A DNA stretch of 64,000 nt from an uncultured Fodinibius sp. (lineage in GTDB: Bacteria > Bacteroidota > Rhodothermia > Balneolales > Balneolaceae), in NCBI GenBank assembly GCA_913057775.1, contig CAJXOG010000007.1:1-64000 (forward strand), written 5' to 3'. Position 1 is the first letter of the stretch; each line of letters begins with the position of its first letter. Below are positions 1 through 64,000 of the stretch, piece by piece. Under the pieces are notes generated by a model. The model saw only the letters and a list, made by a program, of their open reading frames with translations, searched no databases and was not told where the DNA came from. Position numbers and translations under genes: made by a program.

Positions 1-35
1 CAGAATAAAAATTTTAATAAACAGTAAAGACCATT

Positions 36-260
36 ATGGCTATAAATGTTAAACTGGATACCAGCGGACGACGCGGTAAAACGGTTACCATGATCACCAA
101 TATTCAACATAATCCACAGGTTATTGAGAAGCTTGAAAAACAGCTTAAGCAAAAATGTGGAGCTGGCGGAACCAGTTATGCTAAAACAATTGAAATCCAG
201 GGTGATCATTTGGATAAAGTGCGCACCTTTTTACAGGATGAGGGATATAATGTGAAGTAG
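36..260 (+). CDS. Minimal SUI1/eIF1-like translation initiation factor (YciH family)
   Basis: This 74-residue protein is essentially a bare SUI1 domain. The GRRGKTVTMI start, a glycine-rich KCGAGGT turn, and a C-terminal IEIQGDH...FLQDEGY segment match the eIF1/YciH core that binds the small ribosomal subunit and monitors start-codon selection. An in-frame TAA at 18-20 lies upstream, so the ATG at 36 gives the full protein and it is not truncated by the window edge. E. coli YciH is about 108 residues, so the N-terminal extension is missing here. A 59-residue ORF follows 46 bases downstream on the same strand. The fold is clear; whether it acts in bacterial initiation is not shown by sequence. 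Confidence 0.88.
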   Translation: MAINVKLDTSGRRGKTVTMITNIQHNPQVIEKLEKQLKQKCGAGGTSYAKTIEIQGDHLDKVRTFLQDEGYNVK

Positions 261-306
261 ATTGGCAGTTGAATAAATCAAATTCTTAAACCGTTAATCC
301 AGTATT

Positions 307-486
307 ATGAGCCTCAATATTTCAGAAGAAGAATACCAAGATATTTTAGAGCAAATTAAGGATGATGACAGTCTGGTAGGCATTGATGCCGGTAAAACCC
401 ATGTACTAATCCTCCAAAAGCTGCTACAGATTGAACGACGTCTCGAAGCTTTAGAAATGACTTTCTTTGAAGAAGAGGAAGAGTAA
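307..486 (+). CDS. Small acidic protein of unknown function (59 aa)
   Basis: This short ORF is absent from the supplied track because of its length. It runs from an ATG to a TAA and encodes MSLNISEEEY...FFEEEEE. The middle, HVLILQKLLQIERRLEALE, has a heptad-like leucine pattern suggesting one amphipathic or coiled-coil helix, and the ends are strongly acidic. It follows the SUI1 gene on the same strand and stops 2 bases before the convergent universal stress protein gene, so it fills the space neatly. I do not recognise a family. Confidence rests on codon pattern, tight fit and neighbour orientation. Confidence 0.6.
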   Translation: MSLNISEEEYQDILEQIKDDDSLVGIDAGKTHVLILQKLLQIERRLEALEMTFFEEEEE

Positions 487-488
487 CT

Positions 489-1406
489 TTAATCCTTATC
501 CAACAGGCTTTTTAGTAGTCCTATGTGTTCCTCTTTTTCTTTATAGATGAGCACCGGTACTCCAAAATGATACTCTGCGAGGCTATCGGCCAGCTCATCA
601 GTAAGTAAAGCAGCCGCTGACGTTTTGCTTTTTGCGCCGACCATAATCAAATCTGCCCGTGTTCGCAGGGTTAAATCATAGATCTGGTCGGCATCTTTCC
701 CATCCTCATTGACTGTAAAAACACAGTTGGGAATATCCGTTAAATCATACTTCTTCTTAAACTTCTCGAATTTTTTATTCAGATGATCATTCATGCGCTC
801 GGAGTATTTATCCGAAGGGATATAAGGGAAGAATTGTGCCGGATAATTATAGACATGCTGTACATGAAATTCCGCACCTACCGATTCCGACATTTTTTGG
901 GTCTTCTTCAGTGCCCTCGCAGAAGCTTTTGAAAAAGTTATGGGTACATGAATATTTTCAAGTTTATACTGGGAGTTTTCGGCTATAAAAAGCAGCGAGC
1001 AGTGAGCGTATTTCGTAATTTTTCGCGCCAAAACGCCCTCTCCTTCATATCCTGTTTTTTTGCCTAATACCAACAGATCCGGATCAAGCTCATTTAAACC
1101 AGATAATAATGTTTCTGTGGTACTTCCCTCCCTAATTATAATATTGACATCTGGGCCGTCCGCCTCAAAATGCTTATCCACTTTCTTCTGAAGTTCTCCG
1201 CGGATAATACTTTCGAGTGATTTCGAAGACTCAATTTCAGGAAACAGCTCACTAAGCTCTTCCGAAATCTCTTCATCCTCAATAACATGAATAAACGTAA
1301 GATGTTTAGGTTCATCAATACCGGATAGAAAATCCAAGTATCCCAATACCAGGTCATCCATATTCGTTAGGTCGAGGCCAACCATCCAATGATTAAAACT
1401 ATTCAT
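489..1406 (-). CDS. Tandem-domain universal stress protein (UspA family)
   Basis: The 305-residue cytoplasmic protein carries two Usp domains in tandem, about residues 1-145 and 150-300. The first ends with a DLLVLGKKTGYEGEG segment and the second with DLIMVGAKSKTSAAALL, both resembling the strand and nucleotide-binding glycine loop of the family. The second loop departs from the ATP-binding consensus G-2x-G-9x-G-S/T, so ATP binding is uncertain. It lies 22 bases downstream of a BCCT osmolyte carrier on the same strand and is probably co-transcribed with it. Usp proteins next to carriers often modulate transport or signal energy or osmotic state; that role is inferred from context. Confidence 0.87.
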   Translation of the reverse strand: MNSFNHWMVGLDLTNMDDLVLGYLDFLSGIDEPKHLTFIHVIEDEEISEELSELFPEIESSKSLESIIRGELQKKVDKHFEADGPDVNIIIREGSTTETLLSGLNELDPDLLVLGKKTGYEGEGVLARKITKYAHCSLLFIAENSQYKLENIHVPITFSKASARALKKTQKMSESVGAEFHVQHVYNYPAQFFPYIPSDKYSERMNDHLNKKFEKFKKKYDLTDIPNCVFTVNEDGKDADQIYDLTLRTRADLIMVGAKSKTSAAALLTDELADSLAEYHFGVPVLIYKEKEEHIGLLKSLLDKD

Positions 1407-1428
1407 AACCGGACACCTTTATACTATT

Positions 1429-3057
1429 TTATTCAGAAGTTTCTTCTTTTTGCTTGCGAATCAGTTTGGAGACCAACTCTTTATATGAGTTGCGCTCTTT
1501 TTTCTCCTTATGCTCAACTTTTCGCTGATATTCCTCGCTTAATCCCTTATATAAGCTGTAACACATCAACAGTAAGATAAACAGAAACGGAAGGCCTGTT
1601 GTAATCGAAGCCGTTTGTAAGGCATTCAGCCCTCCTCCAATAAGCAACACGGCTGCTACCGCTCCCTCAGTCTGTGCCCAAAATATGCGCTGACCAACGG
1701 GCGCATCCAGCTTACCGCCGCTTGTTAAGCTGTCAATAACCAGCGATCCCGAGTCTGATGACGTTACGAAAAAGCTCATTACCAAAATGATCGCAATAAT
1801 GGAAGTTATAAATCCTAATGGAAATTGCTCGAGCAATACAAAAAGTGCGGTTGCTACATTCTCTTCAACTGCAGTACCTATATTGCCAATACCCTGCATC
1901 TCCAGATTAATGGCCGTTCCACCGAATGCCGCAAGCCATAAGAAGGTAACAATGCTCGGGGCAATCAGTACTCCCAGCACAAACTCTTTTACTGTTCTTC
2001 CTTTGGATATTCGGGCGATAAACATGCCTACATAGGGTGACCAGGAAACCCACCACGCCCAATAGAAAACAGTCCAGCCGTTTTGCCACGTTGATCCCTC
2101 ATAAGATTCAGTCCAAAAACTGTAGCTGAGAATATTATTGGCGTAATGACCGATATTTTGTACAAAGGAATCCATAATATAGATGGTGGGACCTACAATC
2201 ATCATAAAAACCAAAAACAATACTGCAATGCGAATATTCAGCTCGCTGAGTACGCGTACTCCCTTATCAATTCCCAAAATGACGGAAAGCGTAGCTATCA
2301 TTGTAATCCCAATAATTAATCCAACCTGCAACCAGACTGTATCGGGGAAGGCAAAAAGGTGATTCAAGCCGGCACTCACCTGTTTTACACCAAGTCCGAG
2401 CGAGGTAGCCAAACCAAAGAGCGTAGCCAGTACGGCCAGGGTATCAATGATATCGCCGATCCAACCTTCAATTCGATCTCCCAGAACGGGATAAAAAACC
2501 GATCGAAATGAGAGCGGCAATCCCCGATTAAAAGCAAAAAAGGCTAATGAAAGAGCTACGATAGCATAGATGCCCCAGGCATGAAAACCCCAGTGCAAAT
2601 AGGTCAGGCTCATTGCCTGCCGTGCCGCTTCCACGGTTTCTCCCTCTGCCATAGGCGGACTTAAGAAATGATAAATGGGCTCGGCCACACTCCAGAACAT
2701 GATCCCAATTCCCATTCCGGCGCTAAAGAGCATGGCAAACCATGCCATCGTGCTAAATTCCGGTTTGGCATCAGCTCCACCTATGCGAATATCACCAAAA
2801 CGACTAAAAGCTATAGCAAGAGAAAAAATCAAAAAAGCATTTACAGAGAGGATAAAGAGCCATCCCATGTTGTTTGAAATATAACTCTGGACAGCCTCAA
2901 ATATCGTTTGGGCCTGCTCTCCCATCACCAGTGTCGTCGTAATCATTGTGAGAATAAGAATAACTGAGGGCCAGAAAACAGGCTTATGGATGTTGAAATA
3001 TTTTTTTATCCCCTGCGGTTCGGGTTGCTCTTCGGTCTCTTGTGATCGTAAGCTCAT
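1429..3057 (-). CDS. BCCT family betaine/carnitine/choline transporter
   Basis: This is an inner-membrane secondary carrier of about 542 residues with some twelve hydrophobic segments. Family signatures are visible: GIMFWSVAEPIYH in the first third and the tryptophan-rich FYWAWWVSWSPYVGMFIAR stretch that lines the substrate cage. BCCT carriers take up glycine betaine, choline, carnitine or related solutes with Na+ or H+. The ORF track begins at a TTG at 3063; the ATG at 3057 (MSLRSQETEE) is the more likely start. The C-terminal tail is highly charged and cytoplasmic, as in osmosensing members. A universal stress protein follows 22 bases downstream. The substrate cannot be fixed from sequence alone, but a compatible solute fits a halophile. 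Confidence 0.93.
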   Translation of the reverse strand: MSLRSQETEEQPEPQGIKKYFNIHKPVFWPSVILILTMITTTLVMGEQAQTIFEAVQSYISNNMGWLFILSVNAFLIFSLAIAFSRFGDIRIGGADAKPEFSTMAWFAMLFSAGMGIGIMFWSVAEPIYHFLSPPMAEGETVEAARQAMSLTYLHWGFHAWGIYAIVALSLAFFAFNRGLPLSFRSVFYPVLGDRIEGWIGDIIDTLAVLATLFGLATSLGLGVKQVSAGLNHLFAFPDTVWLQVGLIIGITMIATLSVILGIDKGVRVLSELNIRIAVLFLVFMMIVGPTIYIMDSFVQNIGHYANNILSYSFWTESYEGSTWQNGWTVFYWAWWVSWSPYVGMFIARISKGRTVKEFVLGVLIAPSIVTFLWLAAFGGTAINLEMQGIGNIGTAVEENVATALFVLLEQFPLGFITSIIAIILVMSFFVTSSDSGSLVIDSLTSGGKLDAPVGQRIFWAQTEGAVAAVLLIGGGLNALQTASITTGLPFLFILLLMCYSLYKGLSEEYQRKVEHKEKKERNSYKELVSKLIRKQKEETSE

Positions 3058-3170
3058 TAACAATACTTTTAATTAAGCATTATCAAATCCAAAAAAGCGG
3101 GACTACTCTATTAAATCTGAATAAAAGATAAAACGTTCAGTGTTAAACAAACCAATTAGCTGACGACTAC

Positions 3171-3205
3171 CAATAAAAAAGGGATATGGAACAAACCATA
3201 TCCCT
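3171..3205 (-). terminator. Intrinsic terminator of the nei-DinB-metallopeptidase operon
   Basis: A perfect 10-bp stem, AGGGATATGG with CCATATCCCT, closes on a 6-base loop. Read on the minus strand it is followed by TTTTTATTGG. It lies 22 bases past the stop of the metallopeptidase-like gene, the last gene of that minus-strand operon. Confidence 0.85.
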
Positions 3206-3227
3206 AAAGAATAGAACAGAACCTTAA

Positions 3228-3722
3228 TTACAGATTTACTTTGCTTTCCCGTTTGGGATCTAAATCGTAAAGCGATGATACCGTTGCCTGCACAGTTTTA
3301 TACCAGTCGTTGCCGTACTTGTCATTAATCTCATAAAAGTCAGAAAAGTCGGGCTTGCGAACCTTCATCTTCCACTCCTGGTTTTTGGCTTTGTATACCG
3401 GATCAACATGCAAGAGCTGATGGAATACCACCATCTCGCGAGTCTTCTGATCAAGCATATCCCACATTTCACCGGAAATTTCGATGAGGTAGTTATGTCC
3501 GGAGTAATACTCTACTTCACGGGACGCTTTTTTACACTTGGCGGCTTTGTATTTCGAAAGATTTGGATACACCAAAAAGTAGCCGATTGAAGCAGGACCA
3601 AAATCAAGGCTTTCTCGCTCTATTACCGTTTCTGCAATTTTCGCTATCTCAGGAGATTCCATTAGTTGTTTGTTGCTGTGGGCAACAGTATCTCCGGGTT
3701 TCAAAAAATCATTGTCTTTCAT
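3228..3722 (-). CDS. Putative phage-metallopeptidase-like protein with degenerate zinc motif
   Basis: The 164-residue protein resembles the putative phage metallopeptidase family (PhageMetallopep). It has an N-terminal segment, a central YLIEISGEMWDML strand-helix, then the helix MVVFHQLLHVDP, and then a KPDFSDFYEINDKYGNDW segment matching the family's HDxxEFxxxxxxYGxW block. Family members have HELxH with a catalytic glutamate. Here the motif is HQLLH, and the later histidine of the HD pair is proline. Zinc catalysis therefore looks lost or altered. It is the last gene of the nei-DinB operon, 78 bases after the DinB-like gene, and a terminator follows. No phage genes surround it. The family call is from recall, not a search. 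Confidence 0.68.
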   Translation of the reverse strand: MKDNDFLKPGDTVAHSNKQLMESPEIAKIAETVIERESLDFGPASIGYFLVYPNLSKYKAAKCKKASREVEYYSGHNYLIEISGEMWDMLDQKTREMVVFHQLLHVDPVYKAKNQEWKMKVRKPDFSDFYEINDKYGNDWYKTVQATVSSLYDLDPKRESKVNL

Positions 3723-3800
3723 GGACGCACATCTTCTATTTAAAATTCAGAATTTCGTGGTGACCAAAGGTATGATTCTAAGGGATTCTTTTCATCCATT

Positions 3801-4244
3801 TTAAGACATAATTCGTCGCAGATAATTAATCTGTCCTAGATGATAATTAAGGTGTCCATATAAGTGGATCAAAAAGCCTCTTGTTGTTGCTTCAAAAGGA
3901 ACTTCCATCGGGTAGTCAGCATCAATTTCTCCATCCTCAAGGTCATCATGAATTTTAGTCAACATACGCTTTAAATCTTGTATATCTGAGATAAGATCTT
4001 CTTTTGGGATAGGTTCATTCTTAAATTCACGTTCTCTATCCCTTTCAAATCCCGTATCTCCAAGACCTTCACCAACAAAGTGATTTATATTACCAATCAA
4101 ATGTTGTGTCAACACGCCAATGCTGTTGGTTATCCCTTCGGGTACTTCCCAAAGCATTTCTTCAGACGTCTCCTCAATATTTTCAATGAGACGATTTAAA
4201 TCACGCTGAAAGAGAACATTAAGATCTTGTTGGAACGAACTCAT
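3801..4244 (-). CDS. DinB-like four-helix protein (DUF1572 type)
   Basis: This 147-residue helical protein has the spacing of the DinB/YfiT metal-binding fold. A histidine sits in helix 2 (TQHLIGNINHFVGEG), and a C-terminal cluster HLYGHLNYHLGQINYLRR supplies further histidines. DUF1572 members end in just this HLxYHxGQI pattern. The superfamily includes thiol-dependent transferases (bacillithiol- or mycothiol-type), but many members have no known reaction, and the substrate cannot be read here. It is the middle gene of a three-gene minus-strand operon, 27 bases after nei, which may link it to damage or stress responses. That link is inference. Confidence 0.85.
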   Translation of the reverse strand: MSSFQQDLNVLFQRDLNRLIENIEETSEEMLWEVPEGITNSIGVLTQHLIGNINHFVGEGLGDTGFERDREREFKNEPIPKEDLISDIQDLKRMLTKIHDDLEDGEIDADYPMEVPFEATTRGFLIHLYGHLNYHLGQINYLRRIMS

Positions 4245-4271
4245 AGTTTCGGAATGCTTTTGTTTTAAAGT

Positions 4272-5096
4272 TTAGTCCTCCAATTGACAATTGGGACAAA
4301 AATAGGTTTTTCGCCCACCATTTTTCTCCTCCTCTATTATTGATCCGCATTTATGGCATCGATCATCCGTTCGCTTATAGACAAAGTGCCGATAATCGCT
4401 TCGCGGAGCATTCTCACGTTTAAGGGCTTCAACAATTTCAGGATCATTGGTTATTCCCTCCGTTTCGTACGACCGCGTGGTAAGCTTAAACGTTGCCTCG
4501 GCAAGTGCTTCCTTTTGTTCTTCTGTATATGCCCGTAATTTATTTCGGGGATTCACTTTGGCATAAAACATGATTTCACTTCGCAGATAATTGCCAATTC
4601 CACTCACAAATCCCTGATCCAGCAGTAACGTCGTCAGCTTTCTATTTTTGAATTCATCGGACTGATACTGCCTCAAAACGTCCTCATATGTAGTATTGGG
4701 ATGCAGCACATCGGGACCCAGTTTCTTAATATACGAATGCTGGTCTACCTCTTCCCTGTCCAACACCTCAATGTCGGATGCCGAATAAAGATAGGCCGAC
4801 TTTTCACCGTTGTGGATAGCTACGCGCAACGATCGATTGGTATCGGGCTGCTCACCGGAATCGCTCACCATCCATTTTCCATACAACTGGTTGTGGCTGT
4901 ACATAACTTTATTGTTATCGAAGAAAGTAAGCAAAGCTTTACCCCGAGCCTCCACATTTTCAACAGATTTTCCTTTAAGCTTTGCTTCGTAATCCTTTAA
5001 TTCATCAAAGGCAAAATAAAGATCTTCTATGGGTCGATTTTTAAGGGCATTTGTTAACGAATCAGCAGTTCTCCAAATTTCAGGTCCTTCTGGCAT
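4272..5096 (-). CDS. nei: Endonuclease VIII (Fpg/Nei DNA glycosylase)
   Basis: This enzyme removes oxidised pyrimidines from DNA and nicks the strand by beta,delta-elimination. The 274-residue protein starts MPEGPEIWRT, giving the catalytic Pro2 and Glu3. It has ARGKALLTFF with the conserved Lys53 and YSHNQLYGKW, both very close to E. coli Nei. The C-terminus carries the FPG zinc finger, CHKCG...CPNC, with DYRHFVYKR before it. The start is fixed because Pro2 must follow the initiator methionine. It is the first gene of a minus-strand operon with the DinB-like and metallopeptidase-like genes, and its promoter faces the divergent membrane protein gene at 5166. Confidence 0.96.
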   Translation of the reverse strand: MPEGPEIWRTADSLTNALKNRPIEDLYFAFDELKDYEAKLKGKSVENVEARGKALLTFFDNNKVMYSHNQLYGKWMVSDSGEQPDTNRSLRVAIHNGEKSAYLYSASDIEVLDREEVDQHSYIKKLGPDVLHPNTTYEDVLRQYQSDEFKNRKLTTLLLDQGFVSGIGNYLRSEIMFYAKVNPRNKLRAYTEEQKEALAEATFKLTTRSYETEGITNDPEIVEALKRENAPRSDYRHFVYKRTDDRCHKCGSIIEEEKNGGRKTYFCPNCQLED

Positions 5097-5165
5097 AAAG
5101 AGTATTTTTATCTGTTTAAATTTTCATTGATCTTACAACATTAAGCTTCAAATCGTTCGCATACT

Positions 5166-5570
5166 ATGGTCAGAACCATGATCGCCATCGCGGCAGGATA
5201 TTTCTCCATTGCTGCGCTTAACAGCTTCATTCATGTTATTACCTCTATCTATTTCAGGGCAGATATAACGCTCACTGGCATCAGTCATTTGCCGTCCAAT
5301 TCATGGATCATCGGTATAACATTCTTGCAATTTGCATTCGGACTGTTTGGAGGATTACTTGCCACCACCGTCGCAAAAAATGCCTCGAAAGTAATCCTGG
5401 GATTTATTTTAACAATGGTAGCAGTATCACTGATTAACTACTCCGTAATGGCCGAGAATGAACCCCTCTGGTATCTAATCACAGCACCTTCACTAACCAT
5501 TGGCGGCATATATATGGGATACCGACTCCAAACGCAAGAATCAAATACAACGGGCAATGAAGAAAAGTAA
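5166..5570 (+). CDS. Four-helix membrane protein of unknown function
   Basis: The 134-residue protein has four hydrophobic segments, at about residues 4-28, 44-68, 76-93 and 102-121, and a short polar tail ending NTTGNEEK. I recognise no named family. The start MVRTMIAIAAG has a second possible methionine at position 5. It is divergent from nei and its last 14 bases overlap the start of the sialidase-fold lipoprotein gene (ATG at 5557). The two are therefore probably translationally coupled. It may be a small inner-membrane partner, but the sequence shows no catalytic or binding motif. Confidence 0.75.
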   Translation: MVRTMIAIAAGYFSIAALNSFIHVITSIYFRADITLTGISHLPSNSWIIGITFLQFAFGLFGGLLATTVAKNASKVILGFILTMVAVSLINYSVMAENEPLWYLITAPSLTIGGIYMGYRLQTQESNTTGNEEK

Positions 5571-6774
5571 ACTTATTTTTGTATTAGTGCTCGCAGTAGT
5601 TTTAATGGGATGTAAGACAAGCCCGGAAACCTCCATGGAGTTTTCAAATCCAGCATCACAAAACAGTGTTTATCCCAATCTGTATAGTACCGGTGAACAA
5701 CTATACATGAGCTGGATAACGAAAAATGACAAGGAAACGGAAATCCATTCCCTCAATTACGCATCGTATTCCAATGACACTTGGTCCTCTACAAAAACCG
5801 TCGCCACTGATTCAACCTGGTTTGTAAACTGGGCCGATTTTCCTTCCATCATTGCCGATAAAAATGGACCTCTCGCAGCACATTGGTTAAATAAAAAGCC
5901 GGGCGGACCCTATGCTTATGATGTGAACATTTCAACGATTAACAAGTCAGGAAACTGGAGTCAAGCTTTGGTGCCCCATAACGACGAAACGCCCACCGAA
6001 CACGGATTCGTATCAATGATTCCTTGGGATAATGAGACATTTTTGGCCGTTTGGCTTGATGGACGTCGAACGGATGGACGTTCTGATGAAGACTATTATA
6101 AACTCGACTATGCAATGACATTGCGCGGAGCGATAATCAGCAGAGAGGGAGCGATAAAGCAGCGGTTTCTAATAGACGAAGCGGTTTGCGACTGTTGCCC
6201 AACTTCTCTTGTAAAAACATCCGGCGGAGCTGTGGTAGCCTATCGGGATCGTACCGATAATGAAATCCGTGATATTTACACCAGTCGATATAACGGGGAG
6301 AAATGGAGTAATCCCGAAGCTATTTATCAGGATGGGTGGAAGATAGGTGCTTGTCCGGTAAACGGGCCAAAACTGGCGGCGCACGATTCATTAGTATCGA
6401 TTGCTTGGCATACCGGCGCACATGATAATCCAACTGCTAAGTATGCTTATTCTGTGGATAACGGAACCACATTCAGCAAGCCGGTCACACTTAACGACAG
6501 TACTTCGTTGGGCCGCGTTGATGCCGAAATATACAAGGGCATTTCATACTTGTCGTGGATAGAAAAAGGAAATAACCAAGCGATGTTAAAGATGGCTTCA
6601 TTTGATGGGGATAAACGAATTAATCAATCTAAAACTGTTGCAACGCTCAATGAATCCCGAAAAACAGGGTTCCCACAAATGGAGGCTATTAACGGACAAT
6701 TAATTTTTGCGTGGACACAACCTGATAGTACAGGAACAAAGGTAATCACAAAGAAAATACCCCTTAATCCTTAG
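5557..6774 (+). CDS. Sialidase-fold (beta-propeller) lipoprotein with CDCCPT motif
   Basis: The predicted protein is 405 residues with a lipoprotein signal peptide, MKKSKLIFVLVLAVVLMGC. The ORF track extends to an ATG at 5500, but the lipobox fixes the start at 5557. The body has repeated beta-propeller blades with sialidase-type (BNR-like) strands. It includes an AVWLDGRRTDGR segment, the unusual cysteine cluster VCDCCPTS, AYRDRTDNEIRDI, and a GWKIGACPVNGPK loop. These elements recur in a conserved group annotated as exo-alpha-sialidase, although sialidase activity has not been established for that group as far as I know. The CDCC/CPVNGP cysteines could form disulfides or bind metal. It overlaps the preceding membrane protein gene by 14 bases and overlaps the convergent PlsC stop by 4. 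Confidence 0.82.
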   Translation: MKKSKLIFVLVLAVVLMGCKTSPETSMEFSNPASQNSVYPNLYSTGEQLYMSWITKNDKETEIHSLNYASYSNDTWSSTKTVATDSTWFVNWADFPSIIADKNGPLAAHWLNKKPGGPYAYDVNISTINKSGNWSQALVPHNDETPTEHGFVSMIPWDNETFLAVWLDGRRTDGRSDEDYYKLDYAMTLRGAIISREGAIKQRFLIDEAVCDCCPTSLVKTSGGAVVAYRDRTDNEIRDIYTSRYNGEKWSNPEAIYQDGWKIGACPVNGPKLAAHDSLVSIAWHTGAHDNPTAKYAYSVDNGTTFSKPVTLNDSTSLGRVDAEIYKGISYLSWIEKGNNQAMLKMASFDGDKRINQSKTVATLNESRKTGFPQMEAINGQLIFAWTQPDSTGTKVITKKIPLNP

Positions 6775-7529
6775 GACAAGTTATCAATTTTTTCCGGCTC
6801 TTGATTTCGCCACTCTGATAACTGATCCAATATATCCTGCCTAACCTGTTTAGTAAGCTTCCGAATGTCAGACTTGTCCATCCCCTTTGTTGATATCGGA
6901 TCAAGAATCTTCAGTTTAATGTGTTTAGCCACCCCGAATTTCCAGCTGCGTTTGGGCAGCGTATTTTGAGTTCCATCGATAACCATCGGTAAAATGGGTA
7001 TTTTTTCTCGGATGGCAAGATCAAAAGCGCCGGCCTTAAAGCGATTTAATTTACCATTTCGCGATCGGGTTCCTTCCGGGAAAAACATCACAGAACAGTT
7101 GTTATCAAGATAATACCTTGCTTGTTGAAAAGTCTGTTCCCTGCGGTCAGGAGCCTTTCGATCTACTTCAATATCCCCTGCCAGTTTCATCATCCATCCC
7201 ATTACCGGCGTATTAAAGAGTTCTTTTTTAGCCACCCATTTCATCTCCCATGGGAGATTCGAAATCAAGGGAATATCGGCCTGAGACAAGTGGTTGCAGA
7301 CCATGACATAAGGCCTTCGATCATCGATCTTTTCATTTCCTGTGATAGTGATTTGCCAGTTGGGATTTATCTTGGAGATATACTTCCCGAGATTGCGAAA
7401 TAGTTTTCCTGTGCGGTACCGAGCCGGATCGCGGTCAAAAAGGCGAACAATCACCAGCATGGGCAACCATATCAGAACGAGTATTACGATCCCTATCCAA
7501 ATTGCAAGTGATTTAACAGTCGATGACAT
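6771..7529 (-). CDS. plsC: 1-acyl-sn-glycerol-3-phosphate acyltransferase
   Basis: PlsC transfers a second acyl chain to lysophosphatidic acid, giving phosphatidic acid for membrane lipid synthesis. The 252-residue protein begins with a hydrophobic helix (about residues 8-28). It then shows the acyltransferase block I HX4D (NHLSQADIP) and block III FPEGTRS, with a following FKAGAFDLA block. Length fits the family. It is the third gene of a minus-strand run (DEAD helicase, lipoprotein, plsC) with a 43-base gap before it. Its stop codon overlaps that of the convergent sialidase-fold gene. The exact acyl acceptor could differ, since several PlsC paralogues act on other lysolipids. Confidence 0.91.
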   Translation of the reverse strand: MSSTVKSLAIWIGIVILVLIWLPMLVIVRLFDRDPARYRTGKLFRNLGKYISKINPNWQITITGNEKIDDRRPYVMVCNHLSQADIPLISNLPWEMKWVAKKELFNTPVMGWMMKLAGDIEVDRKAPDRREQTFQQARYYLDNNCSVMFFPEGTRSRNGKLNRFKAGAFDLAIREKIPILPMVIDGTQNTLPKRSWKFGVAKHIKLKILDPISTKGMDKSDIRKLTKQVRQDILDQLSEWRNQEPEKIDNLS

Positions 7530-7572
7530 AGAAATTGTTTCTTTCCATAATTACATGACCTTATAGAATATT

Positions 7573-8016
7573 CTATTCTTTAAATGGCTGGCTTTCGAGT
7601 GCTATTCGTTCGGGAATTTTCCATTTCAGCAGAGGATTATCAGTTTTCAACTGGTAGTGACCGGAACTGCCGTCGAGCATATAAATTTCTATCCTTTCAG
7701 CATTTGCAAGCAACGGCAAAGCTACATAAAAATCGATCTCCGGATTGGCATTGTTCCGTGCGGAGAGTTCTATCCGCTCAAAATTAATCTCTTGCAGTAC
7801 ATTACCCTCTTTATCAAAAATATGCAATTGATATCGGCCCTGTTGCTGCGACTTCGCAAAGGAATTTTCTCGCATCTGATAATCAACTACATGCAACCGA
7901 CCATTTCTTTCTCCCAAAGCCAACGACAGCGTTTGGGATGAAGGGTTTTTATCATCTGAACATCCCAAAAGTAACAAAAGGGATACAATCGCAAGGAAAC
8001 GCAGTGGCGGCTTCAT
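7573..8016 (-). CDS. Lipoprotein of unknown function
   Basis: The 147-residue protein has a clear lipoprotein signal, MKPPLRFLAIVSLLLLLGC, with the lipidated cysteine at about residue 19. The mature part appears to be a small beta-rich domain with strands such as GRYQLHIFDKEG and IEIYMLDGSSGHYQL, and I recognise no family. It lies 6 bases after the DEAD helicase gene and 43 bases before plsC, all on the minus strand, so the three are probably one transcript. Location at the cell envelope is predicted from the signal only. Confidence 0.75.
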   Translation of the reverse strand: MKPPLRFLAIVSLLLLLGCSDDKNPSSQTLSLALGERNGRLHVVDYQMRENSFAKSQQQGRYQLHIFDKEGNVLQEINFERIELSARNNANPEIDFYVALPLLANAERIEIYMLDGSSGHYQLKTDNPLLKWKIPERIALESQPFKE

Positions 8017-8022
8017 ATCTCC

Positions 8023-9651
8023 CTAAAACTTTGGAAACAAGCTTTTGATCACGCCCCATATTCCTTTCGCCGGCTTTAGAGCTTTCCTGTTTCGGGAAAC
8101 GGCTTTTTCTATAATTTCGGGTTGAAAAATGTCTTCTTCTTGTTCTGCTTCCCTGATATGTTTTGGGATACTTATATTTTTACCTGAACGGGCTGAATCA
8201 TTTTTCTTGGGAGAGCTTTTCTTATTCTCTGGCTTTCCGTTCTCTGATTTTTTCTGTCTTTGGGACTTGCCTTTCGATCTACTCGGACGAGGCTTTCGTT
8301 CCTTCTTCTGCTTAGGCTTCTGTTGGTCTGCTTTCTTCTTTGGCTCCTCAGTTTCTTTTTTCTGTTTATTAGTCTCAGAATCGGTTTTTTCCTTGTCAGA
8401 TTCTTTGGCAAACTTGCTTTCTTCCCTTGAGACAGGCTTCTTTTTTTTCTCTTTCTTTTCCTGTTGCTCCGATTGTTGTTGATGAGATTCTTTTTGGGGA
8501 GTACGCTCTTTTTTCTCTCTGCCCTTTTCATTGGATGACGTTTCTTCGGGAATATCCTTGACCGTCAGCTGATCGCCGACTACATTTTTAATCGCATGGT
8601 AATACTTTTTGTCTTTATTGCTGACAAACGTAATAGCCGTTCCCTCTTTGTCATATCGCCCTGTACGACCAATACGGTGAATATAATCTTCGGGATTATT
8701 CGGTACATCAAAGTTGACAATAAGCGATACATCATCGATATCAATACCGCGCGACAGCACGTCGGTGGCAACCATCACAGGATGCGTTTTATTTTTAAAT
8801 AAGCGCAGCGCTTCGTTTCGCTCCTCTTGATCACGGTCACCGTGCATACTTACCGCATTAACGCCCCGCTTCTTGAGCATCCGCTCCACTTCATCAGTAC
8901 CGCGTTTAGTAGCACAAAATACGATAGCCGATTTATATTTATCGGCATCAAAAAGTTGTTCAAAGAGAGAAAGTTTCTGTTTGGGATGTACAAAGTAGAT
9001 CTGCTGGTCAACGCTGTCAGCCGGCTTCGAAACCTCAAATTCCACTTCCACCGGATCTACCATGACCTGATCAACAACCTTCTGGACTTCTTCTACCATC
9101 GTAGCAGAAAAGAGCATCGTTTGTCGCTTTTTGGGAAGCTGTTCCACAATTTTCATAACATCAGGCAAAAACCCCATATCCAGCATACGGTCGGCTTCAT
9201 CCAGAACAAGATACTCCAAACCGCTGAAATCAAGGTTGAGGACATTCATCTGATCAATCAAACGACCGGGCGTAGCTACAATAATATCCACGCCTGCCCG
9301 AATAGCTTTTACCTGAGTCCCATAATCACTGCCACCGGTTACCGTCGCAGAGGTTATTCCGGTATGATATCCCAAGGCAAAAATCTGTTCTTCAATCTGT
9401 TGGGCAAGCTCACGTGTTGGCGATAAGATAAGAGCTTGCGTATCGTCAGATTTATTATGTGTTATCTTTTGCAGCAACGGGATAACAAACGCTCCTGTTT
9501 TTCCTGTTCCCGTCTGTGCGGCCCCAATAACATCTTTGCCGTCTAAAATTAATGGGATGCAATCTTCCTGGATGGGCGTGGGTTCGCTGTATCGCAAATC
9601 CCTTAATCCCATCATGAGCTCATTGCTCAAATTAAACTTCTCGAAACTCAA
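8023..9651 (-). CDS. DEAD-box RNA helicase with long charged C-terminal tail (RhlE/CsdA-like)
   Basis: All core helicase motifs are present in order: a Q motif ending PTPIQ, AQTGTGKT (Walker A), PTRELAQQ, TPGR, DEAD, SAT, and in the second RecA-like domain RGIDID and HRIGRTGR. The core spans about residues 1-370. The remaining 170 residues are a low-complexity run of lysine, glutamate, glutamine and serine (KKEKKKKPVSREE, KQKKERKPRPSRSKGK), ending in a more ordered KGIWGVIKSLFPKF. Such tails bind RNA non-specifically and are common in cold-shock or ribosome-biogenesis helicases. It is the first gene of a probable operon with a lipoprotein and plsC. The specific subfamily cannot be fixed by eye. 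Confidence 0.95.
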   Translation of the reverse strand: MSFEKFNLSNELMMGLRDLRYSEPTPIQEDCIPLILDGKDVIGAAQTGTGKTGAFVIPLLQKITHNKSDDTQALILSPTRELAQQIEEQIFALGYHTGITSATVTGGSDYGTQVKAIRAGVDIIVATPGRLIDQMNVLNLDFSGLEYLVLDEADRMLDMGFLPDVMKIVEQLPKKRQTMLFSATMVEEVQKVVDQVMVDPVEVEFEVSKPADSVDQQIYFVHPKQKLSLFEQLFDADKYKSAIVFCATKRGTDEVERMLKKRGVNAVSMHGDRDQEERNEALRLFKNKTHPVMVATDVLSRGIDIDDVSLIVNFDVPNNPEDYIHRIGRTGRYDKEGTAITFVSNKDKKYYHAIKNVVGDQLTVKDIPEETSSNEKGREKKERTPQKESHQQQSEQQEKKEKKKKPVSREESKFAKESDKEKTDSETNKQKKETEEPKKKADQQKPKQKKERKPRPSRSKGKSQRQKKSENGKPENKKSSPKKNDSARSGKNISIPKHIREAEQEEDIFQPEIIEKAVSRNRKALKPAKGIWGVIKSLFPKF

Positions 9652-9830
9652 TATGCTTTCTTTTAATTTCTGATTATGATGATATACTATTCCTTTTGAT
9701 AAAGGGCCCTAAGATACGATTTTCTAAGCAATTCACTTAACACAGTCTGTAATTTTTTATAAGGGAAAAATTGGATAACTTCGAAGTCCATTCAGAAATT
9801 CATAACAAGAATTAACTTTTAAGCATATTT

Positions 9831-10565
9831 ATGAAGTATACAACTTATATATTCTGTTTTCTTTTAGCCGGTGTCCTTGCTTTAAACGGCTGTAATTCCA
9901 GTTCTTCGGGAGATGTTTCTCTCCAAACCGAAGCTGATAGTCTAAGCTATAGTTTAGGCTTTCAAAACGGACAGTTTATGGCCCAAAGCGGCATGAGTGA
10001 GGAGATTGATCCGGAGTTAGTAAAGGCCGGGTTAGAACAAGCCCTGAATGAGCAGGAAGGATTGCTGTCTGATATGGAAATGAAACAAGCAATTCAAAAA
10101 TTCCAAATCAAGGCACGACAACAAGCTCAGCAAAAGAAAATTGAAGAGAGCAAGGGTAATACAGAAGAAGGAGAAAAATTCCTGTCCGAAAATAAAGATA
10201 AAGAAGATGTACAGTTGACGGATAGCGGCCTGCAATATAAAGTTCTTGAAGAAGGTACCGGAGCATCGCCCGGCGAACAGGATGAAGTTCGTGTTGATTA
10301 TGAAGGCACGCTCATAGACGGGACCGTATTTGACAGTTCCTATGAACGTGGCGAACCTGCTACCTTTCCTGTAAACCGCGTGATTCCCGGCTGGACCGAA
10401 GGACTACAAATGATGAAGGAAGGAGCAAAATATAAGTTCTTTATACCGGGTGACTTAGCTTATGGGCAAAATCCACCACCCGGAAGTCAAATTGGGGTAA
10501 ATGAAACGCTGATTTTTGAAGTAGAACTTCTTGAAGTCAATCCCGAAGATACTTCGGAAGAATAA
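9831..10565 (+). CDS. FKBP-type peptidyl-prolyl cis-trans isomerase lipoprotein (Mip/FkpA-like)
   Basis: This 244-residue envelope protein catalyses proline isomerisation in exported proteins. It has a lipoprotein signal (lipobox LALNGC, Cys21). A helical FKBP_N dimerisation region follows at about residues 30-110 (DSLSYSLGFQNGQFM), then a charged linker, and an FKBP domain at about 130-235. Active-site elements seen are VDYEGTLIDGTVFDSS, VIPGWTEGLQMM and GDLAYG. The architecture matches Mip and FkpA. It stands alone on the plus strand, divergent from the helicase gene, and is followed by a strong hairpin terminator shared with the convergent pyrophosphatase gene. Confidence 0.95.
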   Translation: MKYTTYIFCFLLAGVLALNGCNSSSSGDVSLQTEADSLSYSLGFQNGQFMAQSGMSEEIDPELVKAGLEQALNEQEGLLSDMEMKQAIQKFQIKARQQAQQKKIEESKGNTEEGEKFLSENKDKEDVQLTDSGLQYKVLEEGTGASPGEQDEVRVDYEGTLIDGTVFDSSYERGEPATFPVNRVIPGWTEGLQMMKEGAKYKFFIPGDLAYGQNPPPGSQIGVNETLIFEVELLEVNPEDTSEE

Positions 10566-10586
10566 ACTACTTTTCGCTTATTCTCT

Positions 10587-10625
10587 AAAGCCTGTCAGGA
10601 CAAAACAACCTGTCAGGCTTTTCTA
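10587..10625. terminator. Terminator between convergent FKBP and pyrophosphatase genes
   Basis: A perfect 13-bp stem, AAAGCCTGTCAGG with CCTGTCAGGCTTT, closes on a 9-base loop and is followed on the plus strand by TCTATTTTAT. It lies 21 bases after the FKBP stop and just before the ppa stop. It mainly serves the plus strand; the minus-strand flank has fewer T residues. Confidence 0.88.
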
Positions 10626-10632
10626 TTTTATA

Positions 10633-11328
10633 CTACTCCAAACCTGATCCGATCAGTTCAAAGAGCTCTTTCTTATCAATATTAAAACGGTTGTTATAGT
10701 CCTTCACACTTCGAGTGATAACTTCTTTTGCTTCTTTTTGGTTATATATATGCGTGATCTCTACCTCTCTTTTCTCATCACTAAATGGGCGCTGCTTATA
10801 CGTCAGGAAATAATGAGACAATCGCTCTACAATATGCTTGGGCACATCTTGAATATCTTTCATTCCTCCAAAAGAAGCATCCCCTTTCATGACGGCAATA
10901 ATCTTATCATCGGCCTCTTCCCCGTCAATCATGCGAAATCCCCCCACGGGAATAGCATCGAGAATGATGTTGCCATGAGGAATATTGCGTTCCGTAATTA
11001 CACAGATGTCCAGTGGATCCTGATCGCCATCAATATCATCTCTCCCTGTTTTTTGCATACAATATGTTCCGACAAGCTCATCACACAAAGTCTGGGGTAC
11101 AAATCCATACGGCATGGGACAAATATTTGAAAAACGCTGTGGGCGATCCACTTTAAGGTAGCCGCTGTCTTTATCCAACTCATATTTCATCGTATCCCCC
11201 GGAACAATCTCGATAAAAACTTTAACGATATCGGGATTTTCTTGTCCTATATCAATACCGTGCCAGGGATGAGGTTTAGAGAAGAGTTTGGAAAGCTTTA
11301 AAAAACGCCGAATTTGAGAACGATTCAT
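10633..11328 (-). CDS. ppa: Soluble inorganic pyrophosphatase (family I)
   Basis: This enzyme hydrolyses pyrophosphate released by biosynthesis. The 231-residue protein has the eukaryote-like family I layout. It has an FIEIVPGDTMKYELDK beginning, PMPYGFVPQT, the metal-binding block DGDQDPLDICV with its aspartate triad, and DDKIIAV followed by a KGDASFGGMKDI segment. A 35-residue N-terminal extension (FSKPHPWHGID) precedes the core, as in the longer members. It is transcribed alone on the minus strand and converges on the FKBP gene, with a shared terminator between. Function is secure; oligomeric state is not visible. Confidence 0.94.
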   Translation of the reverse strand: MNRSQIRRFLKLSKLFSKPHPWHGIDIGQENPDIVKVFIEIVPGDTMKYELDKDSGYLKVDRPQRFSNICPMPYGFVPQTLCDELVGTYCMQKTGRDDIDGDQDPLDICVITERNIPHGNIILDAIPVGGFRMIDGEEADDKIIAVMKGDASFGGMKDIQDVPKHIVERLSHYFLTYKQRPFSDEKREVEITHIYNQKEAKEVITRSVKDYNNRFNIDKKELFELIGSGLE

Positions 11329-11389
11329 GACCTGTAATAGATTGGTTTGATTACGAACTACAAGATATTAAAAAATTACGGCCTAAGAA

Positions 11390-11429
11390 GGGCAAAAAAT
11401 AAACAGGACCGGGATCAACCGGCCCTGTT
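11390..11429 (-). terminator. Intrinsic terminator of the recCBD operon
   Basis: The arms AACAGGACCGG and CCGGCCCTGTT pair over 11 positions with one A-C mismatch around a GATCAA loop. On the minus strand the stem is followed by TTTATTTTTTG. It lies about 180 bases after the recD stop, with an AT-rich untranslated stretch between, which holds a weak TGGTTAC/GTAACCA inverted repeat at 11461-11483 and no ORF. Confidence 0.8.
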
Positions 11430-11605
11430 TTGTACGTTGGCTTTTCGGGGTACAAATCAATGGTTACAATAGATAAGTAACCAGGGATCAGTATGTTCAA
11501 TAATTACTACTCAAAACAATCTACTTTGTTCCAATATTTTTTCTTAATTATTGAGATGTATTAACGGCCGTATCAACTTTTTATTAGGCACTAATTAAGC
11601 CTTTA

Positions 11606-13444
11606 TTATGACCAAATATAGTCTCTTAAACCCGATGAGCGTCGAATTTTCCGTCTAATACCCTTTTTAAGGATCCTTTTTTTACCCGCGATGACAATTT
11701 TTCTGCGTGCCCTCGTAATAGCCGTATACAAAAGCTCCCTGTTCACTACCTTTGAAACTGTTCGCGGTAGTACGAGCATCACTTCATCAATCTCCGAACC
11801 CTGACTTTTGTGGACCGTCAGTGCGTAGGCGGTATTGTGATTGGGCAGCCGGCCGGGCGCTATCCCCCGAACTTCTCCCTCACTCTCAAAGTACACTTTT
11901 AAATCCCCATTCTGATCAGGAAAACACACTCCGCTATCTCCATTGAACAACTCCAGGGTATAATCATTAGTGTTGATAATAACCGGTTTCCCGGGATACC
12001 ATTGGGCATATTTTGGAATGAGTGACTGATCTTGCAGTATCTTTTCTACAAGTTTGTTTAAATGTACAATACCCCACGGCCCCTTCCTGTGAGCGGCTAA
12101 AATGCCAAACTGATTAAACTTTTTAACGGCTTGGCGTGGGTTGTCTCCATCTAAAACACCTTGAAAATATTCTGGAAGCTTGTCTTCTAAAAGTGACTCC
12201 AATTGGGAGCTATCGGAAATATTTTTAAATACGGCATCATCAATATTGGCTGACTCAAGGAGTGATAAAGCTGGATCAGCATTCCCTTTGTTGACTTCTC
12301 TGCTCAATCGGGCAATGCCGCTGTCGGATGAAAACCGATAACTCTTGGTAAGGAGTGTAATATTATCAGTCAGTGGTTTAGGGTTTTCGACAACAAATTC
12401 ATTCGGAATATCAAGCGATAAAGCATTCAGCCAGCCGGTATAATTTTCGGAATACTGATTACTTTCCATATCACAAATGTCACCAAGTACCGATCCCGCC
12501 TCTACCGAGGCTAACTGATCTTTATCCCCTAATAATATAAGTCGCGCATCGTCGAGCAACGCTTCCAGGAGCTTACTCATCAACGCTTGGTCAATCATTG
12601 AGGCTTCATCAACAATCACAAGATCGTATGGAACGGGATTGTCGGCATCGTGCTTGAACTGTGAACTGTAACGACGGGCGCCCAACAGCTGGTGAAGAGT
12701 TTGAGCCTTTTCTGGAATCGTTTCTCGAATTTCATCAGAAACATCCAGTTCTTCTTTAGCACCTAGAATTGAGCCTTGAAGACGGGCTGCCGCTTTACCT
12801 GTTGGAGCCGCTAACGCAATATGAATTTTTTTTTCTCTATCCCGATACTGTTCAAGAATTAACGCCAGCACGCGAACCACAGTTGAGGTTTTCCCTGTCC
12901 CTGGTCCGCCCGAAATAATAGAGAGGTTATTGAGAACGGAGGTTGCTGCTGCCACCTGCTGCCAGTCAGGTTGTTGAGATGATTCCGAAAAAAGACGGTT
13001 CAATCCATCACGCAATAACAAGTTGTCTATATTTTCATCCTGCTGGCGGCTTCGCTTAACCAACTCCTGGGCCAGAGTTCGTTCATAATGCCACAGTTTG
13101 TGCATATACAGGCGATCAGAATCATCCAGAATAAGCGGCTTATAATCACTGGGACTACCAACTGCGGGACATTCCACCAAGGCCGAACGCCATGAGTCCA
13201 GATCTGGGGCTTCTAGCGGTTTCTCTATCCGTTCATCATCAAAAATAGCTTGGCCGGCATATTCATCCAGCGGCAAACACACGTGTCCCTGCTGGTACAG
13301 GTGGCTTACTAAGCTGGCCGCCAGCAGAGCTTCCGAGGAGATTTGGGGATGGCGGCCCCTCAGAAAACGACACAGCTCAAGATCTATCGGACTAATAATT
13401 TCCTTTTGGCGAAGCTCATCCAGTTTCTGCATTATATTATCCAT
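11606..13444 (-). CDS. recD: Exodeoxyribonuclease V alpha subunit (RecD helicase)
   Basis: RecD is the 5'-3' motor subunit of RecBCD. The protein is about 612 residues from MDNIMQKLDELRQ. The track's longer start at 13531 would run 95 bases into recB, while the ATG at 13444 overlaps the recB stop by only 8 bases (ATGGATAA). It has an N-terminal RecD domain, Walker A GGPGTGKTSTVVR, DEASMIDQALM (Walker B), GDKDQLASVEAGSVLGDI, and near the C-terminus ALTVHKSQGSE followed by LLYTAITRARR. It is the third gene of recC-recB-recD. Length matches E. coli RecD (608). Confidence 0.95.
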   Translation of the reverse strand: MDNIMQKLDELRQKEIISPIDLELCRFLRGRHPQISSEALLAASLVSHLYQQGHVCLPLDEYAGQAIFDDERIEKPLEAPDLDSWRSALVECPAVGSPSDYKPLILDDSDRLYMHKLWHYERTLAQELVKRSRQQDENIDNLLLRDGLNRLFSESSQQPDWQQVAAATSVLNNLSIISGGPGTGKTSTVVRVLALILEQYRDREKKIHIALAAPTGKAAARLQGSILGAKEELDVSDEIRETIPEKAQTLHQLLGARRYSSQFKHDADNPVPYDLVIVDEASMIDQALMSKLLEALLDDARLILLGDKDQLASVEAGSVLGDICDMESNQYSENYTGWLNALSLDIPNEFVVENPKPLTDNITLLTKSYRFSSDSGIARLSREVNKGNADPALSLLESANIDDAVFKNISDSSQLESLLEDKLPEYFQGVLDGDNPRQAVKKFNQFGILAAHRKGPWGIVHLNKLVEKILQDQSLIPKYAQWYPGKPVIINTNDYTLELFNGDSGVCFPDQNGDLKVYFESEGEVRGIAPGRLPNHNTAYALTVHKSQGSEIDEVMLVLPRTVSKVVNRELLYTAITRARRKIVIAGKKRILKKGIRRKIRRSSGLRDYIWS

Positions 13445-16400
13445 TACTTCCCCCTTTGATATATTCGTCAAGTGCGGTAACCACCTGTTTATCGGGACGA
13501 TCAAAGAAAATACCTTCACTGCCCTCTTCATTCATCCCTCGTAAAAACAGATAGAATGCCCCTCCAAAATGTTTGTCATAGGAATAGCTTGGTAATCGTT
13601 TCTTTAAATATCGGTGAAGAGCTACCGTATAGATATGATACTGAAGATCATAGGACGCTTCATGCATTTCGTGCTGCAGCTCATCCTGACGATAATCACT
13701 AATCGAATCTCCAAGAAAATTCGTTTTGTAGTCTAATAGATAATATTTCCCATCAAACTCAAAAGTCAGATCGATAAAACCTTTTAAAAAACCGGAACCT
13801 GCCATGCCCTTATTTTCCCAATCCCGTGCAGCTTTTTTGCGAATGATCGATAACAGTTCTCGAGTTTCAATTTCATCATTCTGATAATAGAACTCCATCT
13901 CCGGAATTTGACGATCTTTTACTACAGATAAGTTTAGCCCCTCTAAATCCTGATGGAGTGGTTTATCTATTACGAGATCAAGCATCTCAGACACGGTCTT
14001 TTTCCACTCCAAATCAATTCCGTTTAACTGTAATTGATTGGTGATTACCTCATCTTTGTCCTCCGACTTGGAATAATAATTCTCAAAAATATTGTGAATA
14101 CAGGTGCCGGGTTGCGGACCCTTTGGAAAGGTAAACATGGTTTTCTCTACCGGCTGTTTGGTCGCCTGCTCCTCAATGTCGCCATAATCCATAAACTGAT
14201 CATAATCAGGCACATCGGGATCATCTTCATCCATCCAGCTGCTTAGCGAGGAAAAGCTCGATACTTCATATCCTGTTGTAATAGGTGTCGCTCTCTCGAA
14301 CGTGCCGGAAGATAATGATATATCATTTTTAGCATTAAAAAGATCCGACTGCTTGTTTAAAGAATCGGGCAACGGTTGTATATCCATCGTAAAAAGTGAG
14401 GGATGCTGATCACAGAGTTGCTGAATCTTTTCTTTAAACTGTTGAGAGCCCACTGCATTGTAGCTTTCCTGAACAGCCTCCTTCAACAGATTCTCACATT
14501 TTTCGGGATCATTCAGTAAATAGCCGAGCGGTGAAAACTCCGATTTTTTGGCATATGCCCAGCTCAAATAACAGCAGTGTTCCGACCGGGTCATTGCCAC
14601 ATACGCCAGGCGAAGGCTCTCGGCAAGCTCTTCTCGCGCTACCAATAATCGTTTTTTGTTACGATCACTATCCGTTTTGCCATTCAAATCCAAATAAGTC
14701 CGCTCAAAATCTTGGGGATCATGATAAACCAATGGTTTCCCGTGATCTTGATAGCGTGGACCGTACCACAAAAACGGGCAGAACACAATGGGATATTCAA
14801 GTCCCTTGCTCCGGTGCATGGTGACAATTTTTACCAATTCCTGGTCACTCTCCAAGCGCAGCTGCTCTTCATCACGATCGCCGGATTCCTCCTTTCTCTT
14901 ACGAGCCATCCACTTTACCAAACTTCTCATTCCTTCCTTTTGCTGTTGCGCCTCGGCCTGCATCAGCTCTCCCAGATGCAGTAGGTTTGTGACCTTTCGT
15001 TCACCATCCGAGTACCTGATGAGATGTTCCGAAATACCAGCCTCTTTAATCAGAGAGCGAAACATCGGTGAAAATCCTTTTTCCTGCCAGACTCTGTGCC
15101 ACTCGGCGAACTGTTCCAATATCGAAACCCATCGTTCTTCATTTTCTTTTACATCGATAAGATCATTCGCACTGTATGATGTAAGTGGCAATGCGAGAGC
15201 TGTTGTAATAAGGTTCTCGTTGGTCGGCTCAGTAATCGCTTTGAGAAATATCTCAAGCTGACGTGCTTCTTCACTTTCGAAGACGCTTTCCTGGCTATAC
15301 TTTACACTTTTTATTCCCCTTTCACGTAGAACATCACTTATTAGGTCAGCCTGTTTATGGGTTCTCACCAAAACGGCAATGTCTTTTGCCTCCACCTTCT
15401 TTTTCCCTATAGTAACCTCTTGGACCTTCCCCTCTTCAATGAGCCGGTAAATTTCCCGGGCTGTATCTTCGGCCGCCAGCTCCGCCGCTTCCTTTTTATT
15501 AAACTGATCTTTTTCTCCCAAAGGAAGGCTGCGAAATCGGATCGGAGGATTGGACTCTCCACGCTCTAACAGCTCATCATAGCGATCTTTGTCCACACCC
15601 GGCTGTACCGGATCATATGAAATGCGATCAAGTATAAACGGATTCTTGTGTTCACCAAAAAGTGTGTTAAATCCCTCTAAAAGCTTCGGCACAGAGCGAA
15701 AATTACGTCCCAAATCATAGGTTTTTTTACTGGACGCATCACGTTTTGCCTTCAGGTATGAAAACACGTCGGCCCCTCGAAAACTGTATATCGATTGTTT
15801 AGGATCACCAATCATAAACAGTGCAGACTCATGTTCTCCTGCATATATCCGCCTAAATATCTCATACTGACTCGGATCGGTATCCTGAAATTCATCGACC
15901 ATGGCTATGGGATACTTCTCTTTCAGCTTGTCAGACAATATATCTCCACGATCACCTATAAGTGCATTACGCAGCCTTAGAAGAAGATCATCGTATGATA
16001 ATACCTGCAGATCCTCCTTCTTCTCATCAAGTTCATCCCACAGATACTCCAAGATGTTTTTCTTAAATGTGGTTTCGAATTGTAAGACCGAATCCAAAAC
16101 CGTTAAATATTCATCAGTCAGACCAAAGAAAGGATGAGTCGGAATTTCATCGTATCCTTTATTGAGATTGTCTTCCAACGTTGATCTGCTAAAGTTTCCA
16201 AACTGATCGAATGGTTTGATAGTTTCAAATTCAGACGATAAAAAGTCATCCATATACTCAAACCAGTTGGCCAAATAGTCTTTACGATATTTTCGACCAT
16301 TCAGTGAATCTGATAGCAACAGGGACAAAATTTCCTGACGGTTGTTCAACCAACTATCCTGCAATTTTGTAAATATAGTCTGTAGCGCCTGCAATTTATC

Positions 16401-17048
16401 TTCTATCTCACTAATGGAGGATATATTTTCGGGCAAAACCTTCAGGTAGGGCTTGTCGAGATACTGACCGAGCTCATTTGCCAGCTTTTCAGGGTCATAC
16501 CCGTTATCCAAGAGCAAGTTCAGCAGCGGCTTTTTGTTGGGATGTTCCGACACTTCGGCCACCCAATTCCGCCAATAATCGTCCACCGCCTCGCGCACCA
16601 GCTCAGAATCATCCCCAATCATCTCGGCATCGTACATCGCTCGGCTTTCAAAGGCCTGCTCCTGCAATGCCTGGTAACAAAATCCATGGATGGTATACAC
16701 AGCCGACTCATCAAATGATCGTATCGCCTTTTCCAGTCGCTTCACGGCGCGATCTCTGTCATCAGTATGATGAAGCAACTCATGGAGAAACTGATCATGT
16801 TTGTTCACCACTTCTCCATTTTTAAGAACCGAAACAGCCTCACTCATCCGTTTTAACAAGCGATCTTTCAGCTCCTTGGTGGCAGCTTCGGTATAGGTGA
16901 CGACCAAAATTTTACCGACTGAAATATCCTGCTCAATCAGCGCTCGAATGTAGAGCGAGGTAATATTATAGGTTTTCCCCGTTCCGGCACTGGCCTCAAT
17001 GAGATTAACCCCAGAAAACGTAATATCAAACGGCTGAAGTTCTTTCAT
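13437..17048 (-). CDS. recB: Exodeoxyribonuclease V beta subunit (RecB helicase-nuclease)
   Basis: RecB supplies the 3'-5' helicase and the only nuclease of the RecBCD double-strand-break repair complex. The 1203-residue protein has Walker A EASAGTGKTYNITSL near the N-terminus, the UvrD-type VDEFQDTDPSQYEIF, GDPKQSIYSFRGAD, VTMHRSKGLEYPIVF and LAYVAMTRSEHCCY. The C-terminal nuclease motif is FIDLTFEFDGKYYLLDYKTN, so it is predicted active. Length is close to E. coli RecB (1180). One base separates it from the upstream recC stop, and its own stop overlaps the recD start, so translation is likely coupled throughout. Confidence 0.96.
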   Translation of the reverse strand: MKELQPFDITFSGVNLIEASAGTGKTYNITSLYIRALIEQDISVGKILVVTYTEAATKELKDRLLKRMSEAVSVLKNGEVVNKHDQFLHELLHHTDDRDRAVKRLEKAIRSFDESAVYTIHGFCYQALQEQAFESRAMYDAEMIGDDSELVREAVDDYWRNWVAEVSEHPNKKPLLNLLLDNGYDPEKLANELGQYLDKPYLKVLPENISSISEIEDKLQALQTIFTKLQDSWLNNRQEILSLLLSDSLNGRKYRKDYLANWFEYMDDFLSSEFETIKPFDQFGNFSRSTLEDNLNKGYDEIPTHPFFGLTDEYLTVLDSVLQFETTFKKNILEYLWDELDEKKEDLQVLSYDDLLLRLRNALIGDRGDILSDKLKEKYPIAMVDEFQDTDPSQYEIFRRIYAGEHESALFMIGDPKQSIYSFRGADVFSYLKAKRDASSKKTYDLGRNFRSVPKLLEGFNTLFGEHKNPFILDRISYDPVQPGVDKDRYDELLERGESNPPIRFRSLPLGEKDQFNKKEAAELAAEDTAREIYRLIEEGKVQEVTIGKKKVEAKDIAVLVRTHKQADLISDVLRERGIKSVKYSQESVFESEEARQLEIFLKAITEPTNENLITTALALPLTSYSANDLIDVKENEERWVSILEQFAEWHRVWQEKGFSPMFRSLIKEAGISEHLIRYSDGERKVTNLLHLGELMQAEAQQQKEGMRSLVKWMARKRKEESGDRDEEQLRLESDQELVKIVTMHRSKGLEYPIVFCPFLWYGPRYQDHGKPLVYHDPQDFERTYLDLNGKTDSDRNKKRLLVAREELAESLRLAYVAMTRSEHCCYLSWAYAKKSEFSPLGYLLNDPEKCENLLKEAVQESYNAVGSQQFKEKIQQLCDQHPSLFTMDIQPLPDSLNKQSDLFNAKNDISLSSGTFERATPITTGYEVSSFSSLSSWMDEDDPDVPDYDQFMDYGDIEEQATKQPVEKTMFTFPKGPQPGTCIHNIFENYYSKSEDKDEVITNQLQLNGIDLEWKKTVSEMLDLVIDKPLHQDLEGLNLSVVKDRQIPEMEFYYQNDEIETRELLSIIRKKAARDWENKGMAGSGFLKGFIDLTFEFDGKYYLLDYKTNFLGDSISDYRQDELQHEMHEASYDLQYHIYTVALHRYLKKRLPSYSYDKHFGGAFYLFLRGMNEEGSEGIFFDRPDKQVVTALDEYIKGGSNG

Positions 17049-17049
17049 C

Positions 17050-20000
17050 TCAGTCTTCCTCCTCTACTATGGCGTTAAAGAAAGGAGACCAAAATTGCTC
17101 GGCAGCGGTTTCAAATGCTTTCTGCTGTAAGGGATTTTCAGATCCGAGCAGTAATTTATTATAGGGATCTTCTCCTTCACCAGGATAAGATCCATAATCC
17201 CTAACCCACTTGTTGCCGGCTTTATACAGTCCGGATTCCGGAGCACCATTTTTGTAGCAAACCTCCTCGGCGTATGCAAAGGTAGATTCAGGGAAAAAGT
17301 AGCAACGCTGCTGTAATCCCTGCCAATACGTTTCCAGCAGCTGCTCCAAAACTGTCGCGTAATCTTCCATTGCTCCTAACTGGTATCCTACAAAATCCTT
17401 TCGCTTATGGCGCGTAAATAATCGGCTAATTCCCGGGTGTCCGTCAGGTTTTACAGCTTGCAGGCAGAGATGTTTAATCCACAAATCAATTACGTCCTTG
17501 GGACGCATGCTCCCAAAACGATAGGCAATGCGTGCATTTTCGTAAATATCCGACAGTTTACCCGTCAGACGAAAATCTCTGACATGTAAATCAACCTCCT
17601 GATCTTCGATCTGCTGTTGATCCAGAATCCAACTCAGATTTTCTCCAAAATCTCGGACTTCATTAAGACGTTCTTGAAAAGCACGCCGGCCACTCCATCC
17701 CTCTGGCAGCATATCTTTGGCCTGTAGGTTTTTGTGATATGAGTCTAATGGTTTTTCCTTAAAGAAACGATCCAATAACTCTTGCCCCACCTTATAATTA
17801 CTTAAACCTCCAAGCGTAAACGGTTCGCGCTCTTCCGATAACACATCCTCCTCTCTCAAATATATTCCAAGTCTTTTTTGCAAAAGAAACTTGGCCGGAT
17901 GCTGAAAAAAGGCAACCAAATCCCCAACAGAAAGATGCTTCCACTCTTCATCAGGTTCAGGAAGTATCCCATCCAAAAATGGTGCGGGATTGGAATTCCC
18001 ATCCGCAAGTCCGCGACTTATCTTGAGCTGAGAATTCGAATAGCTAAGAAGGTCCCCATCGCTATAATAGTCGGGACTAAAAGCTTGTAAAGGGTGTTTT
18101 TTGATGATATCATCAGGATTTAGACCATAATGCATCTCAAGATACTCGACAAATTCTCTAAGCACTACTGATGAGGGAAACTCCGTATCCTGACGATTGC
18201 TCTGTCCCACATAGCTGAAATAGATATACTTGCGGGCGGAAAACAGATTTTCCAAAAACAGGTAACGATCCTGTTCTGACTGTACCGGATCTCCGATCTG
18301 CGTATCAAGATGCATCAGATCAAATTCTATAGGAATCTTAGACCGAGGAAAAGCCCCTTCGTTCATCCCAATCATTCCAATAACGTCAAACGGGATACTC
18401 CTCACTGGCATCAGTGAGCTGAAGGTAACTCCGCGACCAATACGTCCCCCACCGGTGGACTGCTGCTGTAACTGCTCGCCGAGCCAACGACGTACAACTG
18501 AAAACGGAACCTCATGATCGTATCCGGCCAGCGCGGCATTTTCTGTCAGCTTATTGACCTCTTCCCTGATCTTGTTCAGTTCCCAAAAATAATCGCGATT
18601 ATCCGGAAGAAAGCTATTCGTGATGTCATGTAATAAATCACTCCACTCTTCTGGTTTTCGAGGGATATCTGTACGATTAGAAATAGAAAACAGTTTATTG
18701 AGGAAAAATGACATTTTGCCGGCTAAATTGGCATCATCTGAAGTCTCCACCTCGTGATAAGCATAAATATCGTCATAGAGCTGATCATCCGATGTACGCA
18801 TGGCATACCCCAGAAGTATACGCTGCAGCCCCGCACGCCACGTAAAATGATCGCTCTCGGGCAGACCCAGATCCTTTTTGTCCTTTCCATCTATCCCCCA
18901 GCGGATTTGATTATCTCCCACCCACTGCTCGAGGCGATTTAATTCATCTTCAGTAAAATTAAAAGCCTCACGGATTGGAGTGCTATCCAATAGATCGAGC
19001 ACATCGGTTACCTTAAAACGGCTCACGCTTAGCTCTACAATTTTTAAGAACGTATCAGTAGCAGGTTGTTTTCCTCCTACAGCACGATCTGCAATTGAGT
19101 ATGGAATTTCAGGCTGACCTTCGTCAGGGGTAGCAAATACAGCCTCAATAAATGGTTCATACGTTTCTATATCAGGCGTCATAATTAAGATTTCATCGGG
19201 ATCCAGCTCCGGATTTTCATCCAGTATAGCCAGCAGCTGATCATAAAGCACCTCCACCTCGCGCATGGGGCTGTGGCAGTTGTGTACCTGTATGGATTGA
19301 TCAGCAGGCGGAACTGTTAACTTGTGCCCCGAGAGGGAATCATCGTCTCTTAAATCGGACTGAACGGACTTAAATAACGATTGTTTGGATGTATTTGACT
19401 CACCAACAGATTTAATATCCACATTGGTATAATCTGAAAACAGGGACATGAATTTTGCGCCTTCCTGCCCCATTGACTGTAGTAGTGGATTCTTGAACTG
19501 CCCTGTTTCTATTATTCTGGGATCAACAGAGAGGTGATAAAAATGAACCTCGGTCAGTTTTGAAAGTTTGGTCATCGTTTTGATAAAAGCCGGAGAAACC
19601 GACGAAACCCCAAATACCGTAATGCGATCGGGAATGTCATCTGCCGACAAATGACCTTCCTCCATCCCTTGCCATAGTCGCTGTTGTAACTCAGCCCGAT
19701 GTAGGTGCTTGCCCTCATAATTCTCTTTCCAATGACTTACCAATCTCCTCCAAAGTTCAGACTGCCATTTTTCGGCTTCTACACTTTTTGTGTATAGCTT
19801 TCTCTGTTCCCAGTCCAGTATCATTTGCGGACGATAAATCAGGTATTGATCAAAGACATTAGCAATTTTGGAAGCCAGCTTCCAGCTGCGCATCGAACGC
19901 TGATCAGGATCTTCCTCTTCGATATAGTGATGGAGATTCTCAAACTCATCCAAAAAACGTTCATCCTCAAAAAGCTCCATTAGTGTCCATGTCATAGGAC

Positions 20001-20265
20001 CGCGATCGGAAGGCAAGGTTTGTGGAATATCATCATTTAGCAATCGAATAAGGCTCCAGATGCGCTCGGAGGGAAATTCGAATTTAAGGTTGGCGGCAAT
20101 GCCCTCCTTTTCAGCCATTCGCAGCGACAGCCATCGGCCAATACCATGATTCTGGACTACAAATACTTCTTCTGCCAGCAAGTCTGAAGGTGGATTCTCA
20201 TCCAGCTCCAGGAACAGCCGGTCGGCCAGTTTTTCCAGTTCGGTACCATAATAAAATTTGAGCAT
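17050..20265 (-). CDS. recC: Exodeoxyribonuclease V gamma subunit (RecC)
   Basis: RecC is the scaffold and Chi-scanning subunit of RecBCD, formed of inactivated helicase and nuclease folds. The 1071-residue protein begins MLKFYYGTELEKLAD. It shows RecC-like blocks VVQNHGIGRWLSLRMAE, HCSPMREVEVLYDQLL, PYSIADRAV, and RGVTFSSLMPVRSIPFDVIGMIGM, which is highly characteristic. No Walker A is present, as expected. It is the first gene of recC-recB-recD. The 155-base gap upstream to the DUF1499 gene should contain the operon promoter. The organism's Chi sequence cannot be read from this window. Confidence 0.94.
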   Translation of the reverse strand: MLKFYYGTELEKLADRLFLELDENPPSDLLAEEVFVVQNHGIGRWLSLRMAEKEGIAANLKFEFPSERIWSLIRLLNDDIPQTLPSDRGPMTWTLMELFEDERFLDEFENLHHYIEEEDPDQRSMRSWKLASKIANVFDQYLIYRPQMILDWEQRKLYTKSVEAEKWQSELWRRLVSHWKENYEGKHLHRAELQQRLWQGMEEGHLSADDIPDRITVFGVSSVSPAFIKTMTKLSKLTEVHFYHLSVDPRIIETGQFKNPLLQSMGQEGAKFMSLFSDYTNVDIKSVGESNTSKQSLFKSVQSDLRDDDSLSGHKLTVPPADQSIQVHNCHSPMREVEVLYDQLLAILDENPELDPDEILIMTPDIETYEPFIEAVFATPDEGQPEIPYSIADRAVGGKQPATDTFLKIVELSVSRFKVTDVLDLLDSTPIREAFNFTEDELNRLEQWVGDNQIRWGIDGKDKKDLGLPESDHFTWRAGLQRILLGYAMRTSDDQLYDDIYAYHEVETSDDANLAGKMSFFLNKLFSISNRTDIPRKPEEWSDLLHDITNSFLPDNRDYFWELNKIREEVNKLTENAALAGYDHEVPFSVVRRWLGEQLQQQSTGGGRIGRGVTFSSLMPVRSIPFDVIGMIGMNEGAFPRSKIPIEFDLMHLDTQIGDPVQSEQDRYLFLENLFSARKYIYFSYVGQSNRQDTEFPSSVVLREFVEYLEMHYGLNPDDIIKKHPLQAFSPDYYSDGDLLSYSNSQLKISRGLADGNSNPAPFLDGILPEPDEEWKHLSVGDLVAFFQHPAKFLLQKRLGIYLREEDVLSEEREPFTLGGLSNYKVGQELLDRFFKEKPLDSYHKNLQAKDMLPEGWSGRRAFQERLNEVRDFGENLSWILDQQQIEDQEVDLHVRDFRLTGKLSDIYENARIAYRFGSMRPKDVIDLWIKHLCLQAVKPDGHPGISRLFTRHKRKDFVGYQLGAMEDYATVLEQLLETYWQGLQQRCYFFPESTFAYAEEVCYKNGAPESGLYKAGNKWVRDYGSYPGEGEDPYNKLLLGSENPLQQKAFETAAEQFWSPFFNAIVEEED

Positions 20266-20420
20266 TATGCCTCGCTTGATCGGGTATCTACCTGATTTCT
20301 AAGTGATAGCAAAAACCGAAAAAACCGTACAAAAGTAAACACCTAAGAAGACTGGCCAGAACAACAAAAACCCAAATATTATATCATAACATTATATACC
20401 GGTATCCTGAATATTTGCTG

Positions 20421-21170
20421 TTACTGATCTTTGACTGCCTCCAAGTAATCCCGAATACGATGTGCGTTAACCCCGATATCACCACGACCGATGCGCGAAA
20501 CTGAGCGGACGTCAATTCTGGTGGAATCTGCTGTTTGAGCTGTATCTACCCGAATCACAATATCGTCGACAAATCCGAACCAAGGCAACTTATCGTAGGC
20601 TTCAATGAGTCCAGACTCTCGGTCCCGTGTCACAATTTCTTCCCATGGCATTTGCTCAGCTGCTGCAAGAGCACGGTCAAAGGCTTGATTATAATCAACA
20701 TCAAGATAGAGCGTTTCTATATTGGGATAGGCCTCACGTTGCATATCTGCCTTCTCTTGGTCTCCATAAGTAGTATCATTGGGTGCATCAGCTCGCAGAG
20801 AAACAATTGCCCTAAATGTTGGCGGATTTTCAATATCGGTTGATATATCATGAATAGGAGGATATTCCTGGGCCTCGGTAAACCAGTATCCAATGGTGCT
20901 CATTACGCCGATGCTAAGAATGAGTGCCAGCACCACTAATCCGGCCCCACCCTTTTGGGGATTATTTCTGCGAGAGAACCCAAACACAACGGCCAGCGAA
21001 AACCCTATGAGTGCCAGCACACCACTACCCGGAAGCAGCCATGTAAAGGCGGTGCCCAATCCCCACCAGTTCCACTGATATCCATATCCTGCAAGCACTA
21101 ATAATACAGCTGCTACGATTCCAAATATTCCACTTAACAGCGCCCATTTCGAAGTTTTCTGCTGATCCAT
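20421..21170 (-). CDS. DUF1499 membrane protein
   Basis: The 249-residue protein has three N-terminal membrane segments (about residues 10-32, 44-66 and 75-97), followed by a soluble DUF1499 domain at about 105-247. Domain hallmarks are PPIHDISTDIENPPTF, LPWFGFVDDIVIRV and DVRSVSRIGRGDIGVNAHRI. DUF1499 proteins are widespread in bacteria and plastids, with no established biochemical function. It is separated by 36 bases from an upstream EamA permease gene on the same strand, and the two could be co-transcribed. The soluble domain is probably periplasmic or cytoplasmic depending on topology, which cannot be decided here. Confidence 0.9.
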   Translation of the reverse strand: MDQQKTSKWALLSGIFGIVAAVLLVLAGYGYQWNWWGLGTAFTWLLPGSGVLALIGFSLAVVFGFSRRNNPQKGGAGLVVLALILSIGVMSTIGYWFTEAQEYPPIHDISTDIENPPTFRAIVSLRADAPNDTTYGDQEKADMQREAYPNIETLYLDVDYNQAFDRALAAAEQMPWEEIVTRDRESGLIEAYDKLPWFGFVDDIVIRVDTAQTADSTRIDVRSVSRIGRGDIGVNAHRIRDYLEAVKDQ

Positions 21171-21206
21171 AGTCCTCTTAGTTAGTTAATATTTAATATA
21201 CTGATT

Positions 21207-22106
21207 TCAATCACGCACACCGCCTCTTCGCTTAATTTGTACCAATACAACGGCTGATAATATGAAAAGCATTCCAATAATTTGAAAAATGCTTAGAACC
21301 TCATTAAAGAACCAGACGCCTAACAAGGTTGCTACAAGCGGCTCAACTGTTGCTGCAATAGATGCCCGACCACTTTCAACCATCGACAACCCCATGGTAT
21401 ATAAAAAGTACGCCAACGCTGACGGAAAAAAACCAAGTCCCAGAATATTAAGCCAAACCGTTTGTGATTGTAGTTGCTGGGGCGAAATAGTTAATCCGCT
21501 GGTTGGCAGCATTACGATCGAGGCAAAAACAAAAGTGTATGTTATAACGGTAAGCGGATGATACTTTTTAAGCGCATGCTTGCCAAAAATACTGTAAAGC
21601 GCATAGCCGAATCCCGATCCCAAGCCCACCAAAATACCATACCAAGAGATGCGATCAGCATTTATGGGAAAGACTTTTATGACGAGTATACATCCAAACA
21701 ATGTTAGCAAGAGGGCTCCAATTTTACGCGACGTCATCGGTTCCCCAAAGAAGATACGAGATAGTACCACTACAAAAGCAGGTCCGGTGTAGAGTAAGAT
21801 TACAGCAATAGATAGTGATATTTCTTCGATAGCCGTAAAATACGCCCAACTAAAAAAGACTGTGCTGAAGATACCCGTGCCAATAAAACTCATCGAATCT
21901 TTGAGGTCTATTTTAAGAAGCTGTGGACTTTTAATAGCCACAAACAGCACCAGCATTACCGAGGCACCTACCACGCGAAGCGTGACAATTTGAAAGGCTG
22001 AAAACCCCTGCTGTGAAAGATTGTCAACAAAAATGCCAATAATACCCCAGAGTGCAGCTCCAAGAAATACATAAATATAGGCCAATCGATTGTTTGATTG
22101 AGACAA
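21207..22106 (-). CDS. EamA/DMT family permease
   Basis: This integral membrane protein has ten hydrophobic segments in two EamA repeats, with the repeat hallmarks FLGAALWGIIGIFVDNL at the start and TVEPLVATLLGVWFFNE in the second half. Drug/metabolite transporters of this type export metabolites or amino acids; the substrate is not readable. There is no ATG start. The track uses a TTG at 22178, and GTG at 22151 and TTG at 22106 are also in frame. I prefer TTG 22106 because it leaves the usual short polar N-terminus (SQSNNR) before the first helix and gives 300 residues. Start assignment is therefore uncertain. Confidence 0.87.
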   Translation of the reverse strand: MSQSNNRLAYIYVFLGAALWGIIGIFVDNLSQQGFSAFQIVTLRVVGASVMLVLFVAIKSPQLLKIDLKDSMSFIGTGIFSTVFFSWAYFTAIEEISLSIAVILLYTGPAFVVVLSRIFFGEPMTSRKIGALLLTLFGCILVIKVFPINADRISWYGILVGLGSGFGYALYSIFGKHALKKYHPLTVITYTFVFASIVMLPTSGLTISPQQLQSQTVWLNILGLGFFPSALAYFLYTMGLSMVESGRASIAATVEPLVATLLGVWFFNEVLSIFQIIGMLFILSAVVLVQIKRRGGVRD

Positions 22107-22292
22107 TGTCTTATCTACTAATGATCGTGCAGCGTTGCACAGAGAATACACAGAGTTGCAGGAATATTCCAGCCACAAACTTCAAAAATAAAGCTTCCCG
22201 TGCCGCTAATTTTTTGTTGCAATTATAAAGAAACTGCTGCATGTTTGGCTTTACAAATTGGGTACCCAAATAACTTATTTCAGTACTTTCAG

Positions 22293-24278
22293 ATGATTCG
22301 ACCGCAAACCGATCTATCCCAAAAGCAGGCGATATCACTTTATAAAAATTTACTTCTTCCCCGTCGTATTGAGGAGCGCATGCTTAAATTGCTAAGACAA
22401 AACAAAATCAGCAAATGGTTTTCCGGAATGGGACAGGAAGCTATTTCTGTGGGTGTTACCACTGCCCTTTCTGATCAGGATTACCTGTTGCCGATGCACC
22501 GAAATCTGGGACTCTTTACTACCCGTGGCGTTGATCTGTACAAATTGTTTTGCCAACTTTTAGGCAAAGCTGACGGCTTTACCGGCGGACGTGATCGCTC
22601 GTTCCACTTTGGTGTACCCGAAAAACGAATTGTGGGCATGATCTCTCACTTGGCTGCCACTATGCCCGTTGCTGATGGATTGGCCTTGGCCTCCAAGCTG
22701 CGTGAAGAAAATTTTGTAGCCGCCAGCTTTTGCGGAGATGGGGCAACCAGCGAAGGGGAGTTTCACGAGGCACTAAATCTGGCCGCCGTCTGGGAGCTGC
22801 CGGTTATTTTTGTGATTGAAAACAACGGCTATGGACTGTCGACACCCACCAGTGAGCAGTACGCCTGTGATGATCTGGTAGATCGTGCCAATGGATACGG
22901 TATGCACGGGGTTAAAATTGACGGTAATGATGTTTTTGCGGTGATGGATGCGGTCTCTGAGGCCAAAGAGCATGCGCTAAAGCAAGGGCCCACTTTAATT
23001 GAAGCTAAAACCTTTCGCATGCGGGGACACGAAGAAGCTTCCGGCACGTTTTACGTCCCCGATGAAAAATTTGAAAAGTGGGACGATAAAGATCCCATTG
23101 ACCGCTTTGCCAAATGGTTAAAGTCCGAAAACATCGTTTCTGGAGATGATGAGCTTAATGACATTCAAGATGAAATTGACGACTATTTCTTGCCTGAATT
23201 GGAGCGGGCGCTGGAAGCCGATGACCCGGTTTTTGATCAGCAAACTGAAGAAAATCGCTTATTTAGCCCGGTAACCTTTCCTGAAAGGTCTTCTGAAGAT
23301 AACTCCACATCAGAGAAGCGTTTTGTAGACGCTATCCAGTTTTCGCTACGGCAAGCATTTGATGAGGATGACGATTTTATCATCCTGGGACAGGATATTG
23401 CCGAATACGGCGGAGTATTTAAAATTACCGAGGGATTTGTTGAACAGTTTGGAAAAGACCGCATCCGCAACACGCCCATCATAGAAGCAGGTGCTTTAGG
23501 TTGTGCCCTCGGGCTTGCTTTGGAAGGATTTAAACCGGTGGTCGAAATGCAGTTTGCCGATTTTATTTCCTGCGGATTCAATCAAATAATTAACAATATT
23601 TCAAAGGGACAGTATCGCTGGATGCCCCCAATTAATATCACCATTCGAGCTCCGCACGGAGCCGGCGTAGGTGCTGGACCCTTTCACTCACAATCACCCG
23701 AAGGCTGGTTCATGCAGCATCCGGGCCTCAAAATTGTGGTTCCGTCTACCGTCAAAGATGCCCAAAACTTGTTGCACAGTGCCCTATATGATCCTAATCC
23801 TGTACTCTTTTTTGAGCACAAAAAGCTCTATCGGAGTATTCGAAATACTACTCCCGATCACTGTACACCTGAAGAACTCGGCAAAGCTAAAGTTCGTCGC
23901 CAAGGTACCGACGCCACTATTATCACCTACGGAATGGGAGTGCATTGGGCACAGGAAATAGCAAATATGTATGCAGATCAGGGAACAGAAATTGAAATTC
24001 TTGACCTGCGCTGTCTGGCTCCACTTGATATGGAAACCGTTAAACAATCCGTATCAAAAACCAACAAAGTACTGCTTTTACAGGAACCTTCCACCACACT
24101 CGGACCTATGAGTGAGCTTTCCTCCCTTATTACTGAAGAATGTTTTGAAGAACTGGATGCCCCAATAATACGGTGCTCTTCGCTGGATATACCTGTGCCC
24201 TTTAGTCCCAAGTTAGAAAAACATTACCTGGCTGATAAACGACTAAAAAACAAAATAGACAAACTCCTGAAATATTGA
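22293..24278 (+). CDS. Thiamine-dependent 2-oxoacid dehydrogenase E1, fused alpha and beta subunits
   Basis: The 661-residue protein joins an E1 alpha domain (about residues 1-320) to an E1 beta domain (about 340-661). The TPP-binding motif GDGATSEGEFHEALN...VIENNGYGLST lies in alpha. Beta shows EYGGVFKITEGF, NTPIIEAGALGCALGLAL and HSQSPEGWFMQHPGLK, which best match branched-chain 2-oxoacid dehydrogenase. It decarboxylates a 2-oxoacid and loads the acyl group on a lipoyl E2 not found in this window. The track starts at 22200, but the ATG at 22293 (MIRPQTDLSQK) is the better start because the upstream codons do not resemble the family. It converges with the GTDC1-like gene. Confidence 0.92.
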   Translation: MIRPQTDLSQKQAISLYKNLLLPRRIEERMLKLLRQNKISKWFSGMGQEAISVGVTTALSDQDYLLPMHRNLGLFTTRGVDLYKLFCQLLGKADGFTGGRDRSFHFGVPEKRIVGMISHLAATMPVADGLALASKLREENFVAASFCGDGATSEGEFHEALNLAAVWELPVIFVIENNGYGLSTPTSEQYACDDLVDRANGYGMHGVKIDGNDVFAVMDAVSEAKEHALKQGPTLIEAKTFRMRGHEEASGTFYVPDEKFEKWDDKDPIDRFAKWLKSENIVSGDDELNDIQDEIDDYFLPELERALEADDPVFDQQTEENRLFSPVTFPERSSEDNSTSEKRFVDAIQFSLRQAFDEDDDFIILGQDIAEYGGVFKITEGFVEQFGKDRIRNTPIIEAGALGCALGLALEGFKPVVEMQFADFISCGFNQIINNISKGQYRWMPPINITIRAPHGAGVGAGPFHSQSPEGWFMQHPGLKIVVPSTVKDAQNLLHSALYDPNPVLFFEHKKLYRSIRNTTPDHCTPEELGKAKVRRQGTDATIITYGMGVHWAQEIANMYADQGTEIEILDLRCLAPLDMETVKQSVSKTNKVLLLQEPSTTLGPMSELSSLITEECFEELDAPIIRCSSLDIPVPFSPKLEKHYLADKRLKNKIDKLLKY

Positions 24279-24356
24279 TTCGTACTACGAATCTTCCTCA
24301 AAAAATTAGTAAGCCCTAAAAAATTTGGTAGAGATAGGTAAGAAATGAATCAGTAA

Positions 24357-25490
24357 TCAGGATAAAGCCGATGAAATATCCAGATCCAGGCACTCCTCAA
24401 ACATGGCGTCAAAGGAGTCGATACGCTTTGACCAGTCGAGGTGCTCGTTAATATTTTGCAGGGATGCTTTTGGAAGCGGTTTTGATTCTTCTGTCAACAG
24501 ATCTTTTAGATAGTGGAAAAGATCGTCTTCGGTATCATATAAAACAGGAGCATGCAAAAGTGGTTTGTGCAAGCTCTCGGGAATTAATTCGGGGTAATGA
24601 AGCCGGTTGGGTACTAAGGGATGACAACCGCAGTAGATAGCTTCCATGATCGCTACACAGAAAAACTCATATGTAGCTGTTGAAACTACGATATCACCAC
24701 TGTGGAGCAGTCGGCTGTAGTTTTCACGATCCTCTACATATCCAAAATGGGTGATATGTCGCCCATAACGCTCCCAGGCTTTTTCGAACTCTTCGGGCTT
24801 CTCATGTTGGGTATCGCCCGCCAGAATAAGATCGAAGGTGAGATCAATATCATTTAAGCGATTGAGCACCCGAAAAAACATGGCGGGATTACGATCGAAC
24901 TGCCAGCGCTGATTCCAAACAATCACCGGATTATCGTTTTCTTTGCGCTGATCGGGCTGGGAATCAAAGCGTTGTAGATCGAGTCCGGGATATAATACTA
25001 TACTCTTTTCAGCAATTTTATCAACCGGATAATAATACTTGTCATCGGGATAGTTCTCCAAAAATTCGGGGAGCGCTTTCAGGAAATCATTACGGTGAAA
25101 TTCGGATGAAAAGATGAGACGATCCGCCGAAAGCATGCTTAAATAGTTGAGGTAGCTGTAGGTTTGATCGCGTTCCTCTCCCTCGGGCATCGGCTGGGTA
25201 AACTGATTCTCATGCATGTACATCACTTTCGGCACCTCGGCGAAGCGGGGATTGGTCAGTGAAAGAAAAGCCGGCAGGTTCGTCATGCTGCTGACCAACA
25301 ACAAATCAATATCCTCTTCAACCTCCTGAGTCATTCCAGCCAGCACCACCGAATTGCCATGCATACGCCACTTTCGTCCCTTGTAACTGAGGTTAATCGA
25401 GATAATATTGTGACGGGAATATTTCTCCAGTCCCCTTAAAAAAGCTTTATGTGAACCGCTAAAAAACGGTTCTACGGCCAGAATATTCAT
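24357..25490 (-). CDS. GTDC1-like glycosyltransferase, candidate tRNA-queuosine alpha-mannosyltransferase
   Basis: The 377-residue protein starts MNILAVEPFFSGSHKAFL, matching the DUF3524 N-terminus of GTDC1 proteins (MSILIIEAFYGGSHK in human, from memory). It also has the family's MYMHENQFTQP and a FSSEFHRNDFL block. The C-terminal half is a GT4-type Rossmann domain with VIVWNQRWQFDRNP and an EX7E motif in YEFFCVAIMEAIYCGCHPLVP. Vertebrate GTDC1 (QTMAN) mannosylates queuosine-34 of tRNA-Asp. Bacterial members carry the same annotation, but their substrate is largely untested. No queuosine genes are nearby. It is separated by 69 bases from mutL upstream on the same strand. Confidence 0.83.
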   Translation of the reverse strand: MNILAVEPFFSGSHKAFLRGLEKYSRHNIISINLSYKGRKWRMHGNSVVLAGMTQEVEEDIDLLLVSSMTNLPAFLSLTNPRFAEVPKVMYMHENQFTQPMPEGEERDQTYSYLNYLSMLSADRLIFSSEFHRNDFLKALPEFLENYPDDKYYYPVDKIAEKSIVLYPGLDLQRFDSQPDQRKENDNPVIVWNQRWQFDRNPAMFFRVLNRLNDIDLTFDLILAGDTQHEKPEEFEKAWERYGRHITHFGYVEDRENYSRLLHSGDIVVSTATYEFFCVAIMEAIYCGCHPLVPNRLHYPELIPESLHKPLLHAPVLYDTEDDLFHYLKDLLTEESKPLPKASLQNINEHLDWSKRIDSFDAMFEECLDLDISSALS

Positions 25491-25559
25491 ATAATGATTA
25501 TAAAAACTTTAAACCTGCTACACTTCCTATATGCAGCAAGGTTAATAGTAATTAACTAC

Positions 25560-27407
25560 TTAGCGAAAACGCGACTCAATATCTTCGAGGGGAATATAAT
25601 CCAACGTAGGTTTATTAAGCGGATCTTTATATGGTTCATCACATGCAAAAAGCTGATCGAGCAGGTTTTCCATCTCCATATCGGTTAGTTTTTTTCCTTT
25701 GGGGATGGCTGTCTTTGATGCAAAGGCAATGGCCAGCTTTCGGCGCTCATCAAACTCAAACTTTCCGTCCAACTCCCGGTACTGCTGCAGCATAGACTTT
25801 AGAACCGACTGCTCATCACCCACATCAATATCGGCGGGCACCCCGCTAATCATCGCTGTATTACCGCTCATCAATTGAATGTTAAAGCCCATTCGCTGAA
25901 TAATAGGATGCAATTCCTCAAGCAGCGAAAATTCCGAGGCGGAAAAATCAATGGTCTGGGCAAATAGCAGTTGCTGGGTACTTGGGATGGCAGCTTCTGT
26001 GGCACTCAATGCCTTTTCAAAAATAATTCGCTTGTGTGCGGCATGCTGATCGATCATACACAAACCGGAACGCGTCTGCGTTAAAATATAGCAGTCGTGC
26101 AGTTGCCAAAAACCGCGATCACGCATGCGTTGCGGACGACTACCTTGATCAGAATCATTCTGCTCTTTTTTTTCAGCCTCATCAAAGTCATACAGTTGTT
26201 TTGAAAAATTATTCTGATCACCCCTCTGTGATTTTGGCCGATCAAAGTTTATGCGCGATGGAAATTTTACGGGTTTCCTCTCCCCGCTATTTTTTTGTGT
26301 ATTCTTTGCTCCGCCAAAATTGAAGTCAGAAGAAAATCCTTTAGAGGAAGAAAAACTACTTTCCTCATCTCTGTCTGATACATCCGGGACCATAAACTCT
26401 TCATGCAGTGCTTTCTTTACAACCGATTTCGTGAGTTTAATCACACTGCGTTCATCCTCAAATTTGACCTCTTCTTTTGCGGGATGAACATTCACGTCTA
26501 CCTGCTTAGGATCAACTTCCAAAAATATCGCATAAAACGGATAATCTTTTTCGCCGGTCCAGGCATCGTAAATATTGAGAATGATATGCGTAAGATAGCG
26601 ATGTTGAATCGGACGTCCGTTAACAAAAATAAACTGCTCACCGCGACTTCGTTTCGTCAGCTTGGGATCAGCCAAAACCCCATGCACCGTCAGGTAGCTT
26701 GTTTCCTCCCGAAAGTGAATCAGGCTTGCCTTGTAGCTCTTACCGAACATCTCGGTAATTCTGTCCTTTATATTTTGCTCTTTAGGCAGATCATAAATGG
26801 TATCAGTATCGGCAATCATCTCAAACCCCAAATCAGGATTAGCAAGAGCCGCCTGCTGTACCGTTTTCAGAATATGTCGAAACTCCGTGGCATCGGTTTT
26901 CAAAAACTGTCGTCGCGCCCGAACGTTATAGAAAAGATTTCGAACGGCTACCGAGGTGCCGCTCTCTACAGCAGCGGGTTCAAATGATTTTTCCTCACCA
27001 CCCCAGATTTCATACTTCCACCCCATCTCATCGCCGGGGCGTTTGGTTTTAAGCGTCACCTGCGATACAGAAGCAATAGAAGCCATAGCCTCACCACGAA
27101 AACCAAGCGTACGAACTTTAAACAGGTCATCTACATCCTGAATTTTAGATGTGGCGTGCTGCTCAAAACAAAGACGGATATCTTCTTTTCCCATTCCACT
27201 GCCGTTATCAACTACTTGAATAAGCGTGCGGCCAGCATTTTGAATGACAATTTTCAGATGATCGGCACCGGCATCAATGGCATTATCCAGTAGTTCCTTA
27301 ACCACCGAACTAGGGCGTTGAATAACCTCACCAGCGGCGATTTTATTGGAAATTTCGGGAGGAAGTTCTCGTATTATCGATTGTTTGGATTCCGTTTCCT
27401 GGCTCAA
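25560..27407 (-). CDS. mutL: DNA mismatch repair protein MutL with degenerate endonuclease motifs
   Basis: MutL links MutS mismatch recognition to strand removal. The 615-residue protein has the GHKL ATPase N-terminus (IAAGEVIQRPSSVVKELLDNAIDAG, split as ELLDNAIDAG and DNGSGM, plus GFRGEAMASI), a polar linker at about 345-430, and a C-terminal dimerisation domain. The endonuclease motif reads DQHAAHKRIIFE, with lysine where nuclease-active MutL has the first glutamate. The usual ACH and CPHGRP metal sites read ASK and DPLNKP. It therefore looks nuclease-inactive. The only plausible start is TTG at 27407, since the conserved block begins a dozen codons later with no ATG before it. Confidence 0.95.
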   Translation of the reverse strand: MSQETESKQSIIRELPPEISNKIAAGEVIQRPSSVVKELLDNAIDAGADHLKIVIQNAGRTLIQVVDNGSGMGKEDIRLCFEQHATSKIQDVDDLFKVRTLGFRGEAMASIASVSQVTLKTKRPGDEMGWKYEIWGGEEKSFEPAAVESGTSVAVRNLFYNVRARRQFLKTDATEFRHILKTVQQAALANPDLGFEMIADTDTIYDLPKEQNIKDRITEMFGKSYKASLIHFREETSYLTVHGVLADPKLTKRSRGEQFIFVNGRPIQHRYLTHIILNIYDAWTGEKDYPFYAIFLEVDPKQVDVNVHPAKEEVKFEDERSVIKLTKSVVKKALHEEFMVPDVSDRDEESSFSSSKGFSSDFNFGGAKNTQKNSGERKPVKFPSRINFDRPKSQRGDQNNFSKQLYDFDEAEKKEQNDSDQGSRPQRMRDRGFWQLHDCYILTQTRSGLCMIDQHAAHKRIIFEKALSATEAAIPSTQQLLFAQTIDFSASEFSLLEELHPIIQRMGFNIQLMSGNTAMISGVPADIDVGDEQSVLKSMLQQYRELDGKFEFDERRKLAIAFASKTAIPKGKKLTDMEMENLLDQLFACDEPYKDPLNKPTLDYIPLEDIESRFR

Positions 27408-27498
27408 ATGTCTGTACGTCTTTTATTGATTTTGAATTGGCGGGATAATACAAAATTCTAACTCTGGATGTAAGGGATTTAACAAGCCTAATACAGGG

Positions 27499-27699
27499 TT
27501 ACAGTAAATACATAATGTAAATAACCAGTGCTAATCCTAAAGCATACAGCATAACTGATCGTCCCTGGTGATATTTCTTGTGAGTACGACGAATTTTAAT
27601 CCGTTCCCTGCGACTCATCTCCTTATCAGGATTATAATACCGGTACTTGTATTTAAACTTCTTGTTCTTAGGCCGGTAATCAAACATGCCTCTTATCAT
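27499..27699 (-). CDS. Small basic membrane protein of unknown function
   Basis: The 66-residue protein has a very basic N-terminal part (DYRPKNKKFKYKYRYYNPDK, then RRERIKIRRTHKKYH) followed by one C-terminal membrane helix (SVMLYALGLALVIYIMYLL). A good ribosome site, GGAGG, sits 5 bases before the ATG. The tyrosine/lysine-rich FDYRP...RYYNP pattern looks conserved and functional rather than random. I do not know a named family. It is a tail-anchored protein whose basic domain could touch nucleic acid or ribosomes; that is inference. Its promoter region faces icd. Confidence 0.72.
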   Translation of the reverse strand: MIRGMFDYRPKNKKFKYKYRYYNPDKEMSRRERIKIRRTHKKYHQGRSVMLYALGLALVIYIMYLL

Positions 27700-27862
27700 A
27701 AAAACCTCCGTTACTTTACTGTCATTGCATTCTTATAACCTAATATAATGAGAATATCATTCAATTTTTATCACTTCCCAACAATGACTAACAGCGTGCA
27801 GATGGGGATTTTTTTTGCTATACTTCGTTCCCAAATATAATCCGAAAATTATTCAAAAATTC

Positions 27863-29110
27863 ATGAGTTACGAGAAGATTACACCTCCCGAATCTGGTAC
27901 CAAAGTTGAAGTAAAAGCTGATGGCTCGCTTGTTGTCCCTGACAATCCAATTATTCCCTTTATACAAGGCGACGGCATCGGCATTGATATAACACCTACA
28001 ATGCGCAATGTGTTAGATAGTGCTGTTGAAAAGGCCTATAACGGAGAAAAGAAAATTGAATGGTTTGAAATTTATGCCGGAGAAAAAGCCGTTGATTTTT
28101 ACGGCGATGGTGAGTGGCTTCCGGAGGATACACTACAAGCTATTGAAGATTATAAAGTTGCAATAAAAGGACCATTAACTACTCCTGTCGGTGGTGGAAT
28201 TCGCTCACTGAATGTAGCCATTCGTCAGCAAAAGGATCTTTTTGCCTGTGTTCGACCGGTTAAGTATTACAAAGGAACTCCGAGCCCGGTTAAACATCCC
28301 GAGAAAACGGATATGGTTATTTTTCGCGAAAACACTGAAGACATTTATGCCGGTATCGAATATCAGACGGGAACCCCGGAAAATAAAAAACTGAAAGATT
28401 TTCTTATCAATGAAATGGGCGTCGATCAGATTCGTTTTCCTGATACCACTTCTTTAGGCATTAAGCCGATCTCTGAAGAAGGCACAAAACGATTAGTCCG
28501 TTCTGCAATTGATTACGCCATTTCTGAGGGACGTGACAACGTTACGCTGGTCCATAAAGGAAACATCATGAAGTTTACGGAAGGAAGCTTCAAGGATTGG
28601 GGATATGAAGTTGCTCGCGAAGAATACGACGCTGAAGTCATCGGCGAAGGTCCCTGGTGCAAGTTGCCCAATGGCATTGTAATTAAAGATGTTATTGCTG
28701 ATGCATTCTTGCAGCAGATTCTTACTCGTCCCGATGAATACGATGTTATTGCTACCATGAACCTGAACGGCGATTATGTATCTGATGCTTTGGCTGCTTG
28801 TGTAGGCGGAATCGGTATTGCCCCTGGTGCAAATATCAACTATAACACCGGATTGGCTGTATTTGAAGCAACGCACGGAACTGCGCCAAAATACACCGGG
28901 CAGGATAAAGTAAATCCCGGTTCGCTCATTCTTTCTGGCGTTATCATGCTTAGATATATGGGATGGAGTGAAGCGGCTGACCTGATCGAAAAAGGCATTG
29001 AAGGTTCGATCATGAAAAAACGTGTCACATACGATTTTGAACGTCTTATGGATGACGCTACGCTCCTGAAATGTTCAGAATTTGGAGAAGAAATCATCTC
29101 AAATATGTAG
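27863..29110 (+). CDS. icd: NADP-dependent isocitrate dehydrogenase
   Basis: This TCA-cycle enzyme oxidises isocitrate to 2-oxoglutarate. The protein is 415 residues from [12 protein letters not shown]; the track's extra 16 residues from 27815 are outside the family, and E. coli Icd is 416 residues. Substrate-site residues appear in [17 protein letters not shown], which contains the serine phosphorylated by AceK in enterics. Cofactor-site residues [17 protein letters not shown] match E. coli Icd and indicate NADP rather than [21 protein letters not shown] closes the protein. It is monocistronic and is followed by a strong terminator shared with the convergent LPP20-like gene. Confidence 0.97.
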
Positions 29111-29131
29111 TTGCATTCCTCCTATAAAACT

Positions 29132-29172
29132 AAAGCCCGCAAAGTTGCAAAAAAACTTTGCGGGCTTTCTTA
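29132..29172. terminator. Strong terminator between icd and the convergent lipoprotein gene
   Basis: A perfect 15-bp stem, AAAGCCCGCAAAGTT with AACTTTGCGGGCTTT, closes on a 7-base loop (GCAAAAA), 21 bases after the icd stop. The plus-strand flank is TCTTATTTC and the minus-strand flank AGTTTTATAGG, so it may work in both directions. Confidence 0.9.
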
Positions 29173-29195
29173 TTTCTTTGAATTTCATTCATTGG

Positions 29196-29747
29196 CTAAA
29201 AGTCACTAAACGCCTTAGAATCCTTCATTGCCTTCCACGCTTTTTCATGACCGCCCAGACGTTTTCCAATGCGCTTAATAAGCTCATCCTTGGGAACGCT
29301 AACCTCCACAAAACCATAAATACTCTCATATCCCTCAGCACTTTTCGCCTCTGTATTACCTGTTTCAACAAGAGGATCAACGGCATTTTTGACCTTCCGA
29401 AGCGCCATAAGAAATTTTGCTTCATCTAATCCTGATTCACTGCCATATTCTACGACGGCCTCAGAACGTATTTGTTCGAGCTTATCAGATACCGAGGATT
29501 TTAGCTCTTCAACAGCCCAGGATTTTGCTTTCTCAATAGAAGCTACCGAGTCCCTGTCAATAGCTGTAGCATAGGCAAAAAGTTTATTTTCATCAGAAAC
29601 AAATTCGTTCTGGGGGTACCAAGATGGATAATTCGATATTTTTTTCTGAGAATCATCTTGCTGTTCAGTCATTTCTGCAGGGCTGGAACAAGAAATAAAT
29701 AATCCCACAAAGCTTAACATCACTATTGATAAAATAATACGTTGCAT
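29196..29747 (-). CDS. LPP20-like lipoprotein
   Basis: The 183-residue protein has a lipoprotein signal ending VGLFISC (Cys20). It is followed by a PSWYP segment, an AYATAIDRDSVASIEKAKSWA block and a C-terminal IYGFVEVSVPKDELIKRIGK. The order PxWY, then a YATA strand, then a long helix of alternating charges, is typical of LPP20 and related outer-membrane lipoproteins. No enzymatic role is known for the family. It is the last gene of a probable recO-htrA-lipoprotein operon, 15 bases after the protease gene, so the protease and lipoprotein may both work in envelope quality control. That link is inference. Confidence 0.8.
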   Translation of the reverse strand: MQRIILSIVMLSFVGLFISCSSPAEMTEQQDDSQKKISNYPSWYPQNEFVSDENKLFAYATAIDRDSVASIEKAKSWAVEELKSSVSDKLEQIRSEAVVEYGSESGLDEAKFLMALRKVKNAVDPLVETGNTEAKSAEGYESIYGFVEVSVPKDELIKRIGKRLGGHEKAWKAMKDSKAFSDF

Positions 29748-29762
29748 TAAATTATACCTAAA

Positions 29763-31307
29763 CTATTTGGATTGTATGGTTTTTATGTTTCCATTCTGAG
29801 CCTGTACCTCAAAAGAAATATCTTCTACAGACCCAGAATTTTGCGCTATAAAATGCTTCAAAGATTGCAGATCTTCAACTTCATGGTCGTTAACCTTCAA
29901 AATCCTATCTCCTTCTTCGAATCCCATGCTATCAGCATTCGATCCCTCTACGACATCTATTATCATTAATCTAACTTGTTGCTGCTCAGAAGCTTGAATA
30001 GCCATTACTCGAAATCCTAAATCAAAAGCAGCAAACTCAACTTCTCGGGCTCCCTCTTGGTTATCCATTGTTCCATCTCTTTGTTGAGACTCGATAGATT
30101 CTCCGCGATCCTGTTGACGCTCTGCAAGTTCTTCCTGCTCGCGTTCCAACATTCCCAGCACTACTTGCTTTTTGACCTCTTTGCCCTCTCGGTAGATTTT
30201 GAGTTCCACAATGTCTCCGGGATTCAGCACCGCTATCTTCTGTTGAAGCTGATTGGATTCATTAACTTCCTCTCCGTTCACACTTAGAATAACATCATCG
30301 GCACGCAGTCCATGCTTTTCAGCTGCACTTTCTGGAGATACCCCCGACACATATACTCCCCGAATACTTTCCATATTTAACTGCTCGGCCATACTGGCGT
30401 CAACACTTACGATCGTTACCCCTAACAGTGCACGCCGTACATGTCCATATTCAATAATATCTTCGGCAACTTTTGATGCAAGATTCGAAGGCACAGCAAA
30501 TCCGTATCCCTGATAGCTCCCGCTTTGAGATGCTATGGCCGTATTAACGCCGATAAGCTCACCACTGGTATTAACCAGTGCTCCTCCGCTGTTGCCCTTG
30601 TTAATGGCCGCATCCGTTTGAATAAAACTCTCAACGCGCATCTGATCATCGATAATCTGTACATCCCGGCTCAAGGCACTTACAATTCCAGCTGTTACGG
30701 TTGATCGGAGCCGAAAAGGATTACCAATGGCAAGGACCCACTCTCCTACTCCCACTTTATCAGAATTACCAATCGTAATAGCAGGTAGTCCACGGGCATT
30801 AATTTTCAGAACGGCCAAGTCGGTGCTGGGATCTTGCCCAACAATGCGTCCCTCAAATGTTTGCTTATCATTGAGAACGACTTCTATCTCATCATTTACA
30901 GCTCCATCCACTACATGATTATTCGTAAGAATATATCCATCACTGCTTATCAGGATACCAGAACCAACGGTTCGAGCTCGTTTTGGTAGCATATCTCCCC
31001 AAAAGTTTTCTTCATCATGATATTCATCATCAGGCATATCACTCCGTGAAACCGAAACAGTTGTCTCAATGTAAACCACCGTCGGAGTTACACGTTCAGC
31101 CACGCGTTCAAAGAGAAATCGGGCATCAAGCTTTTCGAGCTGTTCGCTGGTAAATAAGGGCTCGGAACTGTGTTTAACTTCCGTGACTGCAACATCGGCC
31201 CGGTCATCAACAGGATCAAAAAAGCTATAAAAAGCGAACAGGGTACCTGCGACAATACCAATGAGGATAAGAAGAAAGCCGCTTAAGTATCGATTATTAA
31301 ATCTCAT
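29763..31307 (-). CDS. HtrA/DegP-type serine protease with two PDZ domains
   Basis: The 514-residue periplasmic protease degrades or refolds damaged envelope proteins. An N-terminal hydrophobic segment (about residues 8-29) acts as signal or anchor. The trypsin-like domain shows the triad in NNHVVDGA (His), DPSTDLAVLKI (Asp) and GNSGGALV (Ser). PDZ1 begins near LLGVTIVSVDASMAEQL. PDZ2 is the C-terminal part with IDVVEGSNADSMGFEEGD and is separated by a glutamine-rich linker (EREQEELAERQQ). The start lies 2 bases after the recO stop. An ECF sigma/anti-sigma pair lies just upstream, as in envelope stress operons, although co-regulation is only inferred. Confidence 0.95.
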   Translation of the reverse strand: MRFNNRYLSGFLLILIGIVAGTLFAFYSFFDPVDDRADVAVTEVKHSSEPLFTSEQLEKLDARFLFERVAERVTPTVVYIETTVSVSRSDMPDDEYHDEENFWGDMLPKRARTVGSGILISSDGYILTNNHVVDGAVNDEIEVVLNDKQTFEGRIVGQDPSTDLAVLKINARGLPAITIGNSDKVGVGEWVLAIGNPFRLRSTVTAGIVSALSRDVQIIDDQMRVESFIQTDAAINKGNSGGALVNTSGELIGVNTAIASQSGSYQGYGFAVPSNLASKVAEDIIEYGHVRRALLGVTIVSVDASMAEQLNMESIRGVYVSGVSPESAAEKHGLRADDVILSVNGEEVNESNQLQQKIAVLNPGDIVELKIYREGKEVKKQVVLGMLEREQEELAERQQDRGESIESQQRDGTMDNQEGAREVEFAAFDLGFRVMAIQASEQQQVRLMIIDVVEGSNADSMGFEEGDRILKVNDHEVEDLQSLKHFIAQNSGSVEDISFEVQAQNGNIKTIQSK

Positions 31308-31309
31308 AA

Positions 31310-32047
31310 CTACTCCTGCAATATTTGTTCAAAGATGGCATCTGACTTTCGGGCCTTGAGTCCTTCAACATGATATTTTAAATAACGATCCAGATGCTCG
31401 ATCAGCTGTCGCAATTCACCGGTCCCAAAATCAATTTCAAATAATGTAGAACTTTTTGTCAGCAGTGCTATCCGTATATACGAAAATTGTTTGGAAGTTA
31501 ATTTATATGAGTGCGATGAAATCTGTTTGTTAGTAACTAAACCAGATTCGAGGTTTAAATAGTTCGTTTTATCATCCCCGTTATTCGCATCCAGCTGAAG
31601 ACCAATACCTGTTAACTCGGCAAGCCGAATTTGAATATAAGGAAAAAGTTTCGGGGGATGTACTTCAGCAGAATTCAGCCAGCTGAGCATCTTTTTTGTA
31701 AAGAAGAAAAGGGGTTCGTTGATTTCATCATCATGCAGTAATTGACTGATGAGCTCGATAGCCGAAGTCATGGTGGCCATCTTCTCAAAATTAGACCGTA
31801 AATTCTTATTTTTTACCGAATAGCTGGCCTCTGACAGAATCTGCACCGATCGGGACGATTTATAGTAATAAACGACATCCAGAATATTGCCTATCTCTAT
31901 TAGCCCCGAAAACTTGCTTTTTGGCTTTTTAACGCCTCGAACCATAAGAGCAATTTTGCCATGTTCAAGAGTAAAAGCCGTAACAATTTTACTCGATTCC
32001 TGGTAGTCAACAGATTTGAAAATTATTGCTTCGGTATGGGTAATCAT
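31310..32047 (-). CDS. recO: DNA repair protein RecO
   Basis: RecO, with RecR and RecF, loads RecA on SSB-coated gaps. The 245-residue protein starts MITHTEAIIFKSVDYQESSKIV, the usual OB-fold N-terminus (ALVLxxxDYxExxxIVxxxT), followed by LMVRGVKKPKSKFSGLIE, which also matches. The rest is the helical RecO C-domain. The zinc cysteines found in some RecO proteins are absent. Length fits the family. It sits between the anti-sigma-like gene (70-base gap) and htrA (2-base gap), so it is likely the first gene of, or part of, a mixed operon. Coexistence with RecBCD in this window shows two recombination entry routes. Confidence 0.93.
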   Translation of the reverse strand: MITHTEAIIFKSVDYQESSKIVTAFTLEHGKIALMVRGVKKPKSKFSGLIEIGNILDVVYYYKSSRSVQILSEASYSVKNKNLRSNFEKMATMTSAIELISQLLHDDEINEPLFFFTKKMLSWLNSAEVHPPKLFPYIQIRLAELTGIGLQLDANNGDDKTNYLNLESGLVTNKQISSHSYKLTSKQFSYIRIALLTKSSTLFEIDFGTGELRQLIEHLDRYLKYHVEGLKARKSDAIFEQILQE

Positions 32048-32117
32048 TCTCTATCCATTTAAATCGCGATGCATCAGATAGAGAAGTATAGAAGCTTTAG
32101 CACTGAAAAAACAGTAC

Positions 32118-32801
32118 TTAATTTCCCGATCCTGTAAGTTGAATAGAATTGACTCTGTTGTTTTGAATATTTGGTTCCTGAATGAGCTTCAACCTTTCAG
32201 TAGATCTCTGTAGAATAGTCTGAAATTGTTTTTGTTGATTTGAGAACTGATCTTCAAAACGAAGGATGTCCTCGCGGTCAATCCAGGGATCAATGTTACT
32301 GGTTTCAGGAGTAGTAGCAGTTGGCTGGTTCTGGATATTACTGCCGGCAAATTGTGAAGAACTTGATTCGGCATTACCGGTACTTACCTGATTAATATCC
32401 TGTGTTTCTGTAGCAGCAGGTGATGAAACCGAAGCCGTAGCTGCTTGCTGTTGTGTTGAATTAGTCTTTTCACCACCAATAAAGAGCCACGCACCACCCG
32501 CTGAGATGGTAAGGGCCAATGTTGCCGCCACTGCATATTTAAAAGCTGGCTTAAGCGTTTTATTGTGCTGACGATTTTTTTCGGCTTGTTCAGCGGCTTT
32601 GTCTTTTATGGCTTTAGTAACATGCGACGGTGGTTCAACCTCAGGCAGTTGGTCGAGCTTTTTGAGGGTCTGCCGCATGCTTTCTACTTCAATAAGCAGA
32701 TCCTCATCTTCCATCATCGCCCGTTCCATAAGCAATTCTTCAGAAGGATCCATCTCCTTCATCAGATACCGAATACAATCATTATTATCCTCGTTCCGCA
32801 T
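32118..32801 (-). CDS. Putative anti-sigma factor, single-pass membrane protein
   Basis: The 227-residue protein has an acidic helical N-terminal cytoplasmic domain (CIRYLMKEMDPSEELLMERAM...LLIEVESMRQTL), a membrane helix (about residues 85-104, AVAATLALTISAGGAWLF), and a serine/threonine/glutamine-rich extracytoplasmic part. This is the layout of transmembrane anti-sigma factors. The track start at 32834 is probably wrong, because ATG 32801 overlaps the upstream sigma gene by only 17 bases. The overlap couples translation with the ECF sigma factor, which fits a regulator-inhibitor pair. The N-domain lacks the usual HxxxCxxC zinc motif. The inhibitory role is inferred from position and topology. 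Confidence 0.78.
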   Translation of the reverse strand: MRNEDNNDCIRYLMKEMDPSEELLMERAMMEDEDLLIEVESMRQTLKKLDQLPEVEPPSHVTKAIKDKAAEQAEKNRQHNKTLKPAFKYAVAATLALTISAGGAWLFIGGEKTNSTQQQAATASVSSPAATETQDINQVSTGNAESSSSQFAGSNIQNQPTATTPETSNIDPWIDREDILRFEDQFSNQQKQFQTILQRSTERLKLIQEPNIQNNRVNSIQLTGSGN

Positions 32802-33432
32802 AGCTGTTTTCTTCTTGTTCTTTTTCTTTATCAAAAAGCTTTCGAAGATTTATTAACGCATACCGCATACGTCCCAGTGCGGTATTAATGGAAACATCCG
32901 TAAGTTCTGCGATTTCTTTAAATGGCATTTCATAATAATGTCGCAACATAACTACTTGACGTTGTTCCTCAGGAAGCTCGTCAATATGACGCATTAAACT
33001 ACTTTTTGCCTCATCTTTCTCGAGCTGTTCCTGTGCGCTGACTAAATCCTCATCAGGCAAACGATCATAGAAATCAGTGTTTGATTCTTTGTCGTAGTTA
33101 GAACTAACGTCCACAAACCGTTTTTGTTTTCTTAAATAATCGATTGTTGCGTTATGAGCAATACGCATTACCCAGGCGATCCATTTCCCCTGTTCATTGT
33201 ACGTATCGTCCATTTTAGTAATGACTTTCGTGAATGTCTCCTGGAAAATATCATCAGCTTTCCCACCATCTTTTACCATACTATAGATATAGGAGTATAT
33301 CTTGGTCTGGTGACGGTTCATTAATTCACTGAATGCCTGTTCATCACCGTTCTGACGGTAAAAACGAACCAGGTCTTTGTCATCCAACTGCTGATATTTT
33401 CTACTTATGTGTTTTGACTGCTCGAGTTTCAT
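32785..33432 (-). CDS. ECF-type RNA polymerase sigma factor
   Basis: The 215-residue protein has sigma region 2 (DEQAFSELMNRHQTKIYSYIY, DIFQETFTKVI, WIAWVMRIAHNATIDYLRK) and region 4 (LPEEQRQVVMLRHYYEMPFKEIAELTDVSINTALGRMRYALI, with the helix-turn-helix in the middle). It directs polymerase to a stress regulon. The track begins at a non-ATG-preferred position upstream; the ATG at 33432 has GAGG about 7 bases before it and follows family length. The gene overlaps the putative anti-sigma gene. HtrA, RecO and an LPP20-like lipoprotein follow on the same strand and are candidate regulon members. Confidence 0.92.
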   Translation of the reverse strand: MKLEQSKHISRKYQQLDDKDLVRFYRQNGDEQAFSELMNRHQTKIYSYIYSMVKDGGKADDIFQETFTKVITKMDDTYNEQGKWIAWVMRIAHNATIDYLRKQKRFVDVSSNYDKESNTDFYDRLPDEDLVSAQEQLEKDEAKSSLMRHIDELPEEQRQVVMLRHYYEMPFKEIAELTDVSINTALGRMRYALINLRKLFDKEKEQEENSYAERG

Positions 33433-33881
33433 AATAACCTCACGCCTGATTGAAGTAAATTTAGTCATTCTTGCAAGCAATATTTAACTACTGCTTGCAT
33501 TTTGACCTTAGCCTATAATCAGAACAAATTTTTATTTACAAAGAGTTCATTGCAATCGTGTAATGTACTTACGAACATTAAACGCATATGTTCCTCATCG
33601 GTTAAGATCATTTATCAACATTGCTTACTACAATTGTAAATGCTGATTAACCGACTTTCCATCACATGTTAATGTTATATTAATTTTATTGGCAAAATTT
33701 ATGCCGAAACCTTTATCTCTGACAGAACGCTTTAGTAAAAGAAATTAATCTATTATTCACAATGATTTAAGAGATATAATGCCGCTAGTGCAATATTATA
33801 CATCCTTTAACACCTTGAATATTCGAACAGTACGCTGACAAAGATAAAACCAAGTAGATAAATAATTATTGTACTTATACT
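33433..33881. other. AT-rich intergenic region upstream of the sigma factor gene
   Basis: This 449-base gap separates the sigma factor gene from the uvrC stop. It is AT-rich and holds no ORF that looks coding on either strand. The only structure I see is an 8-bp inverted repeat, TCGGTTAA at 33598-33605 and TTAACCGA at 33647-33654, 41 bases apart. The promoter of the sigma operon should lie here, but I cannot point to a convincing consensus. Confidence 0.5.
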
Positions 33882-35747
33882 CTATTCTTCTTTGGATGAT
33901 GGTTTATGGAAATATTTATACACTTTTTGACCGGTTTTCTTTCCTATCTCTTCCTGTAAATCCTCAAGTGTGGCATTCTGTACAGATTTTACAGAACCAA
34001 ATTCCTTGAGTAGCTGCTGCGCCGTCTTCTTGCCAATTCCACTTATCTGCGTAAGTTCTGTCTTAATCGTCCGTTTTGAACGTTTGTTACGATGAAAAGA
34101 CACCGCAAAGCGATGTGCTTCATCCCTCACTTTCTGCAATAGTTTAAGTGCCGATGACTTTTTAGGGATCATGATGGCAGTTGATTTCTCGGGCACAAAT
34201 ACTTCTTCCAGCCGCTTAGCCAATCCAATAATCTCACATTCTCCGTAGAAGTCGATCTCTTTCAGCGCATCAACAGCACTGCTTAGTTGTCCTTTTCCTC
34301 CATCCACAACAATTAAATCGGGAATCTGTTGCTTCTCATCCATAACCCGTTTGTAGCGTCGACTTAACACCTCTTTCATAGATGCAAAATCATCGGGACC
34401 ATCCACGGTTTTGATATTAAATCGCTTATATTCGCTTTTCTTAGCACGAGCATCCACAAAACAAACCATCGAGGCAACAGGATCGCTACCTTGCAAATTG
34501 GAGTTATCAAAACATTCAATACGTCGGGGCAATCGCTGTAAGTCGAGCTGTTCCTTCAGCTCTTTTACCGAATGTGGAATGCGTTTCTTGGCTGCCTTCT
34601 CTTTTTCAAGCTTCCTTTCCCCCAACAAATATTTGGCATTAGAAAGCGCCATGCGAATCATCTTAGCCTTTTCTCCACGCTTTGGTCGATGGATTCGCAC
34701 TTTTTTGCCCCGTTCCTCCCAAAGGTACTCTGCCAACGGCTCCTCATTCACCAATTCATCACTTACATACACTTCATCAGGAATACCGCCCGCATGCTGA
34801 CCGGTATAATAATCCTCGACAAATGACTGCAGCATCTCTCCTTTTTCGAGGTGCTTAATATTCTTTAAAAATCGATGAAACTTGCTGATCAGCTTACCTT
34901 CACGAACTTTGAACAGCACACCGCAAGCCTCGTTAATCTCCCAATCCACCTTAACAGCAAAGAGATCGCGATCCACTTTCTTATCGGCCACCATCTTCAT
35001 CTTCTTACTGTATTTTTTAACGGCTTCAAGGCTATCACGAATTTGAGCAGCCTGCTCAAACTCCAACGAATCCGAGGCAATAGACATCTCCTCTTTAAGA
35101 TCACGGATTAGAGCATCTGTTCTACCATTAAGCATCCGTTCGACCTTATCAATGGTTGCCTGGTATTTCTCCAGATCCCAGTCTCCGGAACAACTTTCCA
35201 AATAATCATCAAAACAGGAATGCCACTTGGGGGGTCCCTTGGTACGATCAATATTTTTGCGAGATACCGCGCAGGTGCACAAATCAAACGCTTTGCGGAT
35301 AGTATCGAGCATCCGCTTCATGTGCGTCACGCTGTCATAGGGACCGTAGTATTTACTGCCGTCATTAATTACTGTACGGGTGGGATAAACACGCGGACGC
35401 TCGTCGTTGGTCACGCAGATGTAGGGATATGACTTATCATCCCGATATAAAATATTATACCGCGGATGATGTTTTTTGATCAGGTTATTTTCAAGGATAA
35501 GGGCTTCAGCTTCAGAATCAGTGACTATAACTTCCAAGTCGTCAATCTTGCGCACCATTACGCGAATACGACCATCATGATCACTGGAGTTTTGAAAGTA
35601 GGAACGCACCCGGTTGCGGAGCCGTTTTGCTTTACCTATGTAAAGTAGGCGATCTTTTTTATCCTTAAACATGTAAACTCCGGGTGAGAGCGGAAGATTG
35701 TCAACCTTCTCCCGAACATCCACCTCGGCGTTGTCATTATCACTCAT
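33882..35747 (-). CDS. uvrC: Excinuclease ABC subunit C
   Basis: UvrC makes both incisions in nucleotide excision repair. The 621-residue protein has the GIY-YIG nuclease at the N-terminus (SPGVYMFKDKKDRLLYIGKAKRL), a cysteine-containing region (CTCAVSRKNI), a UVR domain for UvrB contact (EFEQAAQIRDSLEAV), an RNase H-like nuclease (IECFDNSNLQGSDPVASMV and PDLIVVDGGKGQL), and a C-terminal helix-hairpin-helix (ISGIGKKTAQQLLKEFGS). Length and order match the family. It is transcribed alone on the minus strand, divergent from the pseudouridine synthase gene at 35940. Confidence 0.97.
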   Translation of the reverse strand: MSDNDNAEVDVREKVDNLPLSPGVYMFKDKKDRLLYIGKAKRLRNRVRSYFQNSSDHDGRIRVMVRKIDDLEVIVTDSEAEALILENNLIKKHHPRYNILYRDDKSYPYICVTNDERPRVYPTRTVINDGSKYYGPYDSVTHMKRMLDTIRKAFDLCTCAVSRKNIDRTKGPPKWHSCFDDYLESCSGDWDLEKYQATIDKVERMLNGRTDALIRDLKEEMSIASDSLEFEQAAQIRDSLEAVKKYSKKMKMVADKKVDRDLFAVKVDWEINEACGVLFKVREGKLISKFHRFLKNIKHLEKGEMLQSFVEDYYTGQHAGGIPDEVYVSDELVNEEPLAEYLWEERGKKVRIHRPKRGEKAKMIRMALSNAKYLLGERKLEKEKAAKKRIPHSVKELKEQLDLQRLPRRIECFDNSNLQGSDPVASMVCFVDARAKKSEYKRFNIKTVDGPDDFASMKEVLSRRYKRVMDEKQQIPDLIVVDGGKGQLSSAVDALKEIDFYGECEIIGLAKRLEEVFVPEKSTAIMIPKKSSALKLLQKVRDEAHRFAVSFHRNKRSKRTIKTELTQISGIGKKTAQQLLKEFGSVKSVQNATLEDLQEEIGKKTGQKVYKYFHKPSSKEE

Positions 35748-35939
35748 TCTCTAATAAAGAAACTTTGAATTCTACTGATCAAAAGACACCGGTAAACTTA
35801 CTGATACTGATGCGTGATTGGAAACCATTCCTTTTAATTTCGAGAAATTTTATCCTTGTACTACTTCTTCGATGCTGTATATAAAATCATTAGTTTTGTA
35901 CAACAAGAAATGGCTTGCAGGTAGATATAATCCACCATC

Positions 35940-36632
35940 ATGAAACAGACCCAAACTGACCCCAATATTTCTATCATTTATGAAGATGAGCACCTGCTTC
36001 TCATCAATAAACCTGCCGGCCTACTCTCACAGGAAGATCATACCGGCGATGCGGATGTATTTACGTTGTGTAAGCAATATCTTAGCAGATCACAAAACAA
36101 TAATCCTTTTTTGGGATTAATTCACCGTCTCGATCGACCTGTAAGTGGTCTCATGCTTCTGGCAAAAAACCGAAACGCCGCAGAGAACCTGTCTAAACAG
36201 ATTCGCGACCGTACGATTCAAAAAACCTATTGGGCGGTAACGACGGGATCTCCACCTCCAAATGGAGTGCTGGCGCATCGCCTTTATAAAGACCGAGAAA
36301 CCAATGTTGTTGAAGTCGTAACCGGCAACCAACAAAAAGGAAAAAGAGCTGAACTTTCTTTTGCAAAATTGGAAAAATCAGATGATCTGCATTTACTTTC
36401 TGTACACTTACAAACCGGTCGCCCGCACCAAATTCGCGTACAATTAGCGCATGAAGGGTTTCCTATTTGGGGAGACTATAAATACGGACAGAATCAACCT
36501 GATGGACGCACCATGGCTTTGCGAGCTGTTGAAATTGTTTTTAGACATCCGCAAACAAGTCAACACATACATTTTGAGCTGGCTCCACCAAATAAACACC
36601 CCTGGACTCAATTTTCTATCGCCCATCAATAG
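35940..36632 (+). CDS. RluA-family pseudouridine synthase
   Basis: This enzyme isomerises uridine to pseudouridine in rRNA or tRNA. The 230-residue protein lacks an N-terminal S4 domain. It starts with a substrate-pocket strand (SIIYEDEHLLLINKPAGLLS), followed by the catalytic motif LIHRLDRPVSGLMLLAKN, where the aspartate attacks the base, and the LQTGRPHQIRVQLAHEG block. The compact size is like RluA or TruC types. The target site cannot be assigned. A methyltransferase gene follows after 3 bases, suggesting an operon. Confidence 0.92.
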   Translation: MKQTQTDPNISIIYEDEHLLLINKPAGLLSQEDHTGDADVFTLCKQYLSRSQNNNPFLGLIHRLDRPVSGLMLLAKNRNAAENLSKQIRDRTIQKTYWAVTTGSPPPNGVLAHRLYKDRETNVVEVVTGNQQKGKRAELSFAKLEKSDDLHLLSVHLQTGRPHQIRVQLAHEGFPIWGDYKYGQNQPDGRTMALRAVEIVFRHPQTSQHIHFELAPPNKHPWTQFSIAHQ

Positions 36633-36635
36633 CTT

Positions 36636-37514
36636 ATGAAACCTGATCAGCTGAGTAAAACGGCCGCTTTTATCGCTATAAAATTATATGGATTAACCCG
36701 CATACCGGCATTCCAATCTCTTTTTGATGATTCAGTGATCAATTTTTACGACCGTGTTGTCCAAAACCTACCATTTCCACTAAATTATTACCATTACTGG
36801 CTCAAATTTAATTGGGTCCGCAGACTATATATTTGGTCAGAAGAGCTTTTTTTGCCGGGGGATCTGCTCCATATTATTGCACGTAAATATTATATTCGGC
36901 AACTCATAAACGAGTTAAAAGATGATGGCTATAGGCAAATAGTTGTTCTCGGAGCGGGGTTTGATGATCTGGCATTTACCTATTCCCAAAAGGGATTTTC
37001 TTGCTTTGAAATTGACGTCCCCCATATGGCCAAATACAAGCAACAGTTTTTAAATAAACATTATCCGGACAGCAACCATCCCGATATCATAAATGCTCAT
37101 TTGACAAACAACCAACAGAAATTACCATTTGGCTCCAGTTCTACTATCAATCGGGATAAAAAAACCATCATTATTGCCGAAGGTTTCTTCGACTATCTGC
37201 AAACAGATCTCGTGGAGAACATCCTGCATCAAATCAAGCAATACTTTTCTGATAGCCCCGCATTAATCAGTACTCATTTTGCCCTGAACGAGCTTCCGCT
37301 CCATCACAGGTGGTCATTTAAAACCGGTGTTAAAACGGTGGGAGAAGAGCTTAAACTTCACTATAATATCACTCAATTTCGTAAGCTGCTCACGAGTAAT
37401 GGGTTTATTATAAAGAAACAATTTGACCATCAAACTATAGCATCTAAGCTGCAACAAAAAATTGGAACGGATCTTCCCATATTGCAGGGGTTCTATTTGT
37501 TGATGAGTAAATAG
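36636..37514 (+). CDS. LCM/PPM-type SAM-dependent methyltransferase
   Basis: The 292-residue protein resembles the leucine carboxyl methyltransferase (PPM) family. An N-terminal helical part is followed by a SAM-binding Rossmann strand-loop, QIVVLGAGFDDLAFTY, with an acidic strand-2 end (FEIDVPHMAKYKQ), both typical of the bacterial members. The KKTIIIAEGFFDYL segment matches the family's motif after strand 4. Bacterial members methylate carboxyl groups of small molecules or proteins, but most are uncharacterised, so the substrate is unknown. The gene starts 3 bases after the pseudouridine synthase stop, which suggests co-transcription. Confidence 0.85.
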   Translation: MKPDQLSKTAAFIAIKLYGLTRIPAFQSLFDDSVINFYDRVVQNLPFPLNYYHYWLKFNWVRRLYIWSEELFLPGDLLHIIARKYYIRQLINELKDDGYRQIVVLGAGFDDLAFTYSQKGFSCFEIDVPHMAKYKQQFLNKHYPDSNHPDIINAHLTNNQQKLPFGSSSTINRDKKTIIIAEGFFDYLQTDLVENILHQIKQYFSDSPALISTHFALNELPLHHRWSFKTGVKTVGEELKLHYNITQFRKLLTSNGFIIKKQFDHQTIASKLQQKIGTDLPILQGFYLLMSK

Positions 37515-37522
37515 ATCGCTTT

Positions 37523-37563
37523 TTCCAATTTCTTTAGGTGTAAAAATCGGATCAGAATTGGAA
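37523..37563. repeat. Inverted repeat TTCCAATT-N25-AATTGGAA
   Basis: A perfect 8-bp inverted repeat with a 25-base spacer lies after the methyltransferase stop and 80 bases before the orphan anti-sigma-like gene. There is no T-run after it, so it is not a classic terminator. It could be a regulator site or a chance match in AT-rich DNA. Confidence 0.35.
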
Positions 37564-37642
37564 CACAACATTTGTCGACTATGTTGATAAGATAGGTTAT
37601 CAGCAATTCTATTATATACCTACCAGATGAACATAAAAAGCT

Positions 37643-38539
37643 ATGGATCGTAAATTAACAAAATCGGAAGCCCTTGAGCTTTTAACACCAGTAGTAGACA
37701 ATGAAGTTAGTGCTGAAGAGCGCGATGCATTTCTGGAATTTATTGCACATGATGAAGATTTGAAGCAAGAATTTGAGTCAATGAAGCAGATTAAAGCACT
37801 AATGGCGGACCGATGTCCCTGTGCCAAAGCTCCGGAATCGTTAAAAGATTTTCTGTCTGACTATTGCTCCTCTGATACTGAAACTCCCGTCTATGATATT
37901 CCCAATAAAAAATCTTTAAGTCAGCAAGAACAACCAAACAATTCTGTTTCTTCTGCTGAATATTCAAAATGGTGGTATTATGCCGCTGCCGCTATCGTAG
38001 TGTTCACAGTTTCTGTGTGGAGCTTTTTGAATTACGGAAGCTCGGTAGTTGAAAGCCCAAGATATAATATTGAGGAGTATGCATATCAACATTTTATGAA
38101 ACATGATGGCAAGCTTGTACCTCCCACCATCTCCACAGCTAGCCTGGGATCAGCCGAAATTGAACTAGCACAAAATTATGACATGTCTATGACTATCCCG
38201 GAATTAGACAAGGCTGAATTTAAAGGGGTGGTCTATGAGGAGTTTGTCCCTGATTTTAAAGCACCGATGCTGGAGTATTACGTACCTGGTGAAGATCAGT
38301 TTATTTATATTTTTGCTTTCAATATTGATAAGATAGAACAATTTGGCCAGCTGGTGCGTAACCAAGAGGCTGTAAAGACCTGTACTAAATCACGTGATTT
38401 TCATGTCCGCAATATAAATGGCAAACATGTTGTTTCCTGGAAATGGAATAATATCTGGTATGCCGCAATATCTAATCACGACGGCAATACGCTAGCTTCT
38501 CTTGTAAAACCACTGGCGTACGAACATTCTGAGGACTAA
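37643..38539 (+). CDS. Orphan anti-sigma-like membrane protein
   Basis: The 298-residue protein has an N-terminal domain that reads like an anti-sigma zinc-finger relative (LLTPVVDNEVSAEERDAFLEF, ending DRCPCAKAPESLKDFL). Histidine and cysteines are partly rearranged: a CPC and a later DYC replace the canonical HxxxCxxC. One membrane helix (about residues 113-132, WWYYAAAAIVVFTVSVWSFL) leads to an extracytoplasmic domain of about 165 residues with strands such as QFIYIFAFNIDKIEQF. Unlike the pair at 32.1-33.4 kb, no sigma gene is adjacent. Role and partner are inferred from the N-domain only. Confidence 0.72.
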   Translation: MDRKLTKSEALELLTPVVDNEVSAEERDAFLEFIAHDEDLKQEFESMKQIKALMADRCPCAKAPESLKDFLSDYCSSDTETPVYDIPNKKSLSQQEQPNNSVSSAEYSKWWYYAAAAIVVFTVSVWSFLNYGSSVVESPRYNIEEYAYQHFMKHDGKLVPPTISTASLGSAEIELAQNYDMSMTIPELDKAEFKGVVYEEFVPDFKAPMLEYYVPGEDQFIYIFAFNIDKIEQFGQLVRNQEAVKTCTKSRDFHVRNINGKHVVSWKWNNIWYAAISNHDGNTLASLVKPLAYEHSED

Positions 38540-38545
38540 ACTCTT

Positions 38546-39136
38546 CTAAAAACGAAAACTTGCGGTAAGCACCGGGGCAACCTCATCATCAACAACAGCC
38601 GGACTTAAATTAATTGAAAAATTTCTCCCGCCAGAATTGTACTCCTTAACAGATGCATTTAAACTAATCATGTTATAGATAAATCCGGCTAAAATAAGTC
38701 CTTCCCCTATCAACATTTTGGTGTCAGTAAGTGATACTTCTTCATTATCCACATTCAATGTATTAGAAAAACGCTGACCAAAAACCTCACGTGTCGCATC
38801 CACCATTAGAATAGTTCCTACTGCCCTGGCTCCCATTCCAATAACACCCCGAGGATAATCTTCGGCATAAAAATTTCCTGTCGATGCCCCAGCTACAATT
38901 CCATACAGGGTAAGATAAGCCCCTGTTTTTTGAATGGTGTTATTATCAAAAAGTGCAACAGCTGTAACTCCTGTCCCGATAGAAATCACCGTATTGGTTA
39001 AGGCAATACTTCGGGCTTTGGAAACAGTTTTTTCCTGACCGCTCGCAAATGGACGATTAATACTTACCTCACTTTGTGCATCTGCTGAAAATGATATGCC
39101 AAATAGTAAACAGAAAAAAAGAATTGTTTTTTGCAT
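38546..39136 (-). CDS. Exported protein of unknown function
   Basis: The 196-residue protein has a standard signal peptide (MQKTILFFCLLFGISFSADAQ, cleavage after ADA), not a lipobox. The mature part has several small, moderately hydrophobic segments (AIALTNTVISIGTGVTAVALF-like, AGASTGNFYAEDYPRG, GLILAGFIYNMISL) and ends with a phenylalanine (LTASFRF), as many outer-membrane beta-barrel proteins do. I recognise no family. It converges with the orphan anti-sigma-like gene, 6 bases apart, and lies 39 bases downstream of rmuC. Confidence 0.72.
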   Translation of the reverse strand: MQKTILFFCLLFGISFSADAQSEVSINRPFASGQEKTVSKARSIALTNTVISIGTGVTAVALFDNNTIQKTGAYLTLYGIVAGASTGNFYAEDYPRGVIGMGARAVGTILMVDATREVFGQRFSNTLNVDNEEVSLTDTKMLIGEGLILAGFIYNMISLNASVKEYNSGGRNFSINLSPAVVDDEVAPVLTASFRF

Positions 39137-39175
39137 AAGGCGGAATATGAAAAGCTTTATATAAAAAGAAAATTA

Positions 39176-40558
39176 TTAATCGGATTCTTTTTCTTCTTCC
39201 CCATCTTCAATCACATCAGGAGCTTCTTCATGGTCAAGCAGATCGCCAGGTAATTTTTTACTATTATCAGCACCCAGTTCTCGTATCATTTCAACCTGAC
39301 GAATTAAATTTCCTCGTCCTGTTGATAACTGCCCCATAGCACTATCATATTCCTCTTGTGTTTGTCGGATACGTTTACCGATGCCCTTCAAGCTTTCAGC
39401 AAAATTAACAAACTTGTCATAAAGCTGCCCCCCTCGATAGGCAATTTCCTGTGCATTTTTATTCTGATATTCCTGCTTCCACACGCTGTCGATAGTGGCC
39501 AGCGTTGCCAGTAGCGTAGACGGACTTACAATCACAATATTTTTATCGAAAGCATCGTAATAGAGACTGGAATCCTGCTGAAGCGCTACTCCAAAGGCCG
39601 ACTCGATAGGAACAAACATCAGCACAAAATCAGGGCTTTTTCCGCCATACAACTGCTCGTAATTTTTACTGCTGAGTCCTTTTACATGACTGCGCAGTGA
39701 ATTTACGTGTTGTTTTAACGCCTGCTGACGCTCGGCCTCATCCTCTGCAGAACTGAATTGCTCGTACGCTTTCAACGATACCTTGGAATCAATTACTAAC
39801 CGTTTCTCATCCGGCAGATATACCACTACATCGGGGTATAGGTTACGCCCGTCTTCACTGCGATGATTTTCTTGAATTTCATACTCTCGGCCTTTCGATA
39901 AGCCCGACTTTTCGAGGATGCGTTGCAGGATCACTTCGCCCCAACTTCCCTGCGTTTTCGAATCGCCCTTTAAAGCACGGGTCAAATCCTTGGCTTCCTG
40001 CGCCATCTGTTGATTCATCTCTTTAAGATGTTCCAGATGCTGCTTTAAAGAACTGCGCCCTTCGATATCCTCTTTATGGGTCTCCTCTACTTTCTTTTTG
40101 AACTCTTCCATCTTTTCGCCAAGCGGCTTAAGCAGCTGATCCAGCTTCTCTTTGTTCTGCTCGGTAAACTTCTTGGATTTTTCTTCAAGGATTTTATTTG
40201 CCAGGTTTTCAAACTCATCCTTAAACCGCTCCTGTAAGTTTTTCATCTCCTCTTTTTGCTCATCGAGGCGTTCCTTCAAATTATCATTAACTGATTTCAG
40301 GCGGACATTCTCTTTTTCTGCCTCATTTGCCCTGCTCTGTTCTTTATGATAATTATTCTTGACTTCGGATACCTCGGCATCAAGTCGTTCGTTGCGCTCT
40401 TCAAGCCGCGATATCGTTTGCATCGCCTGCTCACGCTCTTTCTCCAAAGTCTCAGCTTCCTCCTTACTTAGAGCCTGACTGCTTTTGTTTTTGAAGTAGG
40501 CAATAGCATAGCCAAGAATCAGGCCAATAATAATATAAAGGATAGAAATAAATTCCAT
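39176..40558 (-). CDS. rmuC: DNA recombination protein RmuC
   Basis: RmuC limits inversions at short inverted repeats and is a predicted nuclease. The 460-residue protein has an N-terminal membrane helix (ISILYIIIGLILGYAIAYF), a long coiled coil at about residues 28-190 rich in E, K and Q, and the RmuC domain. Seen motifs are GSWGEVILQRILEKSGL, YPDVVVYLPDEKRLVIDSKVSL (PD-(D/E)XK-like DSK) and FVPIESAFGVAL. These match the family closely. It is transcribed alone or with the exported protein downstream. Confidence 0.95.
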   Translation of the reverse strand: MEFISILYIIIGLILGYAIAYFKNKSSQALSKEEAETLEKEREQAMQTISRLEERNERLDAEVSEVKNNYHKEQSRANEAEKENVRLKSVNDNLKERLDEQKEEMKNLQERFKDEFENLANKILEEKSKKFTEQNKEKLDQLLKPLGEKMEEFKKKVEETHKEDIEGRSSLKQHLEHLKEMNQQMAQEAKDLTRALKGDSKTQGSWGEVILQRILEKSGLSKGREYEIQENHRSEDGRNLYPDVVVYLPDEKRLVIDSKVSLKAYEQFSSAEDEAERQQALKQHVNSLRSHVKGLSSKNYEQLYGGKSPDFVLMFVPIESAFGVALQQDSSLYYDAFDKNIVIVSPSTLLATLATIDSVWKQEYQNKNAQEIAYRGGQLYDKFVNFAESLKGIGKRIRQTQEEYDSAMGQLSTGRGNLIRQVEMIRELGADNSKKLPGDLLDHEEAPDVIEDGEEEKESD

Positions 40559-40793
40559 GTAACTTTTTGATGTTGGTAGTTTAAAATTGGATGATATAAT
40601 TGGACCACTGTCAATATCACAGTTCTGATATCCAGATTCCAGTACAGTAATAAATTAACGATACAGAATGACAACATGCTGGCAGACTTTCTATTGGCAT
40701 CCTTAACTTTTCTGGATTGAGCTGTCTTGCTTCAACAGCCAACCAATATTATTATTAATCATAATATTGTAATAGAAATAATTACCGTTATTC

Positions 40794-41273
40794 ATGTCTA
40801 AATACATTACCACGGTGAGTTGGTCGCGCGATGGTCAATCCTTCACCGACAATCAATATAAACGGAGCCATCAATGGGAATTTGACAGCGGACAAACCAT
40901 TCAGGCATCTGCTTCCCCTGATATTGTACCTACCCCCTTGTCTGATTCCATGGCAATTGACCCGGAAGAAGCTTTTGTGGCGGCGCTTTCAAGCTGTCAT
41001 ATGCTCTGGTTTTTATCCATTGCCGCTGAAACCGGCTTTGTTGTTGAGCAGTATGTAGATAAAGCAACGGGTATACTTTCTAAAGATAAGGATGGTGAGC
41101 AAGCTATAACCAAAGTCACACTATTCCCGCATGTAACTTATAAAAAAGCCAGCGCTCCAAGTTCTGAAGAACATCGCAATATTCATAAACACGCAGACGA
41201 AAAGTGCTTTATTTCCAACTCCGTAAAAACTAAGGTTGAGATAGAGCCTTCAATGAGTAAAAAATCCGTTTGA
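40794..41273 (+). CDS. OsmC-family peroxiredoxin-like protein
   Basis: The 159-residue protein carries both redox cysteines of the OsmC/Ohr fold, in LSSCHMLWFLSIAAE and DEKCFISNSVKTKV. OsmC proteins reduce organic hydroperoxides with a thiol cofactor. The CHM and CFISNS contexts are closer to the OsmC/YhfA side than to Ohr. The GIDPEEAFVAALSSC-type lead-in is seen as AIDPEEAFVAA. A zinc-ribbon gene follows 79 bases later and a FrnE-like oxidoreductase further on, giving a small redox-themed stretch, though shared transcription is not shown. Confidence 0.92.
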   Translation: MSKYITTVSWSRDGQSFTDNQYKRSHQWEFDSGQTIQASASPDIVPTPLSDSMAIDPEEAFVAALSSCHMLWFLSIAAETGFVVEQYVDKATGILSKDKDGEQAITKVTLFPHVTYKKASAPSSEEHRNIHKHADEKCFISNSVKTKVEIEPSMSKKSV

Positions 41274-41352
41274 GAATTTGCGTGACTCCATTTCATAATA
41301 ACTCATCCCAAACACTATGGTATTTACTTTTTAAATCTAAAATAAGAGTGCT

Positions 41353-41562
41353 ATGCAACACCAAAACTGGCAGTGTCCAAAATGTAAAAACAGAGAATTC
41401 GAAACCGGTCAAGTATCTGGTACCGGTGGATTTTTTTCAAAATTCTTCAACGTACAAACTCAGAAGTTTACAACACTCACCTGCACGCAATGTCACTATA
41501 CCGAACTGTATAAAACGGATACCAGTACTTTACATAACGTGCTTGATTTCTTTGGGAATTAA
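41353..41562 (+). CDS. Small zinc-ribbon protein (DUF2082 type)
   Basis: The 69-residue protein has two CxxC knuckles, WQCPKCKNREF and LTCTQCHYTEL, separated by 36 residues that include a GTGGFFSKFFNVQTQKF segment. This is the pattern of the zinc-ribbon nucleic-acid-binding-protein family DUF2082. Its function is not known; the fold suggests zinc binding and possibly nucleic-acid or protein contact. It lies on the same strand as the OsmC gene. The track's overlapping 122-residue ORF at 41270 is in another frame and is a shadow. Confidence 0.86.
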   Translation: MQHQNWQCPKCKNREFETGQVSGTGGFFSKFFNVQTQKFTTLTCTQCHYTELYKTDTSTLHNVLDFFGN

Positions 41563-41735
41563 TTTCTTATACCTGAAATCACAGATTCACCTACAATTTT
41601 GGCGGTTGGATGGATCTTTCTTGTATATCTTTTTCTAAAAATTGGTAGTGCATAAGAAAGCTTAAAACGAATGGTATTGGACGTATTTTGTTTATTTTAA
41701 TGTGAAAGTAAATTTAATAGATAGATATCACCTGC

Positions 41736-42395
41736 ATGAAAGTAGAAATTTGGTCCGATGTAATGTGTCCTTTTTGCTATATCGGCAAGCGACGGTTCGA
41801 AAGTGCCTTAGAAAATTTTGAATATAACAATGAAGTTGAAGTAACATGGCGCAGCTTTCAGCTCAATCCTGATATGGAAACTGATCCCGATGCCAACATC
41901 AACGAGTACTTGGCGGAGGCTAAAGGCTGGTCGCTTGATCAAGCACGGCAGATGAATAAGCAGGTAACCGATATGGCTGCTGATGAAGGTTTGGAATATA
42001 ACATGGAACAGGCTGTAGTAGCTAATTCGTACGATGCCCATCGGCTGGTACAGTTTGCCAAAGACCGCGGGAAGGCCGATGAGACAGAGGAATCACTTTT
42101 TAAAGCCTATTTCACTGAAGGAAAAAATATAGCAGATCATCAAACGCTCATTACGTTGGCAGAGGGCATCGGAATCGATCCTACTGAGGCCAAAAGCATA
42201 TTAGAGAGCGATAAATATGCTAACGCTGTTAACCACGATATACAGTTGGCCCAAAATATCAATATAACAGGGGTACCCTTTTTTCTTTTTGATCGAAAAT
42301 TTGCCGTATCAGGAGCTCGTGAAACAGAAGTATTTTTAAAAGCGCTAAAACAATCCTGGAATGCAAAGGTTCAGGATCAGCAAGAGAACGAATAA
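41736..42395 (+). CDS. DsbA-family oxidoreductase (FrnE-like)
   Basis: This thioredoxin-fold protein of 219 residues begins MKVEIWSDVMCPFCYIGKRRFE, with the CPFC active site immediately after strand 1, as in FrnE/2-hydroxychromene-type DsbA relatives. The cis-proline loop is NITGVPFFLFDRKFAVSGA. There is no signal peptide, so it is cytoplasmic. FrnE of Deinococcus acts as a disulfide isomerase in oxidative stress; that role is plausible here. It stands alone with 170 bases upstream. Confidence 0.92.
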   Translation: MKVEIWSDVMCPFCYIGKRRFESALENFEYNNEVEVTWRSFQLNPDMETDPDANINEYLAEAKGWSLDQARQMNKQVTDMAADEGLEYNMEQAVVANSYDAHRLVQFAKDRGKADETEESLFKAYFTEGKNIADHQTLITLAEGIGIDPTEAKSILESDKYANAVNHDIQLAQNINITGVPFFLFDRKFAVSGARETEVFLKALKQSWNAKVQDQQENE

Positions 42396-42502
42396 ATATC
42401 ATTTTTATAAGTATTTAATTTTCTACAAAAAAACTTCCATTTGGATGCATAATTTTTATAATTACATGCAGACACGGCTATAAAAAATACAAAGGCAATA
42501 TT

Positions 42503-43261
42503 ATGATCTTCAGACGACTCAAAGCCTCACTAGTATATCTTCTGCTTTTAATACTCACCACTCCTGCTCTGGCGTATGAAGATCCCGATAATGAGAACCT
42601 GTCCTCTCTTATCTCATATCTTGAACAGAAAGGCTTTGAAGTTCAATCACTGCTGGATGATCCACGCTTTGAGTTGTATGAAGACATCGTCGAACGATTT
42701 ACAAAATCAGCGGAGCGAAAATCACACAGCCTGGATTCATATAAAAGAGTGCTTAACTTCGAGGACAAAGCCCGGAAGATTGATGCCTTTATGAGGGAAC
42801 ACGCCAGTCAGCTAAAACAGGCGGAACAAGAATATGGGATCTCCTCATCAATTATAGCAGCTATCATCGGGATAGAATCTGATTTCGGAAAAAATGTGGG
42901 CTCCTATAATCCCTTTAATGCATATGTATCGATGTATGCCAATGGATATCGTCAGGACTTTGCCAAGGCTCAAATATCGGAGCTTTTGAAATTTACGAAA
43001 CGCAAAAATATTGATGTTTTTGATTTAAAATCGAGCTACGCCGGTGCCATGGCATTTGCCCAGTTTATCCCCTATTCACTTAACAAGTGGTTTGTGGGAG
43101 ATGATATTTTTGATATGAATAATAATATCATGTCCGTCGGTAATTACCTGGCATATTTTAAGGAACGAACAGGAGATATTGAGACAGCCGTTTTACGATA
43201 TAATCCCAGCCGATTATATACAAAAGCTGTCATGGATCTGGCGAAACAAGCCCAATCATAA
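42503..43261 (+). CDS. MltB-like lytic murein transglycosylase
   Basis: The 252-residue protein has a cleavable signal peptide (LLLLILTTPALA, then YED), so it is exported. The catalytic domain shows QEYGISSSIIAAIIGIESDFGKN, where the glutamate matches the catalytic acid in the IGxET/S motif, YNPFNAYVSMYANG, and AGAMAFAQFIPYSLNKW. These match the SLT_2/MltB group, which cleaves peptidoglycan glycan strands with formation of anhydro-muramic ends. It is not a lipoprotein, unlike E. coli MltB. Two further plus-strand genes follow, a protease and an acetyltransferase. Confidence 0.88.
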   Translation: MIFRRLKASLVYLLLLILTTPALAYEDPDNENLSSLISYLEQKGFEVQSLLDDPRFELYEDIVERFTKSAERKSHSLDSYKRVLNFEDKARKIDAFMREHASQLKQAEQEYGISSSIIAAIIGIESDFGKNVGSYNPFNAYVSMYANGYRQDFAKAQISELLKFTKRKNIDVFDLKSSYAGAMAFAQFIPYSLNKWFVGDDIFDMNNNIMSVGNYLAYFKERTGDIETAVLRYNPSRLYTKAVMDLAKQAQS

Positions 43262-43377
43262 GTATTGTTATCACCTAAGCGGCACTGATAATTGCTTTGA
43301 TAGCTCACTAAATTTTCTTTGCTCTTTAGTTTCTGTCCCATAGATTTATTTAAACTCCTCATCAAAAATTAAACGCA

Positions 43378-44307
43378 GTGAATTCCAAGATTTATTCGAC
43401 CCTGTTTATTCTTATTCTCTTGGGAGGATGGTTCATCTTTGGAGATGAATTGACAATAGAATCTTCTAATCAAAAAGGATCTTCCCCTTGTCAAGAACCG
43501 CTCACCTATAGTCTGGGAGATATCGATTCCCGCTTTGATATCACTCACAAAGAACTGGTTGAAATAATGGATGAGGTTGAACAATTGTGGGAATCATCAG
43601 TAGACAAAGACCTGATTAATTTATCCCAAAATGGCAAGATAGCCTTAAACCTGATCTACAGTGAGGAACAGAAACAAACAGATGCAGAGCGGCAATTTTC
43701 CAGTCGTATTACGTCAAAAGAGCAGCGGGCCTCTGTTGTTGAACGGGAATACAAGCGGCTTTCTGATCGATATGAGAAGGCAGAAGAAGATGTTCAACAA
43801 ACGCTTGATGAATACAACAGTAAGATTGCCTCATATAATCAATTAGCCAAAGAATGGGACGGAAAGGAAGCGACATCAAAGGTCATTGCCAGGTTTAAAA
43901 CTCTCGAACGAGAAATTAGTACCCTTGAAGCCTCATTGAAACGAGAAAAGCAAAACCTGTCAGCACTTAGAGAACGAACCAATGCCAAGACAGAACAGCT
44001 TAATAAGCTTATTAAGGAGCATAATAACTTAATTGCAGAGTATAACGATCGTTTTAGTAAGCCCAGGAAATTTGATCAGGGACGGTTTGTCAAGGATGGT
44101 GATAACCAAGCGATCAATATTTATCAGTTTGGTAATCGTGCTCAGCTTAAAACCGTGCTGGCTCATGAAGTGGGGCATGCTCTGGGATTAGACCACGTAA
44201 ATAATCCAAAATCCATTATGCACAATATGATGGCTGAACAGAATATGGCTAACCTCCAGCTTACAGAGGAAGACATTTCGGCTCTAAAAAAGCAGTGCAA
44301 TTTGTAG
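43378..44307 (+). CDS. Matrixin-like zinc metalloprotease with internal coiled coil
   Basis: The 309-residue protein has an N-terminal membrane or signal segment (STLFILILLGGWFIF) and a zinc site AHEVGHALGLDHVNNPKSIM, the metzincin HExxHxxGxxH plus a Met-turn (SIMHNMM). Between the first strands (KIALNLIYSEEQKQTDAERQ) and the zinc helix lies about 150 residues of heptad-patterned coiled coil (about 100-235). Matrixins are normally compact, so this insert is unusual. The start codon is GTG at 43378; no in-frame ATG precedes the hydrophobic segment. Predicted location is the periplasm or outer face of the inner membrane. Confidence 0.85.
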   Translation: MNSKIYSTLFILILLGGWFIFGDELTIESSNQKGSSPCQEPLTYSLGDIDSRFDITHKELVEIMDEVEQLWESSVDKDLINLSQNGKIALNLIYSEEQKQTDAERQFSSRITSKEQRASVVEREYKRLSDRYEKAEEDVQQTLDEYNSKIASYNQLAKEWDGKEATSKVIARFKTLEREISTLEASLKREKQNLSALRERTNAKTEQLNKLIKEHNNLIAEYNDRFSKPRKFDQGRFVKDGDNQAINIYQFGNRAQLKTVLAHEVGHALGLDHVNNPKSIMHNMMAEQNMANLQLTEEDISALKKQCNL

Positions 44308-44315
44308 TCATCAAC

Positions 44316-44828
44316 ATGAAGATTCTTAAAACCGGGCGCCTAACGCTTCATCAACTTAAGCCAAACGATGCGCCATTTATTTTGGACTTATTAAACGAAC
44401 CGGCATTCCACAAGTATATTGGTGATAAAGGTGTACGAGAGCGAAAAGGTGCCCTTGAATATCTTGAAAATGGTCCCATCGCAAGCTATGAGAATTACGG
44501 CTACGGCCTGTATTTAGTAAAAGAATTAGCATCTCATTCTTCCATTGGTATCTGCGGACTTAAAAAACGAGAGGTACTCGAAATACCGGATCTTGGCTTT
44601 GCTTTTATCAAAAAGTATTGGGGACAAGGGTTTGCTACCGAGGCCGGGCAGGCTGTTCTCGACTATGCTCAGAAAGAATTGAAATTATTCCATATCGCAG
44701 CTATTACCCATCCTGACAATGAAGGGTCGATCAAAGTGCTCACCAAACTTGGATTTGAGTTCAAAAAGATTGTTGACTTAGCAGGATTTGACAATCCAAA
44801 TAAACTCTTTGAAATCGATCTTAATTAG
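44316..44828 (+). CDS. GNAT family N-acetyltransferase (RimJ/RimL-like)
   Basis: The 170-residue protein reads as a RimJ/RimL-type GNAT. It begins with LKTGRLTLHQLKPNDAPFI, then FAFIKKYWGQGFATEAGQAVLDYA, which contains the acetyl-CoA loop Q/R-x-x-G-x-A, then ITHPDNEGSIKVLTKLGFEFKK. Substrates of this group are protein N-termini or small amines; this one cannot be assigned. The track start at 44295 is a GTG inside the protease gene; the ATG at 44316 lies 8 bases after that stop and fits the family N-terminus. Confidence 0.9.
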   Translation: MKILKTGRLTLHQLKPNDAPFILDLLNEPAFHKYIGDKGVRERKGALEYLENGPIASYENYGYGLYLVKELASHSSIGICGLKKREVLEIPDLGFAFIKKYWGQGFATEAGQAVLDYAQKELKLFHIAAITHPDNEGSIKVLTKLGFEFKKIVDLAGFDNPNKLFEIDLN

Positions 44829-44903
44829 CCTATCTCCTTTGCAGTTGTCTCACTGCATGTTACATTAATGGCGTTAACAGACCATCAAAGAAATCTATAA
44901 GCT

Positions 44904-45251
44904 ATGGCTCAACGAAAAATAAATCCCGCAGAAGTCATCAATCTCTATACCCCACCCAGCGATTTACCGGAAGACGCTACCCTTGCGTTGATGAAAACAC
45001 AGGATATGGAAGTCATACGAATGGTCATTCCCAAGGAAAAAGATATCACCGAACACAGCGTTGACGGACAAATTTCCGTGCAATGCTTAGAGGGAAAAAC
45101 AGAATTTGGCATTGAGGGCGAAAAGCATGTGCTAACCAGTGGCGACTGGCTATATCTGAGCCGCAATCAACCCCATTCTCTGCGAGCAATACGGGATTCT
45201 ATCTTATTAGTCACTATTCTGTTTGTTAACGACAGTTCCGAAGAAGAGTAA
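44904..45251 (+). CDS. Cupin-domain protein
   Basis: This 115-residue single-domain cupin shows the second-barrel pattern at its middle. DITEHSVDGQISVQCLEGKTEFGIEGEKHVLTSGDWLYLSRNQPHSLRA, in short pieces, gives the G-x5-H-x-H-like first motif (here only one histidine, EHSVDGQ) and the GDW...NQPHSL second motif. Loss of some metal-ligand histidines makes metal binding uncertain. Many such small cupins act as sensors or detoxification enzymes. It is on the plus strand, 75 bases after the acetyltransferase gene. Confidence 0.85.
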   Translation: MAQRKINPAEVINLYTPPSDLPEDATLALMKTQDMEVIRMVIPKEKDITEHSVDGQISVQCLEGKTEFGIEGEKHVLTSGDWLYLSRNQPHSLRAIRDSILLVTILFVNDSSEEE

Positions 45252-45322
45252 GAAATTACCTTTCTTCTAGTACCCGTAATTTGGTATCTTGGGCGTCTTA
45301 AATCTAACCTTATATCGTGAGA

Positions 45323-46315
45323 ATGGATCCCATTACGCACGGACTTATTGGCGCCTCTGCATCCCAATCCGTTGTATCAAAAGAACAGTTACGTCCCGCT
45401 GCTATTATCGGCTTGGTATCAGCCATGCTTGCGGATCTGGATGTCTTTATCTTTGATCCGGCAGATCCTTTGTTGAATATTGAACTTCATCGACAGTTTT
45501 CCCATTCGCTGATATTTATTCCCGTCGGTGCTCTTATTGCCAGCGGATTCTTGTGGTATTTCTTTCGCAATAAGATGTCATTCAAAAAAATCTACACGCT
45601 CATCTTTTTAGGCTACGCTACAGCGGGCATTACAGATACCTTTACCAGTTATGGTACTAAGCTGCTTTGGCCTTTCCTGGATACTCGTTACTCCTGGGAT
45701 CTTATTTCTGTTTTTGACCCCCTGTTTTCGGCCGTAATTTTGGGACTGTTAGTTTTTACACTTTACAAAAAAAATCCTAGGATAAGCTGGTTTGTCTGGG
45801 GATGGGTAGTCCTGTATCTATCTATTGCGGTGATACAACAGCAACGGGGCAAATCTGTAGCAAAAACCATCGCCGAGCAACAAAATCATCAGATAGAGCG
45901 ACTGGTGGTAAAACCGACACTTGGCAATCAACTGCTTTGGAGTATTCGGTATGAAGCACAGGACACCCTTTATGCAGAGGGAGTTCGACTCGGTTTCTTT
46001 AATCATAAAGTGTACCAAGGTGAAGCAGCGCCCTTGCTTAACTGGCAAAAACAGTATGGTAACTTCGAAGGGACGACTCTATATAAGGATATTCGGCGAT
46101 TTAACAAGCTTTCTGAGGGTTATTTAATCCAGCATCCCGGTAAGAAAAACATTATTGGCGACGGACGTTATGCCATGCTCCCTACGGATATGAGTCCGCT
46201 TTGGGGAATTAAAGTTGATACAACGCGGCCCGGCGAACATCTGCCTTTTAAGACATTTCGGGAAGCTACACCCGCTGTCAAAGATGCTTATCTTGATATG
46301 CTGATGGGTAAGTAG
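45323..46315 (+). CDS. YdjM-like membrane-bound metal-dependent hydrolase family protein (DUF457)
   Basis: The 330-residue protein begins MDPITHGLIGASAS, with the conserved histidine of the YdjM/DUF457 family. It then has a DLDVFIFDP pair of aspartates and an HRQFSHSLIF histidine set, all typical metal-ligand positions. Four to five membrane helices occupy about residues 15-180, followed by a soluble C-terminal region. Family members are called hydrolases by annotation, but reactions are mostly unproven. The track starts at a GTG at 45317; ATG 45323 restores the family N-terminus. Confidence 0.88.
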   Translation: MDPITHGLIGASASQSVVSKEQLRPAAIIGLVSAMLADLDVFIFDPADPLLNIELHRQFSHSLIFIPVGALIASGFLWYFFRNKMSFKKIYTLIFLGYATAGITDTFTSYGTKLLWPFLDTRYSWDLISVFDPLFSAVILGLLVFTLYKKNPRISWFVWGWVVLYLSIAVIQQQRGKSVAKTIAEQQNHQIERLVVKPTLGNQLLWSIRYEAQDTLYAEGVRLGFFNHKVYQGEAAPLLNWQKQYGNFEGTTLYKDIRRFNKLSEGYLIQHPGKKNIIGDGRYAMLPTDMSPLWGIKVDTTRPGEHLPFKTFREATPAVKDAYLDMLMGK

Positions 46316-46397
46316 GCAACAGAATTTATGTTGGGGAATCAATCCTGAGGCCCTTATCTTACCTCATCAAATTTTATCCTTCATTTCAACGGTTTTC

Positions 46398-47240
46398 ATG
46401 TTCAATCTCGGTACTTACCAAACGCTCAATGTCGCTCGCATAACAGAATACGGCTATTTTCTTCAGAATACATCCACACGCGGCGATGAAGAAGTACTTC
46501 TCCCCAATAAACTCGCCTTTCGCGATTTGCAGGAAGGCGAAAATGTCAACGTATTTATTTATAAGGATGGCGAAGAGCGCGTTACTGCCACTATGCAGGA
46601 GCCCAAAATAACGCTCAACAGTTTAGCTTTTCTTGAAGTCAAAGATGCAAACCTTCACGGGGCGTATCTTGACTGGGGACTGGATAAAGATCTTTTTGTA
46701 CCTCATCGCGAACAGGTTGGCAGTATGCGCGAAGGCCAATCGTACCTGGTGTATATGTATCTGGATGAGAAGACCGATCGACTGGCGGCCAGTGCCAAAC
46801 TGGACAAGTTTTTAGATAACGAAAATATTACTGTTGAAGAGGGTGAAGAAGTAGATCTATGGATATGGGATAAGACAGACTTGGGCTACAAAGTGGTAAT
46901 CAACGATACGCATGAGGGACTAGTTTATCACAATGAATTTTATCATGACGTATATACCGGTGAACAAACGACGGGCTATATCAAGCAGGTCAGAGAAGAT
47001 AATAAAATTGATGTTACCCTTCGTCCCATCGGATACAAAAAAGTTGGACCCAACGCTGATTTTATATTACAGCGACTTAAACAAGTTGGCGGGTATTTGG
47101 ACCTGCATGACAAAAGTGATCCTAACGATATTCACAATCGACTTGAGATGAGTAAAAAGACCTTCAAAAAAGCAATTGGCCGCCTTTATAAAGAGAATAT
47201 TATTCGAATTGAAGATGACGGCATATATCTCGAAGAGTAA
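46398..47240 (+). CDS. S1-type RNA-binding protein CvfB
   Basis: The 280-residue protein matches CvfB/YitL, which has three S1-like OB domains and a C-terminal winged helix. It begins GTYQTLNVARITEYGYFLQ, shows a second S1 unit at VKDANLHGAYLDWGLDKDLF, a third around GYIKQVREDNKIDVTLRPIGY, and ends with RLEMSKKTFKKAIGRLYKEN, the winged-helix part. CvfB of Staphylococcus binds RNA and affects virulence gene expression; here it is probably a general RNA-binding regulator. It is monocistronic on the plus strand. Confidence 0.93.
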   Translation: MFNLGTYQTLNVARITEYGYFLQNTSTRGDEEVLLPNKLAFRDLQEGENVNVFIYKDGEERVTATMQEPKITLNSLAFLEVKDANLHGAYLDWGLDKDLFVPHREQVGSMREGQSYLVYMYLDEKTDRLAASAKLDKFLDNENITVEEGEEVDLWIWDKTDLGYKVVINDTHEGLVYHNEFYHDVYTGEQTTGYIKQVREDNKIDVTLRPIGYKKVGPNADFILQRLKQVGGYLDLHDKSDPNDIHNRLEMSKKTFKKAIGRLYKENIIRIEDDGIYLEE

Positions 47241-47337
47241 TACTTGAAAGTATCATAACAGACAATAAAGTAAATAAACCAAATATCTTTTTTATTCTTT
47301 CCTAAAAAGCGGAACATTTGTAAGTTGATTGTCTATA

Positions 47338-47520
47338 ATGCAGGTATTCAAACCCCAATTAACCCCTGCAGTTATGATTGACAAATGGCTAGATCTACTG
47401 GAAGCTTATATTGGCATCGGTCTTGAGTTTATCATTACTCACCTGATGACCGTAGAAGGAATTGTTGCTCTCATTTTCGGTATCTTCTTCGTGGGATTAA
47501 TGGCACAACTGCGCTCATAA
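47338..47520 (+). CDS. Small membrane protein of unknown function
   Basis: The predicted protein is 60 residues from the ATG at 47338, or 45 residues from an internal ATG (MIDKWLDLLEAY). The track uses a TTG at 47329. It has an amphipathic N-terminal stretch and a hydrophobic C-terminal helix (VEGIVALIFGIFFVGLMAQL). No family is recognised. It lies 97 bases after cvfB on the same strand. A long hairpin follows it 250 bases later. Coding status is likely but not certain. Confidence 0.5.
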   Translation: MQVFKPQLTPAVMIDKWLDLLEAYIGIGLEFIITHLMTVEGIVALIFGIFFVGLMAQLRS

Positions 47521-47771
47521 TTGAGCGGTAGATATCGTTTATCTTTATATGAGTAGTAACGTTGACGCAATTTCTGTTGCATCTATAAAAATTATAGAAT
47601 AAACATCCCATTATGTTGATGCATATATATTTATGCTATTTTACTTAGTAATAAATATATCCTCTATCATCTCACATAACTTATTTATAAAACCAATATT
47701 TTCATTTATTTACGGAAATAAGTGCTTAAATCCCCTAATATCACTTATAACTTATATGGTTCATGAAAAAT
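47521..47771. other. AT-rich intergenic stretch with no gene
   Basis: About 250 bases of strongly AT-rich DNA with no plausible ORF. It contains a perfect 8-bp inverted repeat, ACTTATTT at 47679-47686 and AAATAAGT at 47716-47723. The extended 9-mer AAATAAGTT recurs upstream of the SatD gene at 49607. In AT-rich DNA such repeats can arise by chance. Confidence 0.4.
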
Positions 47772-47836
47772 AAGAGCATCAATCCCTTACTAGTCACATT
47801 TCTTCAACATAACAAGTAAGTATTAATGCTCTTTTT
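47772..47836. terminator. Long imperfect hairpin, probable bidirectional terminator
   Basis: AAGAGCATCAATCCCTTACT pairs with AGTAAGTATTAATGCTCTT over about 17-18 positions with small mismatches, around a 23-base loop. The plus-strand side continues TTTTTAATT, and the minus-strand side ATTTTTC, so it can end transcripts from both the small membrane protein gene and the lysine-rich ORF/SatD module. The large loop is unusual for a simple terminator and could instead be a small structured RNA. Confidence 0.6.
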
Positions 47837-47881
47837 AATTCTATCGGTGCTATGACTACCGCTCCCTATTCAGCTTAACTC

Positions 47882-48001
47882 TTATCGCTTTTGGGGATTA
47901 CCCTTAATCTCTTCTTTTTTTGATGGAGATGTTTTTTTAGCACTTTTCTTATTGGCTTTTTTAGCCTTTTTGCCGGTTTTAGGATCCATGATAGGTCTCA
48001 T
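47882..48001 (-). CDS. Candidate lysine-rich microprotein (39 aa)
   Basis: This ORF is too short for the track. It reads MRPIMDPKTGKK... and ends GNPQKR, with 13 lysines in 39 residues spaced as KK-A-KK-AN-KK-SA-KK, a pattern like histone-H1-type tails. An internal ATG at 47989 would give a 35-residue form. GGAG lies about 13 bases before the first ATG. It follows the SatD/DUF3307 module by 185 bases on the same strand, and the bidirectional hairpin lies 45 bases after its stop. The repeat pattern and clean termination suggest it is real, but coding has not been demonstrated. It would be expected to bind DNA or RNA. Confidence 0.5.
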   Translation of the reverse strand: MRPIMDPKTGKKAKKANKKSAKKTSPSKKEEIKGNPQKR

Positions 48002-48186
48002 TAATTGTTTAATCTCCACTGCTGCCTTTTTGACAACAGTGTAACCCTCAAAAAGAAACGGCCGTTTATTCCAACCCTTTCTGATTAATCACAATTTACA
48101 TAAAATTAAGGGCTTGGAAGCAGTAATTATCATCAAGAATATCACTTTGAAGTGTAATAAGAACCCTTACAGCTTCCCTTCCTTGG

Positions 48187-48930
48187 CTAAAACAGTAGGG
48201 CTGATTTTACCATAAAAGCAATTGCCATAGCCAAAAGTGCCGAAAGCAGGGTTCCAATCAAAACATATTCGGCAAAAGTGCGGCTTTCGAAATCCTTGAA
48301 TCGCGTAACACCTTTGGCAGCTAAAATAAATCCTATCGCCGCAAATTGATTTAGGAGGACAAACAGAAATACAAAAATACGCTCGAGCAATCCAATAATT
48401 CTTCCTGTGTTATATTCTTTTTGATCGACCTCTTTTGTTTTGCCTAATGATTTTAACCCCACCAACTTCAACACATATCGCAATATGATATTGACTTCAT
48501 TCAACACCATCAAAAGGCCAAAAATAAATAGGTGAACAATGCCTACCAGACCATCCGTTATCACAATATCAGGCAAAAAGACGTCATTAATGCCAGCTAA
48601 AACATTGGCTGCTAATTCATTCGTTGATAACTCAAATAAGGGACTACATAAAACAGCTACTACAATTATATGCAATAGCAGCACCAGCATGCGGTTTCGG
48701 TTTAATCTTTTTTTCTGCTTTTCCAACAACCACACTAAGGCCGGATGACCAATCAAATAGAATGTTAGTAATATCCAGCTTAGGCTTACTGATAAAAAAG
48801 GCAAACCCAATAGCGGGATGATCGTCATCACCCACAGATCCGATCGATTTACTCCCTTGTCCCTTGAAATAAGGCGCAGCCGAGACAGCAGAATTAGATT
48901 CAGGATCCCCAAAAATATGGTGTAGTTCAT
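48187..48930 (-). CDS. DUF3307-type membrane protein, partner of SatD-family gene
   Basis: The 247-residue protein has about seven hydrophobic segments. After the first helix there is a LRLISRDKGVNRSDLW cytoplasmic turn, and the C-terminal half has GRIIGLLERIFVFLFVLLNQ and RFKDFESRTFAEYVLIGTLLSAL. That C-terminal pattern is what I recall from DUF3307 proteins. No function is established for the family. It starts 4 bases after the SatD-family stop, so the two are almost certainly co-translated. It could be a membrane effector or transporter gated by its soluble partner; that is inference. Confidence 0.78.
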   Translation of the reverse strand: MNYTIFLGILNLILLSRLRLISRDKGVNRSDLWVMTIIPLLGLPFLSVSLSWILLTFYLIGHPALVWLLEKQKKRLNRNRMLVLLLHIIVVAVLCSPLFELSTNELAANVLAGINDVFLPDIVITDGLVGIVHLFIFGLLMVLNEVNIILRYVLKLVGLKSLGKTKEVDQKEYNTGRIIGLLERIFVFLFVLLNQFAAIGFILAAKGVTRFKDFESRTFAEYVLIGTLLSALLAMAIAFMVKSALLF

Positions 48931-48934
48931 TTTA

Positions 48935-49576
48935 TTATATTAACTTTTGATTTATTACTTCCGCAATATTATCACTTAATTCGCCCACAACATCCAGCAT
49001 GCCGGCATCTTTATTTTTGTAAAAAGCCGGTTTTGAAATATCAAGGGACTCTGAAATCTCCTTATAGTCGTATCCTTCTTTCATCATATGTAAGATGATC
49101 AAACGCCTCTTGTTCCACCCTCTCATTTCTCCCGATAAAAGTTGCAAGCTGTTATTAATGATTCTCAGTTCGGGCGAATTATCATCTTTAAATCCAATAT
49201 TAAATAGATACCCGTTTTCTTTGAGCAGTTCTATCCCACGCCGAGCTTGGTGAAAGGCCGGACCATCCATCCCAATAGCTTGCTCAGTATTGATGGGCGT
49301 ATCTATGTCTCCTACAGCCAGCGAAAACCGTACGCCTATCGGATGTATCGCAGACATGATTTTTAGCATCTGTACAAAAACAGCATCGGCCCTGTCAAAA
49401 ACTGCCTGGAATTCATCCCCAAGTGTAATGGTATAGGGTGATACAATGCCCTTCGCGTACTCTGCGTTAATAGTTTTCAACTCATCCGATAATATCTCTT
49501 GCAAGGCCTCCCTATCCCTATTTTGAACCGACTTAGAATCTTCTATATCACCAATTAATACCAGTAGCTTTTCCAT
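48935..49576 (-). CDS. SatD-family protein, cyclase-like fold with C-terminal helix-turn-helix
   Basis: The 213-residue soluble protein has two parts. Residues 1-125 resemble a class III nucleotide cyclase palm: strand 1 LLVLIGDIEDSK with Asp10, a TLGDEFQAVF hairpin with Asp54, GVRFSLAVGDID, and MDGPAFHQARRGI, in the same order as in adenylate cyclases (DIVGF, GD, VRIGIHTG, GxxVNxAaR). Residues 150-195 contain a helix-turn-helix (YKEISESLDISKPAFYK). SatD was named from the Streptococcus mutans sat operon; its reaction is not established. It is the first gene of a two-gene module with a DUF3307 membrane protein and has an inverted repeat upstream. Catalytic activity is a prediction. Confidence 0.8.
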   Translation of the reverse strand: MEKLLVLIGDIEDSKSVQNRDREALQEILSDELKTINAEYAKGIVSPYTITLGDEFQAVFDRADAVFVQMLKIMSAIHPIGVRFSLAVGDIDTPINTEQAIGMDGPAFHQARRGIELLKENGYLFNIGFKDDNSPELRIINNSLQLLSGEMRGWNKRRLIILHMMKEGYDYKEISESLDISKPAFYKNKDAGMLDVVGELSDNIAEVINQKLI

Positions 49577-49608
49577 ACGATGTTCTGTTTTTCTTTATAT
49601 ATAACCAA

Positions 49609-49639
49609 ATAAGTTAAAAATATCAATATTTAACCTTAT
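49609..49639. promoter_or_regulatory. Operator-like inverted repeat upstream of the SatD module
   Basis: The arms ATAAGTTAAA and TTTAACCTTAT form an almost complete inverted repeat (one bulged base) with a 10-base spacer, 33 bases before the satD-type start. The position fits a promoter-overlapping operator. The SatD-type protein itself carries a helix-turn-helix and could be the regulator. The arms are AT-rich, so chance cannot be excluded. Confidence 0.45.
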
Positions 49640-49796
49640 TAGTTTAATAATATGGTTTTAGCCCATTATAGTTAAAAGAGAAGAATCGCAATTAATTTTA
49701 TTTATCAGCGAAATTCTTATTTGTACAAAATGGTTGCTATTTTATGTTCGCTAAAATACACGGTGGCAAGTCAAACCAGAGATTAATAAATATAAC

Positions 49797-52505
49797 ATGG
49801 ATAAGTCGTTAGGATCATCAAAACTGTTTCGGATTCTTATTCCCCTCCTGCTTATAGTAGTACTGATTGGAGTATTTTCAGATTGGATTATAGAATGGCT
49901 TTGGTTGGACAACTTGGGATACGATCAGGTCTTTTGGACCATTAAAATAACTCAAGCATTGCTACTTATTTCATCGCTAGTCGTAGCCATGATTTACGTA
50001 CTGCCAAACATGGGCAAGCTGGGCAAGAAATTCAGCACTATGCATTTTGGGCAGTCGCCCTTGGCTCAGCTGAAACTGCACGAAATTGATGCTAAGAAAA
50101 TTAAAACTGCGTTCTACGGTGCCGGTGCTGCGATAAGTCTCTTCTTTTCGCTGGCGTTTTTCATGCGATGGGATACCTATTTTCGGTTTCACTGGAGTGA
50201 AATGTTCGGTCAGATCGATCCTATCTTTGGTCATGATGTCGGCTTTTATGTATTTCGCCTCCCCTTTTTGGAGCTCGTCCAAAACAGCTTAACATCGCTG
50301 GTCTTTTTTATCACCGTGGGAATAATCATCCTGTATATCTATTCAGGTGCCCTATCCCTGCAATCCATACGTAGTTTGAGCGCCAGTAAAGATGTCAAAA
50401 AGCATATTTTTATTAATTTGGGCATCTGGTTTCTACTGCTTTCATGGGGATATTACCTTGAACGTTACAATCTGCTTTATAACTCGACCGGAGCAGTATT
50501 TGGTGCCAGCTATGTGGATATTAACATTCAATTGCCGGTTATCTGGCTCCTCTGCGGACTCACATTCCTCCTGGGATTGTTCTCCTTCTTTCAACTATAT
50601 AAAGATCGGCTAAAATGGATCATCTATGCCGCTGCCGCCACTATTTTGATTGGCGTAATAGGCAATGGATTATTGCCGGGTATGGTTCAACAATTTGTAG
50701 TACAACCCAGCGAACTGCAGCTTGAAGAACCATATATCGAGCACAGTATTGAGCAAACCCGCAAGGCTTATGCACTCGATGAGATGGAAACACAACCCTA
50801 CAGTGCGCAACCATCTGAGGAGATGGGATGGCCGACTATTGAACGAAATGAAGAAACCGTTGAAAATATTCGTTTATGGGATCCAAGGCTGCTGATCCAA
50901 ACCTATCGTCAGCTGCAGGAAATCAGACTTTATTACCAATTTTATAATGTCGATGTCGATCGCTACCACACTAATGAAGGGTACCTCCAAATGATGGTAG
51001 CTGCACGTGAACTTTCAGAGGAAATGCCCGAAGGATCAGACACATGGGTGAACCGACGATTGCAATATACACACGGGTACGGATTAGTAATGAGTCCCGT
51101 AGCACAAGAGGGATCGCAAGGTGATCCTCGACTTGCTATTAAGGATATCCCACCGGTAAGTGATATTGGACTGGATGTTGAGCAGCCAGCCATTTATTAC
51201 GGAGAACACAACGACGACTACAAAATCGTCAATACGAACATACGAGAGCTTGACTATCCCCAGGGAGACCAAAATGTATATACCAATTACCAAGGTAGCA
51301 GTGGCGTGCCTATTGGCAATATTTTTAAACGATTACTTTTTGCATGGAACTTTGGGGATATCAATATTCTGCTAACCGATTATATCAAGGATGATAGCAA
51401 AATCATCTTCTGGAAGCGGATACAAGATCGGGTCCGAAATATAGCTCCATTTCTCCGAATGGAAGATGACCCTTATATGGTTTTAGATGAGGGTAAATTG
51501 TACTGGATACAGGACGCCTATACCACGTCGGCCAACTTCCCCTATTCCGAACCTTTTAACAACTCATTTAATTATATCCGGAATTCGGTTAAAGTTGTTG
51601 TAGATGCCTACAATGGCTCGGTTGATTTTTACGTCTCCGACGATAACGATCCTATATTAAATATGTATGAGGATATTTTTCCGAATATGTTTCAGCCCAT
51701 TGATAATATGCCAGGCTCCCTGAAACAGCATGTCCGATACCCGATTTATTACTTTAAGGCTCAACTCGATAAATACAACAAATATCACATGACCGATCCT
51801 CAGGTGTTTTACAATAATGAAGACCTGTGGACTCGACCAAATGAAAAGTATGGCGGCCAATCCATCAAAATGGAACCCTATTATGTGCTTACAAAGCTTC
51901 CGGATCAGGAAGAACTACAGTACTTGTTGATTAGCCCGCTAACGCCAAATAATCGTGATAATATGATCGGATGGATGGCGGCAAATTCGGACTATCCCAA
52001 CTATGGTGAGGTATCGGTTTACCAATTACCTAAAGACCGTCTTATTCTAGGTCCGGCCCAGATTGAGGCCCGTATCGATCAGGATACGGAAATTTCACGT
52101 CAACTTGCGCTGTGGGATCAACGTGGGTCGCGTGTTATTCGGGGCAACCTGATGGTAATCCCGATCGAAGATTCATTCATCTACGTAGAACCTGTCTTCC
52201 TGATTGCTGAAGGAGTCGACATCCCTCAGCTACAGCGTGTGATTGCCACTACGGGCGAAAAAATTGCTATGCAACCAACACTCTGGCAATCTATCGAAGC
52301 ACTCTATGGCAAACGTGATGAGCGAGTTGCCACTGCAGAAATTGATACCACTACGGCACTACCTGAACAACCCGCAAGAGAAGGAACCCAAGACTATTCA
52401 CAGTTACAAAACCTATGGAACGAAGCTCAGGAAGCCCTCCAAAACGGCAATTGGGAAGAGTTTGGGAGAAAGATGAAGGAAATTGAAGACCAAATTAATC
52501 AGTAG
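49797..52505 (+). CDS. UPF0182 family large membrane protein
   Basis: The 902-residue protein has seven membrane segments in its first third. The first carries FSDWIIEWLWLDNLGYDQVFW, an easily recognised UPF0182 block. A large extracytoplasmic region follows (NVDVDRYHTNEGYLQMMVAAREL, VYTNYQGSSGVPIGN, FPYSEPFNNSFNYIRNSVKVV). The C-terminal 30 residues are helical and charged. UPF0182 proteins are widespread, with no confirmed function. Length is within the usual 850-1000 range. It is monocistronic, divergent from the SatD module and convergent with the PAS kinase gene. Confidence 0.93.
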   Translation: MDKSLGSSKLFRILIPLLLIVVLIGVFSDWIIEWLWLDNLGYDQVFWTIKITQALLLISSLVVAMIYVLPNMGKLGKKFSTMHFGQSPLAQLKLHEIDAKKIKTAFYGAGAAISLFFSLAFFMRWDTYFRFHWSEMFGQIDPIFGHDVGFYVFRLPFLELVQNSLTSLVFFITVGIIILYIYSGALSLQSIRSLSASKDVKKHIFINLGIWFLLLSWGYYLERYNLLYNSTGAVFGASYVDINIQLPVIWLLCGLTFLLGLFSFFQLYKDRLKWIIYAAAATILIGVIGNGLLPGMVQQFVVQPSELQLEEPYIEHSIEQTRKAYALDEMETQPYSAQPSEEMGWPTIERNEETVENIRLWDPRLLIQTYRQLQEIRLYYQFYNVDVDRYHTNEGYLQMMVAARELSEEMPEGSDTWVNRRLQYTHGYGLVMSPVAQEGSQGDPRLAIKDIPPVSDIGLDVEQPAIYYGEHNDDYKIVNTNIRELDYPQGDQNVYTNYQGSSGVPIGNIFKRLLFAWNFGDINILLTDYIKDDSKIIFWKRIQDRVRNIAPFLRMEDDPYMVLDEGKLYWIQDAYTTSANFPYSEPFNNSFNYIRNSVKVVVDAYNGSVDFYVSDDNDPILNMYEDIFPNMFQPIDNMPGSLKQHVRYPIYYFKAQLDKYNKYHMTDPQVFYNNEDLWTRPNEKYGGQSIKMEPYYVLTKLPDQEELQYLLISPLTPNNRDNMIGWMAANSDYPNYGEVSVYQLPKDRLILGPAQIEARIDQDTEISRQLALWDQRGSRVIRGNLMVIPIEDSFIYVEPVFLIAEGVDIPQLQRVIATTGEKIAMQPTLWQSIEALYGKRDERVATAEIDTTTALPEQPAREGTQDYSQLQNLWNEAQEALQNGNWEEFGRKMKEIEDQINQ

Positions 52506-52519
52506 GCAAAATTTTTAAG

Positions 52520-52543
52520 TCGTCGGGCATTCAGTCCCGGCGA
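52520..52543. terminator. Weak hairpin between UPF0182 and histidine kinase genes
   Basis: TCGTCGGG and CCCGGCGA can pair over 8 positions (one G-U) around an 8-base loop in the 38-base gap between two convergent genes. A TTAAAAATTTT flank lies on the minus side. The plus side lacks a T-run, so this is a weak call. Confidence 0.4.
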
Positions 52544-55015
52544 TTAATGCTCCAACGTAAAGTGCAAGGCGAATTTTGTACCTGGATTTTCATTACTGAA
52601 TTCAGCCTCGGCATCTAACTGTTCGGAGAGCGTATGTATCAATTTGATACCAAGAGACTCAGGGTTTTCAAGATTAATTTCACCTGGTATACCGATACCA
52701 TCATCAACAATTGAAAGGTACACTTCTTCGCCCCTTCTATTTAAGTTTATTTCAATTTTGCCTTTTTCTTTCTCGGGATATGCATGCTTGAACGCATTGG
52801 TAATAATCTCATTTAAAATGAGTCCGCATGGTATAGCCTGATTTACCGTAAGGTTAACTGGATCGACATTTATTGAAACATCAATATCGGTCTGTGAAGT
52901 ACCCATTGAAGCTAAAATGACATCAGTCAATTCCTGTAAATATTGTTCAAAACTGATCTCCGATAAGTTTTCATTCTGATAGAGCTTTTCGTGTATTAAA
53001 GCGATTGAATTAACCCGCATTTGGCTAATTTCAATCACATCTTTCGCCTCTTCCGAGCTTGTATTATACGCCTGCAGCTCAAGCAAACCGGTAATAACAG
53101 CCAAATTATTTTTTACTCTGTGATGGATTTCCGCCAAGAGCACTTCTTTCTCCTTAAGGGATTTTTTTACCTTCTCCTCAGCCTGCTTTCGCTCGCTTAT
53201 ATCCACATAAATTCCAAAAATGGCGACCGTCATATCATTTACAGTTACTGGAACGCCATAAATGAGTACGTCTACAAAGCTTCCATCTTTACACAATCTT
53301 TTGCCCGAATGAAAAGCTGGTTTACCTTCAAAAATAGTATTTGAAATTTCACGAGCCTCTTTTTTCTCATGCTCAGGAACAATCAGCTGATCAATATTCA
53401 AGCCCTTAATTTCTTTCGTCTCATAACCAAAAGTTTCACTAAAAGCCCCATTCACCTGCCTAATCTCCTGCCGCTTATCCATAAGCGCGATAGAAATGGG
53501 GGAATTTTGGAATAGTTGACGGAACATTTCTTCACTTTTACGCAGCTCTTCTTCCGCCTCATACCGTTCACTTATGTCGCGGGCAATGGTTATTACGGCA
53601 TCTTCTCCGAAATAACTTCCGTTACTAATAACAATCTCCTGTGGAAACACTTCTCCGTTCTTTCGCTTGCCCCACCATTCAAAACTTTGTGTTTTCCCAT
53701 CAAGAGCCTTCTGAATATGGGCTTTCATTTTATCCATATCAACCTTACCGGTAGCAGACAAGGCCTTAGGTTTTTTGCCTATAAAATATGATTGATCGTA
53801 TCCATGCATTTCTACTGCACCACAATTAACCTCAAGGAAACGACCCTTGTTGTCTTGGATATACACAGCATCACTAATTGAATCAAAAAGATTTTGAAAC
53901 GTCTCTACGCTGGAGCGGTACTTACGAAATACCTCTTTGTCTTTAGTGATATCAACCAGCGTGCCTACAATAGCCGCCTTGCCCTGGTATAACGTCTTTG
54001 AACCATATATGCTTACATCTATAACGCGTCCGCCCTTGGTAACTCCTTTAACCTCATACTCCTCTTCGGCCTCTGGATTTCCATTGAGTCGATCTCTCAT
54101 ATTGGAAATAATCAGAGCCTTGTCATCAGGATGAGCAAGATCCTGGGGATGGAAATCATCAATTATTTCTTGTTGATCATATCCAAAAATCTCTGCCAAT
54201 CTGGGATTTACATATTTAAATTTGCCATCCTGAATAAGAAAAACCCCCACCAAGGATTTTTCGGAGAGCGTACGAAATAAATTTTGCGATTCTTTTCGCT
54301 CACTGACATCACTAACCAGAGAATGTACTGAATGCAGGTTCTCATTCTCATCATAAATTAAGGAGTTGTGCCACTCGCATATAATGGTTTCCCCACTTTT
54401 GGTCAGCGATTTTCCTTCTACCGAATAATGGGTTTTCCGGTTCGCAATAGCTTCTCGAAGATTTCTTTTCGCCTGACCTATTTCATCATCAGCAATTAAT
54501 TCATCAATGAAATTATCCCACCCGATAACTTCATCTTCGCGCCACCCAAAAAGTGCTTCGGCCTTCTCAGACCAGTCTCTAATTCTATTATCGGCATCCC
54601 ATTCTATCCTTGCTAATGGAAAATTTGATTCGTGAGTTATAAATTTTGGAAACTCAACACGTCGAGCTTCATTCTTTTCTATCAACTCGCTAACATCATG
54701 AGCAATAGCTATTTTGGCCGGTACACTCTTGTAGTAAAAAGTATGATAGGTAAACTGAACATAGAGTGTATCCCCATCTTTGGTTTGTTGGACCCAAATC
54801 TTATCTACAATCTTATTGTCATCCGGCAATCCATCGACTAATTCAACTCTTTTTTTCTTTTCTCCCAGGTCGTATACATCCATTGCAAGAAATTCATCAC
54901 GAGAATAACCATAAGAATTTAATGCCGCCTTATTGACATCTAAAATTTTTAGTGTTTTATGATCAAGAATAAATATAGGTTGATCCTCAAAGAATGAGGA
55001 GTAATCACTTTCCAT
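52544..55015 (-). CDS. Soluble five-PAS sensor histidine kinase (HisKA_2 type)
   Basis: The 823-residue protein has five PAS domains in a row, starting near residues 10, 132, 250, 372 and 495; recurring cues are FGYxxxEI-like endings such as YGYSRDEFL, FGWREDEVI, FGYDQQEII and FGYETKEIK. The kinase part follows: EIHHRVKNNLAVITGLLELQ (HisKA_2 with the phosphohistidine), then NEIITNAFKHAYPE, VDDGIGIP, and GTKFALHF in the ATPase domain. No membrane helix or response regulator gene is present, so it is an orphan cytoplasmic kinase. Signals sensed cannot be told from sequence; no heme or flavin motif is obvious. Confidence 0.92.
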   Translation of the reverse strand: MESDYSSFFEDQPIFILDHKTLKILDVNKAALNSYGYSRDEFLAMDVYDLGEKKKRVELVDGLPDDNKIVDKIWVQQTKDGDTLYVQFTYHTFYYKSVPAKIAIAHDVSELIEKNEARRVEFPKFITHESNFPLARIEWDADNRIRDWSEKAEALFGWREDEVIGWDNFIDELIADDEIGQAKRNLREAIANRKTHYSVEGKSLTKSGETIICEWHNSLIYDENENLHSVHSLVSDVSERKESQNLFRTLSEKSLVGVFLIQDGKFKYVNPRLAEIFGYDQQEIIDDFHPQDLAHPDDKALIISNMRDRLNGNPEAEEEYEVKGVTKGGRVIDVSIYGSKTLYQGKAAIVGTLVDITKDKEVFRKYRSSVETFQNLFDSISDAVYIQDNKGRFLEVNCGAVEMHGYDQSYFIGKKPKALSATGKVDMDKMKAHIQKALDGKTQSFEWWGKRKNGEVFPQEIVISNGSYFGEDAVITIARDISERYEAEEELRKSEEMFRQLFQNSPISIALMDKRQEIRQVNGAFSETFGYETKEIKGLNIDQLIVPEHEKKEAREISNTIFEGKPAFHSGKRLCKDGSFVDVLIYGVPVTVNDMTVAIFGIYVDISERKQAEEKVKKSLKEKEVLLAEIHHRVKNNLAVITGLLELQAYNTSSEEAKDVIEISQMRVNSIALIHEKLYQNENLSEISFEQYLQELTDVILASMGTSQTDIDVSINVDPVNLTVNQAIPCGLILNEIITNAFKHAYPEKEKGKIEINLNRRGEEVYLSIVDDGIGIPGEINLENPESLGIKLIHTLSEQLDAEAEFSNENPGTKFALHFTLEH

Positions 55016-55224
55016 CTCTTAAATTCTATGTCCTTGTATTAATCTATACCATCCAAACCGTTTATATTATCGGCGATAATCTATAACTCTAAACCAATAA
55101 ATAAAACCATTATTTAGAATTTTCAATTAAGTGGAAATGTATCTGTGCCTGTTTTCTAATTTTTATATCTTAAGAAGCTTTAATTAAAAGCACGAACATC
55201 TTTTAAACGTATATTTATCTTTTA

Positions 55225-57171
55225 ATGGCTGAACAGATTACCATTACATTTCCAGACGGAAGCGAAAAGCAGTTCCCTAAAGGTACGACCGGACGCGAAG
55301 TTGCTGAATCAATTTCGAAGGGGTTGGCTCGCGAAGCGCTTAGCATTACGCTAGATGATGAAATCATGGATTTAGATCGACCGATCAATCGCGACGGCAC
55401 TATTACGATTAATACCTGGGATAGCGAGGATGGTAAATACACATTCTGGCATTCCTCAGCCCACGTTCTGGCTGAAGCAATTCAGGAGATTTATCCCAAT
55501 GCAAAATTTGCTATCGGCCCGCCCGTCGAAAATGGATTTTATTATGATATCGATTTTGGAGATCAAACAATTGGCGAAGATGATCTGGAGAAGATCGAAA
55601 ATAAAATGATTGAGCTGGCACGGGAGAAAAATGAATTTACTCGCAAACCGGTTACCAAGGAAGAGGCGCTCGCTTTTTATAAAGATGTTGACAACGAATA
55701 TAAAGTTGAGCTAATAGAAGATCTTGATGATGGAAATATTACGTTTTATGAACAAGGTAATTTTACTGATCTGTGCCGGGGACCGCATATCCCGGATACT
55801 GGTCTTATCAAAGCAGTTAAATTAACCAGTCTGGCCGGAGCGTACTGGCGTGGAGATGAAAATAATGAACAGCTTACGCGAATTTATGGGATCTCATTTC
55901 CCAAGCAAAAACTGCTCAACCAGTACATCGAACAGGTTGAGGAAGCCAAGAAACGAGATCACAAAAAGTTGGGCAAAGAGCTTGGCATTTATATGATTGA
56001 TCCCATGGTTGGACAGGGATTACCTGTTTGGCTGCCCAATGGTACTGTTCTGCGTCGCACACTTGAAGCATTTTTGCGCGAGGAACAGAAAAAGCGGGGC
56101 TATCAAGAAGTTATTACTCCGCACATTGGAAACTTGGAATTATACCGAACATCGGGCCACTTCCCCTATTATCGGGAATCGCAATATAATCCCATTGAAA
56201 TGGGAGAAGACGGCGAAGGATACCTATTGAAACCGATGAACTGCCCACATCATCATCGCATATATTCGAACGAGCTTCGAAGTTATCGCGATCTTCCAAT
56301 GCGACTGGCTGAGTTCGGAAGTGTCTATCGCTACGAACAATCCGGGGAATTAAATGGATTGTCACGTGTTCGCGGTTTTACCCAAGATGATGCTCATATC
56401 TACTGTACGCACGACCAGCTCAAAGATGAGATCATCAATGTAATTGAATTGACAGAACTTGTATTCGGTACTTTTGAAATGCCGGTAGATATTCGTCTTT
56501 CTTACCGCGATGACAATGAAGATAAATATGGCGGTGCCGAAGAATTTTGGGATCGGGCCGAACACGAGATCAAAGAAGTTGCTGATGAAATGGACTTAGA
56601 TTATAAGGTTGCACGCGGTGAAGCAAGCTTCTACGGACCAAAAATAGATTTCATTATCCGGGATGCCATAGGCCGAAAATGGCAGTTGGGCACTATACAG
56701 GTAGATTATGTAATGCCCGAACGCTTTGACTTAACCTATGTAGGATCTGATAACAATAAACATCGGCCGGTAATTATTCACCGCGCACCATTTGGCTCCA
56801 TGGAACGGTTTACGAGTATCTTAATTGAACATTTTGCGGGTGATTTTCCTGTCTGGCTTGCTCCAAAACAGGTTCAAATCATACCTGTTTCTGATGATTT
56901 TAATGAGTATGCCTTCAAGTGTGCATCGAAGTTAAAAGAAGAAGACGTCCGCGTTGAGGTTGACACACGAAGTGAACCAATAGGCGGAAAAATTCGGGAT
57001 GCTGAAACGAGCAAGATACCATATATGTTAATAGTAGGTGGTGATGAAGAATCGGGTGGAACCGTATCAGTTCGTCGCCACAAAGAAGGTGATATTGGAA
57101 CTTTTGATTTTTCTGAATTTCTTTCTAATCTCACTACTGAGATTAATAACAAAGATGTTCCCAAGCATTAG
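55225..57171 (+). CDS. thrS: Threonine-tRNA ligase
   Basis: ThrRS charges tRNA-Thr. The 648-residue protein has the TGS domain (ITFPDGSEKQFPKGTTGREVA), the editing domain (FWHSSAHVLAEAI with the HxxxH pair, and LCRGPHIPDTG), the class II core (MNCPHHHRIY, RLAEFGSVYRYEQSGELNGLSRVRGF in part, and PVIIHRAPFGSMERF), and the anticodon-binding domain (PKQVQIIPVSDDF). All catalytic landmarks are intact. It heads the translation cluster thrS-infC-rpmI-rplT-pheS-pheT, 41 bases before infC, as in many bacteria. Confidence 0.97.
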   Translation: MAEQITITFPDGSEKQFPKGTTGREVAESISKGLAREALSITLDDEIMDLDRPINRDGTITINTWDSEDGKYTFWHSSAHVLAEAIQEIYPNAKFAIGPPVENGFYYDIDFGDQTIGEDDLEKIENKMIELAREKNEFTRKPVTKEEALAFYKDVDNEYKVELIEDLDDGNITFYEQGNFTDLCRGPHIPDTGLIKAVKLTSLAGAYWRGDENNEQLTRIYGISFPKQKLLNQYIEQVEEAKKRDHKKLGKELGIYMIDPMVGQGLPVWLPNGTVLRRTLEAFLREEQKKRGYQEVITPHIGNLELYRTSGHFPYYRESQYNPIEMGEDGEGYLLKPMNCPHHHRIYSNELRSYRDLPMRLAEFGSVYRYEQSGELNGLSRVRGFTQDDAHIYCTHDQLKDEIINVIELTELVFGTFEMPVDIRLSYRDDNEDKYGGAEEFWDRAEHEIKEVADEMDLDYKVARGEASFYGPKIDFIIRDAIGRKWQLGTIQVDYVMPERFDLTYVGSDNNKHRPVIIHRAPFGSMERFTSILIEHFAGDFPVWLAPKQVQIIPVSDDFNEYAFKCASKLKEEDVRVEVDTRSEPIGGKIRDAETSKIPYMLIVGGDEESGGTVSVRRHKEGDIGTFDFSEFLSNLTTEINNKDVPKH

Positions 57172-57200
57172 ACTTTAAATCGATTAATTTTCATAAAAAG

Positions 57201-57215
57201 AAGAGGTAACTTATC
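57201..57215 (+). promoter_or_regulatory. Shine-Dalgarno and AUC start of infC
   Basis: AAGAGG at 57201-57206 lies 6 bases before ATC at 57213. An in-frame TAA at 57207-57209 closes the reading frame upstream. No ATG, GTG or TTG occurs in frame between there and 57381, which lies inside the conserved protein. The AUC is therefore the best start. Confidence 0.78.
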
Positions 57216-57776
57216 GCAAGAAAAACACGAAGACGACGACCACGGGGCAATGATGATCGTCCCAATGCTAATGAAGAAATCCGTGCATCAAAAGTACGGG
57301 TAGTACACCCCGAAGATGTTGAAAAAGAACACGAGGTTGTACCCATCGATCGCGCATTAGAAATTGCAGAATCGTATGGGATGGATCTTGTAGAAGTAGC
57401 CCCCAATGCCAAACCACCGGTTTGCAAGGTGCTGGATTTCGGCAAGTATATGTACAAAAAGAAGAAGAAGGAAAAAGAAGCTAAAAAGAAACAGCACACC
57501 GTGCAGGTTAAAGAGCTTCGTTTCCGACCCAATACCGATGATCATGACCTGGAATTTAAAACGCGTCATGCCAGAGAATTCCTTGAAGGTGGAGACAAGG
57601 TGAAAGCTACGGTACAATTCCGCGGTCGTGACATGCTCTACACCGAGAAAGGAGAAGAATTACTTCAAGATTTGGCTGAAGAATTAGATGATGTTAGCGA
57701 GATTGAATCCAAGCCAAACATGGAAGGTCGCCGAATGATTATGATGTTGGCACCTACCGGAAAGGGCGGTTCATAG
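57213..57776 (+). CDS. infC: Translation initiation factor IF-3 with AUC start codon
   Basis: IF-3 keeps ribosomal subunits apart and checks initiator tRNA and start codon. The ORF track only shows 57381 onward (131 aa). The IF-3 N-domain clearly extends upstream: ARKTRRRRPRGNDD, then NEEIRASKVRVV and the DRALEIAESYGMDLVEVAP block. The C-domain has KELRFRPNTDDHDLEFKTR and APTGKGGS. The full protein is about 187 residues. The only near-cognate start with a good Shine-Dalgarno is ATC at 57213. IF-3 discriminates against such starts, which gives autoregulation in E. coli, whose infC begins with AUU. The gene lies between thrS and rpmI. Confidence 0.93.
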   Translation: MARKTRRRRPRGNDDRPNANEEIRASKVRVVHPEDVEKEHEVVPIDRALEIAESYGMDLVEVAPNAKPPVCKVLDFGKYMYKKKKKEKEAKKKQHTVQVKELRFRPNTDDHDLEFKTRHAREFLEGGDKVKATVQFRGRDMLYTEKGEELLQDLAEELDDVSEIESKPNMEGRRMIMMLAPTGKGGS

Positions 57777-57830
57777 GTGGCCCATTTTATTTGAGCTGCC
57801 AATAATTATATCCAGATATTATTTAAGATT

Positions 57831-57865
57831 AACCCTGTTGAAGAACATCTTCAGCAGGGTTTTTT
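57831..57865 (+). terminator. Terminator or attenuator between infC and rpmI
   Basis: AACCCTGTTGAAGA and TCTTCAGCAGGGTT pair over 14 positions (one G-U) around a 3-base loop and are followed by TTTTTAATG. It lies 54 bases after infC and 141 bases before rpmI. It could end a thrS-infC transcript or act as a controlled attenuator ahead of the ribosomal protein genes. Confidence 0.85.
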
Positions 57866-58006
57866 AATGAGTCAGATATTGAAGTTATTAATTGAGCCAA
57901 AAATCCAGAATATTTTGAGAATAACTTTCGATTAAGAGTTTAATCTGTATCCTTAATTGCTTATCTTCCAAGCCATAATTCCAAGAAATTCAAAAGGTAT
58001 ATTGTT

Positions 58007-58204
58007 ATGCCAAAAATGAAATCACATAGTGGGGCTAAAAAGCGCTTTAAGAAAACCGCTTCTGGTAAGTATATGCGTAAAAAAGCTGGAAAGGCTCATA
58101 TCCTCACGAAAAAAACAAGCAGAAAGAAGCGAAAGCTCGGCAAGGTTACTGAGGTTGATAAAACCCAGAAAAAGGATGTCGAACAAATGCTTCCTTATAG
58201 CTAA
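58007..58204 (+). CDS. rpmI: 50S ribosomal protein L35
   Basis: The 65-residue basic protein begins [20 protein letters not shown], the standard L35 opening, and continues with [15 protein letters not shown]. It assembles late into the large subunit. It follows infC after a 230-base gap containing a terminator-like hairpin and is followed by rplT after 34 bases. The overlapping track ORF at 58029 is in another frame. Confidence 0.97.
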
Positions 58205-58238
58205 TTACATAAATACTAACTCTTAAACATTAGACAAA

Positions 58239-58586
58239 ATGCCACGATCAAGAAATAAGGTGGCTTCCCGTCGCCGTCGCCGCAAGATTTTAAAACAGGC
58301 GAAAGGTTACTGGGGCAAGCGAAAGAATGTTTATAAGTTTGCGAAGAACACGATTGAGAAAGGGATGCTGTATCAGTATCGCGATCGTAAAGTTCGCAAA
58401 CGTGAATTCAGAAAGCTCTGGATTACACGCATTAATGCTGCTGCCCGTCAAAACGGTACTACCTACTCACGACTGATGGGAGCCTTAGGACAAAAAGATA
58501 TTCAGATCAATCGCAAAGTCTTGGCTGATCTTGCCGTCAATGATCCGGAGACATTTACCGCTATTGTTGAAGAAGCTCAAAGCTAA
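58239..58586 (+). CDS. rplT: 50S ribosomal protein L20
   Basis: The 115-residue protein begins [20 protein letters not shown], then [21 protein letters not shown] and [23 protein letters not shown], all canonical L20 segments. L20 binds 23S rRNA early in assembly and represses its own operon in E. coli and Bacillus. It follows rpmI by 34 bases and is followed by a terminator before pheS. Confidence 0.97.
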
Positions 58587-58604
58587 TAGCGTGTACTGAT
58601 GTTA

Positions 58605-58646
58605 AAAGCCGGTCCCCTCGTATCTTCGGGAGGATCGGTTTTTTTA
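58605..58646 (+). terminator. Terminator downstream of rplT
   Basis: An imperfect stem with G-U pairs and mismatches (AAGCCGGTCCCCTCG with CGGGAGGATCGGTT, loop TATCTT) is followed by a run of seven or more T residues, 20 bases after the rplT stop. It separates rpmI-rplT from pheS. Confidence 0.82.
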
Positions 58647-58772
58647 TTTCTATTGAAGGGTTCCTCCTAATTAAATAGATTCCATTTATTATTACGCAAT
58701 ACGTCATATGCCCTATTTTCGGATAAAACGTATTTCATATATAGCTGAAATTATTTTCCACAGATATTTTTT

Positions 58773-59783
58773 ATGCTCGACGATATAAAAAAGTTAAAGC
58801 AAAAAGTTACCAACTACAGCATAACGAACGAGGAAGAGCTTGAGGACTTTCGGCTGGAGTTTCTATCCAGAAATGGCAAAGTGCAATCAATGTTTTCGCG
58901 GATGAGCGAAGTGCCAAATGAAAAGAAGGCGGAAGTGGGCCGCGCCATGAATGAAGTGAAAAATCTTGCTGAACAAACATTTGAGGAAGCCGAAAAACGA
59001 TTAGAGCGAGAAGAAGCGGCCGACTTAAAAGCAACTGATGATATAACTCTTCCGGCTCCTCCCTATTCATCAGGCTCCTACCATCCTCTTACTCAAACGA
59101 TGGAAGAGATGAAGAATATTTTCTATCGGCTTGGATTTTCTATTGCCGACGGACCGGAAATCGAGGATGATTTCCATAATTTTACGGCGTTAAATTTCCC
59201 GCCAAATCATCCTGCACGTGACGAACAGGATACCTTTTTTATTCAAAAAAATGAGACCGAACAGGACTTGGTACTACGCACGCATACTTCTCCTGTCCAG
59301 ATTCGCCTGATGCAGGAACAGGAACCACCTATTCGGGCGATCATGCCGGGACGTGTATATCGTAACGAGGCCGTATCTCCAAAATCATACTTCCTATTTC
59401 ACCAGGTTGAAGCACTCTATATAGATACGGATGTAAGCATCGCTGAACTCAAGGAAACCCTCATCAGTTTTGCCAAACTAATGTTTGGCTCGGATGTCAA
59501 ATATCGACTTCGTCCAGGCTATTTCCCTTTTACTGAACCCAGCCTGGAAATGGATATCTGGTGGGAAACAAATGATCCAAATGACGATGGAAAATGGCTG
59601 GAAATTTTGGGTTCCGGAATGGTAGACCCCAATGTGTTGAAAGCTGTTGATATTGATCCTGAAGAATACACGGGCTTTGCTTGGGGAATGGGTGTAGAGC
59701 GTATTGCCATGCTTCGTCATCAAATTGACGACATACGTATATTTTATAACAATGACGTCCGATTTTTAGAACAATTTCATTAA
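58773..59783 (+). CDS. pheS: Phenylalanine-tRNA ligase alpha subunit
   Basis: PheS forms the catalytic half of the alpha2-beta2 enzyme. The 336-residue protein has an N-terminal coiled coil (residues 1-90) and class II motifs: HPLTQTMEEMKNIFYRLGF, MPGRVYRNEAVSPKSYFLFHQVEALYI (in part), YFPFTEPSLEMDI, and GFAWGMGVERIAMLRHQIDD. These match PheS throughout. It starts 186 bases after rplT, past a terminator, so it may have its own promoter. pheT follows after 114 bases. Confidence 0.96.
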   Translation: MLDDIKKLKQKVTNYSITNEEELEDFRLEFLSRNGKVQSMFSRMSEVPNEKKAEVGRAMNEVKNLAEQTFEEAEKRLEREEAADLKATDDITLPAPPYSSGSYHPLTQTMEEMKNIFYRLGFSIADGPEIEDDFHNFTALNFPPNHPARDEQDTFFIQKNETEQDLVLRTHTSPVQIRLMQEQEPPIRAIMPGRVYRNEAVSPKSYFLFHQVEALYIDTDVSIAELKETLISFAKLMFGSDVKYRLRPGYFPFTEPSLEMDIWWETNDPNDDGKWLEILGSGMVDPNVLKAVDIDPEEYTGFAWGMGVERIAMLRHQIDDIRIFYNNDVRFLEQFH

Positions 59784-59897
59784 GAATCTCTGCATTGTCA
59801 TATCGATAAACGGGAATAATCTTCATATGATGAATCTAAACAAAGATATCCCGCTCACGTTCGAAATGACATCTTCTTTAAAAATAGTTTCAACTAC

Positions 59898-62306
59898 ATG
59901 AAGATTTCTTACAACTGGCTTAAAGAATTTATTAATCTTAAACTCTCACCGGAAGAAACGGCTGAAAAGCTTACCCTCATTGGCTTAGAGGTAGAAGAAG
60001 TAACGCAATATGGTAGTAAACTTGAGGGAGTAGTTGTTGGGAAAATTTTAGAGGTGAAAGATCATCCCAATGCCGATCGCCTTCGTATTTGTCAGGTTGA
60101 TATAGGCTCTGATCAACATCAAATCATCTGCGGGGCCGATAATGTAGCTGCTGGACAAAAAGTGCCGGTTGCGACCGTTGGCACTACCCTGCCGGTTGAA
60201 ACCGATGACGGTGAACCATTTACCATTCAAAAAGCAAAACTGAGAGGAGAGAAATCTAATGGCATGATCTGTGCCGAAGACGAACTTAAGCTCGGTGATG
60301 ACCACAGCGGTATTATGGTGCTCGATAACGGATTACAGCCCGGCACACCGTTGCACGAAGCCATCGAATTGTATCAGGATTTTATTATCGATATTGAACT
60401 CACTCCCAATCGTCCGGATGCTACATGCCATCTGGGCGTCGCCCGGGATTTATCCGCAGCCCTGAATCTGGAACTCAATAAACCTTTTGATACTGATTTT
60501 GAAGAGGCTGAACCACTTGATGAAATTGATATAAAAATTGAATCTCCTGAAAAATGTCATCGCTATATTGGAAAATTAGTAAAAGGCATAACCGTTGAAG
60601 AATCCCCTAATTGGCTACAGAATCGCCTTAAAGCTATTGGCGTTCGCCCGGTAAACAACATCGTTGATATCACTAACTATGTGATGTTTGAACTTGGACA
60701 ACCCCTCCACGGCTTTGATGCTGATACTATAAAGGGCGATAAAATTATCGTTAAGGATTTTGATGAGGAGATCGAATTTGAAACACTGGATCATGTAAAA
60801 CGAACGTGTTCTGCCGGCACACTTTTTATTTGTGACGGGAAAGAACCCGTTGCCATTGCCGGTGTGATGGGTGGCGTTGATTCTGAGGTAAGCGATGAAA
60901 CACAAAACGTGCTAATAGAAAGCGCCTATTTTGATCCCGCAACGATCCGTAAAACAGCCAAAGAGCAGATGTTGCAATCTGATGCCTCCTATCGCTTTGA
61001 ACGGGGCGTAGATCCTCAGCTGCAGCGCATTGCGGCAGAGCGAGCAGCAGAACTAATGGCCGATATCGCCGGTGGTACCATTGTTGATGCTTGCTCGGAC
61101 GCTCATCCCATAAAAACAGAGCCAGAGGAAATTACGCTCAGACAAGCATACGTCAATCGTCTACTAGGCACCAGCTTCGGTATTGACAAAATTGAAAACA
61201 TACTGCATGGGCTCGAGCTCGAGCTGCTCGATAAAAATGAAGCTAATCTTACCTATTCTATTCCCACATTCCGTCCCGATTTGGAGCGCGAAGTGGATCT
61301 CATTGAGGAAGTCGGTCGTCTATTCGATTACAATAATATTCCAACGCCTAAGCACGGTAAGTTTACATCCCCCGAGCCATTAACCGATTGGGAACAACTG
61401 CTGAGTAAAGCCAAGGAAACAGCCAAAGGCATGCAGTTTCGGGAAATATATTCCAACTCACTGATGCCCGAAGAGGATGCTGAGTTGCTGGGAGACCTGG
61501 ATAACATGATTCACACCCTCAATCCCATTTCCACCGATATGACGACCCTTAGGCCTTCCCTGCTTTATGGATTTTTGACATCAGTGGCTTATAACTTCAA
61601 TCGTAAAGTTAAACAGGTTCGATTTTTTGAAGTGGGGAATGTTTTTGAGAAAGCAGATGAAGGAACCTATCATGCGAATATTAAAGAGCAAACCAATATT
61701 CTGTTTGGTCTGGCTGGATTTAAAACCATCGAGCACTGGAAAACCAATCCTGAGCATTATGATGTTTTCGATCTTAAAGCACCGGTAGAAAACTTTTTAC
61801 AACAGTTTGACCTTTTGGATGCCCTCTCCCAACAAGCCGATGAACAGAACAGGCTGCTGTATACCTTTGAAGATGAAGAAATAGGACGAATCTTTGAAAT
61901 CCCCAAAGAGTTAACAAATAATTACGATATTGAGCTTCCCGCCTTTGCTGCAGAATTTTCGCTGACAAAAATTCAAGAAGTACATCGGCAGTTAGGATCT
62001 AAGCAATACGAAGAAGTTTCAAAATTTCCTGCTTTTGATTTCGATTTCGGAGTTGTTGTAGACTCCCACATCAAAGCAGGCGACCTGTTAGAAACCATCA
62101 AAGACACAGCCGGAGATTCACTCAAAGAACTGGATGTTTTTGATGTTTTCGAGGGAGAATCGCTCGGAGAAAACAAAAAAAGTATCGCATTCAGACTTTC
62201 TTTCCTTGATGAAGAAAAGACATTGACTATCAAGGATGTAGAACCTATAATTAATAAAGTTCTAAAGGTTCTAGAAAATCAGTATTCAGCAAAACTTCGA
62301 CAATAA
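59898..62306 (+). CDS. pheT: Phenylalanine-tRNA ligase beta subunit
   Basis: PheT contributes editing and tRNA recognition. The 802-residue protein opens MKISYNWLKEFINLKLSPEE. It has the OB-fold tRNA-binding domain (VVGKILEVKDHPNADRLRIC), a B3/B4 editing region (VRPVNNIVDITNYVMFELGQPLHGFD in part, YRFERGVDPQ), the B5 domain (SYRFERG, VNRLLGTSFG), and the C-terminal ferredoxin-like anticodon domain (KFPAFDFDFGVVVD, VFEGESLGENKKSIAFRL). Length matches family. The 114-base gap after pheS includes a weak imperfect inverted repeat (CGGGAATA near 59808 with TATCCCG near 59850). Confidence 0.96.
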   Translation: MKISYNWLKEFINLKLSPEETAEKLTLIGLEVEEVTQYGSKLEGVVVGKILEVKDHPNADRLRICQVDIGSDQHQIICGADNVAAGQKVPVATVGTTLPVETDDGEPFTIQKAKLRGEKSNGMICAEDELKLGDDHSGIMVLDNGLQPGTPLHEAIELYQDFIIDIELTPNRPDATCHLGVARDLSAALNLELNKPFDTDFEEAEPLDEIDIKIESPEKCHRYIGKLVKGITVEESPNWLQNRLKAIGVRPVNNIVDITNYVMFELGQPLHGFDADTIKGDKIIVKDFDEEIEFETLDHVKRTCSAGTLFICDGKEPVAIAGVMGGVDSEVSDETQNVLIESAYFDPATIRKTAKEQMLQSDASYRFERGVDPQLQRIAAERAAELMADIAGGTIVDACSDAHPIKTEPEEITLRQAYVNRLLGTSFGIDKIENILHGLELELLDKNEANLTYSIPTFRPDLEREVDLIEEVGRLFDYNNIPTPKHGKFTSPEPLTDWEQLLSKAKETAKGMQFREIYSNSLMPEEDAELLGDLDNMIHTLNPISTDMTTLRPSLLYGFLTSVAYNFNRKVKQVRFFEVGNVFEKADEGTYHANIKEQTNILFGLAGFKTIEHWKTNPEHYDVFDLKAPVENFLQQFDLLDALSQQADEQNRLLYTFEDEEIGRIFEIPKELTNNYDIELPAFAAEFSLTKIQEVHRQLGSKQYEEVSKFPAFDFDFGVVVDSHIKAGDLLETIKDTAGDSLKELDVFDVFEGESLGENKKSIAFRLSFLDEEKTLTIKDVEPIINKVLKVLENQYSAKLRQ

Positions 62307-62315
62307 TTCCGAATA

Positions 62316-62573
62316 GTGTTATCAAACGAAAGTCCATATCAGGAGCAGTTCCACGAGTTACTCAATGAGATTCGTGAGGAGGTACAATCTCTGAATGATG
62401 AAATTAAGGAACTCAAAAAAGAGAACAGCGATCTGCGTTCCAAATTGAAAGAAATTCAGGATGGACAGACAGATATCTATTCGGCTATATCGGAATCGGA
62501 GCGACTTTCCCTTCGTCACCAGGTATTGGGCCTAATATCAAAAATTGATAATCATCTGGAGGATAATAAATGA
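62316..62573 (+). CDS. Small coiled-coil protein preceding zapA
   Basis: The 85-residue protein is almost wholly a coiled coil (LNEIREEVQSLNDEIKELKKEN, LRSKLKEIQDGQ), followed by a short helical C-terminus. It starts at GTG 62316, 9 bases after pheT, and its TGA overlaps the zapA ATG (ATGA), so translation is coupled to zapA. I recognise no named family; its size and coiled coil recall ZapB, the ZapA partner in enterics, but sequence similarity is not clear. Confidence 0.75.
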   Translation: MLSNESPYQEQFHELLNEIREEVQSLNDEIKELKKENSDLRSKLKEIQDGQTDIYSAISESERLSLRHQVLGLISKIDNHLEDNK

Positions 62574-62863
62574 AATCCATAAAGATCACCATACTTGGCA
62601 AGCAATATCCGCTAAAGGTTGAAGAATCTGAAGAAGAGGCGATGAAACGAATTGCCGGGTATGTTGACGATAAGTTTCGTCAATATAAAAAGGAGCTTAA
62701 CAAGCAGCCCGATACCACAATTATGACCCTTGCAGCCCTCAGCATTGCTGAAGAGCTGTTTGAAGAACGAAAAAGAAACCGAGAACTCAACCAGCAAGAG
62801 GATAAAACGCTAAAAAATGTCAATGAGTCTCTCGAAAATTTCCTTGAAGAGATACGCCAATAG
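62570..62863 (+). CDS. zapA: Cell division protein ZapA
   Basis: ZapA bundles FtsZ filaments at midcell. The 97-residue protein opens MKSIKITILGKQYPLKVEESEEEAMKRIAGYVDDKF, the typical ZapA fold (strand-strand-helix), with MTLAALSIAEELFEE before the C-terminal coiled coil. GGAGG lies 7 bases before the ATG. It overlaps the coiled-coil gene upstream by 4 bases and is followed by a ymdB-type gene 88 bases later. The 88-base gap is too short for a 6S RNA gene, which often follows zapA elsewhere. Confidence 0.93.
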   Translation: MKSIKITILGKQYPLKVEESEEEAMKRIAGYVDDKFRQYKKELNKQPDTTIMTLAALSIAEELFEERKRNRELNQQEDKTLKNVNESLENFLEEIRQ

Positions 62864-62951
62864 TCTCTTAATTCAATTCTGATAAGGCCATTATTTTCCT
62901 TACTTTTACAGCTTCATTTTAGAAGCTATTTTCTGTTTTAATTCTTACAAC

Positions 62952-63773
62952 ATGTCCAAAGATCTGATTAATATACTTTTTGTTGGCGATATTGTAGGTG
63001 AACCGGGTCTAAGTTTACTCGAAACAGTACTACCCAGTTTTATTGACAAGTATGATGCCGACTTTGTTATAGCCAATGGGGAAAATTCCCATGAAGGAAA
63101 AGGCATTAACCGATCCATTATTAAGCGTCTTTATGATCTGGGCGTGCATGTTATCACGGGTGGAAACCATTCTTTTGCCAAGTGGAAGGTTTTTGATTAC
63201 ATGAAAGAGGACGGAAATATTTTGCGTCCGATGAACTATCCCAAAGGAAATCCCGGTTATGGATTTGGGATATATGATATCCCCAACACCGATGAAAAAA
63301 TTGGAGTACTCAACTTGCAGGGACGTACATTCATGCAGGCAATTGATGATCCTTTTAATACTGCCGATTGGGTGATTGAGCGCATGAATGAGGAAACCGA
63401 TCTCGTTTTTGTCGACTTTCATGCCGAAGCTACTGCTGAAAAGCTTGCCTTGGCTTGGCACCTCGATGGCGATGTATCTGTAATGGTAGGCACACATACT
63501 CATGTCCCCACTAACGATGCGCGTATTTTTCCACAAGGAACCGGCTATATCAGTGATGTAGGGATGACCGGCTCCTTTGACTCTGTATTGGGCATGGATA
63601 AAAATGTATCTATGAATCGTTTTAAATTAGCTACGCCTCATCGTTACCGATTAGCAAACGGCAATAATCATCTTTGTGCCGTTCTTGCCAAAGTAGATAC
63701 CGATACGGCTAAATGTGAATATATTGAGCCCATTATTTACCCTGGATTTAACAGAAGCAATCTTGAAGAGTAG
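62952..63773 (+). CDS. YmdB-type metallophosphoesterase
   Basis: The 273-residue cytoplasmic protein has YmdB/TIGR00282-type metal-site blocks: FVGDIVGEPG, VIANGENSHEGKG, ITGGNHSFAKW, VFVDFHAEATAEK and VGTHTHVPTND. Members have a two-metal phosphodiesterase site and are reported to act on cyclic nucleotides, including 2',3'-cAMP; Bacillus YmdB also affects biofilm and motility gene expression. It lies downstream of zapA on the same strand and is followed after 9 bases by an ABC transporter gene. Confidence 0.93.
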   Translation: MSKDLINILFVGDIVGEPGLSLLETVLPSFIDKYDADFVIANGENSHEGKGINRSIIKRLYDLGVHVITGGNHSFAKWKVFDYMKEDGNILRPMNYPKGNPGYGFGIYDIPNTDEKIGVLNLQGRTFMQAIDDPFNTADWVIERMNEETDLVFVDFHAEATAEKLALAWHLDGDVSVMVGTHTHVPTNDARIFPQGTGYISDVGMTGSFDSVLGMDKNVSMNRFKLATPHRYRLANGNNHLCAVLAKVDTDTAKCEYIEPIIYPGFNRSNLEE

Positions 63774-63782
63774 TATTTTCCA

Positions 63783-64000
63783 ATGTCGATAATATTAGAA
63801 GGGAAAAATATTACCAAGCAATATAAGACCGAGTCCGGCAATGGTACGTTAACCGTTCTGGATGATACATCCATAGGAATAGAAAAAGGATCTGTATCAA
63901 CAGTGATTGGCGTCAGTGGCAGTGGAAAAAGCACGCTGCTTCATATTCTCGGTGGACTTGATAAACCCAACGCCGGCACAGTGCTCTGGGAAAATAATTC
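63783..64000 (+). CDS. LolD-like ABC transporter ATP-binding protein (cut by window end)
   Basis: This reading frame is not in the track because it runs off the window. From ATG 63783 it encodes SIILEGKNITKQYKTESG and the Walker A motif GVSGSGKSTLLHILGGLD, followed by KPNAGTV. The sequence around Walker A is that of the MacB/LolD type, which powers lipoprotein release or efflux. Only the first 72 codons are visible. It starts 9 bases after the YmdB-type stop. Confidence 0.88.
   Translation, partial: MSIILEGKNITKQYKTESGNGTLTVLDDTSIGIEKGSVSTVIGVSGSGKSTLLHILGGLDKPNAGTVLWENN

Follow-up and report, generated by a model that had tools for sequence, protein, structure and literature searches.

Among the described systems that come closest to the locus analysed here are Pycsar and Panoptes. 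Pycsar (PycC with PycTM or PycTIR; PMC11224242) consists of two genes, which encode a protein of the class III cyclase fold and a membrane protein, and Panoptes (OptSE; PMC12657218) is a two-gene operon for a small palm-fold synthase and a membrane effector. Further points of reference are the class III adenylyl and guanylyl cyclases and the family DUF3307 (PF11750). The literature that was searched describes no function for SatD (PF16264), and nothing in it concerns a cyclase fold, a metal site, an operator array or a near-obligate partner of this protein.

The locus lies in the window, that is, the whole stretch of 64,000 nucleotides that was analysed, from an uncultured Fodinibius sp. Two genes were found on the minus strand, satD first and the gene of a membrane protein 4 bp downstream, where a preceding sequence-only reading had placed them (Table 1). 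SatD was 83% identical to the proteins of the Aliifodinibius/Fodinibius contigs L001 and L002, the nearest named relatives (Balneolota). We interpret the pair as a switch of the nucleotide type that regulates itself and has its output at the membrane, and consider this reading correct with a probability of roughly 0.6.

Table 1. Features of the satD locus, with positions counted from the first letter of the window
Feature	Position	Strand	Length or sequence	Remarks
satD	48935..49576	-	213 aa	PF16264 match, AlphaFold2 model, fold matches, homologue alignment
SatD class III nucleotide-cyclase-like domain			residues ~1-135	metal Asp D10, D54
SatD helix-turn-helix			residues ~150-212	
Membrane partner gene	48187..48930	-	247 aa	about 7 TM helices
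Partner N-terminal region			~5 TM	matches no known family
Partner conserved C-terminal core	48240..48530	-	residues ~134-230	alignment and BLASTP
Palindrome 3 (closest to satD)	49600..49618	.	TATAACCAAATAAGTTAAA	operator-like
Palindrome 2	49629..49647	.	TTTAACCTTATTAGTTTAA	operator-like; 29 bp from palindrome 3
Palindrome 1 (imperfect)	49657..49676	.	TTTAGCCCATTATAGTTAAA	~28-29 bp from palindrome 2; kept in genus orthologues

SatD is a clear member of PF16264 (3.6e-32, 112.1 bits vs. a gathering cut-off of 29), and the Pfam scan also returned weak matches to helix-turn-helix (HTH) families at its C-terminus. The AlphaFold2 model, built from a 45-sequence alignment, had a mean pLDDT of 96.3 and followed the order strand-helix-strand-strand-helix-strand-helix-strand, after which a helical linker leads to an HTH region of four helices at residues ~156-212, in agreement with the HTH that had been proposed for this end of the protein. 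The landmarks named in the sequence-only reading were also real in both the sequence and the model: D10 closes strand 4-11, D54 of the GDEF hairpin sits between strands 44-51 and 55-60, and the motifs RFSLAVGDID and GPAFHQARR are present. When the model was compared with the PDB by Foldseek, the best 50 matches (E ≤ 1e-3) were all class III cyclases, with a best E-value of 1.7e-5 and a TM-score to the target of up to 0.55; among them were Rv1900c, Ma1120, light-regulated cyclases, the Burkholderia cUMP synthase of Pycsar (7r65), and the Anabaena uridylate cyclase (8jsz), and none was an mCpol or Cas10 structure. The SatD sequence by itself gave no match in the PDB; the sequence profile alone reached the cyclases 1ybt/1ybu, 3mr7, and Ma1120, within residues 3-94. 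The hhalign comparison with ordinary cyclases of related genomes gave a low to modest score, and D10, GDEF, and RFSLAVGD were aligned with their counterparts. Since the best 50 structural matches were all class III cyclases and the profile also reached cyclases, the earlier proposal of a class III nucleotide cyclase fold was right, and this fold is predicted with high confidence for the N-domain.

Conservation was assessed in a sample of about 136 homologues, drawn from haloarchaea and from a number of bacterial phyla. D10 was found in all 134 homologues with a residue at this position and D54 in 136 of 136; these were the sole strictly invariant residues, with S14 (133/134) and Q57 (130/136) near-invariant. 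Disruption of the metal site in most homologues would have spoken against the earlier proposal, and the opposite was observed: the putative metal-nucleotide site is strongly conserved in the family. The residues that complete catalysis in ordinary cyclases, among them an Asn and an Arg in the helix that follows GxxVNxAxR, presented another picture. With “GDTVNLAARL” of ordinary cyclases aligned by eye to “GPAFHQARRG” of SatD, the position of the transition-state Asn (109) was occupied by H, T, I, V, W, or Y and never by Asn in the approximately 136 sequences, and that of the transition-state Arg (113) held R in 42 of 136 (31%) and E or D in about 52. The base-selecting Lys of adenylyl cyclases corresponded to a hydrophobic column (I50). 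Ordinary cyclase chemistry is thus not supported by the alignment, and the making of a nucleotide, which the sequence-only reading had put forward beside sensing, is a hypothetical role. With no Asn in this sample and the Arg in just 42 of the 136 sequences, the domain could serve as a sensor that does not catalyse. One alternative builds on this loss of the catalytic dyad: SatD would be a housekeeping stress regulator that senses the nucleotide or Mg2+ state and represses or induces a membrane transporter or channel. The name of the Streptococcus sat (secretion and acid tolerance) operon suggests such a role; however, two metal carboxylates invariant in 136 diverse sequences exceed the needs of a degenerate sensor. 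We regard this alternative as less likely than not, and return to it below.

The second protein had been described as a seven-helix membrane protein of the DUF3307 type. Simple hydropathy gave six transmembrane helices and the AlphaFold2 model (all-helical, pLDDT 91.7) contained nine helices, and seven transmembrane helices are plausible. PF11750 gave no match to the partner even at E = 10 and was absent from the whole genome (G000), and a plain DUF3307 protein was therefore rejected. In a BLASTP comparison with a DUF3307 protein, the common region comprised residues ~134-230 alone, with 39% identity over 100 positions (E = 3e-19). Because only this C-terminal core is held in common, the designation “DUF3307-type” is true of the last part of the partner and not of the remainder. 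The core carries the landmarks GRIIGLLER...AAKGVTRF...AEYVLIGTLLS, with G180, E183, K206, and G226 invariant in a 46-sequence alignment, and consists of two helices that are also common to DUF3307 proteins and to stand-alone partners of ~110 aa. Judged by these alignments, the two-helix core is the constant part across SatD partners. Three partner architectures were distinguished: an unfamiliar part of ~5 TM followed by the core, which occurs in this window, in Balneolota, in some gammaproteobacteria, and in some Actinomycetota; PF11750 followed by the core (~235 aa); and the core alone (~105-140 aa). A fold search of the partner model against the PDB gave no meaningful match. In the DUF3307 partners of loci L112, L113, and L114 (332-356 aa), an additional soluble-looking stretch of ~80-100 aa separates the DUF3307 part from the core.

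The pairing of the two genes is near-obligate. Among the 107 non-redundant SatD loci of all collections, 100 have a partner, and many of the gene pairs overlap by 4 bp. In 297 genomes of the phylum-level group of the window, the Pfam models identified 75 SatD and 78 DUF3307 genes, and 37 of the latter had SatD as the immediate same-strand neighbour, always in the order SatD then DUF3307. Our own profiles revealed a diverged upstream SatD at 11 more DUF3307 genes and then at 25 of a further 29, which brought the number of DUF3307 genes with SatD directly upstream to 73 of 78; four lacked it (L199, L201, L214, and L224), and one more was at a contig edge. Its absence outside this lineage would have spoken against the sequence-only reading; the pairing with a membrane protein was instead observed across phyla, with paired loci in Bacteroidota/Balneolota, gamma- and alphaproteobacteria (Pseudomonadota), Actinomycetota, and on haloarchaeal plasmids. 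By the Pfam model, SatD occurred in 67 of 297 genomes of the window group, 5 of 299 of Pseudomonadota, and 17 of 247 of Actinomycetota, where the counts include the starting genome of each draw and one of the 17 is the false match L105. The latter was rejected as SatD, having been matched through HTH repeats.

Several genes depart from the paired arrangement. Partnerless SatD genes were found in actinobacteria (L089, L091, L092, L093, and L104); in three of these (L089, L091, and L093), from small genomes of 1.0-1.4 Mb, satD has no significant operator array and adjoins fumarate hydratase-like genes. In Sanguibacter (L007), the partner frame beside satD seems to be interrupted, and the satD frame is without the first strand, which carries D10. 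In two related genomes (L199 and L201), a DUF3307-plus-core gene without SatD is located downstream of a ThiF/MoeB-like gene. The Acinetobacter phage SH-Ab 15599 (L115:2938-3267) carries a gene for a 109-aa DUF3307-type domain with neither the core nor SatD, and a similar DUF3307-type protein of 134 aa is present in a Ralstonia jumbo phage (PMC8504454). Such a phage protein could act as a decoy or antagonist.

The promoter of satD showed a feature absent from the sequence-only reading. The 220 bp upstream of the gene contain three imperfect palindromes of the type TTTAACY-N5-RGTTAAA with a pitch of ~29 bp, and this array is kept in the genus orthologues. In other lineages, the same design with a different sequence precedes satD, as exemplified by a core-only type locus (GTTTCATTTTTATTGAAAC), a DUF3307 type locus (TATCGGCTAATTAGCCGATA), an Enterobacter plasmid (TCAACCAAAATGGTTGA), and a haloarchaeon (TTCGCCATTATCGGCGAA). 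The score of the promoter exceeded that of all 40 dinucleotide shuffles at 74 of 107 satD genes vs. 15 of 357 control genes, with a statistic that was devised after the window promoter had been seen, loci that are partly related, and start codons that are approximate. Five of the 15 scoring controls (L158, L160, L161, L162, and L171) were divergent satD neighbours on the same intergenic array. When any spacing from 18 to 74 bp was allowed, the best value was 28 bp (42 loci) or 29 bp (33 loci) in 75 of the 84 satD promoters scoring at least 20, whereas in control promoters it was scattered. The tandem pattern of the window type occurred once in G000 and also in seven other genomes of the genus, always and only at satD, and the reversed pattern had no match. 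Two genus members without a window-type SatD (G854 and G855) had no window-type array.

SatD is the sole HTH protein of the module, and autoregulation is therefore the simplest reading of the array. Given the arrays, the soluble SatD is very probably also a DNA-binding autoregulator of its own operon. The similarity of operators tracked the identity of the HTH beyond that of the N-domain (partial rank correlation 0.21 vs. 0.12; 0 of 500 permutations in a Mantel test), and the correlation was weak (0.08) for pairs with N-domain identity below 0.35. Examples of such correspondence are VYKN helices with AACC..GGTT and QIWKRR with GTTTCAT..TGAAAC. Operators at its own promoter only would also fit the housekeeping regulator described above. 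Tandem operators are common in autoregulated toxin-antitoxin operons, and their presence before satD, together with an HTH gene in first position, the tight overlap of the genes (-4 in many loci), and carriage on small plasmids, is consistent with an addiction module of a toxic membrane protein and SatD, which would neutralise this toxin and repress the operon. Solo SatD genes exist, however, the chromosomal site is stable in the genus, and antitoxins do not usually have an invariant metal site. We consider an addiction module the least probable of the explanations presented here.

The genomic surroundings bear on the function of the module. SatD was found in 12 of 12 genomes of the genus, and in the five that were compared the pair is chromosomal and syntenic beside UPF0182, PAS histidine kinase, thrS-like, and infC-like genes. 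Vertical, syntenic inheritance in Fodinibius among housekeeping neighbours speaks for the stress regulator; the patchy spread in Pseudomonadota and Actinomycetota given above and the carriage as small-plasmid cargo speak against it. The sequence-only reading had also raised a defence role, and such a role for the module is possible: three SatD loci adjoin Pycsar genes, but most chromosomal loci, this window included, stand among housekeeping genes. Here SatD would be a true non-canonical cyclase or nucleotidyltransferase, whose product activates or, as in Panoptes, restrains the membrane partner, and the partner would damage the membrane on infection. The architecture resembles PycC with PycTM, and the fold matches 7r65 and 8jsz point in the same direction. 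On a Sphingomonas plasmid (L109), the neighbours of the pair include genes for a PF00211 cyclase, PycTM, and a TIR protein, and on an actinobacterial chromosome (G671; L274, G671:C7:145918-149811) a Pycsar-like operon of a cyclase, a middle gene, and PycTM is convergent with a SatD/core-only pair near an integrase-like gene; in both, the Pycsar-like operon is complete and abuts the module. In addition, the SatD-DUF3307 pair is the main non-replication cargo of Klebsiella and E. coli plasmids of 3.8-4.4 kb (pEC34A type; L114, L111, and others), and on pAt it is near DUF4365 and HEPN-nucleotidyltransferase genes. A DNA comparison of the enterobacterial plasmid modules with 5,426 complete E. coli genomes gave no match. 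On the L111 plasmid, the annotated start of SatD appears to be too far downstream.

Against a role in anti-phage defence stand the absence of the catalytic Asn and the occurrence in all 12 genus genomes, syntenic by UPF0182, thrS, and infC where checked. The PADLOC scan of the two window proteins was empty, and PADLOC has no model for either. At the chromosomal loci, generic helicases together with an RmuC-like protein made up most of the PADLOC excess over the control set, and a defence island was therefore rejected there. Viral contigs, scanned four times with single proteins, yielded no relative. Taken together, an anti-phage system of this kind appears rather unlikely.

The third locus beside Pycsar genes belongs to the genus of the window (G271; L138:8950-11066, which is G271:C5 and also L026). 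Its satD is intact; a frameshift and an in-frame stop disrupt the native partner, no operator array is left, and a PycTM gene (PF18967, 3.5e-17) is located 14 bp upstream of satD in the same direction. No PF00211 cyclase was found on this contig, and a separate Pycsar-like cyclase/PycTM pair is present on contig C16 of the same genome. This is what the replacement of an effector would look like, in one anecdotal locus, and it counts in favour of defence. It also fits a narrower form of our interpretation, in which SatD would combine enzyme and repressor in one bifunctional protein: as a non-canonical two-metal enzyme of the class III cyclase fold it would make a nucleotide signal for the partner and, through its HTH, regulate the operon on the array of 28-29 bp, and the partner would be an effector exchangeable with PycTM of Pycsar. 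We hold this narrower form to be unlikely, a shade more so than anti-phage defence; if true, it would represent a widespread and unrecognised nucleotide signalling system of bacteria and haloarchaea.

We suggest the following course of events for the self-regulating switch. SatD would bind the operator array through its own HTH, probably as cooperatively bound dimers, and control its own operon only; these steps are strongly indicated by the arrays. The cyclase-like domain may bind, and perhaps convert, a metal-nucleoside triphosphate, and the nucleotide state of SatD may set its DNA binding. The same state, directly or via a small nucleotide product, may set the activity of the membrane partner, which would act on the cell membrane. 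Candidate triggers are envelope stress, acid stress, or phage. Should nucleotide signalling be true, the two genes would join an enzyme-type domain, transcription control, and a membrane output in one system across bacteria and archaea. SatD and DUF3307, both listed as families of unknown function, form one module, and its fold, invariant metal site, partner core, and promoter ruler all point to direct assays, for which the small enterobacterial plasmids carrying the module are convenient.

Comparison with the known systems revealed likenesses and differences in each case. The module shares its two-gene layout, class III cyclase fold, and membrane protein with Pycsar; unlike PycC, SatD is not a PF00211 protein, lacks the catalytic Asn, and has an HTH and operators, and the partner is not PycTM (neither PF00211 nor PF18967 matched the window proteins, and PF18967 was absent from G000). 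Panoptes is similar in the operon of a small palm-fold protein and a membrane effector, but OptS is an mCpol domain, and the S-2TM-beta effector OptE has a soluble beta-barrel, whereas the all-helical model of the SatD partner has none. Because it differs in the tested features, the module was filed under neither of these systems. The class III adenylyl and guanylyl cyclases, such as Rv1900c and Ma1120, are like SatD in the fold and in both metal aspartates and differ in that SatD has no conserved Asn, an Arg in 31% of sequences, a hydrophobic residue at the Lys position, and a fused HTH. Finally, compared with DUF3307, the partner in the window has a different N-terminal part of ~5 TM and no PF11750 domain, and other partners of ~110 aa have almost no N-terminal part; the DUF3307 proteins share with it the C-terminal core with the invariant G, E, K, and G, and are encoded directly downstream of SatD-family genes.
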